Notes under the pieces: model-generated
Told to the model about the DNA's origin: nothing
Seen by the model: only the letters and a program-made list of their open reading frames with translations
Database searches by the model: none
Position numbers and translations under genes: made by a program
Source: a virus
IMG/VR virus record: IMGVR_UViG_3300025115_000058
Coordinates: 1-21,834 of that record
Length of the DNA stretch: 21,834 nt
Strand: one strand, 5' to 3'
In this document: positions 1 through 21,834 of the stretch, piece after piece
How the letters are laid out: each line of letters starts with the position of its first letter
How positions within the stretch are numbered: the stretch's first letter is position 1

Positions 1-134
1 CCTTGTGGCCCTGCGGTGATGCGTTGACGATTACGAGTATTTTGATCTGCCGATCTTCGAGTAAACACGACTCGTCAGGTGAGCCGGTTTCCCGGTCGTG
101 CCCTGCAACAGCGCCCTCGTAGGCTCCTGGGACT

Positions 135-436
135 GCAAACGCACTGAATCGGTTGTTTTCCGATAAAGTTTTTGTTACGTTTGCCATGTCGCCCAACGAC
201 AACGTTACCAACTGCCAGCGGTCCGGTCAATATGATGTAAGTATTCGCTGGGCCCCTGGTGGTTGGTAACGACCTTTTGTGTGGCCGGTAGCTCGCAAAC
301 ACACTGAATCGGTTGACTTCCGATAAGTTTTTTGCTACTTTTTCACATGGTGTCAACCCTAAGGCACCCGCGTTACCGGCTGCCAGCGGTTGGGTCAAGG
401 ATCAATTTCGGCCCTGGTGGCTGGTAACGCACCTTT
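135..436 (+). repeat. Two imperfect tandem repeats (~145 bp) with conserved stem-loops
   Basis: The 442 bases beyond the portal stop hold no convincing gene. Copy 1 runs about 135-276 and copy 2 about 295-436, offset by roughly 160 bases. Each copy has a small hairpin (ATCGG/CCGAT at 148-164 and 308-324) followed by a T-rich run, then a long stem (203-218 with 256-271; 370-386 with 414-430). Between copies the long stem changes AA/TT to GG/CT. One pair is therefore fully compensated and one becomes G-U. All G-U pairs fit only if the + strand is the RNA. The two hairpins with T-runs could be rightward terminators. The function of the larger stem is unknown. Confidence 0.65.
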
Positions 437-442
437 AAGGGA

Positions 443-2674
443 CTACTCGCCCGTCTGCTTTGGTCCCGGGATGCCCTCGGGTTGTGGCATTCCACCCTGC
501 TGCGGCGGTCCCGGCGGTTGACCGGGAGCCCCAGGTGGCACCATCCCCGGTGGAGGCGGTGGCGGCACGCCGAGCGGCGTCTGTGGATCGGGCGGCCGAG
601 GTCCGAGCGTCTGAACCATCTTCTGTGATCCTTGCGCCTTTAGCTTCTGCTCGACCGCGGCGTACCAGTAGGAAAGGTTCCCCTGGAGAGGCGGCACGAC
701 GCCAGGAAGCGCCAAGAGCTGATCGGCTTCGGCAATGCGCTGTTGCTGCGACGCAAACCGCATGTCGGCACGGATGCGGAACTTGTAGCTCCGCTGGTAC
801 ATCTTCCGTGTGACACGGATCTGCTCCATTCCACCCTGGAGCCCGCCGGAGACGTACACAAGCTCCTCGTCGGGAAGGAACATCGCGTTCAACTTGGCAT
901 TGTTCTTGGCGACTTGCTCGACGCCCTCGACGAACTTCTTCCCCGAGACAGAGAGCTGCTTCAATGCCTGCTCAACACGCGAAGAGAATCCGCGGTACGT
1001 TTCACCGGACTTGCCGCTTTCACCCGACAAGGCCGCGGTGGCACCGAAGGCAGTCTGGGACCACCCGTAGATGCGCTCCACGATTTCCCCGAGCTGCGGG
1101 TTCGCCTGCGGTGGCTTCAACGGTACCACGGCGGCGGCGACCTGCTCAGGCGAGATGCCCGAGAGCCGATTCACCACGCCAGGGCCGATCTCGAAGTCCC
1201 CCGCCTCGAAGTCGATCAAATCCGATGCAAGGTATGTCCCGGTGTTCGCGAGCGTCGCCTGGTCGGACATCTGGTTGTAAGCATTATTCGCCGCACGATT
1301 CATGTCGGCGTACATCTGCCCCGGTGAAAGCCCGAGCGTCCCCAGCATGTTTTCCATGCAAATCGCATGGGCGAACATCTCCATCGGCACCTTCCTCGGA
1401 GGCTCTGGTTCGGGATACGTTACCCCGCCGAAGCCATCGTCCATCGGCGAAAGCCACCCGGGCGGAACCGGCTCCTGTGGAGCTTGCGGTGGGCCTGGAT
1501 CGTCGGCCTGCATCCCCATGTCGATTGCCGTTTGCTCCTCGGGAGAAAGCGACTGAGATATCAAATCCACCGTCGCCTGACGCTCGGCCGCGTACTGCTC
1601 GTATTGCTGAGAAGCAAGCTGGTACTCCTCCATTTGAGCCTGGAAATCACCCAAGGATTGCAGGTACCCCTCACGCTCCCGGGTCTGACGCTCCCAGCGG
1701 ATCTGATCTTGCCAGTCCACTTCCTCACGGATGAAAAGCCGCGCCACCGTGCGCGTCTCGGAATCGACGATGGCCGTAATTGGACGCGGAACATCGCTTC
1801 CCGGAAACGCAAACGAACCTTCGTACCAGTACAGCTTGTAAACGCCGTTCCGCTCGGACTTGTCCGGCGCAATGATTCCCTGCGTCTCCGCGATGGATTC
1901 GCGCAGCTTCGACTCCGGCTCATCGTCCTCTGCCGACGCATCTCGTTCGATGATCTTGTCTACATTCTCCCAGGTTCCAGACGCCTTCATTTGAAGGAGA
2001 TCGTTCTTGCGGTAGCGCAAGAGCTTGATCTTGTACGGCACGTCGGAGTAATCCGGCATCGTGGAAACGTGCGAGTATGGCGTGTAGAAATCGTCACACG
2101 AAAGCGCCTCGTGACGGTTGCAGCGCCGAATATCGTCGTAATACGAATGAACCGTGCAGTCGCCCACGTTGTAGAAGTAGTGAACCGCACGCTGCATCTG
2201 GCGGCGGAAGTCGATGGTCTTCTCCGTGAACTGCCAGTCCGTGTGCTTGCTCACCATCGCAGACTCAAGCGCCGCGATCTCCCCGGGCTCAACCGGCTCT
2301 GCCGAAACGAACGCATCGCCCGTCAGAAACACCTCTGCGTAGGTGCGCGACTCAAGGCGAGACACGCCTTCCAGCATGATCGGAATGTGGATGTTTGAGC
2401 AATGCTCGAAGGGCTTGCGCTTCGGTGGCAAGTGCCCCGAGTACAACTTGTAGTTGTCGGCCACCTTTTGCCGGTATTCCTCGCTCGACTCGTAAGCCTC
2501 GTCAAAGTCTTCGCAAACCTGGTCCGCGATGTCCTTGAGGACGCTTCGCCCCTCTTCGCTGCCCTTGAAATCGGCAACGAGATTAGGCGATTCGTCGTCA
2601 ATCTCCAATGGAGCATCTTGCTCTTCCTCCACGGGGACTTCATCAACTGGCATTTCGAGTTCTTCGTTTTCCAT
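443..2674 (-). CDS. Phage portal protein
   Basis: A 743-residue protein encoded directly after the large terminase, the usual place for a portal. The N-terminus is acidic. The region with NYKLYSGHLPP and PFEHCSNIHIPIMLEGVSR resembles large phage portal proteins, which form the dodecameric ring through which DNA is packaged. The middle is Gln-rich and probably helical. The last ~55 residues are an extremely proline/glycine-rich tail. The open frame reaches 2713, but the ATG at 2674 is preferred: it lies 8 bases after the terminase stop and has a GAGG site just upstream, whereas the longer start would overlap the terminase. Family assignment rests on context and general resemblance, not on a catalytic motif. 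Confidence 0.8.
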   Translation of the reverse strand: MENEELEMPVDEVPVEEEQDAPLEIDDESPNLVADFKGSEEGRSVLKDIADQVCEDFDEAYESSEEYRQKVADNYKLYSGHLPPKRKPFEHCSNIHIPIMLEGVSRLESRTYAEVFLTGDAFVSAEPVEPGEIAALESAMVSKHTDWQFTEKTIDFRRQMQRAVHYFYNVGDCTVHSYYDDIRRCNRHEALSCDDFYTPYSHVSTMPDYSDVPYKIKLLRYRKNDLLQMKASGTWENVDKIIERDASAEDDEPESKLRESIAETQGIIAPDKSERNGVYKLYWYEGSFAFPGSDVPRPITAIVDSETRTVARLFIREEVDWQDQIRWERQTREREGYLQSLGDFQAQMEEYQLASQQYEQYAAERQATVDLISQSLSPEEQTAIDMGMQADDPGPPQAPQEPVPPGWLSPMDDGFGGVTYPEPEPPRKVPMEMFAHAICMENMLGTLGLSPGQMYADMNRAANNAYNQMSDQATLANTGTYLASDLIDFEAGDFEIGPGVVNRLSGISPEQVAAAVVPLKPPQANPQLGEIVERIYGWSQTAFGATAALSGESGKSGETYRGFSSRVEQALKQLSVSGKKFVEGVEQVAKNNAKLNAMFLPDEELVYVSGGLQGGMEQIRVTRKMYQRSYKFRIRADMRFASQQQRIAEADQLLALPGVVPPLQGNLSYWYAAVEQKLKAQGSQKMVQTLGPRPPDPQTPLGVPPPPPPGMVPPGAPGQPPGPPQQGGMPQPEGIPGPKQTGE

Positions 2675-2682
2675 TGCGTTCC

Positions 2683-4722
2683 TCAGTATTCGGCCCCGTA
2701 CCCGGAGCCCCATCCACCTTTATCACGCTTCCTGCGCTTCGGTCCATCCTCGTCGTCCATGTGACTCTGGCGGCGATTCTCGATGCGCCGTCGCATGGAT
2801 TCGCCATCTGCGGTGCGATACGCGCAATTAGAAACAACCACCCCGCACGCGACAAACGCACCCATCACAGGCACCGTAGTACAGTAAACATCAGCCTTCC
2901 CGGCGGGACTCACGCTTAAAACTTTCACGGCACTTCCCAGAACAGGTCTTGATGTCCTTGAACCGTGTTCCCATGAAAGCGATCCCGCAGGAAGCGCAAA
3001 TTCGCTCAATGTCATCGACTCCCGATTCTCGCCTGTGCTTTGCTGCGCATTTTGGCGAGCAAAACTTCGCAATGGAGCAAAGGCACAGTCGCTTTCATCC
3101 ATCGCGTCAATGCGTTTCCATATGCCCTTGGTCGTCAGTATTCGATGGTCCGGGGTGGCCACCATCGTTTGCCCATTGGATAACATCACATTTACGACAT
3201 CCCTGGAGACGCCAGTCTTGAAGCCACCTGCGCATGGATACCAGCGACCATCGGTAGAAAGAACAAGATCGTCGTCGCGAAGATCCTTCACAGGAACGTC
3301 ACCACGACCAGTCGTTACCGGTGTATTTGACGCGATGCACGCATACGCTACCGAATCGTACCAATGGTCGGTGTCGCATTTCAGCGGCGTGTCACGTTTC
3401 TCCGGGTCCAGATTGTCGTTGTCGGCCGGAATCGTCGGGAGGGTCTTCACGATGTTGTCCGTCAGTCCCGCGAAAAAGCAGATTCCGGGCCGCTGCATCC
3501 CGCCGCCGTGAGAATCCAACCTCGCCAATACCCGCTCGGCGTTCATCTTCCTCGAACGCTTGTCCGCCTTCGTCCAGATAACTCCGTGCCTCGCCATGCG
3601 CTCCGCGTGAGAGTCCGCCGATGACACCTCGCCCCAAAGGTTGGTGTCGGCTGGTCCGGTGATCTTGGAACGCCTCCCGTGCCAAAGCCCCATCTTCTCC
3701 TCGATTCGGCGGATCTCCATCGCCACCTCGTCGCCGTCCTTGAACCGGAACGAATACTCCCGCTCGCAGATCAAATTGCCATCCGGGTCCACCGCCCACC
3801 AATGAACACACCCGTACGACTTGTAGCCCCAGTCCAGCGACCGGAACCTCGGCCAGTCCCCGGGAATCCGGAACGGCGGAATTACGTGCAAGTCCGGTCG
3901 CCAGTGCTCCGCGAAGTAGGAGTCCGCCGTCACCCACCAGTCGCCGTAAAGCAACGCCCGCTTGATGTGCTCGGGTCGCCCAAGGAGCTTCTTCTTGTAC
4001 TGCTCCACGAACCCCTTGTCCGGGTTGTCGTCGATGGTCGCCGGGATGTAGATGCGGGTTACGTAGTCCCCGTTGTCCAACTTCTGCCGCATCAGCTTCC
4101 GCCCCGATGGCGCAGGGTCAACGAACACATCGCGCACCCACCCCGGGCCTGGATTGGAAGCGCCTCGAACGCACGCCATTCGCCGAAGCACCGGATTCGT
4201 CGCACGGTTACGCGAGCAAATTTGCTGATACTGCGTGTCCGTGAACTGCGTCATCTCATCGAAGAAGATGTGGACGTAGGAGTGCGTGTAGTAGTTCTCC
4301 CATGAGTCCGGATCCTTGCAATGGCCGAAGACGAACTGCAAACCGCTGGAAAAAACGAAGGTCATCGTCTTTTCGCGGAAACGCACGTTCGGGTCGATGG
4401 CCTTGAACACCGGAGCCGCACGGCGAATCGTGGTATCGAGACCCGCGGTCTTACGACGAAGGTGTAGGCACTGGTCGTCGGCGAGCGTCCCCCACTTCAC
4501 GATTCCACGCTTGCAGAGCTCGTTCGCCACCACCACGACCGGCATGGCGTCGTGTAGACCCCACAGGGATTTGCCAGTGCCAGCCGCACCCGCCACCAAC
4601 GCCTCGTCTACTCGAAGACGATGGCACTCTTTTCCCCATGGGGAAGCCTGGTATATCCCGGGAATCTCCACGAAGTCAATCTCGTGAAGCCGATCTGTTG
4701 GGATATTCGACAGGTCCAGCAT
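2683..4722 (-). CDS. terL: Terminase large subunit, interrupted by an intein
   Basis: ATP-driven packaging motor and nuclease that cuts and pumps phage DNA into the prohead through the portal. The ATPase domain shows Walker A AGAAGTGKS (residues ~44-52) and Walker B VHIFFDE (150-156). The RNase H-like nuclease domain shows acidic residues at D297 (SLDWGY), D359 (PADTNLW) and D456 (HWYDSVAYA). Residues 462-632 are an intein placed five residues after the last catalytic Asp. Splicing would join ...DSVAYA to CAYRTADGE..., leaving a 508-residue terminase, a normal size. The ATG abuts the TAA of the glycosyltransferase gene (TAAATG). The C-terminus after splicing is basic and short. Confidence 0.93.
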   Translation of the reverse strand: MLDLSNIPTDRLHEIDFVEIPGIYQASPWGKECHRLRVDEALVAGAAGTGKSLWGLHDAMPVVVVANELCKRGIVKWGTLADDQCLHLRRKTAGLDTTIRRAAPVFKAIDPNVRFREKTMTFVFSSGLQFVFGHCKDPDSWENYYTHSYVHIFFDEMTQFTDTQYQQICSRNRATNPVLRRMACVRGASNPGPGWVRDVFVDPAPSGRKLMRQKLDNGDYVTRIYIPATIDDNPDKGFVEQYKKKLLGRPEHIKRALLYGDWWVTADSYFAEHWRPDLHVIPPFRIPGDWPRFRSLDWGYKSYGCVHWWAVDPDGNLICEREYSFRFKDGDEVAMEIRRIEEKMGLWHGRRSKITGPADTNLWGEVSSADSHAERMARHGVIWTKADKRSRKMNAERVLARLDSHGGGMQRPGICFFAGLTDNIVKTLPTIPADNDNLDPEKRDTPLKCDTDHWYDSVAYACIASNTPVTTGRGDVPVKDLRDDDLVLSTDGRWYPCAGGFKTGVSRDVVNVMLSNGQTMVATPDHRILTTKGIWKRIDAMDESDCAFAPLRSFARQNAQQSTGENRESMTLSEFALPAGSLSWEHGSRTSRPVLGSAVKVLSVSPAGKADVYCTTVPVMGAFVACGVVVSNCAYRTADGESMRRRIENRRQSHMDDEDGPKRRKRDKGGWGSGYGAEY
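2827..3339 (-). mobile_element. Mini-intein in the terminase nuclease domain (171 aa)
   Basis: Hint-type protein-splicing element. It begins with Cys (CIASNTPVTTGRGDVPVKDL, block A), has a block B core with ATPDHRIL, and ends with DVYCTTVPVMGAFVACGVVV followed by Ser-Asn and a +1 Cys. The penultimate residue is Ser instead of His, as in some DnaE inteins. The usual block F Asp is Cys and the His is Ala. No LAGLIDADG or HNH motif is seen in frame. Residues ~547-600 of the host protein have no intein character, and the same DNA encodes a cysteine-rich zinc-finger pattern in another frame (see the separate entry). Whether this intein still splices cannot be told from sequence. Confidence 0.9.
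2891..3094 (-). other. Out-of-frame double zinc-finger segment inside the terminase intein
   Basis: In the reading frame shifted from the terminase frame, the open stretch from 3094 to the TGA at 2893-2891 encodes two cysteine clusters, FCSPKCAAKHRRE and ICASCGIAFMG...KTCSGKCRESFKR. These are typical of treble-clef/zinc-ribbon modules. If one T were added to the TTT at 3079-3081, the intein frame would read CAFCS into this module, giving CxxC-x5-CxxxC. Removing one base near the T-run at 2918-2921 would return to the block F frame (SVSPAGKADVY). There is no ATG or GTG in this frame upstream of the clusters and a stop precedes it at 3097-3095, so it is not an ordinary separate gene. Two compensating frameshifts, recoding or sequence error are the alternatives. 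Confidence 0.7.
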
Positions 4723-5451
4723 TTACCACACCGTATCCGGCGGACCGAAGTCGCCATTCATGTCGTAGTGACCCACCGCCACGCTGCAATCAATCGCGCA
4801 ACGGTAGCCGTACTTGCGGGCGTCTCCCCAAAACGCCAGGTCTTGCGTCCCGATACCTCCTTTGCCCGCCTTCGTCTCGAACCAAGGCTTTGCAAGTCGC
4901 GCGTCCTTGAACATCGACAACCGCCACAGGTTGAAGCCCATGCCGGTCCCACAGCATTCCACCAGCCCCCCGTTCGGGTCCGGCGGTTGCGGGCGGAAAT
5001 TCACGAGAGGATCTTTGGGATCTCCCCATATCTGCGGAACACCACCTTCACCCTTGGTCCAGTAGAGCCCGCCGATGCACGCCAGCTCAGGGTGCGCTTC
5101 CATCTTCTTCACCAGACTGATCACGCCATCCGAGGGCGGCATGTTGTCGTGTTCAATCGTCAGGATGTACTCCCAGTCCTTGAGCACCGGATGCTCCAAG
5201 ATGCCGGCGATTGCCTCGCTGTAAGCGCGTCCCACTTCCATCCCTTGCGCAAGGATTCGCACCACGCCGTTATTCGGCGGAAACCCAAGGTTCCAATGGG
5301 AGAGCGCCACCTTTGCCGAGATGGTATTCCCCGTTGGGATGATCACGACGATCCGCTGGTTCTTCCAAGAGCCATCCCTGATGATACGCGCCGCGCCTTC
5401 CTCGATTTTCGAGTTGCGCAACCCCGCGGTGTCCTGGATAAGCAAGCTCAC
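4723..5451 (-). CDS. Glycosyltransferase-like GT-A protein
   Basis: A 242-residue protein with GT-A/GT2 character. It has a hydrophobic strand (IVVIIPTGN), a DxD-like acidic turn (YILTIEHDNMPPSD), a CGTGMGFNLWR acceptor loop, and the C-terminal pattern TQDLAFWGDARKYGYR...SVAVGHYD that resembles the ED...GH ending of phage-encoded transferases. It probably transfers a sugar, to DNA, virion protein or host surface; the acceptor is unknown. Start: GTG at 5451 forms a GTGA overlap with the upstream stop and has GGTGAA before it. This copies the arrangement of the upstream gene pair. An ATG at 5490 would add 13 residues and overlap the upstream gene. The stop abuts the terminase ATG. Confidence 0.72.
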   Translation of the reverse strand: MSLLIQDTAGLRNSKIEEGAARIIRDGSWKNQRIVVIIPTGNTISAKVALSHWNLGFPPNNGVVRILAQGMEVGRAYSEAIAGILEHPVLKDWEYILTIEHDNMPPSDGVISLVKKMEAHPELACIGGLYWTKGEGGVPQIWGDPKDPLVNFRPQPPDPNGGLVECCGTGMGFNLWRLSMFKDARLAKPWFETKAGKGGIGTQDLAFWGDARKYGYRCAIDCSVAVGHYDMNGDFGPPDTVW

Positions 5452-5849
5452 TTCTTCACCGCCGTTCCATCGACGCGACTGGCCAGCCATGTTAGCAACT
5501 TGGCGAAACGGTGGCGCATTGAAGGCGCTTCGTCTGCCACGCGCTTCGCCTGTCGATACATCCCACCGCTAGTCGTTCCGTTCGGGAGATCGGCTCTGTA
5601 GTATTGAGAATAGGACGCCGGCTCGGTTGAGTAGATTCGAGGATCGCAACTACACATAGCCATTGATCGCGCGGTTGAGTTCGTGCTACCCGGCGGAACG
5701 AAAAGTCTACTGTTAGTCCCCAGATCGGAGCGATGAATGCGATCCGATTCCCTGAATTTTTCATTTCGACGCCGAATCATATCTTCCTCTTCCAGTTGCC
5801 GCTGCCGCTGCTGCTGCTGAAGAAGCATAATCGCTGGAAAATTGTTCAT
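5448..5849 (-). CDS. Small phage protein of unknown function
   Basis: A 133-residue protein. The ATG at 5849 overlaps the methyltransferase stop as ATGA, so the two are translationally coupled; a longer frame to 5981 would run deep into that gene. The N-terminus is Gln/Arg/Glu-rich (LLQQQQRQRQLEEED), probably helical or coiled-coil. The middle is Ser/Pro/Tyr-rich and low in structure. No family is recognised. The C-terminal residues TAVKK are identical to those of the upstream methyltransferase, because both gene ends carry the same GGCGGTGAA run that serves as the ribosome site for the next gene. Confidence 0.65.
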   Translation of the reverse strand: MNNFPAIMLLQQQQRQRQLEEEDMIRRRNEKFRESDRIHRSDLGTNSRLFVPPGSTNSTARSMAMCSCDPRIYSTEPASYSQYYRADLPNGTTSGGMYRQAKRVADEAPSMRHRFAKLLTWLASRVDGTAVKK

Positions 5850-6379
5850 TTTTTCACCGCCGTTGCCGTGAGGTCTTGCGCTACCTCGCGGTAGTGGTTC
5901 ACCGCAAAACCCTGCGTCTCCTGGTTTCGCTGCGTCCATGGCGGAATCAGCGAGTACCCCCATGTCACCTCGAAGTCGCACTCAAGCCCAACGTGAGGCG
6001 CATTTGTAGCACGCCATTCCTTCGACAAGTAGTAGAACGAGAACTCCACCACAGGTGGCCACTTGTGAGTTGGGTCGCCGTAAGCGCGCCCGCTCGACCA
6101 GTGCGGCACCACGAGCGTCATCTTCGCGCCCACCTTCATCACCCGGTAAAGCTCATTGTAGAACGCAATGCGCTCTTCTCCGTCCAGGTGTTCAATGAAG
6201 TGTGAGCAATAAACCTCTTCCACCTCGCCGTCCTTGAACGGCAATGGCTCCTTGCGCACGTCCATCACAGTATCCACGCCGTCGAACTTGATGGCGTCGA
6301 TTCCATGGAACCCTTCTCTCTTGTTTTTTCCGCATCCTATGTCGATTTTCACGTCTTGCTCCCGTGTTACGTTTCCCAT
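5846..6379 (-). CDS. Class I SAM-dependent methyltransferase
   Basis: A 177-residue protein with a Rossmann-type SAM-binding motif KIDIGCGKNK (residues ~11-20), an acidic residue at the end of strand 2 (GIDA), and the later pattern YCSHFIEHL...FYNELYRVMKVGAKMTLVVPHW typical of Methyltransf_11-like enzymes. The substrate is unknown. Being next to a glycosyltransferase-like gene, it may modify a glycan, DNA or a virion component (inference). The ATG at 6379 is the only ATG near the start; it overlaps the end of the fibre-like gene by 13 bases. The ribosome site is weak (AGG). It ends with an ATGA coupling to the next gene. Confidence 0.82.
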   Translation of the reverse strand: MGNVTREQDVKIDIGCGKNKREGFHGIDAIKFDGVDTVMDVRKEPLPFKDGEVEEVYCSHFIEHLDGEERIAFYNELYRVMKVGAKMTLVVPHWSSGRAYGDPTHKWPPVVEFSFYYLSKEWRATNAPHVGLECDFEVTWGYSLIPPWTQRNQETQGFAVNHYREVAQDLTATAVKK

Positions 6380-7809
6380 GCCTGATTTACGAAGTTTGCA
6401 TACCAATACTGTCGGGTATTCGCCGAAATCACCGATGCCGGCATGGTGCTCGTTGTCGTGACGGCGCTCGCTATCCCGAATCCGATCCCAAACGTCGGAT
6501 TCGATGAAAAGGATTGATCCGTAATGCTTATTCCAAGCCTCTTGAACGTCAGCGACCGTGGCTCAAGGTGAACGTTGGACAAGTTGAACGTGTGGGAAAG
6601 GCCCGTTAATGAGCTCGTCGAGCTGTGTCGGTGGGCGATGAAGTACAAGCCCTCCGAAAGCGACGTTTGGCACGGAATCGCTATGAACCGGTTGCTCTGC
6701 AAAAAAAGCATGAAGTTCGATGCGCTCGAAGTCGTCGTAAAAGACGATGTTCCGCCCGTGGTATTCGTCACCCATCTCAGTGTCATGGTATTTGAAAGCG
6801 AGGTCCACGACATGCTGAGCGACAGCCCGAAAGACGCGGTGGTTACGGTCGTAAGGCGCGATGAGTTTGTCCCCGTATCCTCACGGCGAAAGATGGTGAT
6901 GCCGTGCGAATAGGAGTGCCGCTGGTTGCCCGAGCCGCTTGTCGAAGTGCTAAAGTGGGCGGCAAGGCTGAACGACTTCAACACCATGATGTTGCTGAAC
7001 GTCAGCGGCTGGTCGAGAGACATCGGGTTGAACCACCACGAAGCAGGGGCGTGGCTGGAGGCTCCGGTTCCGGTGATAAGAGGGAATAGCTCTCTCTGAG
7101 ACAGCACGATTGCCGCTCCGCCACCGCCCGATGCCGCGGACAATGAAAGTGTGAAGCCCGCGCTGTTACTGGCGGTCGTTCCCGACAGGTTGGTGAGGTT
7201 CAGCGTCGGGTTGCCGTGCGAGTGATCCGACAGAGCCGCCGTCGTCAGCGCATTGTGAGAGCCGACGATGGTGTGAAGGCCACCCGTCCCGGAGGACAGC
7301 GAAAGCGTAACACCGTTCAGATTGGTGAAGGCGAGCCGGCCGACCGTGCCGGACGTTGCGGAGTCGGATACCGTCCACGACGTGAGCGCCACGGGTGCAG
7401 CCGCCGACAAGGAAAGCGTGAGGCCGGCCGAGTTCGAGTTGGTGGTGCCGCTCAGGTTGGTAAGGTTGAGCGTCGGGTTGCCGTGGGAGTGGTTGGACTG
7501 CGCAGCGGTGGTCAGGGCATTGTGAGACGCGACCATCGAGCCGTTCGACGTGTAGAACGAAACACCGTTGAGGTTTCCGAAGGTAGCCGTTGAGTACGAG
7601 AACGATCCATTGCTTCCCGACAGTGCCGGGGTGACACCGCCACCGCCACCACCCGCTGCCGATGCCGTCAGGGTCGAGCCACTGAGCCCGAAGGAAACGC
7701 CGTTGGAGTTGTTGAAAACGAGGCTAGAGAGTGAGCCCGACGACGTGCCGGCGGAGAACGTGATGTTCCCGCCTCCACCGGACGTTGTTTCTGGCACAAA
7801 AAGCGGCAT
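6367..7809 (-). CDS. Tail-fibre-like repeat protein
   Basis: A 480-residue Ser/Thr/Gly/Asn-rich protein that looks like a phage fibre or other surface-exposed virion protein. A 44-residue unit beginning SHNALTTAA and containing HSHGNPTLNLTNLSGTT appears at about residues 95-138 and 184-227. A related F-N-x-NGV-S-F element occurs three times (about 32, 77 and 161). Glycine tracts (GGGGGG near 53) act as linkers. The His-x-His in each repeat recalls metal-binding fibre repeats. The C-terminal ~230 residues are non-repetitive and could form the receptor-binding or trimerising head. The ATG at 7809 shares a base with the upstream TAA. The position upstream of the terminase is unusual for a fibre gene. 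Confidence 0.72.
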   Translation of the reverse strand: MPLFVPETTSGGGGNITFSAGTSSGSLSSLVFNNSNGVSFGLSGSTLTASAAGGGGGGVTPALSGSNGSFSYSTATFGNLNGVSFYTSNGSMVASHNALTTAAQSNHSHGNPTLNLTNLSGTTNSNSAGLTLSLSAAAPVALTSWTVSDSATSGTVGRLAFTNLNGVTLSLSSGTGGLHTIVGSHNALTTAALSDHSHGNPTLNLTNLSGTTASNSAGFTLSLSAASGGGGAAIVLSQRELFPLITGTGASSHAPASWWFNPMSLDQPLTFSNIMVLKSFSLAAHFSTSTSGSGNQRHSYSHGITIFRREDTGTNSSRLTTVTTASFGLSLSMSWTSLSNTMTLRWVTNTTGGTSSFTTTSSASNFMLFLQSNRFIAIPCQTSLSEGLYFIAHRHSSTSSLTGLSHTFNLSNVHLEPRSLTFKRLGISITDQSFSSNPTFGIGFGIASAVTTTSTMPASVISANTRQYWYANFVNQAWET

Positions 7810-8237
7810 TAAATCTCCAGGATCTTCTCGGCGATGGTGCTATCAGGGTCGGCCACCACGAACTCCCAGGCCGAGGTCGTTCCGTTCGGAATCACCGGCT
7901 CATTGGCCTTGAAGTCCGACGAGAACGTCATCGTGATGTTGCCGCCCGTATTGTTGTAGACGTGGAGCAGGTACCGTCTCCCGGCCCTCAGTCTATTCAG
8001 ATCCACCGACGAGGCTACCGAGATTTCACCGCCGGCAGTCGGCTCAAGAAATACCGTTCCGTGGCGAACCATATCCCAAACAAAGCCCGAGGCGCCCGTC
8101 GTCTCGAAGGTCGTGGACGACTCGTTGGCAAAATCGCGAAGTTTCGCCAGGAGCGGAATTACCTCGCGCTCGAACCACCGCTGGTACTCCGCTGGCTTCG
8201 GCGGGCGCTGGCTGAAAGCCGCGTCGATGGTCATCAT
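7809..8237 (-). CDS. Unknown protein, probably virion-associated
   Basis: A 142-residue protein. The first ~45 residues (FSQRPPKPAEYQRWFEREVIP) are probably helical. The rest is beta-rich (RRYLLHVYNNTGGNITMTFS), resembling the small beta-sandwich proteins often found next to phage fibre genes. It starts with ATGATG overlapping the previous stop and ends in a TAATG overlap with the fibre-like gene, so the two are translationally coupled. A role as a fibre partner or fibre attachment protein is inference from position and composition. No named family is recognised. Confidence 0.65.
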   Translation of the reverse strand: MMTIDAAFSQRPPKPAEYQRWFEREVIPLLAKLRDFANESSTTFETTGASGFVWDMVRHGTVFLEPTAGGEISVASSVDLNRLRAGRRYLLHVYNNTGGNITMTFSSDFKANEPVIPNGTTSAWEFVVADPDSTIAEKILEI

Positions 8238-8653
8238 GACCGTTCAAGCACCTTCATAATGGCGTCCCATAGCTCTTGAGCCACCTTGTCACCGCCCACT
8301 CGTCCCGGAATGGCAGAAGCGCCCTCCTTGAAGATGGCGATTCGGGTGTCATCGTCGAAAGACGACAGATCCTTCGACGACGTTGCGTAGTCCCCGGTGA
8401 AACGGGCATATTCCTGCACGCATCGGTAGGCAATCGACGCCTTGGTTCCAACCGGGAGCTTCGCCGACGAAGAAACCGCCTTCCAAAGCCCATCGGCATA
8501 GGGTCGAGTCTGAACCGGGAGCTGGCCACCGTTGATGCGAACCACCACACCGGGAACAGGACCGCTGACCGGCGTCTTGATGTCATCGGGCATAACCAAC
8601 CACCCGCTTGACCCGTTCTTCACATGCTGAACCCAGTATTTCCCGTCTTGCAT
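8234..8653 (-). CDS. Unknown phage protein
   Basis: A 139-residue protein of mixed alpha/beta character (begins MQDGKYWVQHVKNGSSGW, ends KVLERS). No catalytic motif, signal peptide or membrane segment is visible. It lies three bases after the upstream stop and its own stop overlaps the next start (ATGA), so it belongs to the same leftward operon as the fibre-like gene. Composition matches its neighbours. Function not recognised. Confidence 0.65.
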   Translation of the reverse strand: MQDGKYWVQHVKNGSSGWLVMPDDIKTPVSGPVPGVVVRINGGQLPVQTRPYADGLWKAVSSSAKLPVGTKASIAYRCVQEYARFTGDYATSSKDLSSFDDDTRIAIFKEGASAIPGRVGGDKVAQELWDAIMKVLERS

Positions 8654-8656
8654 TGC

Positions 8657-9085
8657 TCAGTAGTCCTTTTCTTCCGGCAAGATGTCAATCACGTCGTACT
8701 CGGCCGCCCGCTTTATCGTCGGGTCCGAGCTTTTATCCTGGATGAACACCGCCACATTGAGCGTGTTTCCTTGAGCGACTTGGCGATTGGCCAACATTTT
8801 CTCGTAGCCCTTCACGATTTCCTGGCTGTGGGTGAGGTAGATCGGCGCCTCGGAACGATTCTTCTTCAAATCGCGAATCAACCGCTTCTTGGCCTTGGCT
8901 TCCTTCACACTCCCGGCCTCCTCGATTTCCTCGGGGGTCAGGATATTGGGATCCAAATCGTCGTCGTGGAAGTGAGCCTCGGTCGCGGCCGCAATTACCC
9001 GATAAGCCTTCTCGGCGATATCATTTTGCCACTCCCGCAGCTTCTCAATCTGCTTTTCGGCCTTGGTAAGTTGCTTGCCTTCCAT
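8657..9085 (-). CDS. Unknown charged protein, possible small-terminase candidate
   Basis: A 142-residue, highly charged, mostly helical protein (MEGKQLTKAEKQIEKLREW..., with KEAKAKKRLIRDLKKNR in the middle and an acidic C-terminus ILPEEKDY). The ATG at 9085 is chosen. A GTG at 9121 would overlap the divergent gene at 9109. No strong ribosome site is seen. No small terminase subunit is recognised elsewhere in this window. This protein's size, charge, hydrophobic strand NTLNVAVFIQ and position upstream of terL make it a possible candidate, but no clear HTH is visible, so this is a guess. Confidence 0.6.
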   Translation of the reverse strand: MEGKQLTKAEKQIEKLREWQNDIAEKAYRVIAAATEAHFHDDDLDPNILTPEEIEEAGSVKEAKAKKRLIRDLKKNRSEAPIYLTHSQEIVKGYEKMLANRQVAQGNTLNVAVFIQDKSSDPTIKRAAEYDVIDILPEEKDY

Positions 9086-9108
9086 AACGTTCAGAATATC
9101 ATGCAGAC

Positions 9109-9384
9109 ATGGAGCAAGCACAAAAACGGTACATCGTTGGGTTCAGCCTCACGATGAAGGTCGGCCAGGTCATCCTCTCGCCGGTTCATTCCTGCGACGA
9201 CGAAGAGACGGCCAAGCGCCTTGGGAACGAGCTCTTGGGGAGCGTCCGGGCGATGCCGAAGGAGTACATCCAATTCCTGAACTTGTTGGGAATTGACTCC
9301 ATCGGCGTCTCGGCCATCGGGATACCCTCCCCGACGACAAGTGCCATTGTTGCACCGCCGTCAGGGCTGATCCTCCCGCGGTAG
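9109..9384 (+). CDS. Lone rightward small protein of unknown function
   Basis: A 91-residue protein read against the surrounding leftward operon. It begins MEQAQKRYIVGFSLTMKVGQ and ends with a Pro/Ser/Thr-rich tail. Codon third positions are mostly G or C, as expected for real genes here, while the leftward frames over the same stretch look like noise (Arg/Ser/Pro-rich). It starts 23 bases from the divergent gene at 9085 and stops one base before the end of the SSB-like gene. The ribosome site is poor. No family is recognised. Confidence 0.6.
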   Translation: MEQAQKRYIVGFSLTMKVGQVILSPVHSCDDEETAKRLGNELLGSVRAMPKEYIQFLNLLGIDSIGVSAIGIPSPTTSAIVAPPSGLILPR

Positions 9385-9385
9385 C

Positions 9386-9733
9386 CTAGAACGGCACGTC
9401 GTCATCTTCCGATTGAGCGGCGCGTTCTCCGGGAGCCGGCTTTTCTGGCTTGCGGCCGCCGGTCTGAGATTGGCGAACTCGCCACGCCCGGAGGTCATTG
9501 AAGAACTTCCCCTCGTAGCTGCGCCCTTCGACCTCGAAGAGCACATCCACCTCATCGCCCTCGGTGTACTGAAAGTCGGTGGCCATCTCCCCCACCACCT
9601 TGAACTTGGGCGTTTGGGCCCGGTACTTGGTTGGGAACTCGATGGCGAACTCACGGGTTGGGAACTGCTTCGCCCCCATCAGCTTCAGGTCCCCCACCCA
9701 CACCACTTTGCCCGAGATTGAGAATGACGACAT
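9386..9733 (-). CDS. DUF3127 ssDNA-binding (SSB-like) protein
   Basis: A 115-residue OB-fold-like protein. The pattern SISGKVVWVGDLKLMG...FPTREFAIEF...FKVVGEMATDFQYTEGDEVDVLFEVEGR...GKFFNDLRAWRV fits the DUF3127 family, thought to bind single-stranded DNA in phages. The tail is Gly/Pro/Lys-rich and ends in DDDVPF, the acidic-aromatic tip by which SSB proteins recruit partner proteins. It probably coats ssDNA during replication or recombination. The ATG has AAGGAG and AGGAA sites upstream that lie inside the preceding HTH gene, with which it overlaps by 83 bases in another frame. Confidence 0.82.
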   Translation of the reverse strand: MSSFSISGKVVWVGDLKLMGAKQFPTREFAIEFPTKYRAQTPKFKVVGEMATDFQYTEGDEVDVLFEVEGRSYEGKFFNDLRAWRVRQSQTGGRKPEKPAPGERAAQSEDDDVPF

Positions 9734-9998
9734 TTCCTTCTTGCTCCTTTTCTTTGTTCACCGGCCACCAGGCATTCCGAGGACCCTTCCCCAGAATCCC
9801 GCGCTTTGCGATTGCCTTCATATGACACGAAACTGCCTGCTTGGTCTTGATGCCAAGCGCCGCCCCAATCTCAAATAGCGTCGGCGGGAACCCGTTCTTC
9901 CGAACGCCCTCCAACACCATGAGGTAGACCTGGCTTTGAAGCCTCGTCAACGGGGTATTCTCATTGACCATTCTTCTCCCTGAGTTCTTTCCACCCAT
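9651..9998 (-). CDS. LexA-like winged-helix DNA-binding protein
   Basis: A 115-residue protein. Residues ~16-70 (LTRLQSQVYLMVLEGVRKNG, then FPPTLFEIGAALGIKTKQAV and a second helix ending AKRGIL) match the winged-helix DNA-binding domain of LexA. No Ser-Lys peptidase domain follows, so it is not a self-cleaving LexA; it may be a transcriptional regulator of the phage. The start ATG shares a base with the upstream TAA and has GGGAGG eight bases before it. The last ~27 residues lie over the start of the SSB-like gene in a different frame and are low-complexity (GGGPEADGGEA), so the functional part probably ends before the overlap. Confidence 0.72.
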   Translation of the reverse strand: MGGKNSGRRMVNENTPLTRLQSQVYLMVLEGVRKNGFPPTLFEIGAALGIKTKQAVSCHMKAIAKRGILGKGPRNAWWPVNKEKEQEGNVVILNLGQSGVGGGPEADGGEAVPNP

Positions 9999-10201
9999 TA
10001 CTTATCCCTCCCGGTGAAGTCAGCCTCGGAAGCGAATCCCGAGTAAGCCACCTTTCGATGCTCCTGCACGCTTTGCGAGGAAACCACCTCAAGCCGCGCT
10101 TTCTCCTTCAACCGCTCCCTGCGCCCCGGCCGAGGACCCTTGACCGGCATTTTCTTCGGCACCTCCCCGCTCTCCACTTTCTTCCAAAAATAATCACTCA
10201 T
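9998..10201 (-). CDS. Small basic protein, first gene of the leftward operon
   Basis: A 67-residue protein, strongly basic in the middle (KKMPVKGPRPGRRERLKEKA), so it may bind nucleic acid. No family is recognised. The ATG at 10201 is preferred over an upstream TTG in the same frame because a good promoter (TTGACA, 18 bases, TATACA) ends six bases before it. The mRNA would then start at or near the A of ATG and have no leader. There is no Shine-Dalgarno site. The stop overlaps the start of the LexA-like gene. Confidence 0.65.
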   Translation of the reverse strand: MSDYFWKKVESGEVPKKMPVKGPRPGRRERLKEKARLEVVSSQSVQEHRKVAYSGFASEADFTGRDK

Positions 10202-10237
10202 GGGGATTGTATACCTTACAAACATAAAGGTTGTCAA
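10202..10237 (-). promoter_or_regulatory. Leftward sigma70-type promoter, leaderless
   Basis: TTGACA at 10237-10232, an 18-base spacer and TATACA at 10213-10208, followed by six bases and the ATG of the small basic protein. The spacer carries the inverted repeat ACCTT/AAGGT, a possible operator. It probably drives the leftward operon. Confidence 0.65.
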
Positions 10238-10290
10238 CCTCAGAATATCCAGGTCAAGCCCATAATCCTGTAAGCCAGCTTACCAATACC

Positions 10291-10703
10291 GCACCGCGTC
10301 ATTACACACGCTGACCGGTAGCTTACCCGGTGGGTTTGCTTACTAAACTGGATCGCGTAAGCGAGACAGTTTAGGTTCCTACATCGCGCTGAGAGGTAGG
10401 TAGTGAGAGCCTTGCGGCTCTACGGTCACTTTAACCCTTGAACGTAGACCAACCGTTCAAGCTCGGTTGAGGCGAATCACGCGTGCCCTCTAACTGGAGC
10501 ATCGGCGCTTTTGCCCCTCACTCGTGAACTACGCTGACACCCCGTTTCCTACGACTCCACTTGATGCGCCAACCTGAAGATCTGCACGTAGGCCCCGGTA
10601 TAGCCCCCCAGTTGTGCAGCAGGCCACGGCGTTCAGTCGTAGCGAGGTGAAAACAACACAAGTACTCATTGAGCACCGCTGAGGTTAGCGCGTGACGCGG
10701 TGC
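10291..10703 (+). ncRNA. Candidate large structured RNA (~410 nt)
   Basis: This stretch has no plausible gene but is dense in RNA helices. A perfect 11-bp helix closes it (10291-10301 with 10693-10703). Inside is an 8-bp helix with one G-U (10309-10316 with 10683-10690). Then comes a hairpin at 10343-10374 with 8 bp, tandem G-A mismatches, 4 bp and a GTAA tetraloop. Further hairpins lie at 10378-10400, 10402-10430 (GAGCC-TTGC-GGCTC core) and 10437-10461 (CTTGAACG/CGTTCAAG). A long imperfect arm runs 10549-10642 (8, 5, 4 and 6 bp). The GNRA loop, G-A pairs and G-U pairs all favour the + strand. It resembles in style, not in recognised sequence, large ornate phage RNAs such as GOLLD or ROOL. 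No clear promoter is seen. Confidence 0.72.
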
Positions 10704-11036
10704 AAAGTCAAATCTCGATTTCTTGGATTTTTCGCGGTGGGGGTATACACGGAACGGGACACCCCCGTTCCCCTGGGGGTACCCAACGTGCTCATCGACA
10801 ATAGTACAATAAATACGCGGGCTTACGCCACGCTCCCACAGCGCGGGCCACTCTCAGTAGCTACCAGTGCAGTACAAGCGTGCCCCCCCTCTTTTCGCCC
10901 GCCTCCATGGATTCAGCGCAAGCTACGTACGCCTGAAGCACGCTCGCTGCGCTCGCTTTTGTGGCTACGCCACCGGAAGGGAACGCTCGCAAAGCCTCGC
11001 TCACAGGTCCATTGAAGGCGGAGTAGACGGAGCCTC
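10704..11036. other. Non-coding stretch with short hairpins
   Basis: No gene is supported here. Open frames crossing it translate into Arg/Ser/Pro-rich sequence without family features. Visible structure: a hairpin at 10751-10771 (GGAACGGG/CCCGTTCC), flanked on both sides by GGGGGTA. Another is a GTGGC-TAC-GCCAC hairpin near 10970. The stretch around 10945 is rich in GCTCGCTGCG-like short inverted repeats. A T-rich run at about 10726-10733 just after the structured RNA could assist termination. Confidence 0.5.
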
Positions 11037-11111
11037 TATCTATAGATGCTTGCCGTGAAGGCGGGGACAGCAGACCCCACCCCCACCCCGCCCATATCTA
11101 TAGATGCTTGC
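11037..11111. repeat. Pair of 17-bp direct repeats around a G/C hairpin
   Basis: TATCTATAGATGCTTGC occurs perfectly at 11037-11053 and 11095-11111, each containing the palindrome ATCTATAGAT and followed by a similar GT..AGGCGG. Between them lies an inverted repeat GGCGGGG/CCCCGCC with a cytosine-rich run. The second copy overlaps the end of the HTH gene. Possible roles are binding sites, an origin or a recombination site; none is shown. Confidence 0.6.
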
Positions 11112-11322
11112 TGTAGAGGCGGATGCATTCCTTGGTAACGGCGCGTGCCTCTGCGGTGGTTAGCTTGCGGTACCAGCGGCGGGTGGTGGTGCGCACACGG
11201 GTGTCTGCATAGTGCGGTGTGGAGAGTTCGACCCTAATCCCCAATCGCTCAGCTACAGCGAGTACCCGCCCAAGGTTCGGATGCCCCAGCGACCGAGCCA
11301 CCGTCCGCAGCGTAGTGCCCAT
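11098..11322 (-). CDS. Small HTH-like regulator at the divergent switch
   Basis: A 74-residue basic protein. The N-terminus (MGTTLRTVARSLGHPNLGRV) and following LAVAERLGI look like a helix-turn-helix segment. The rest is Arg/Thr-rich (RVRTTTRRWYRKL). It is transcribed away from the early operon, the position of a phage repressor or Cro-like protein. The promoter is TTGTCA (11357-11352), 17 bases, TTATAA (11334-11329), then six bases to ATG, so the mRNA is probably leaderless. The -10 box sits in the perfect palindrome CTGGTTATAACCAG, which suggests autoregulation. The HTH call is by eye. Confidence 0.6.
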   Translation of the reverse strand: MGTTLRTVARSLGHPNLGRVLAVAERLGIRVELSTPHYADTRVRTTTRRWYRKLTTAEARAVTKECIRLYSKHL

Positions 11323-11357
11323 GCCTGGTTATAACCAGTCATGCCCGGTTATGACAA
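11323..11357 (-). promoter_or_regulatory. Leftward promoter with 14-bp palindromic operator
   Basis: -35 TTGTCA (11357-11352) and -10 TTATAA (11334-11329) with 17-base spacing. The palindrome CTGGTTATAACCAG (11325-11338) covers the -10 box. Distance from -10 to ATG is six bases. Confidence 0.6.
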
Positions 11358-11427
11358 GCGGTTCCATTAGATCACTGAGGGGCGGGTGAGCGAAAGCGAA
11401 CAGGGGGGTGGAGACTCGAGCCCCCAT

Positions 11428-11485
11428 GGGGTCTGGAGTCACCAGGGGGTGGGGTCTGGAGTCACCAGGCCGTGACAAATTGTCA
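11428..11485. promoter_or_regulatory. Iterated operator-like repeats of the divergent control region
   Basis: A 19-bp sequence beginning GGGGTCTGGAGTC is repeated exactly at 11428-11446 and 11451-11469, each with CTGG/CCAG arms. It is followed by the palindrome TGACAA-A-TTGTCA (11473-11485) and a further GACAA half-site near 11494. The GGAGTCA core recurs in the spacer of the rightward promoter at 11541. They are probably protein-binding sites. Confidence 0.55.
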
Positions 11486-11518
11486 ATGAGCTCGACAATC
11501 TGGCAAAGCGACACGGCG

Positions 11519-11575
11519 AAAAAAAACACAAAAAAAGTTATTGACACTTGACCGGAGTCAAGGTATCTTAGATTC
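11519..11575 (+). promoter_or_regulatory. Strong rightward early promoter, leaderless, with spacer operator
   Basis: TTGACA (11541-11546), 17 bases, TATCTT (11564-11569), six bases, ATG at 11576. Two A-tracts just upstream resemble an UP element. The spacer is filled by the inverted repeat CTTGAC-CGGA-GTCAAG (11547-11562), so a bound repressor would block polymerase. It probably drives the early rightward operon. Confidence 0.75.
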
Positions 11576-11704
11576 ATGAACAAGACGAAGCGAACGGCAC
11601 TAGAGATGATGCAAGGGCAAGACCGCGAGGAGATGATCACCATGACCGTCATGGTGGCGGTAGGCATCATCGCATCAGTCATCGGAATCTTCGTCAAATT
11701 CTAA
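11576..11704 (+). CDS. 42-residue single-pass membrane peptide
   Basis: A short gene placed directly behind a strong promoter, with the ATG six bases after the -10 box (no leader, no ribosome site). The first ~20 residues are charged (MNKTKRTALEMMQGQDREE). They are followed by one hydrophobic helix (TVMVAVGIIASVIGIFV) ending in KF. It would insert once in the inner membrane. As the first early gene it could act on the host membrane or exclude other phages, but this is inference; no family is recognised. Confidence 0.6.
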   Translation: MNKTKRTALEMMQGQDREEMITMTVMVAVGIIASVIGIFVKF

Positions 11705-11709
11705 CCCCG

Positions 11710-11731
11710 GAGGGGGGCCTCCGCCCCCCTC
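11710..11731 (+). terminator. GC hairpin after the first early gene
   Basis: GAGGGGGGC-CTCC-GCCCCCCTC, a perfect 9-bp stem, with no T-run behind it. It stands where the repeated hairpins stand after other early genes but lacks their flanking sequences. It may be an attenuator or mRNA-stability element rather than a true terminator. Confidence 0.5.
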
Positions 11732-11761
11732 ACTAACCCGACCCAAAAAGGAAACCCGACC

Positions 11762-12010
11762 ATGAAGAACACAGCAACCCGACCGGACGATACCTTGACT
11801 GTCTCTCAAGAGCTATTCGAGATCGCAACGGCCGCTAAGCGCCTAGCGGAACGCACTATGGCGCTGGCGGAACGCGCACTCTCAGAGGCGGCCGACACTG
11901 GCGACCTCGAACAAGTAACGGCCGCTGAACTTGCCTTGTCCGCAGCATCGTCCGCTATCACGGCCGCCTCCGATGCTCGGGCAGCATGGATGGCAAGCGT
12001 CAAGTTCTAA
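11762..12010 (+). CDS. Small Ala-rich helical early protein
   Basis: An 82-residue protein made almost entirely of predicted alpha helix (AAKRLAERTMALAERALSEA, then AASSAITAASDARAAW). The alanine spacing suggests an amphipathic or coiled-coil helix pair. No family is recognised. An AAAAGGAAA site precedes the ATG in a leader ending CCCGACC, which is shared by the following early genes. It resembles the next gene in composition, so the two may be distant duplicates. Confidence 0.65.
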   Translation: MKNTATRPDDTLTVSQELFEIATAAKRLAERTMALAERALSEAADTGDLEQVTAAELALSAASSAITAASDARAAWMASVKF

Positions 12011-12014
12011 CCCT

Positions 12015-12064
12015 TGGGCGTCGTTCGAGGGGGTGAGCTTCTCACCCCCTTCATAGGACACCTA
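12015..12064 (+). repeat. Intergenic hairpin repeat, copy 1 (type A)
   Basis: A 10-bp stem (12028-12050) AGGGGGTGAG/CTCACCCCCT with loop CTT, between conserved flanks GGGCGTCGTTCG and TTCATAGGACACC. The outer arms TTGGGCGTC and GACACCTAA also pair with one G-U and one mismatch. Confidence 0.75.
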
Positions 12065-12093
12065 AGCTAACCAACCAACAAAGGAAACCGACC

Positions 12094-12363
12094 ATGAGCC
12101 AGAGCCAGAATCTCGAACAAGCCACCGCCGCAGTTGAAGCCGCCCTCCGCGCAGCATCGCGCGCAAATGAGGTCGCCGCATTCGCCCTTGAAGCTGCAAG
12201 GGCTTTGCATAGGACTTTGAATAGCGCAACGTTGCGTGAACTAAATATGAAACGCGCCGTTGCTGCGGCGAATAAAGCCAATCAGGCGCACGTAATCGCT
12301 ACCCAAGCCGCAGAGGAGGCCACCTGTGAAGCGGTCAAGCTGTGCAACGCGCTGCCACGGTAG
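12094..12363 (+). CDS. Ala-rich helical early protein
   Basis: An 89-residue, alanine-rich, predicted all-helical protein (EQATAAVEAALRAASRANEV; later MKRAVAAANKANQAHVIATQ). It lies between two copies of the hairpin repeat and has AAAGGAAACC as ribosome site. Low sequence complexity prevents any family call. It may be a paralogue of the gene at 11762. Confidence 0.65.
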   Translation: MSQSQNLEQATAAVEAALRAASRANEVAAFALEAARALHRTLNSATLRELNMKRAVAAANKANQAHVIATQAAEEATCEAVKLCNALPR

Positions 12364-12367
12364 CCCC

Positions 12368-12420
12368 TTGGGCGTCGTTCGAGGGGGTGAGCTTCTCACC
12401 CCCTTCATAGGACACCTAAA
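12368..12420 (+). repeat. Intergenic hairpin repeat, copy 2 (type A)
   Basis: Nearly identical to copy 1: a 10-bp stem (12382-12404), loop CTT, flanks GGCGTCGTTCG and TTCATAGGACACCTAAA. Confidence 0.75.
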
Positions 12421-12451
12421 GCCAACCCGACCCACGAAAGGAAAACGACCA

Positions 12452-12619
12452 ATGAAGACCGCAGAATATCTCACCGCCGACAGCCTCCCGCCGACCCTTG
12501 ACTGGGAAGACGAACCCACCCTCCCGGATGCGTTTGCCAAGCTCAGCCCCTCGGATTTCGCGAGGCTGTGGGACGAGCAACCTAGGGCATTCGCCCGATT
12601 GATGGAGGTGGAGATATGA
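12452..12619 (+). CDS. Small acidic early protein
   Basis: A 55-residue acidic protein (MKTAEYLTADSLPPTLDWED..., with FARLWDEQPRAFARLMEVEI). The ATG at 12452 follows AAAGGAAAA; an earlier in-frame ATG lies in the hairpin repeat and is not used on this reading. The stop overlaps the next ATG (ATGA), so it is coupled to the next gene. Function unknown. Confidence 0.65.
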   Translation: MKTAEYLTADSLPPTLDWEDEPTLPDAFAKLSPSDFARLWDEQPRAFARLMEVEI

Positions 12620-12861
12620 GCCGTGCCGAGGCTGTACAGCGAGCCGTCGAGCTGGCGGGGACACGCGATGTGGCTTGGTTTCAAGGGCGTCCATCCATAT
12701 CCGAGGATTCGCCCCGTGAGGCATTGATCGCTTTCCTCGTTTGGAACGACGGTAACGGCATCTGGACCGACGACGACCTCATCTGTGAGGGATTGGAGCC
12801 GATGACCCTTGACGAGGCTTGGGAAGCCATCGGGAGTCTTCTATCAGACGCGATGGATTGA
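12616..12861 (+). CDS. Small acidic protein of unknown function
   Basis: An 81-residue protein (MSRAEAVQRAVELAGTRDVA..., then ALIAFLVWNDGNGIWTDDDL). It is predicted to be a compact helical domain, acidic at the C-terminus. Coupled to the preceding gene by ATGA. No family is recognised. Confidence 0.65.
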   Translation: MSRAEAVQRAVELAGTRDVAWFQGRPSISEDSPREALIAFLVWNDGNGIWTDDDLICEGLEPMTLDEAWEAIGSLLSDAMD

Positions 12862-12911
12862 ACGCCCTTCGAGGGGGGATCTACGGATCCCCCCTTCATA
12901 GGACGCCCAAT
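12857..12911 (+). repeat. Intergenic hairpin repeat, copy 3 (type B)
   Basis: Stem 12872-12895, AGGGGGGATC/GATCCCCCCT, with the tetraloop TACG closed by C-G (UNCG class). Flanks are ACGCCCTTCG and TTCATAGGACGCCC. The outer pair is ATTG (12857-12860) with CAAT (12908-12911). Confidence 0.75.
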
Positions 12912-12939
12912 TCAAACCCGACCGAAAGGAAACCCGACC

Positions 12940-13305
12940 ATGAAGACCATCCACGTTACCATTGAGCTTGTGAACGACGACGGCGAGCCGGAGGCGTTCG
13001 AGGTCCCGGCCTGTTACGAGGTCTGCGGGCGCTGCATGGGCGAGGGTCGATACGTTGACCCGCGATTCGACGGTCATGGGATCACTGAGCGCGAGTTCTC
13101 CGAGGAGTGGAGCGACGACGAGCGCGCCGCTTATTTCGCTGGCCGTTATGACGTGACGTGTTCTGTTTGTTCCGGCCTCCGCGTTGTTCGGGTCATCGAC
13201 CGTGACAGTGTCGAACCGGAACTCCTCGCACGGATTGACGAGAGGGCGCGCGAGGAAGAATTGTATCGGCAAATGGTCGCCGCTGAGCGACGGATGGGGG
13301 CTTAA
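12940..13305 (+). CDS. Zinc-finger-like phage protein
   Basis: A 121-residue acidic protein with two CxxC pairs, VCGRCMGEGRYV (residues ~29-40) and VTCSVCSGLRVV (~71-82). Together they could bind one zinc ion, in the style of DnaJ cysteine-rich motifs. Between them lies a negatively charged region (EREFSEEWSDDERAA). The arrangement resembles a small zinc-binding protein seen in other phages, whose role is unknown. AAAGGAAACCCGACC precedes the ATG. Confidence 0.7.
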   Translation: MKTIHVTIELVNDDGEPEAFEVPACYEVCGRCMGEGRYVDPRFDGHGITEREFSEEWSDDERAAYFAGRYDVTCSVCSGLRVVRVIDRDSVEPELLARIDERAREEELYRQMVAAERRMGA

Positions 13306-13319
13306 CCCGTTGATGGAAG

Positions 13320-13374
13320 ATTGAACGCCCTTCGAGGGGTCATCTTCGGATGACCCCTTCATAGGACGCCCAAT
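13320..13374 (+). repeat. Intergenic hairpin repeat, copy 4 (type B)
   Basis: Stem 13335-13358, AGGGGTCATC/GATGACCCCT, with TTCG loop closed by C-G. The arms differ from the other copies in both strands, preserving pairing. The outer pair ATTG/CAAT is retained. Confidence 0.78.
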
Positions 13375-13381
13375 TTAATAC

Positions 13382-13435
13382 TTGACCGCTTTACCGAAGT
13401 AAAGTAAACTAGCTTATCAGTTGGCAATCACGCCA
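13382..13435 (+). promoter_or_regulatory. Rightward promoter with spacer operator, before the clamp-like gene
   Basis: TTGACC (13382-13387), 17 bases, TAAACT (13405-13410). The spacer holds the inverted repeat CTTTAC-CGAA-GTAAAG (13389-13404), the same design as the promoter at 11541. A small hairpin TTGGC/GCCAA (13421-13436) lies in the leader. Confidence 0.65.
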
Positions 13436-13462
13436 AGCAACCAACCAACAAAGGAGCCGACC

Positions 13463-14023
13463 ATGCGATTCAATAAAACCCTCAAGATCGAAAATGCACT
13501 TTCAAATGACCCCACCCGGCCGCATATCGCGAACGCTTGGTATGACGTAGAGAACAAGACGTTGACCGCTACCGACGGCCACCGTTTGACCCGGATTGCC
13601 GTCACCGTCGATGAAGGCGATCACACTGGATGGATTACTGCCGATGCAATCAAGGCAGCTCGGAAGGCGGTCCCGAAGAGGGTGGACGATGCCCAGATTC
13701 TCGCCAATGGGGCGCTCGTTATTCCCAAGGGCCCAACGTTTGCACGGCCCTCGGATGAGGTGAAGCCACCACCGTTTGACCAGGTTATCCCGGACCCCTA
13801 CAGCGAGACCGAGACTACCCGGAAGCGCTCCGAGTTTTTCGGAATCAATCCCGACTATCTGTCCGACGCCATGGCGGCAATGGGCGGGAAGGGTATCGCG
13901 ATCTACCAGGCCGGTGGGAATCTCGACCCTGTGATCGTCACTCCGCGGCCATGGAAGAGCCAGGCGGAGTTCGAGCAATTGAAGCGCGAGTCTATCACCG
14001 TCGTCATGCCGATGCGCCTTTAG
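13463..14023 (+). CDS. Miniature DnaN-like sliding-clamp protein
   Basis: A 186-residue protein with clear marks of the bacterial DNA polymerase III beta clamp but only half its length (~366). Residues 35-45 LTATDGHRLTR match the VATDGHRLA segment of clamp domain II. ALVIPKG, PFDQVIP (compare PDYRRVLP) and INPDYLSDAMAAM follow in the clamp order. The last residues VVMPMRL equal the end of E. coli DnaN. It therefore covers a shortened domain II and III. It may act as a processivity factor, or bind clamp partners as a decoy (inference). AAAGGAG lies at the usual distance before the ATG. Its own promoter precedes it. Confidence 0.72.
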   Translation: MRFNKTLKIENALSNDPTRPHIANAWYDVENKTLTATDGHRLTRIAVTVDEGDHTGWITADAIKAARKAVPKRVDDAQILANGALVIPKGPTFARPSDEVKPPPFDQVIPDPYSETETTRKRSEFFGINPDYLSDAMAAMGGKGIAIYQAGGNLDPVIVTPRPWKSQAEFEQLKRESITVVMPMRL

Positions 14024-14073
14024 GCGTCGTTCGAGGGGGGATCTTCGGATCCCCCCTTCATAGGACACCTAAA
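14019..14073 (+). repeat. Intergenic hairpin repeat, copy 5 (type A)
   Basis: Stem 14034-14057, AGGGGGGATC/GATCCCCCCT, TTCG loop closed by C-G. The outer arms TTTAGGCGTC and GACACCTAAA pair with one mismatch. The left arm includes the stop codon of the clamp-like gene. Confidence 0.78.
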
Positions 14074-14100
14074 GCCAACCAACCAACAAAGGAACCGACC

Positions 14101-14481
14101 ATGAACAAACATCGACTTGAGACCATCGCCAGGCTTGCCAGGCTGGGATTTTCCGACCGTGATGTGGATACTCTCATCCGTGCATCGGCAACGCTCCACA
14201 CTTGGGCAGAGCACGAGTGCAACGGCGCCATTCAGCGCGACGAAGAAACGGGTAGACCCTACTGGCATTCGACCTACGACGGCCGGCGGTTCTCGAGAAC
14301 CTCGGACCGGGAGACCGGAGCTTTGAAGCGCGCACGCGCTATTGTCGAGGCCCACGGTTTCACCCTGTACCATCAGGGCGATCCGCGCGGTTGTTCGCTC
14401 TATATCCTCCGGCCGGGAGATGTGCCGGAAGGCGGGAACCCCGATTCCTACTACTACCGGGGAATGGCGGTGGTCCCATGA
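14101..14481 (+). CDS. Conserved small phage protein
   Basis: A 126-residue protein. The C-terminal part (FTLYHQGDPRGCSLYILRPG, then a YYYRGMAVV ending) resembles a small protein found in many phages of Proteobacteria whose function is unknown. The N-terminus (HRLETIARLARLGFSDRDVD) is helical. Start chosen at the ATG after AAAGGAACCGACC; the frame stays open further upstream through the hairpin repeat but without a ribosome site. Coupled to the next gene by ATGA. Confidence 0.7.
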   Translation: MNKHRLETIARLARLGFSDRDVDTLIRASATLHTWAEHECNGAIQRDEETGRPYWHSTYDGRRFSRTSDRETGALKRARAIVEAHGFTLYHQGDPRGCSLYILRPGDVPEGGNPDSYYYRGMAVVP

Positions 14482-14666
14482 AGAAAAGATACCGCTTCGA
14501 GGCGCGCGATCAATACTACGGACACTGGTCCGAGGAATGCGCCGGACAACAGGACGAGAGCAATTACGTGGATAGCCGCGAAGAGGCGGAATCCATGCTT
14601 GGCGAACTCGCGGCCGTGCTTGGCATCCCGGTTAAGGATGTTCGCGTTGTCGAGGTGGTCCCATGA
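14478..14666 (+). CDS. Small unknown protein
   Basis: A 62-residue protein starting MKKRYRFEARDQYYGHWSEE and ending DVRVVEVVP. It could be a small alpha/beta domain; no motif is recognised. ATGA overlaps at both ends link it to its neighbours in one coupled chain. Confidence 0.62.
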   Translation: MKKRYRFEARDQYYGHWSEECAGQQDESNYVDSREEAESMLGELAAVLGIPVKDVRVVEVVP

Positions 14667-14851
14667 TGGCCCACGAAATCGCGGATTGGATCGTCGGCAT
14701 TATGGGAATGGACGCCAGGCGTACCGTCTCGTTTAACCTTGATCGGGAGTTCGCCGATCTAGAGCTCGTGGCCGCTTTCCTGGCTAACGCTGGACTTGGC
14801 GCGACCATCGACGGTAGGATCCTTACCGTCACATACGAGGTCGAACCGTGA
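14663..14851 (+). CDS. Small unknown protein
   Basis: A 62-residue protein (MMAHEIADWIVGIMGMDARR..., with FADLELVAAFLANAGLGATI and ending LTVTYEVEP). Predicted alpha/beta. Coupled by ATGA to the previous gene and by GTGA to a possible 17-residue peptide after it. Function unknown. Confidence 0.6.
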   Translation: MMAHEIADWIVGIMGMDARRTVSFNLDREFADLELVAAFLANAGLGATIDGRILTVTYEVEP

Positions 14852-14901
14852 TCTACGTTCTCGTCGCACTGATTGTCCTAACCTACCTCGACCAACGATA
14901 A
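14848..14901 (+). CDS. Possible 17-residue membrane micro-peptide
   Basis: A GTG overlapping the previous stop (GTGA) opens a frame for MIYVLVALIVLTYLDQR. It is a single hydrophobic helix with a polar end, the expected shape of a tiny membrane peptide. The coupling pattern matches that of the genes upstream. Because it is so short it could be chance. Confidence 0.4.
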   Translation: MIYVLVALIVLTYLDQR

Positions 14902-15002
14902 TTTCGCCGCGCGGTTTAAGCCTTTGGTCGGGCTCCTTTCCCGCGTGAAAACTGCCGCCCGTCAGGCGATACGGGCAACTTTTCAACCCAAGGAGCAAGC
15001 AA
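14902..15002 (+). promoter_or_regulatory. Leader before the exonuclease gene
   Basis: One hundred bases without a gene. A hairpin GCCCGT/ACGGGC (about 14956-14975) is followed by AACTTTT, a possible weak terminator or attenuator. AAGGAG lies 8 bases before the ATG of the exonuclease. No convincing promoter is seen. Confidence 0.4.
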
Positions 15003-15662
15003 ATGACAACGATTTACTCAACCAACCCCCAGGGCACCCCGGAATGGCGCGCAGAACGCGCCGGCAAGCTCACGGCATCGCGATTCAAGGATCTGACAGC
15101 GACCCTCAAGAACGGCACCCCGGCCGCATCGAGGGCCACTGTGATCGCCGCCTGTACCGTCGAGCGACTGACCGGCCACCCGGACGATGGGGTATTTGTG
15201 ACTGAGGCAATGCGCCGAGGTTCCGAGCTGGAACCGGTAGCACGGGAGGCCTACGTCCATCACACGGGTAACGCGGTTGCCCTTGCAGGGTTCGCCCAGC
15301 GCACCGATTGTCCCTATGTGGGCGCATCAGTCGATGGTCTCGTAGGTGGCGACGGGATGATTGAGATCAAGTGCCCGGCGTCCATGCAAAAACACCTCGA
15401 CGCGCTTTTGACTGGCGCCCATGCGGTCGAGTACCAGGCGCAGATCCAAGGTTGCCTTTGGATCACCGGGCGCCAATGGTGCGATGCCGTTTCGTACGAT
15501 CCCCGATTCGGGGAGCTGGCGCTTGCCATCGTTCGAGTCCAACGGGACGAAGCCTTCATCACCACGCTTGCCGCCACCTGCGCGGCGGCAAATGATGAGG
15601 TGGACGAAAACGTCAAGACCCTGAAAGCGCAGATCGCGAAATCCTCGGATTGGGGCGCCTAG
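15003..15662 (+). CDS. YqaJ/lambda-exonuclease-family recombination nuclease
   Basis: A 219-residue 5'-3' dsDNA exonuclease of the PD-(D/E)xK superfamily. It should chew DNA ends to give 3' single strands for the ERF annealing protein nearby. Motifs: GTPEWRAERAGKLTASRF (residues 11-28) at the start, GSELEPVAREAY (73-84), the catalytic set D111 (ASVDGL), E121 and K123 (GMIEIKCP), and YQAQIQ (144-149). All expected catalytic residues are present and the length is normal. AAGGAG precedes the ATG. The 3' end overlaps the end of the leftward RHH-like gene by four bases. Confidence 0.9.
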   Translation: MTTIYSTNPQGTPEWRAERAGKLTASRFKDLTATLKNGTPAASRATVIAACTVERLTGHPDDGVFVTEAMRRGSELEPVAREAYVHHTGNAVALAGFAQRTDCPYVGASVDGLVGGDGMIEIKCPASMQKHLDALLTGAHAVEYQAQIQGCLWITGRQWCDAVSYDPRFGELALAIVRVQRDEAFITTLAATCAAANDEVDENVKTLKAQIAKSSDWGA

Positions 15663-15886
15663 TCCGTGTGACCTTGGAGCGCCCGCCGTGCCTCCCGCAT
15701 GATGATCCGACGGATCCAGCTTGAGATCGTCGGCCTATCCGGGAGTGCCAACCTCGCGCGCTCCAGGGTCTCTGTCTGATCCGCATCGAGCTTGATCGCT
15801 ACCGTCCGACCCTTCGGTTTCACCGGTTCCGGAGGTTGTGTTTTGATAGAGTTTTTCGCAATGTTTTGTGAATAAATGTTTGACAT
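15659..15886 (-). CDS. Ribbon-helix-helix-like regulator
   Basis: A 75-residue basic protein. Residues ~27-68 (RTVAIKLDADQTETLERARL, then RPTISSWIRRIIMREARRAL) have the strand-helix-helix pattern of RHH/Arc-MetJ repressors. It lies between the exonuclease and ERF genes, read leftward, with its promoter overlapping that of the ERF gene. It probably regulates this pair and itself. The candidate promoter is TTGAGT, 17 bases, TAATCT, then eight bases to ATG, so the leader is almost absent. The palindrome ACCGGT lies between the two starts. Confidence 0.65.
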   Translation of the reverse strand: MSNIYSQNIAKNSIKTQPPEPVKPKGRTVAIKLDADQTETLERARLALPDRPTISSWIRRIIMREARRALQGHTD

Positions 15887-15923
15887 TAACCGGTAGATTA
15901 TGATAGAAAACGCAAGTACTCAA
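15880..15923. promoter_or_regulatory. Overlapping divergent promoters with ACCGGT palindrome
   Basis: Leftward: TTGAGT (15923-15918), 17 bases, TAATCT (15900-15895). Rightward: TTGACA (15880-15885), 18 bases, TAGAAA (15904-15909), with an alternative -10 TATGAT at 15899. ACCGGT (15889-15894) sits in both and may be the regulator's site. Confidence 0.45.
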
Positions 15924-15944
15924 CAACAAAAAGGAGAAAGACCC

Positions 15945-16574
15945 GTGGCATACGGAAAAGAACTCAGGACGGCCCTTCAAGCATTCCGCGCTGGCGTTAA
16001 GCCAGCATTGAAGACGGCGAAAAACGACCACTTCCGCTCGAAATACGCGCCCCTGGATGAAGTGATGGAGGCTTTCAAGGATGCGCTCCACGCCGCTGGG
16101 CTGGTCGTCGAACAATGGACCCACGAGAGCGAGACGGCGACGTTCCTTCACACCCGGATTATCCACGTCGAGACCGGCGACATGACAGAGGAGTCGGTTT
16201 GCCGTCTTCGCATCCCGTCCGGACGTGACGACATGCCGAGCCTTGGATCGGCGCAAACGTACGCCCGCCGGCAACAGCTCCTGCTTGCCGCGATGATCGC
16301 ACCCGAGGATGACGACGGCCAAAGCATCATGGCGGCGCCCCCGGCAAAGGCGGCTGCGGCTGCTCCGGTGAACCTTGACGCCGAAATGACGGCCGATACC
16401 CGGGCCGAGATCGCCCGGTTGTTTCGAGGGCTCAAGATGACCACGGCCGAGGTTGAAACCGTGTGCAAAAAAGCTGTCGGCAAGGGCAAGCCGACCGAGG
16501 CGAGTCCCTGGACCGAGGGCGAGGGGAAGAAGCTCGTGGCCGAGTTGAAGAAAATCGAGGGGGCCGGGTCGTGA
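15945..16574 (+). CDS. erf: ERF-family single-strand annealing protein
   Basis: A 209-residue recombinase that anneals complementary single strands, partner of the exonuclease upstream. Family marks are KNDHFRSKYAPLDEVMEAFK, LHAAGLVVEQW, and LGSAQTYARRQQLLLAAMIA followed by PEDDDGQ. An Ala-rich linker leads to a C-terminal helical domain (TRAEIARLFRGLKMTTAEVE). The GTG at 15945 is chosen because AAAGGAG stands 8-9 bases before it; the in-frame ATG at 15900 lies in the promoter and would add 15 low-complexity residues. The stop overlaps the next start (GTGA). Confidence 0.88.
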   Translation: MAYGKELRTALQAFRAGVKPALKTAKNDHFRSKYAPLDEVMEAFKDALHAAGLVVEQWTHESETATFLHTRIIHVETGDMTEESVCRLRIPSGRDDMPSLGSAQTYARRQQLLLAAMIAPEDDDGQSIMAAPPAKAAAAAPVNLDAEMTADTRAEIARLFRGLKMTTAEVETVCKKAVGKGKPTEASPWTEGEGKKLVAELKKIEGAGS

Positions 16575-16735
16575 GATTCCACACCGAGCCGGGGCACTGT
16601 CACCAATGCGGGAGCCGCATCAAGCTGCAACGGTGGCACCCGGACGACGATGTGGGGCCATTCTGCGATGAACGATGCGCCCGCGAGTTTGGCGACGAGG
16701 AAGACGACGAGGGCGAAGAGGAAGACGAGGAATAA
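16571..16735 (+). CDS. Small zinc-finger protein with acidic tail
   Basis: A 54-residue protein starting with GTG in a GTGA overlap with the ERF gene. It has CHQCG (CxxC, residues ~10-13) and FCDERC (CxxxC, ~32-36), a treble-clef-like zinc site. Eighteen acidic-rich residues follow (GDEEDDEGEEEDEE). The acidic tail could mimic DNA or bind a basic partner (inference). Its stop abuts the helicase ATG (TAAATG), so it is encoded within the recombination operon. Confidence 0.68.
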   Translation: MRFHTEPGHCHQCGSRIKLQRWHPDDDVGPFCDERCAREFGDEEDDEGEEEDEE

Positions 16736-19432
16736 ATGCAACTTACGCTTGTGAGGCCGCCGGCCACCGAACCACGCGATCCAATGGGACACCTGCGCGA
16801 CTACCAGCGCGCAAGCGTCCTTGGGGTCGAGACTTCGCTTGGCCGCGCGGACTCGGCGCTCCTGGTCCTGGCCACGGGATTAGGTAAATGTCTGGGGCGC
16901 GGTACGGGCGTTATGCTCTCTGACGGTCGCGTCGTTCCCGTTGAGGATGTTCGCGTCGGGCATCGCCTCATGGGCCCAGATGGCCGACCGAGGAATGTCC
17001 TTAGCACCACTCGTGGCACTGGTCCCTTGTATCGAATCGTCCCGGTGAAGGGAGATCCTTGGATTTGCAACGACGCCCATGTGTTGACTCTAAAGCACAC
17101 CGTCACGGGAGATGTGGTTGATATCGCTTTGCCGGATTATCTGCGCAAGGACAGGACATTTCGCCATGTGATGAAGCAGTTTGCCGTGCCCGTTGAAGCA
17201 TTTGAAAACGGCCGGACCGAGCTCTCCGTGGACCCGTATTTCCTGGGTGTCTGGCTTGGAGATGGCCGCAAGGATCTTTCCCAGGGGGTCCAAGTCTCAA
17301 AGCCTGATGTGGAAATCAGGAATGCGTGTGAGTCGATGGCAACGTCGTGGGGACTCGCTCTCAGGGTCGACAATTACAAGTCGTGTCCGACCTACAGGAT
17401 CGTTACTGAGGGAAGAAGAAACCCACTCAAGGACGAGATGGTGTCCTTGATGGATGGAACGCCGCGCGTTCCGCCCGTCTACTTGACGGCGGCTCGCCAT
17501 CATCGGCTTGCATTGTTGGCTGGCTTCCTGGACACGGACGGCTATGCGACCGGCGGCGGATGTGAGTTTGTCCAAAAGTCAAAGGACATCGCGCAAGGCA
17601 TGGTTTTTGTCGCCCGTTCCCTTGGGCTCAAAGCTGTTGTCTCCACGAAGACTGTCGGCCACGGCGATTATGTCAGGGTGTTCTTGTCCGGCGACTTCTC
17701 GGAAGTTCCATTTAGAATCAAGAGAAAAAAGCCCGAGGCAAGGCGCATAAACAAAGATCCGTTGCGCACGGGAATTTCGGTGGAGCCATTTGGCGACGGT
17801 GAATACTTCGGGTTCACTCTTGATGGGGACGGGAGGTTTCTACTTGGGGACTTCACCGTTACCCATAACACCGAAACGGCTATCGCCGTAGGGGCTCGCC
17901 ATCTCGCCGCCAACCCGGAGGGCCAGGTAGCGGTTCTCGCTGGCCGACAGGGGCTGGTGACGCAATTTGCGGAGCGCATCAAGCGCACCACCGGAGAGGA
18001 GGCCGAGATCGAAATGGGCGCCATCCGGTCGTTGCACTCCCGGTGGATCGTGTGCTCAAAGGACTCGCTCCACGCTGGACGCCTCAAGGGCATTCCGCAC
18101 CTCAAGCCGTCGCTGGTAATCGTCGATGAGGCCCACCACGCCGCGGCCGACTCCTACAAGAAGGTGCTCGAACACTTCGGAACGAAGACACTCGGACTCA
18201 CCGCTACCCCAGATCGGGCCGATGAAAAGGCGCTCGGAGCTGTGTTTGATGAGGTTGCCTACCAGTACGAGATCGACGACGGCATTAGGGACGGTTGGCT
18301 TGTCCCCATCAAGGTCTTCCGTTGCGTCGTTGACTCCCTGGATTTTTCATCGGTCAAGACCACCGCGGGAGACTTCAACCAGGCCGAGCTCGACGCCCTG
18401 ATGAAGGTCGAACAGGTAGCCCACAAGACGGTGCAGGTCGCACTTCAACACGGCGCCGAGAAAGCCCGGGGACTCGTGTTTACCACCAGCATCGAGAACG
18501 CCGACCTGCTCACGGAGGTATTCAACCACTACGCTCCCAAGTCCGCCGTATCGGTGGATTCCCGAAAGAAACCCGAGGACAACGCCCGGGCGTTCGCCGC
18601 CCACAAGTCCGGCGACGCTAAATGGATGGTCAACGTCGGGATGTATACCGAGGGCATGGACGATCCAGCGATTGACTTCATCGTAATGGCTCGCCCGACG
18701 AAATCCCGTGCGCTCTACGCCCAGTGCCTCGGTCGCGGCACCCGAACGCTGCCCGGAACAGTAACGCCCGCCATGAGCACGGCAGAGCGCCTGGAAGCTA
18801 TCGCTGCAAGCGCAAAGCCCTGCGCCGTGGTGCTGGACATTTCGGGCACCGCAGGGCGCCACAAGCTCGTGGGACCGGAGGACGTGCTGGGCGGCAAGTA
18901 CCCCGAGAGCTTGATTGCCAAGGCGAAGCGCAAGATCGCCGCATCCGGCAAGGTGGTCAACGTCGAGATGGCACTGGACTACCTGCGCCGCCAAGCTGAG
19001 ATTGCCAAGCGGCAGAAGATCCGCGATGCCGCAAAGGTAATGGCCAAAGTCGGATCTCGCCTCGAAGCGGTGGACCCATTCACGACGTTTGGGGTCGATG
19101 CTCCAAATTCATGGGGCGAACCCAACCGATACGGCTTCAAGCGCCCCACTCCAAGGATGGTCGAGGTCTTGAGGAAGATCGGAATCGAGCCGACCAGTAA
19201 ATTGTCTCACCGGGAAGCGTCTGCGCTCTTGACCGAGATGTCCCGCCGACGAGAACAAGGCCTCGCCACGTTCAAACAGCTTCGTACCCTGCGGCGTGCC
19301 GGCATCGTGGACTGCGCCAAGTGGTCTTTCATCAAGGCAAGCCGGACCATCGACGAGCTGGCAAAGGCAGGTTGGCGAATGTCCGCCGACCGCGTTCGAG
19401 AACTCGAAGCAACCGTGAGGGATATGGAATGA
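16736..19432 (+). CDS. SF2 DEAD/DEAH-type helicase, interrupted by an intein
   Basis: An 898-residue precursor; 571 residues after splicing. Motif I is ATGLGK|TETAIA, split by the intein between K51 and T379. Motif II is VIVDEAHH (461-468), motif III LTATP (488-492), then the MYTEGMDDP region (636-644), and motif VI QCLGRGTRT (663-671). These define a superfamily 2 helicase of the ResIII/UvsW-like kind, acting in replication or recombination. The C-terminal ~170 residues (VLRKIGIEPTSKLSHREAS, KQLRTLRRAG) form an extra helical domain, possibly DNA-binding. The stop overlaps the next start as ATGA. Confidence 0.9.
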   Translation: MQLTLVRPPATEPRDPMGHLRDYQRASVLGVETSLGRADSALLVLATGLGKCLGRGTGVMLSDGRVVPVEDVRVGHRLMGPDGRPRNVLSTTRGTGPLYRIVPVKGDPWICNDAHVLTLKHTVTGDVVDIALPDYLRKDRTFRHVMKQFAVPVEAFENGRTELSVDPYFLGVWLGDGRKDLSQGVQVSKPDVEIRNACESMATSWGLALRVDNYKSCPTYRIVTEGRRNPLKDEMVSLMDGTPRVPPVYLTAARHHRLALLAGFLDTDGYATGGGCEFVQKSKDIAQGMVFVARSLGLKAVVSTKTVGHGDYVRVFLSGDFSEVPFRIKRKKPEARRINKDPLRTGISVEPFGDGEYFGFTLDGDGRFLLGDFTVTHNTETAIAVGARHLAANPEGQVAVLAGRQGLVTQFAERIKRTTGEEAEIEMGAIRSLHSRWIVCSKDSLHAGRLKGIPHLKPSLVIVDEAHHAAADSYKKVLEHFGTKTLGLTATPDRADEKALGAVFDEVAYQYEIDDGIRDGWLVPIKVFRCVVDSLDFSSVKTTAGDFNQAELDALMKVEQVAHKTVQVALQHGAEKARGLVFTTSIENADLLTEVFNHYAPKSAVSVDSRKKPEDNARAFAAHKSGDAKWMVNVGMYTEGMDDPAIDFIVMARPTKSRALYAQCLGRGTRTLPGTVTPAMSTAERLEAIAASAKPCAVVLDISGTAGRHKLVGPEDVLGGKYPESLIAKAKRKIAASGKVVNVEMALDYLRRQAEIAKRQKIRDAAKVMAKVGSRLEAVDPFTTFGVDAPNSWGEPNRYGFKRPTPRMVEVLRKIGIEPTSKLSHREASALLTEMSRRREQGLATFKQLRTLRRAGIVDCAKWSFIKASRTIDELAKAGWRMSADRVRELEATVRDME
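16889..17869 (+). mobile_element. Full-length LAGLIDADG intein in the helicase P-loop (327 aa)
   Basis: Splicing domain: Cys1 (CLGRGTGVMLSDGRVVPVED), block B WICNDAHVLTL, block F YFGFTLDGDGRFLLGDF and the C-terminal VTHN with Thr as +1 residue. In block B the usual TxxH reads NDAH. The homing endonuclease has two LAGLIDADG-like helices, FLGVWLGDG (169-177) and LAGFLDTDG (261-269), with acidic residues D176 and D268 intact. It therefore looks active both as splicing element and as homing enzyme. Insertion between the P-loop Lys and Thr is a common site for inteins in NTPases. Confidence 0.93.
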
Positions 19433-19782
19433 GCAACGTCAGCGGCATTGGATTCGGCGACGGCAACGGCGATGGATTCGGCGACGGCAACGGCGATGGC
19501 TACGGCTACGGCGGCGGAGACGGCGGAGCCGGCAACGGTAACGGCGGAGCCGGCAACGGTAACGGCTCCGGTGATGGCAACGGAAGCGGCAGCGGCGGAG
19601 GCGGCGGTAACGGCGGCGGCAGCGGTAGCGGCAACAGCGGCGGCGGCGGCAGGGGCAGCGGGGGCGGATACGGCAACGGCATAGGCCACGGTAGGGGCAA
19701 CGTCAGCGGCATTGGATACGGCGACGGTAACGGCGACGGCAGAGGCTTCAACTACGAGTCAGCAACGCGGAGGGCGCGATGA
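19429..19782 (+). CDS. Glycine-rich cassette protein 1
   Basis: A 117-residue protein in which Gly is nearly every second residue (GDGNGDGFGDGNGDGYGYGG). The other positions are Asp, Asn, Ser, Tyr, Arg and His. It ends FNYESATRRAR, a version of the C-terminal tag shared by the family. It starts as ATGA on the helicase stop and ends as ATGA on the next copy. The strict GX pattern could form polyglycine-type or Ca-binding structure (inference). The same DNA is open in other frames only because of the hexamer-like repeat. Confidence 0.72.
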   Translation: MSNVSGIGFGDGNGDGFGDGNGDGYGYGGGDGGAGNGNGGAGNGNGSGDGNGSGSGGGGGNGGGSGSGNSGGGGRGSGGGYGNGIGHGRGNVSGIGYGDGNGDGRGFNYESATRRAR

Positions 19783-20036
19783 AACCCGCTGAAAACGAAG
19801 TGACGTACTACGGTCACGGCCACGGCGATGGCATGGGCGGAGGCGGATACGGCAACGGCGACGGAGGCGGCAGGGGCGAAGGTAGCGGCGACGGAAGAGG
19901 CAACGGCTGCGGCGGTGGCGACGGCATCGGCGACGGCTTCGGTAGTGGATGGGGCGGCGGGAGCGGCAGCGGGGGCGGCTCCAAATACGGCTTTGGCTGG
20001 GACTACAAATCATCGACGCGGAGGGCGAAAGAATGA
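19779..20036 (+). CDS. Glycine-rich cassette protein 2
   Basis: An 85-residue member of the same family. The N-terminus reads NEVTYYGHGHGDG, a version of the THYG start. The middle is (GX)n, and the end is FGWDYKSSTRRAKE. Overlaps both neighbours by ATGA. Unlike the tail alone, the middle varies freely in length between copies. Confidence 0.72.
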   Translation: MKPAENEVTYYGHGHGDGMGGGGYGNGDGGGRGEGSGDGRGNGCGGGDGIGDGFGSGWGGGSGSGGGSKYGFGWDYKSSTRRAKE

Positions 20037-20311
20037 GCGACGACGACTGGGGCATTGATGTCGAGCACGAGGAACCGGAAGTAGATCCTGCTTCCACCCG
20101 ATTCATGGCCGACAAGCGGGCGCAAGCTCTCCACACCCGAAGGGTCGATAACGTCGAGGCGCAAATCCGGGCAAACCGCCCTGGCTGGAAGCTGATTTCG
20201 TCGTGGCCCCACCTTCGGCTCTGGGAAACCGATCAATTCACTTACGCCGCCCATTCGGACGGCAAACCATTCATCGTGTCGGCGGTTATGCCGCGAGAAG
20301 GAAAGAAATGA
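20033..20311 (+). CDS. Small unknown protein between glycine-rich cassettes
   Basis: A 92-residue protein. The acidic start MSDDDWGIDVEHEEPEVDP is followed by a basic helical part (KRAQALHTRRVDNVEAQIRA) and a beta-rich end. No family is recognised. ATGA overlaps on both sides. Confidence 0.65.
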   Translation: MSDDDWGIDVEHEEPEVDPASTRFMADKRAQALHTRRVDNVEAQIRANRPGWKLISSWPHLRLWETDQFTYAAHSDGKPFIVSAVMPREGKK

Positions 20312-20619
20312 GCATCGAGAAGTGGGGGCTTGAAGTCAGCGATGCGCAAATGCTTCGCGTGAAGTTCGAGGCCAAGCGATGGAAGGACATTGCTGTCTTG
20401 GCAAAGTCGCTGGCGAACATCCTGAGAAAGTCGGAGGGCCGGCTGAACACCGATTCCGCCGTGGTGATGCTGCATCAGGTGGCCGAGCTTGCGAAGAATT
20501 GCACGCCAGTTGCCATATGCCCATGGTGCAACGCCGACGGTGGCGAATGTTCGAGGTGCATGGGGACCGGTGCTATCGGTCCGTTGTTGATGGACGCTGC
20601 AAAGGAGATGAAGAAATGA
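20308..20619 (+). CDS. Small protein with a zinc-binding CxxC pair
   Basis: A 103-residue protein. The helical N-terminal two thirds (VLAKSLANILRKSEGRLNTD) is followed by CPWCNADGGECSRCMGTGAI, two CxxC motifs nine residues apart with the CxGxG style of DnaJ-like zinc sites. Function unknown. Coupled by ATGA to both neighbours. Confidence 0.67.
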   Translation: MSIEKWGLEVSDAQMLRVKFEAKRWKDIAVLAKSLANILRKSEGRLNTDSAVVMLHQVAELAKNCTPVAICPWCNADGGECSRCMGTGAIGPLLMDAAKEMKK

Positions 20620-20870
20620 ACAAGACCTATGGGAAATACGATTCGCTCAAGGCTATTTCTGAATCGGAACAAGGGTATTACAACCTCGGCCAGATCCACG
20701 GCGACAAGTGCGGCTTTCTGCGCGGGACACTCGCAGCGATGAAGCTCATTGCGCTTGAGGGAGATCGCTTGTCGAAAGAGGGGGACTTCAAAGCCGCCGA
20801 GTTGGCGAATGAGTTTGTGGAAAAACTCAGGGCGACCATCGAGCCAAAGCGGAATGGGCCAGTGCAATGA
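20616..20870 (+). CDS. Small helical unknown protein
   Basis: An 84-residue protein, probably mostly helical (GKYDSLKAISESEQGYYNLG ... GDFKAAELANEFVEKLRATI). No family is recognised. It lies between the CxxC protein and the third glycine-rich cassette, with ATGA overlaps on both sides. Confidence 0.65.
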   Translation: MNKTYGKYDSLKAISESEQGYYNLGQIHGDKCGFLRGTLAAMKLIALEGDRLSKEGDFKAAELANEFVEKLRATIEPKRNGPVQ

Positions 20871-21409
20871 GCACGCGCTACGGTCACGGCAACGGTGACG
20901 GCTGCGGCGACGGCTACGGCTTCGGTTTCGGCTACGGCAGCGGAAGCGGAAGCGGACACGGCATGGGCACCGGCGACGGCAGGGGCAGCGGATACAACTA
21001 CAAATCAGCAACACGAACAACAGAGGGCAAAATGAGCACGAGCACGAAGAAGAAGATCACGAAGACCAAAACCAAGGCCAAGAAAGCAACCAAGAGAGCA
21101 ACCGCGAAGAACCACCTCGGCAAGCTGGTTATCCTGCGCGGCTACCTGTCCGGTGTCCACATCGCGATCCTGCGCGACTACGGTCGGAAAACAGGGTGGA
21201 TCCGAGTAGATGGGGCTCGACGGCTCTGGTCCTGGCAGGGCGCAACCACGCTCGATGCGATCAGCCGCAACGGAGCGGCGGAGACAGGGTGCCGCGTGAC
21301 AGAAGCTGTCGATGACCTCGAGATCAAAGTATCGGACGTGTGCGAGATTTACCCGATGTCCGAAAAGGCGATCGCATGGGTGAATCGTCAACCGGTGTGG
21401 ACGCTGTAA
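20867..21409 (+). CDS. Glycine-rich cassette 3 fused to a DUF6948-like domain
   Basis: A 180-residue protein. Residues 1-50 are a cassette (TRYGHGNGDG ... YNYKSATR). The reading frame then continues through TTEGK into MSTSTKKKITKTKTKAKKAT and a folded domain (KLVILRGYLSGVHIAILRDY ... ARRLWSWQGATTLDAIS) resembling the phage DUF6948 family. In other copies a stop follows the cassette tag. Here the stop is missing, so the two are joined. The internal ATG at 21032 has AGAGGG before it and could start the 125-residue domain alone. The Lys/Thr-rich linker suggests nucleic-acid binding (inference). Confidence 0.72.
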   Translation: MSTRYGHGNGDGCGDGYGFGFGYGSGSGSGHGMGTGDGRGSGYNYKSATRTTEGKMSTSTKKKITKTKTKAKKATKRATAKNHLGKLVILRGYLSGVHIAILRDYGRKTGWIRVDGARRLWSWQGATTLDAISRNGAAETGCRVTEAVDDLEIKVSDVCEIYPMSEKAIAWVNRQPVWTL

Positions 21410-21468
21410 GCAGACTGGCATCCCGTGCGTGCGCTCACAGATCGGCGCACGGGACCGAGGGCAACACG
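21410..21468 (+). promoter_or_regulatory. Intergenic hairpin before cassette 4
   Basis: CCCGTGCG (21422-21429) pairs perfectly with CGCACGGG (21446-21453). GAGGG follows as a ribosome site for the next gene. No T-run is present, so an attenuator or cassette-border structure is as likely as a terminator. Confidence 0.5.
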
Positions 21469-21546
21469 ATGAAAAAAACGCATTACGGAGGCGGCGAGGG
21501 CGGCGGCTACGACTACAAATCCGCGACGCGGAAGGCGCAACGATGA
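21469..21546 (+). CDS. Minimal glycine-rich cassette 4 (25 aa)
   Basis: MKKTHYGGGEGG, then GYDYKSATRKAQR: the conserved start and end of the family with almost no glycine middle. It shows that the two ends are the constant parts and the middle is expandable. Overlaps cassette 5 by ATGA. Confidence 0.62.
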   Translation: MKKTHYGGGEGGGYDYKSATRKAQR

Positions 21547-21776
21547 GCGACGAAACGCATTACGGTGACGGCATCGGCGGCGGCAGCGGCAGCGGCGACG
21601 GAATCGGCTACGGCGACGGATTCTGCAGCGGCGACGGAAGAGGCAGAGGCAGCGGCGAGGCCGACGGCAGTGGCAGGGGCCACGGTAGCGGCATGTGCAT
21701 GGGCAGCGGCAGCGGCGACGGTAGGGGCGGGGTGGGCTTCGACTACAAATCGGCAACACGGAAGGCGCAACGATGA
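21543..21776 (+). CDS. Glycine-rich cassette protein 5
   Basis: A 77-residue protein starting MSDETHYGDG, with a GX-rich middle (GGGSGSGDGIGYGDG) containing two cysteines, and ending VGFDYKSATRKAQR. The tag is identical to that of cassette 4. The tag DNA ends in GGAAGGCGCAACG directly before the next ATG and so carries the next ribosome site. Confidence 0.7.
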   Translation: MSDETHYGDGIGGGSGSGDGIGYGDGFCSGDGRGRGSGEADGSGRGHGSGMCMGSGSGDGRGGVGFDYKSATRKAQR

Positions 21777-21834
21777 GCGACGCAGAAACACACTACGGCA
21801 GCGGTAGCGGTAGCGGCAGCGGAGGCAGTAGCGG
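21773..21834 (+). CDS. Glycine-rich cassette 6, cut by the window end
   Basis: Begins MSDAETHYGSGSGSG and runs off the window. Same start as cassette 5. The array therefore continues to the right. Confidence 0.65.
   Translation, partial: MSDAETHYGSGSGSGSGGSS

What the first reader, a model, noticed from the sequence alone, without database searches (positions are those of the whole stretch)
2891..3094. Terminase intein hides a double zinc-finger module in a shifted frame
The splicing blocks at both ends are in the terminase frame. The middle ~160 bases make sense only in another frame, where they encode two CxxC/CxxxC-type clusters. One lost T near 3079-3081 and one gained base near 2918-2921 would explain this. 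The change keeps the terminase frame intact across the intein. It could be a decayed intein-borne DNA-binding domain, a recoding event, or an assembly error.
Basis: partly seen in the sequence, partly recalled or inferred. Interest (0 to 1): 0.85.

Follow-up and report, generated by a model that had tools for sequence, protein, structure and literature searches.

The report
Hidden endonuclease gene inside terminase intein
This phage's DNA-packaging gene carries a self-splicing insert that still holds, in a second reading frame, the tail end of a mobile DNA-cutting enzyme; in at least 80 related viral sequences that hidden enzyme gene is complete, so one stretch of DNA encodes two proteins at once.

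Summary
The terminase gene (2683-4722, minus) has a 171-aa intein (2827-3339). Inside it the -1 frame, open from 3094 to 2894, matches the C-terminus of an HNH endonuclease family: E=5.7e-14 against the family profile, next best anywhere in the window 0.53. Two PHROG HNH families agree. No lost T or gained base is needed. In 83 related terminase inteins (71 after 90% clustering), including isolate phages TJE1, Highwayman and LS06-2018-MD07, a complete HNH_3 + zinc-ribbon gene lies in that same -1 frame while the intein frame stays open. The HNH frame is the constrained one: substitutions at HNH codon positions 1/2/3 are 421/338/743. Stop codons in the intein frame number 0 per gene where about 6 are expected; free-standing homologues have about 7. 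The nested genes have their own start codons and enriched Shine-Dalgarno sites. The window is a relic: about 150 codons, including the HNH core, appear deleted, leaving a mini-intein plus an untranslated zinc-ribbon fossil. Brochothrix phage BL3 shows an independent relic. A 99% identical virus lacks the intein. Out-of-frame HNH insertions are known (ShiLan domain), but without a splicing domain.

The parts
2683..4722 (-). Terminase large subunit ORF (extein plus intein), 679 aa
   Evidence: PHROG 2 and 979 terminase large subunit E=6e-27; Pfam Terminase_6N E=7.6e-6
2827..3339 (-). Intein, 171 aa, C1 ... SN followed by Cys+1 (2824-2826); reduced in size (family median 321 aa)
   Evidence: Pfam Intein_splicing E=1.1e-6, below its curated cut-off of 35.8 bits; precisely absent from near-identical L002; family lengths
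3085..3339 (-). N-terminal splicing region (blocks A, B; TPDH at 3145-3156)
   Evidence: Alignments A3 and A4, invariant C1, T62, H65
2827..2925 (-). C-terminal splicing region (blocks F, G: ...AGKADVYCTTV...VVVSN)
   Evidence: Alignments A3 and A4, near-invariant VY and invariant N171
2891..3094 (-). Open stretch in the -1 frame: C-terminal relic of the nested HNH endonuclease gene (stop TGA 2891-2893; upstream stop TGA 3095-3097; no ATG, GTG or TTG before 2974)
3047..3061 (-). Remaining second half of zinc ribbon 1 (CSPKC), -1 frame
   Evidence: Aligned to FCSNxC of the family
2930..2998 (-). Complete zinc ribbon 2 (CASC...CSGKC), -1 frame
   Evidence: Aligned to C164, C167, C182, C186 of the family alignment A5

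Best explanation
This is a terminase intein that used to carry, nested in its -1 reading frame, a complete HNH homing-endonuclease gene with two zinc ribbons. In the intact family one DNA segment encodes two proteins. Terminase-frame translation gives an intein whose middle is a poorly conserved linker. A start codon inside the intein gives the HNH endonuclease. By inference, the endonuclease cuts intein-free terminase alleles so that the intein is copied in, and the intein's self-splicing keeps the terminase functional. In this window a deletion of about 150 codons, in a multiple of three, removed the HNH core and start. It left a mini-intein that probably still splices and an untranslated zinc-ribbon fossil in the -1 frame. 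Shown here by computation: homology, frame relationship, frame-specific constraint, stop avoidance, start and SD enrichment, and the intein-free allele. Inferred: endonuclease activity, homing, splicing, and the deletion step itself.
For: HNH family profile hits the window's -1 frame only (E=5.7e-14); two PHROG HNH families agree. 83 nested cases, all with the HNH in the -1 frame and intein N and C blocks in one uninterrupted frame. 53 of 53 nested proteins match HNH_3 and 56 of 56 inteins match Intein_splicing at E<=1e-3. All ten host ORFs tested match terminase models. 11 independent close pairs: substitutions at HNH positions 1/2/3 = 421/338/743; amino-acid identity 0.75 in the HNH frame against 0.60 in the intein frame, p=0.001. 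Intein-frame stops: nested 0 observed, 5.9 expected; free-standing homologues 7.2 observed, 7.8 expected. ATG before the domain in 58 of 71, 12 expected; SD enrichment p=1e-9. Brochothrix phage BL3 has an independent -1-frame relic (E=2e-24). L002, 99.2-99.6% identical, lacks the intein exactly. No HNH_3 elsewhere in the record.
Against: No close relative of this particular intein was found, so the deletion is inferred from length and alignment, not seen between sister sequences. The window's first CxxC cannot be aligned, so the breakpoint is approximate. No splicing, cutting or translation data exist.
Confidence: 0.93

Rival explanations
1. The zinc-finger module was originally in the intein frame; a lost T near 3080 and a gained base near 2920 moved it out of frame (mutation, sequencing or assembly error).
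For: Adding one T would give CAFCS, a plausible CxxC, at the N-terminal edge.
Against: In 83 relatives from isolates and independent metagenomes the module is already in the -1 frame. The profile match starts at AKFCS, downstream of the supposed indel, and needs no correction. One in-frame deletion explains the data; this rival needs two compensating indels.
Confidence: 0.03
2. The -1 frame is reached by programmed ribosomal frameshifting from the terminase frame, giving an intein-HNH fusion.
For: The -1 offset is constant in all nested cases; loose slippery motifs occur near the start in 18 of 71.
Against: Slippery motifs are absent in 53 of 71. A start codon between the upstream stop and the domain is strongly enriched (any start 68 of 71, 29 expected; ATG 58, 12 expected) and SD motifs are enriched.
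Confidence: 0.06
3. The zinc-ribbon relic is still a working small DNA-binding protein in this phage, for example a repressor or a homing accessory.
For: The second ribbon keeps all four cysteines.
Against: No ATG, GTG or TTG precedes the ribbons and a stop lies just upstream; only CTG or ATT could start it. Ribbon 1 is truncated.
Confidence: 0.04
4. Chance resemblance of an overlapping frame.
For: Alternative frames can be open over 60 codons; no further support was found.
Against: E=5.7e-14 in one frame of the whole window, at the expected place and offset.
Confidence: 0.001

Closest known systems
[quoted passage not shown]
   Same: An HNH endonuclease with zinc fingers nested in another frame of an insertion that leaves the host frame open; sporadic distribution; own start codon (GTG).
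   Different: That paper found no splicing domain, intein or intron in it. Here the host frame is an intein with all splicing blocks, in terminase; the nested start is usually ATG and SD sites are enriched.
In-frame HNH_3 inteins, e.g. dCTP deaminase of cyanophage CL131 (PMC6293099)
   Same: Intein splicing domain plus HNH_3; excision of the CL131 intein was shown experimentally.
   Different: There the HNH is a domain of the intein polypeptide in the same frame; here it is a separate gene in the -1 frame.
Natural split inteins of fractured genes (gp41-1 type; Dassa et al. 2009, from memory, not read here)
   Same: gp41-1 is the closest solved intein by profile (6qaz, E=4e-19). Nine relatives have an interrupted intein frame around the HNH, the layout expected of split inteins; BL3 has what looks like a split terminase.
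   Different: In the nested class the intein is one continuous ORF that overlaps the endonuclease gene.
Free-standing HNH genes next to terL (BP10, EauM-23, CL2, PAE1, Shemara, SN1, Poludnitsa)
   Same: Same HNH family, beside the terminase genes.
   Different: Not inside an intein; the free-standing homologues tested have stops in the corresponding frame.
Mini-inteins in terminase, e.g. L091 and L007 (ctRVW222)
   Same: HNH-free inteins of about 130 aa in terminase; L091 shares the AGKADVYC block with the window.
   Different: No endonuclease relic left.

Membership tests
Intein (Hint splicing element) | N-terminal nucleophile, block B TxxH, block F/G ending in Asn followed by Cys, Ser or Thr | tested here: met
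   C1, TPDH, VY, SN|C in the terminase frame; Pfam Intein_splicing E=1.1e-6, bit score 29 below the curated 35.8. Penultimate Ser instead of His occurs in 17 of 81 relatives.
Intein (Hint splicing element) | Precise insertion relative to an intein-free allele | tested here: met
   L002: VAYAC|AYRTA, otherwise 99.2-99.6% identical
Intein (Hint splicing element) | Protein splicing activity | not testable with these tools
   needs expression
HNH_3 homing endonuclease with double zinc ribbon (nested family) | Conserved HH/N catalytic core | tested here: not met
   The window keeps only profile positions 156-213 of 215; core absent. The core is present in all 53 complete relatives scanned.
HNH_3 homing endonuclease with double zinc ribbon (nested family) | C-terminal CxxC...CxxxC ribbons in the -1 frame | tested here: met
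   Ribbon 2 complete, ribbon 1 half
HNH_3 homing endonuclease with double zinc ribbon (nested family) | Own start codon | tested here: not met
   None before the ribbons in the window; present in nearly all intact relatives
Out-of-frame HNH insertion (ShiLan type) | HNH gene in another frame of an insertion that keeps the host frame open | tested here: met
   For the family, 83 loci, all -1 frame; in the window only as a relic
Out-of-frame HNH insertion (ShiLan type) | No splicing domain (as reported for ShiLan) | tested here: not met
   56 of 56 inteins match Intein_splicing at E<=1e-3
Split intein / fractured gene | Intein halves on separate ORFs | tested here: not met
   The window's intein frame is continuous

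The most novel reading that the evidence does not exclude
Terminase inteins across phages of many bacterial phyla and an archaeal genome form a distinct mobile-element architecture: splicing domain and HNH endonuclease are two overlapping genes in a fixed -1 register, with the endonuclease made by internal initiation. Overprinting lets the element interconvert between nested intein, split intein with the endonuclease gene between the halves, free-standing endonuclease beside terL, and mini-intein relic, giving a route by which split inteins arise.
Probability: 0.5. Interest if true: 0.82.

Novelty: new variant of a known kind. Interest (0 to 1): 0.72.

Why it matters
Inteins are usually described as one polypeptide in which the homing endonuclease is a domain. 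Here a common class in terminase instead overprints the endonuclease as a separate gene, so the two functions can be expressed and lost independently. In the isolate records examined (LS06-2018-MD07, TJE1, Highwayman) annotation shows only terminase, so the nested gene is invisible. The series nested, split and mini relic makes the origin of split inteins, tools of protein engineering, testable in culturable phages. The window shows how such an element decays, beside a nearly identical virus without it.

Tried and rejected
The lost-T/gained-base model was rejected by 83 relatives. Programmed frameshifting was largely rejected: slippery motifs in only 18 of 71, start codons and SD enriched. A working small zinc-finger protein is unlikely: no usable start. 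IMG/VR scan with the 64-aa zinc-ribbon peptide: nothing. Scan with the window intein: only distant relatives, 29-62% over parts. The mixed intein alignment A3 had no stretch conserved enough to scan with. Co-conversion tract around the insertion: none; nearest differences to L002 lie 256 and 118 bases away. A tree of the HNH proteins did not give a single origin: nested, free and split forms are interspersed, starred branches force at least 9 changes for the nested label (bootstrap not settled). The key preprint (Gosselin et al. 2025, Actinobacteriophage inteins, non-canonical architecture) and Gorbalenya 1998 (Non-canonical inteins) are not held; either may already describe overlapping endonuclease frames in inteins.

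Full report
What was checked. The window is an IMG/VR virus record of 21,834 bases. The minus-strand ORF 2683-4722 is a terminase large subunit (PHROG E=6e-27) interrupted by an intein at 2827-3339. The -1 frame (each codon starting one base before an intein codon) is open between TGA 3097-3095 and TGA 2893-2891 and encodes two cysteine clusters.

Empty site. L002 (IMGVR_UViG_3300013130_000085) is 99.2-99.6% identical to the window over 9.1 kb and lacks exactly the intein: VAYAC|AYRTA. The nearest differences to the junctions are 256 and 118 bases away. The intein is therefore polymorphic between nearly identical viruses; whether this is gain or loss cannot be told.

What the hidden frame is. 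The first lead was the Rhodobacteraceae phage LS06-2018-MD07 terminase (L003). Its intein frame is open, and in the -1 frame lies a complete HNH_3 protein with a zinc ribbon and its own ATG behind GGAGG. The same layout was found in Tetrasphaera phage TJE1, Acinetobacter phage Highwayman and a faecal phage contig. A profile scan of IMG/VR gave 442 relatives, of which the best 80 were kept. With the window-intein scan, the genome scan and the phage records, 121 HNH-bearing loci were classed: 83 nested, 2 probably nested, 9 with an interrupted intein frame, 27 others. In every nested case the HNH is in the -1 frame, intein N and C blocks are in one uninterrupted frame, and the third frame holds several to many stops. 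After clustering at 90% identity 71 remain. Only one distant locus (L120, Armatimonadetes) had both intein blocks in the HNH frame.

The window against this family. A profile of the nested HNH proteins, searched against all six frames of the window, finds only 3070-2897 in the -1 frame: E=5.7e-14, profile positions 156-213 of 215. The next best is 0.53. Window: KFCSPKCAAKHRRESGVDDIERICASCGIAFMGTRFKDIKTCSGKCRESFKRESRREG. Highwayman: EFCSNSCKSKHRRLSGVDDIDLKCEYCSTVFRSNKYAKRKTCGRSCANRLRYKRKEQG. PHROG HNH families 1271 and 15471 match at their C-termini. The record has no other HNH_3. The intein is 171 aa against a family median of 321, so about 150 codons are missing. A deletion in a multiple of three keeps the -1 offset, as observed. 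No usable start remains before the ribbons, so the relic is probably not translated. Brochothrix phage BL3 shows an independent relic: intein N (E=5e-19) and C (E=5e-12) blocks in one frame, HNH profile positions 141-210 in the -1 frame (E=2e-24). There the intein frame also carries stops, and terminase is annotated as gp2 followed by gp3, which looks like a split intein.

Which frame is under selection. For 11 independent close pairs, substitutions at HNH codon positions 1, 2 and 3 were 421, 338 and 743. HNH position 3 is intein position 2, so changes there are mostly silent for the HNH and not for the intein. Amino-acid identity was 0.75 in the HNH frame and 0.60 in the intein frame (Wilcoxon p=0.001). 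In the intein frame the middle has 2 of 215 columns with 80% agreement, against 11 of 79 and 8 of 33 in the splicing blocks; the HNH frame has 43 of 216. The intein frame is nonetheless kept open: 0 stops per nested gene against 5.9 expected from random synonymous codons, while free-standing homologues have 7.2 against 7.8 expected (computed on the 75 nested and 13 free-standing loci then held). The intein middle therefore looks like a linker that must only be translatable.

How the nested gene is probably translated. An in-frame stop usually lies just upstream of the HNH. Between that stop and the domain there is an ATG in 58 of 71 cases (12 expected) and some start codon in 68 (29 expected). 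SD-like sites are enriched (55% against 24%, p=1e-9). Slippery motifs occur in only 18 of 71. Internal initiation is thus favoured over frameshifting.

Mechanism. Shown: homology, register, frame-specific constraint, stop avoidance, starts, intein-free allele. Inferred from established knowledge of HNH homing endonucleases and inteins: the nested enzyme cuts intein-free terL, repair copies the element in, and splicing restores terminase. The closest solved structures by profile are gp41-1 for the intein and, weakly, the HNH homing endonuclease 1u3e.

Evolution. Free-standing homologues sit beside terL in several isolates. Nine loci have an intein frame interrupted around the HNH; where an N block is seen, its ORF ends near the HNH start and the C block lies downstream, the layout of a split intein around an endonuclease gene. 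On the HNH tree nested, free and split forms are interspersed (support rough). Nested forms come from phage and viral contigs and from genomes assigned to Bacteroidota, Nitrospirota, Patescibacteria, Pseudomonadota and one Thermoplasmatales archaeon; these are mostly metagenome-assembled, so host assignment is uncertain.

Known work. The ShiLan element (PMC11855218) is an out-of-frame HNH insertion without a splicing domain. Cyanophage CL131 has an in-frame HNH_3 intein shown to excise. No paper found in the held library describes out-of-frame HNH genes inside inteins, but a preprint on non-canonical actinobacteriophage inteins and Gorbalenya 1998, both cited by the ShiLan paper for overlapping frames, could not be read. 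The claim is therefore kept at new variant of a known kind.

Limits. No close relative of the window's own intein was found in the collections searched. Only the best 80 of 442 IMG/VR relatives were examined, so the proportion nested is not a population estimate. Splicing, cutting and translation are untested.

Noticed in passing
window 16736-19432 (+): A DEAD/ResIII-type helicase carries a second intein, with a LAGLIDADG endonuclease in frame, i.e. the canonical layout.
   Followed up: partly
window 19321-21776 (+): Five short Gly/Asp-rich ORFs share a C-terminal tail, YxYKSATR or close variants, with tandem-repeat bodies. Function unknown.
   Followed up: partly
L130 (Brochothrix phage BL3, NC_015254.1) 727-2607: Terminase large subunit and gp3 look like the two halves of a split-intein terminase, with an HNH zinc-ribbon relic in the -1 frame between the intein blocks.
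   Followed up: partly
L060, L074, L084, L089, L105, L107, L108, L114, L116: Intein frame interrupted at or over the HNH ORF; where an N block is seen its ORF stops near the HNH start. Layout of split inteins around an endonuclease gene.
   Followed up: partly
L031 1411-2322 and L038 2495-3406: Nested HNH with a second copy of the zinc-ribbon part (profile positions 121-209 matched twice).
   Followed up: no
L131-L136 and L009: Free-standing members of the same HNH family lie beside the terminase genes in phages BP10, EauM-23, CL2, PAE1, Shemara, SN1 and Poludnitsa.
   Followed up: partly
window 7186-7269 and 7453-7536: Internal repeat in the Gly/Ser-rich ORF 6367-7809 (minus): each piece matches L002 at a second place at 81-82% identity.
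   Followed up: no

Follow-up and report, generated by a model that had tools for sequence, protein, structure and literature searches.

The early genes and their intergenic hairpins

The analysed window of 21,834 bases is the entire IMG/VR record IMGVR_UViG_3300025115_000058. Structural genes are read leftward, starting at about 9.7 kb, and the genes for early functions and replication rightward from 11.58 kb. Genes for a YqaJ exonuclease and an Erf annealase are located near the early region, and no T7-like polymerase was seen in the 21.8-kb record. A small protein with a LexA-type DNA-binding domain (9651-9998, minus strand; E 8.5e-11) is a candidate early regulator. Between the divergent gene blocks lies a long, apparently non-coding stretch with GC-rich inverted repeats, both in the window (10240-11100) and in the related contig IMGVR_UViG_3300042260_000527 (L091/L094/L096; L091 1960-3520, minus strand).

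Several other features lie outside the early region. The large subunit of the terminase (gene 2683-4722, minus strand) is interrupted at 2827-3336 by an intein-like insertion some 167 aa long. This insert is missing in L088, a phage that is 99.2-99.5% identical over 9 kb, and appears to be a recent gain or loss. The helicase gene (16736-19432, plus strand) has an apparent intein between the N-terminal part and the helicase core, judged from the sequence and the positions of PHROG matches. At 19404-21830 (plus strand), several low-complexity Gly-rich ORFs have a common C-terminal YKSATRRA/KAQR motif and degenerate 6-18-bp repeats beneath. In the relative, a short ORF of repeated RI(N/D/S)xRI units immediately precedes YqaJ (L093 2505-2675, plus strand).

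The early genes concerned are small and all on the plus strand. ORFs of 82 aa (11762-12010, upstream of hairpin H1), 89 aa (12094-12363, between H1 and H2), 55 aa (12452-12619) and 81 aa (12616-12861, upstream of H3) are without a Pfam match; the third overlaps the fourth, with no hairpin between them. An ORF of 121 aa (12940-13305) has H3 on one side and H4 on the other. A clamp-like protein of 186 aa (13463-14023, upstream of H5) has weak PHROG matches that include a DNA polymerase processivity factor. Downstream of H5 follows an ORF of 126 aa (14101-14481), in place of which the relative has a different 56-aa gene. Between 11,704 and 14,101 there are six gaps between non-overlapping early genes, and five of these contain one family hairpin each. 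The first gap, after the ORF at 11576-11704, has a plain 9-bp hairpin instead (11710-11731, plus strand; fold z -3.3), which scores just 9.2 bits with the R1 model. The gene overlaps at 12616, 14478 and 14663 have no hairpin.

All five intergenic units of the original prediction are present, on the plus strand. H1 (12013-12066; R1 model 54.8 bits, fold z -5.0) is of subtype 1 and has a CTT loop, as has its twin H2 (12367-12420). The two 54-nt units are identical except for the last base, which leaves about four independent copies in addition to that of the relative; as a 55-bp direct repeat, H1 and H2 flank one ORF. H3 (12857-12911; cUACGg loop) and H4 (13320-13374; cUUCGg loop, then a promoter-like site) form subtype 2 and are two compensated base pairs and one loop base apart. 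H5 (14019-14073) is of subtype 1 with a cUUCGg loop. H3 and H5 overlap the preceding gene: their outer arms include the TGA stop of the ORF at 12616-12861 and the TAG stop of the clamp-like gene, respectively. The arm pairs and loops named earlier (TTCG in H4 and H5, TACG in H3, CTT in H1 and H2) were correct.

Each unit is 54-55 nt long and consists of a 10-bp inner stem, a 4/5-nt internal loop (TTCG/TCATA) and an 11-position outer arm. The order on the plus strand is left arm (11 positions), TTCG, a 10-base stem arm (A-GGGG-N5), a loop of 3 or 4, the second stem arm, TCATA and the right arm (11 positions). The internal loop is near-invariant and kept in every copy, while the stems change. 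The record contains CCCCTTCATAGGACRCC exactly five times and no instance of the reversed control pattern. The motif TTCATAGGAC follows the inner stem in place of a U-tract, and the lack of a T-run was confirmed. The flanks had been described as unpaired. The first T of TTCATAGGAC, however, is paired and closes the 10-bp stem as A-T; in the relative, a C stands opposite a G.

A start-associated leader, AAAGGAAACCGACC followed by ATG, lies after H1 (12080-12096, plus strand; six matches, 0.01 expected). Similar plus-strand leaders are located at 11747, 12437 (a variant), 12925, 13450 and 14088. The repeat AAAGGA-N0-3-CCGACC has five plus-strand matches at starts in the window and seven in the relative, with practically none expected. 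It is present on more genes than the hairpins, in the window and in L096 (9638-12868). Two plus-strand promoter-like sites were found as consensus matches alone: TTGACA-17-TATCTT (11541-11569) upstream of the first early ORF, and TTGACC-17-TAAACT (13382-13410) between H4 and the clamp-like gene. Small inverted repeats lie between the hexamers at 11541-11576 and 13382-13410 (TTGACcggaGTCAA; TTTACcgaaGTAAA). The start of the first early ORF nearly coincides with the transcription start predicted from the promoter-like site, which suggests a leaderless mRNA.

Folding, covariation and distribution

Each of the five hairpins folds better than all 200 dinucleotide shuffles of its plus strand, with z from -4.7 to -6.3. 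Base pairs were counted in an alignment made by hand, the positions of which were checked against the DNA, MAFFT having misaligned the stem of the relative. In the inner stem, 50 of 50 pairs over five distinct copies are standard. Changes are two-sided in nine of the ten pairs, and none of 5,000 shuffles pairs equally well. The compensating stem-arm differences of the original prediction were thus borne out. It had also held that the outer arms stay paired in two subtypes. They do so in both, but imperfectly on the plus strand, with 43 of 55 standard pairs versus 51 of 55 on the minus strand; the mismatches are mostly A.C on plus, that is G.U on minus. Total outer-arm pairing on the plus strand is above that of shuffles (mean 39, fraction 0.008), while the three two-sided pairs are a count often reached by shuffles (fraction 0.18). 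Because the copies are few and related, the evidence from covariation is rated strong in the inner stem and moderate in the outer arm.

A further copy was found in the related contig, at L096 10841-10895. It lies directly after the orthologous clamp-like gene (protein 65% identical) and is orthologous to H5, with the same fold topology. A model from H3-H5 detects it at E ~1e-8, and the copy was not used in building. Its inner stem differs at most positions from those of the window, and its closing pair is G-C versus A-T. The clamp gene stops with TGA instead of TAG inside the outer arm, with compensating changes in the right arm. The genes adjoining the clamp differ between the two contigs; hairpin and leader stay. 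Selection on hairpin pairing is well supported in these sequences because of the inner-stem covariation and this independent, diverged copy of the same topology. To that extent, the earlier interpretation is supported in part. A function as RNA is more tentative, given the outer-arm A.C mismatches on the plus strand and the folding of H3 and H4, which is 9.8 kcal/mol better on the minus strand. The difference between the strands is near zero in the other four copies. By stability, the top three 60-nt folds of the window are those of H3, H5 and H4 on the minus strand.

In the relative, the gap that precedes the clamp gene holds a hairpin (L096 10213-10275) of unrelated sequence and similar multi-loop build, with a 9-bp stem, a 2x2 loop, 4 bp, a 1x1 mismatch and 4 bp. 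A similar build with a different sequence would fit selection on shape.

No further member was found by pattern scans, blast and the covariance model in 2.9 million viral contigs (IMG/VR), 84,980 GTDB genomes, phage and plasmid collections and Rfam. The collection scans used exact patterns (exact and gapped in IMG/VR) and would miss copies with changed flanks. Pattern matches in IMG/VR and GTDB beyond the relative lacked the stem or lay in unrelated sequence, in a number close to chance expectation. No similar DNA was detected in the phage or plasmid collections, and no Rfam family reached its gathering threshold. The covariance model search in related phages, as proposed earlier, yielded the L096 copy, whereas 80 YqaJ-related loci gave one weak GC-rich match (E 0.05). 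Portal searches found only four relatives, one of them including the early region, and none in GTDB genomes; the clamp search returned the same single relative only. As far as these searches reach, the hairpin family is known from two contigs only and appears new as a family. Integron attC sites were considered for the cassette-like layout and rejected: inspection by eye showed no RYYYAAC/GTTRRRY core, and an integrase was not noticed either.

Likeness to RNase III sites of T7-type phages

Early mRNA processing of the T7 type is a textbook case, and most knowledge of it comes from T7 relatives. The nearest known counterparts of the window hairpins are the RNase III sites R0.3, R0.5, R1, R1.1 and R1.3 of T7/T3-type phages. 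The T7 RNase III sites and the annotated sites of T3, phiYeO3-12 and gh-1 were folded in the same way as the window hairpins, with T3 positions taken from the record and T7 sites placed at what we take to be their cut coordinates. Like T7-type signals, the window hairpins are irregular, with an upper stem of ~9-11 bp, an asymmetric internal loop and a lower helix. The likeness is closest to T7 R1.1. H1 folds as ((((((.(((.(..(((((((((((...)))))))))))...).))).)))))) and T7 R1.1 as ((((((.(((.(..((((((((((....))))))))))...).))).)))))). These structures, and that of H5, are the same except for one pair and the terminal loop. They have in common the lower helix, a 1x1 mismatch, three pairs, a 1x1 purine mismatch, one pair, a 2x3 loop and a stem of 10-11 bp. 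The L096 copy has the same form, and H3 and H4 resemble T3/T7 R1. The 1x1 mismatch of the lower helix is at the same position in H1, H2, H5, the relative, T7 R1.1 and T3/T7 R1. The annotated gh-1 sites do not have this form in their folds, and the T7 R0.7 site gave no hairpin.

The internal loop of T7 R1.1 has 4 nt/5 nt (PMC6121014). Counted in the same manner, the loop of the window hairpins is GUUC/CAUAG. The 2x3 loop is UC/UAU in T7 R1.1 and UC/CAU in the window hairpins. The loop sequence is CCTTCATAGG in the window, CCTGAATAGG in T3/T7 R1 and CCTTCATGA in the K11 and K1F sites; CCUGAAUAGG of T3/T7 R1 corresponds to CCUUCAUAGG of the window. The two groups have a loop with weak likeness in sequence, roughly YUCR.AGG / CCUUYAURR. 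They are also placed alike, between early genes and shortly before the next start codon. The hairpin ends 27 (H1), 31 (H2), 28 (H3), 27 (H5) and 29 nt (relative) before the ATG, in comparison to 19-36 nt in five annotated T3 sites.

Sequence models gave less. The model R2, built from T7, T3 and phiYeO3-12 sites only, recovers the sites of K11, K1F and MmP1 (E down to 1e-8) and therefore generalises. Of all positions in the window and the relative (35 kb), the top-ranked one was H2, with H1 in fourth and H5 in fifth place; these three matched over their full length in the correct register. None of the R2 matches to window hairpins was significant (E 0.5-3); the best, H2 with E 0.52, falls short of even the poorest site included in the model alignment (MmP1, E 1e-4). 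H3 and H4 were aligned in the wrong register, and the L096 copy was not listed. The reverse search of T7 with the R1 model found no site at significance. Scored against random loops, the loop alone showed weak similarity, with p 0.025 for H3 and H4, 0.05-0.10 for H1, H2 and H5, and 0.21 for the relative. The loop of H3 and H4 beats 99.3% of the permutations of its own letters.

There are differences as well. In known T7-type sites, the transcribed strand folds better in 14 of 15 cases, by 2 to 14 kcal/mol and often by 6-14; this preference is absent in the window hairpins. They also differ from T7/T3 sites in the distinct loop sequence, the GC-rich stems and the UNCG or tri-loops, and the phage, with YqaJ and Erf, belongs to another group. 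RNase III substrate demands vary between bacteria (PMC6121014). Because the R2 and loop scores are weak and the strand preference is absent, the likeness lies in shape and place; the sequence adds weak support, and one feature expected of an mRNA element is absent. By analogy, the hairpins probably work like T7-type sites. They were filed as non-members of that family because the R2 matches were not significant and the transcribed strand did not fold better.

Proposed function and comparison with known systems

The hairpins are tentatively interpreted as RNase III-type processing or stability signals in an early polycistronic plus-strand transcript, like the T7 early-gene sites; the chance of this is put at somewhat less than even. 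Each hairpin would form about two turns of irregular double helix, from the mismatched outer arm, the asymmetric internal loop and the 9-11-bp upper stem. Cleavage by the host RNase III would fall within the 3' side of the internal loop (CAUAG) or close to it. The upstream mRNA would keep a protective 3' hairpin, and the downstream gene would receive a short unstructured leader (AACCAACCAACAAAGGAACCGACC) with an exposed Shine-Dalgarno sequence. A cut in the internal loop would give each gene a leader with the AAAGGA-N0-3-CCGACC repeat. We infer transcription and cutting of the hairpins, RNase III as the enzyme and the effect on stability. Of the options in the original prediction, the best fit is processing or stability, since the hairpins agree with T7/T3 RNase III sites in shape and position, even though R2 significance and transcribed-strand folding speak against it.

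Partial terminators or 3'-stabilising hairpins without a U-tract are an unlikely alternative, in which the inner stem would pause the polymerase or block exonucleases and tune the ratio of early genes, the outer arm being incidental. Such a role would suit the very stable GC-rich stems right after stop codons, the cUNCGg loops, as in T4 intercistronic hairpins (Tuerk 1988, cited in PMC8948821), and the position of H4, which has an operon end before it and a promoter-like site after it. Plain hairpins with different sequences are found at the ends of other genes (11710-11731 in the window; behind the 56-aa gene in L096), and T4 PeSL motifs join promoter and terminator, going by titles cited in PMC4503421. 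A terminator, however, needs no TTCG/TCATA loop, which is kept in all copies. The stem is followed by the 3' half of the outer arm, a U-tract is absent on both strands and the terminator scan did not list the hairpins. Recombination borders, another of the earlier options, are rated as quite unlikely. Here, short homologous borders and quasi-palindromes would serve early cassette exchange by the phage's YqaJ and Erf, both encoded nearby, and template switching at the DNA level could be the source of covariation by correcting imperfect palindromes. The direct repeat of H1 and H2 around one ORF is consistent with this, as are the exchanged genes beside the clamp with unchanged hairpin and leader, and the folding without transcribed-strand preference. 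Two-sided changes in nine of ten inner pairs, no unpaired cell and imperfect outer arms fit structural selection better than blind correction, and the distance to the start codon varies by no more than 4 nt, as in an mRNA leader.

A binding site for a phage or host RNA-binding protein that reads the internal loop, for antitermination like HK022 put or for translational control, would account for a near-invariant loop amid varying stems. It would also suit the short distance to the repeated start-associated sequence that lies downstream, an arrangement found in cluster K mycobacteriophages with their ESAS/SAS pairs (PMC3203893). No candidate RNA-binding protein was identified and Rfam gave no match; such a site is considered improbable. 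It is highly improbable that the functional molecule is an antisense RNA or the folded minus strand of the DNA. The better outer-arm pairing on minus (51 versus 43 of 55) and the top three minus-strand folds point in this direction. Every neighbouring gene, though, reads on the plus strand, where the cUNCGg loops also form, the wobble bias stems from about five changes versus two, and promoter evidence on the minus strand is absent in this region.

RNase III-type signals would have consequences beyond this phage. An unrelated uncultured phage with the same shape and another loop sequence would mean that RNase III reads shape, not sequence, across bacteria, and six natural hairpin variants exist for comparing the two. 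The rearrangement of runs of tiny early genes with independent expression kept would be accounted for. In a wider reading, which is unlikely, a lineage without detected kinship to T7 has its own RNase III signal family with a distinct fixed loop code, placed between nearly all non-overlapping early genes and also serving as borders for cassette exchange. Together with the start leader, the hairpins would make up interchangeable self-processing gene modules.

Comparable elements are described in other phages. The PeSL of T4-like phages is a stem-loop repeated between variable early genes and a possible border of gene shuffling, as here (Arbiol 2010; Comeau 2014, as far as reported via PMC4503421). 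An early promoter with a stem-loop at each copy, as expected of PeSLs, was not found; a promoter-like site lies beside H4 only, without a U-tract. The intergenic CUUCGG hairpins of T4 and phiEco32-like phages have cUUCGg loops as in H4 and H5 (cUACGg in H3). In the accessible part of PMC8948821 they are simple stems without a described conserved internal loop or outer arm, unlike the window hairpins. The start leader resembles the SAS of cluster K mycobacteriophages, where an inverted repeat, the ESAS, is located immediately upstream of the repeated start-associated sequence, as here (PMC3203893). Conserved 17-bp inverted repeats beside GGGATAGGAGCCC, as in cluster K, were not found in the window, where stems vary and the leader is AAAGGA..CCGACC. 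In the ESAS, the 17-bp repeats are fixed and the spacer varies; in the window hairpins, the covariation is in the stems and the internal loop stays constant, and the sequences are unrelated. The hairpin element is real, conserved and structural, and its kind is known from T7-type phages, the PeSLs of T4 and the ESAS.

Follow-up and report, generated by a model that had tools for sequence, protein, structure and literature searches.

A predicted Sm-like barrel gene and a glycine-alternating partner gene form a widespread phage module that is expanded into a cassette array in one viral contig

The stretch of DNA analysed here (the window) is an entire viral record of 21834 bases and, therefore, position 21834 is the end of the contig. 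From position 19429 onward, all genes described are located on the + strand and most of them begin inside the ATGA stop of the preceding gene (Table 1). The initial annotation had recognised in this region an array of glycine-rich cassettes with constant ends, coupled head to tail and interleaved with small globular genes. This description was confirmed: there are six cassettes, the last of which is truncated by the contig end, with period-2 (GX)n middles, in which every second residue is glycine, and a conserved DYKSATRKAQR-like end. The coupling is mostly by 4-bp ATGA overlaps, and three globular genes are placed within the array. A family search with the first of these, encoding 92 residues, gave no match.

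Table 1. Features of the cassette array and their positions in the window.
Feature	Position	Strand	Remarks
GX cassette 1, 117 aa	19429..19782	+	end tag NYESATRRAR; ATGA overlaps stop of upstream helicase gene
GX cassette 2, 85 aa	19779..20036	+	start VTYYG, end DYKSSTRRAKE
Interleaved small globular gene, 92 aa	20033..20311	+	start MSDDDWG
Interleaved small gene, 103 aa	20308..20619	+	zinc-ribbon-like motif CPWC...CSRC; start MSIEKWG
Interleaved small gene, 84 aa	20616..20870	+	start MNKTYG
GX cassette 3, 55 aa	20867..21031	+	start TRYG, end NYKSATRTTEGK; without stop, in frame into DUF6948 gene
AAAA run at fusion point	21029..21032	+	loss of one A would create the ATGA stop/start overlap seen elsewhere
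DUF6948 (PF22253) Sm-like gene	21032..21409	+	E-value 5e-13; N-terminal arm rich in lysine; internal ATG preceded by GAGGG
Mini GX cassette 4, 25 aa	21469..21546	+	start KTHYG, end DYKSATRKAQR
GX cassette 5, 77 aa	21543..21776	+	start ETHYG, end DYKSATRKAQR
GX cassette 6, incomplete at contig end	21773..21834	+	

The ends of the cassettes are variants of the consensus [DN]Y[KE]S[AS]TRxAxR. A common THYG/TRYG start had also been proposed; it was found, as the motif (x)TxYG, in five cassettes (VTYYG, TRYG, THYG, THYG and ETHYG), but not in cassette 1 (MSNVSGIGFGDG). The middles range from a few residues up to about 100, and the DNA repeats within them are spaced by multiples of 6 nt. The DNA of the end/start junction (repeat family D5) occurs in four places, with 69-92% identity to the reference copy. 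Under a strict definition, three GX tracts were observed in the region as opposed to none in 300 first-order Markov shuffles of it, and the rest of the window contains no such tract outside the array. A YG or WG start was also seen in the three interleaved globular genes (Table 1), and it is absent from all 22 window genes preceding the array. This start is a leader shared by the cassettes and the interleaved genes.

The cassette that begins at position 20867 has no stop codon of its own. Instead, the codons GGC AAA ATG are read through in frame into a 125-residue protein with the DUF6948 domain in its last part, and the frame runs on to position 21409. Owing to the internal ATG with its GAGGG ribosome site, DUF6948 alone could also be made. 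The usual ATGA overlap would be regained if the AAAA run were shorter by one A, and the fusion of GX cassette and DUF6948 may therefore be genuine, or programmed, or it may reflect a miscounted A in the assembly. The window domain matches PF22253 with a score of 49.4 bits (curated cut-off 27), and its lysine-rich arm has a charge of +11. This DUF6948 gene, which proved to be the constant partner of GX genes, had been overlooked in the initial annotation.

The fold of the window barrel was predicted with AlphaFold2 as a single chain from 46 aligned sequences, and most residues of the domain have pLDDT values above 90. The elements follow the Sm order (helix 80-83, strands 87-92, 96-106, 111-122, 148-154 and 158-163), and the predicted structure is a five-stranded Sm barrel with an N-terminal helix. 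The best 50 PDB matches of this model in Foldseek are all Sm, LSm or SmAP proteins, with E-values of about 1e-3 and target-normalised TM scores of up to 0.84. A divergent DUF6948-like subfamily (A5) was modelled with a mean pLDDT of 92, its best PDB match being 3by7, followed mostly by Sm/LSm proteins. PF22253 is matched by all 46 aligned DUF6948 sequences and weakly by 29 of 46 members of the divergent subfamily (best E-value 1.6e-6); a profile-profile comparison of the two groups gave an E-value of 5e-4 at a probability of 32, and they have the same fold matches. The next Pfam match of DUF6948 is SM-ATX, which remains below threshold (4 of 46 sequences, best 0.0054), and no match of the barrel (hhalign probabilities below 1) was obtained with small Hfq and LSM profiles that were built partly from two well-known sequences. 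Because this sequence support is thin, we refer to the barrel as Sm-like in predicted fold and not as a member of the Sm family. RNA binding by the barrel is not assured, since the loop at the Sm RNA-binding position, as read from the alignment, is LEAIEI and not RG or KH.

The first DUF6948 relative found (locus L007) precedes several GX genes, with three GX genes sharing the constant start TQNNTQ or AQNNTQ. Among the matches listed, we sampled 80 viral loci with DUF6948 and 80 with the divergent subfamily. Many of these loci are near-copies, and thinning left 44 and 53 distinct barrel sequences, respectively. Adjacency was scored with one fixed GX definition, and the proportions describe the best or first matches among those listed. 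A GX-repeat gene is located directly 3' of DUF6948 in 77 of the 77 listed viral loci with room for it. For the divergent subfamily, with 79 viral loci listed, the GX gene lies downstream in 70 and only upstream in 8, and it thus adjoins the barrel gene in 78 of 79. Conversely, when GX tracts were picked by their DNA pattern, the barrel domain was found just upstream in 56 of 68 viral loci with enough upstream sequence among the matches listed. The other 12 have another or unrecognised partner, one example being a DUF7666-like domain. Over 1.1 Mb, 168 frames with a GX tract are near a barrel gene, 6 are far from one on the same strand and 4 are on the other strand. The GX gene starts no more than 20 nt from the stop of the barrel gene in 125 of 132 cases, the commonest overlaps being 4 or 16-19 nt. 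At one locus barrel and GX are fused as one protein (L232), and at another GX is in frame with a barrel-like domain (L199). Barrel and partner genes are thus direct neighbours, in most cases with an overlap and in a few cases with fusion of the two.

When only the window domain served as query, a first scan of genome contigs from bacteria and archaea gave no matches; with an alignment as query, 45 loci were found among the matches listed, and a GX gene directly follows DUF6948 in 38 of the 41 with room. These loci include Betaproteobacteria, Neisseria, Chlorobi, Cyanobacteria, Planctomycetes, Bacteroidaceae, Woesearchaeota and Thermoplasmata, amongst others, with the proviso that contigs of metagenome-assembled genomes among them may be viral or misbinned. 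The module is present in the cultured phages phiPLPE of Iodobacter, Koroua and Sabo of Pectobacterium, Barba23A of Rheinheimera and PMBT5 of Eggerthella, as well as in Neisseria prophages, and it is therefore open to experiments now. Similarity of the region to phage records at the DNA level was due to the GX repeats alone, yet phages that carry this module were found through it. In open-licence texts, which leave room for a description elsewhere, neither the name DUF6948 nor any account of the barrel/GX pair was found. Altogether, the pairing and the predicted fold are well supported, and the two-part phage module is widespread and apparently undescribed.

The GX proteins have a median length of 90 residues (range 32-131) and usually consist of an N-terminal tag followed by GX up to the stop. 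The tags are MSKLNKP in partners of DUF6948, and EDSQNS or EDAHSLIG in partners of the divergent subfamily. Ser, Tyr, Asn and Asp occupy about 89% of the X sites in the former and 98% in the latter, and the aromatic share of X is about 32%. In its aromatic, polar and glycine residues the GX tract has the composition of prion-like low-complexity sequence. The GX region is modelled with low confidence, which is compatible with disorder but does not prove it. Pfam matches to TrAA12, keratin-associated proteins and the like were dismissed as low-complexity matches. The six-nucleotide repeat structure and the length polymorphism would also be expected if the array were a functionless expansion of slippage-prone DNA, kept as harmless beside a conserved gene. 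This view is contradicted by constraint at the protein level: Y, H, N and D make up 74% of the X sites as compared to 0.9% for K, Q and E and, as NAY and NAR codons differ at the third base only, this argues for selection on the protein. Moreover, many phyla have preserved the reading frame, the alternation and the X alphabet, although the GC content at the third position of the glycine codons (GC3) ranges from 0 to 1 across loci. As glycine third-position GC is only weakly correlated with locus GC (r 0.30), we consider the contrast between Y/H/N/D and K/Q/E to be the better argument. Together with the near-universal pairing and the barrel/GX fusion, these findings make a functionless expansion very improbable.

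The view that the cassettes represent an expandable family is supported by other phages, where arrays of 2-4 copies were found, each with its own shared N-terminal tag (MTQNNTQ in L007, LKLNNIFEVSG in L083, MSNFNKEY in L131 and MSIEH in L084). In the Neisseria prophages, 15 of 16 distinct tract alleles keep length parity, varying in 2-residue steps, which indicates that insertions and deletions occur in GX units. The search for the end tag that the initial annotation had suggested gave only chance matches to DYKSATRKAQR in other viral contigs, which makes this tag particular to the lineage of the window. The window is an expanded version of the module with tags of its own.

The constant Sm-like partner gene points to a condensate or scaffold role. 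Among the other functions that had been listed for the array, no particular support was found for calcium binding, matrix or decoy. In our judgement the most likely reading, with a probability of about 0.4, is that the module scaffolds a condensate or gel of nucleoprotein, by analogy with Lsm4, Ataxin-2 or the tail of Hfq. We infer a physical complex, nucleic-acid binding, condensation and a role in infection, which may be pictured as follows. The module would combine a small Sm-fold barrel (DUF6948 or the divergent subfamily) with a partner in which glycine alternates with Tyr, Asp, Asn or Ser, and the two would act together. The barrel would assemble into a ring or oligomer and bind RNA or ssDNA, or else dock on such a complex, and GX chains would be attached to it either through the constant tags at their ends or as fusions. 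Many weak contacts between Tyr, Asn, Asp and Gly could then produce a condensate or gel-like scaffold serving the phage nucleoprotein early in infection. In the lineage of the window, the presence of several cassettes with common end tags would mean a multiple number of tails, and copy number and length could change in frame when these nearly identical tags recombine.

The strict pairing and overlap of the two genes would also suit a barrel that is a chaperone or cap for the GX chain, and the strict period of 2 with indels by 2-residue steps suits an ordered repeat. The chain would then form a beta-sheet, polyglycine-II or amyloid-like fibre, an ordered material that serves as a barrier or has a mechanical role, with no part for nucleic acid. 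Glycine-rich helix bundles are indeed known in phage adhesins and antifreeze proteins (PMC8409303). However, most proteins with the Sm fold bind nucleic acid, and the window barrel carries its lysine-rich arm. In addition, none of the polyglycine-II bundles known to us has strict GX alternation, and we regard an ordered material as rather unlikely. The charge of the GX proteins, which are mostly acidic (median net charge -7), would suit a decoy or inhibitor, acidic and aromatic, against a nucleic-acid-binding or defence protein of the host, with the barrel as targeting subunit, and so would their fast length variation, their place among small early genes and their lineage-specific tags. Yet the X alphabet hardly varies between phyla, unlike most anti-defence proteins, and the cassettes of the window have a net charge close to zero (-3 to +4), so that we find a decoy improbable. 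A fixed role in recombination was suggested by Erf, RecE and SSB neighbours in annotated phages and in the window. This was weakened when, of 50 viral records, only 7 proved to have ERF and 11 to have SSB, which argues against a fixed tie.

A gene pair so constant across phages of many phyla must be useful, and both of its halves are currently filed without function or misnamed ('lamprin', 'adsorption protein'). If the barrel and the chain form condensates, phages would possess a minimal LSm-plus-tail system that can be taken apart genetically, with one gene for the scaffold, another for client binding, and natural variation in tail length. More broadly, though we consider this less likely than not, the module could be a two-gene condensate kit of phages and prophages in bacteria and archaea. 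In such a kit, an Sm-like ring would recruit nucleic acid, a separate, length-adjustable (GX)n chain would make the droplet or gel, and cassette duplication would tune the number of tails. Viruses would then have their own equivalent, which may have arisen independently, of the eukaryotic RNA granules built by LSm domains and disordered tails.

With regard to known systems, the window domain belongs to DUF6948 (PF22253) and PHROG 18306, entries in which we saw no function, fold assignment or mention of a GX partner. Polyglycine-II bundles (phage S16 adhesin, snow flea antifreeze) and RTX calcium repeats have glycine-rich repeats in common with the module but, to our knowledge, follow other patterns, whereas in the module glycine is every second residue and alternates with Y, D, N or S. 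Also unlike these systems, the GX genes of most annotated phages seen are found among early genes, and not among genes for adhesins or secretion, although the Pectobacterium pair has a tail-fibre gene nearby. The best structural match of the divergent subfamily, PDB 3by7, whose description notes a structural similarity to Sm/LSm-like RNA-binding proteins and which we take to be of putative cyanophage origin, has no sequence match to the subfamily at E<1. Ataxin-2 has, attached to its LSm domain, a disordered region by which mRNP granules are driven (PMC11166328). The tails of Lsm4 promote P-bodies (Decker 2007 and Arribas-Layton 2016, as cited in PMC11166328 and PMC9265587), and amyloid-like binding of ssDNA is reported for Hfq (PMC10392684). 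The phage barrel differs from Sm, LSm and Hfq proteins in that sequence homology to them is not detectable, and the phage or prophage tail differs from those of Lsm4, Ataxin-2 and Hfq in being usually a separate, overlapping gene with strict GX alternation. What the module shares with these proteins is the combination of an Sm-like barrel, here a predicted one, with a low-complexity region that is rich in granule-driving residues.

The YG/WG start of the glycine cassettes is shared by the three globular genes interleaved with them (20033-20870), and the interleaved gene at 20308 carries a zinc-ribbon-like motif (CPWC...CSRC). In the Bacteroidaceae-type loci L010 (4273-4794) and L202, the GX tract that follows the predicted small barrel domain DUF6948 is part of a longer chain, whose C-terminal domain (IKTFNGDKVYIIDDIPT...) is conserved and has no match in Pfam. 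In L246 (about 2028) and L261, loci in other contigs, a different phage domain (MKGYKGMNAHMKCRGMQYEVGKTY...), which we take to be DUF7666-like, carries the GX tract as a C-terminal fusion. GX tails therefore have other partners as well. The comparison locus L007 contains more glycine-rich genes farther downstream (10734-12416), with a longer and less regular repeat (e.g. TGFGNG..SSG); these could be beta-solenoids.

Elsewhere in the window, several small genes are preceded by recurring leader-like reading frames (12326-14101; PLGVVRGG...PTKxPTM), which suggests a repeated DNA element ahead of the gene starts. The DNA helicase gene is split by an intein-like insert, and the terminase large subunit seems to contain a second, short one.

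Intein-like inserts in genes of the window
Feature	Position	Strand	Matches or motif
DNA helicase with intein-like insert	16736-19432		PF05203, PF05204, PF14528 (Hint/LAGLIDADG)
Terminase large subunit with apparent short intein-like insert	2683-4722	-	CIASNTPVTTGRGDVPVKDL ... VVSNCAYR
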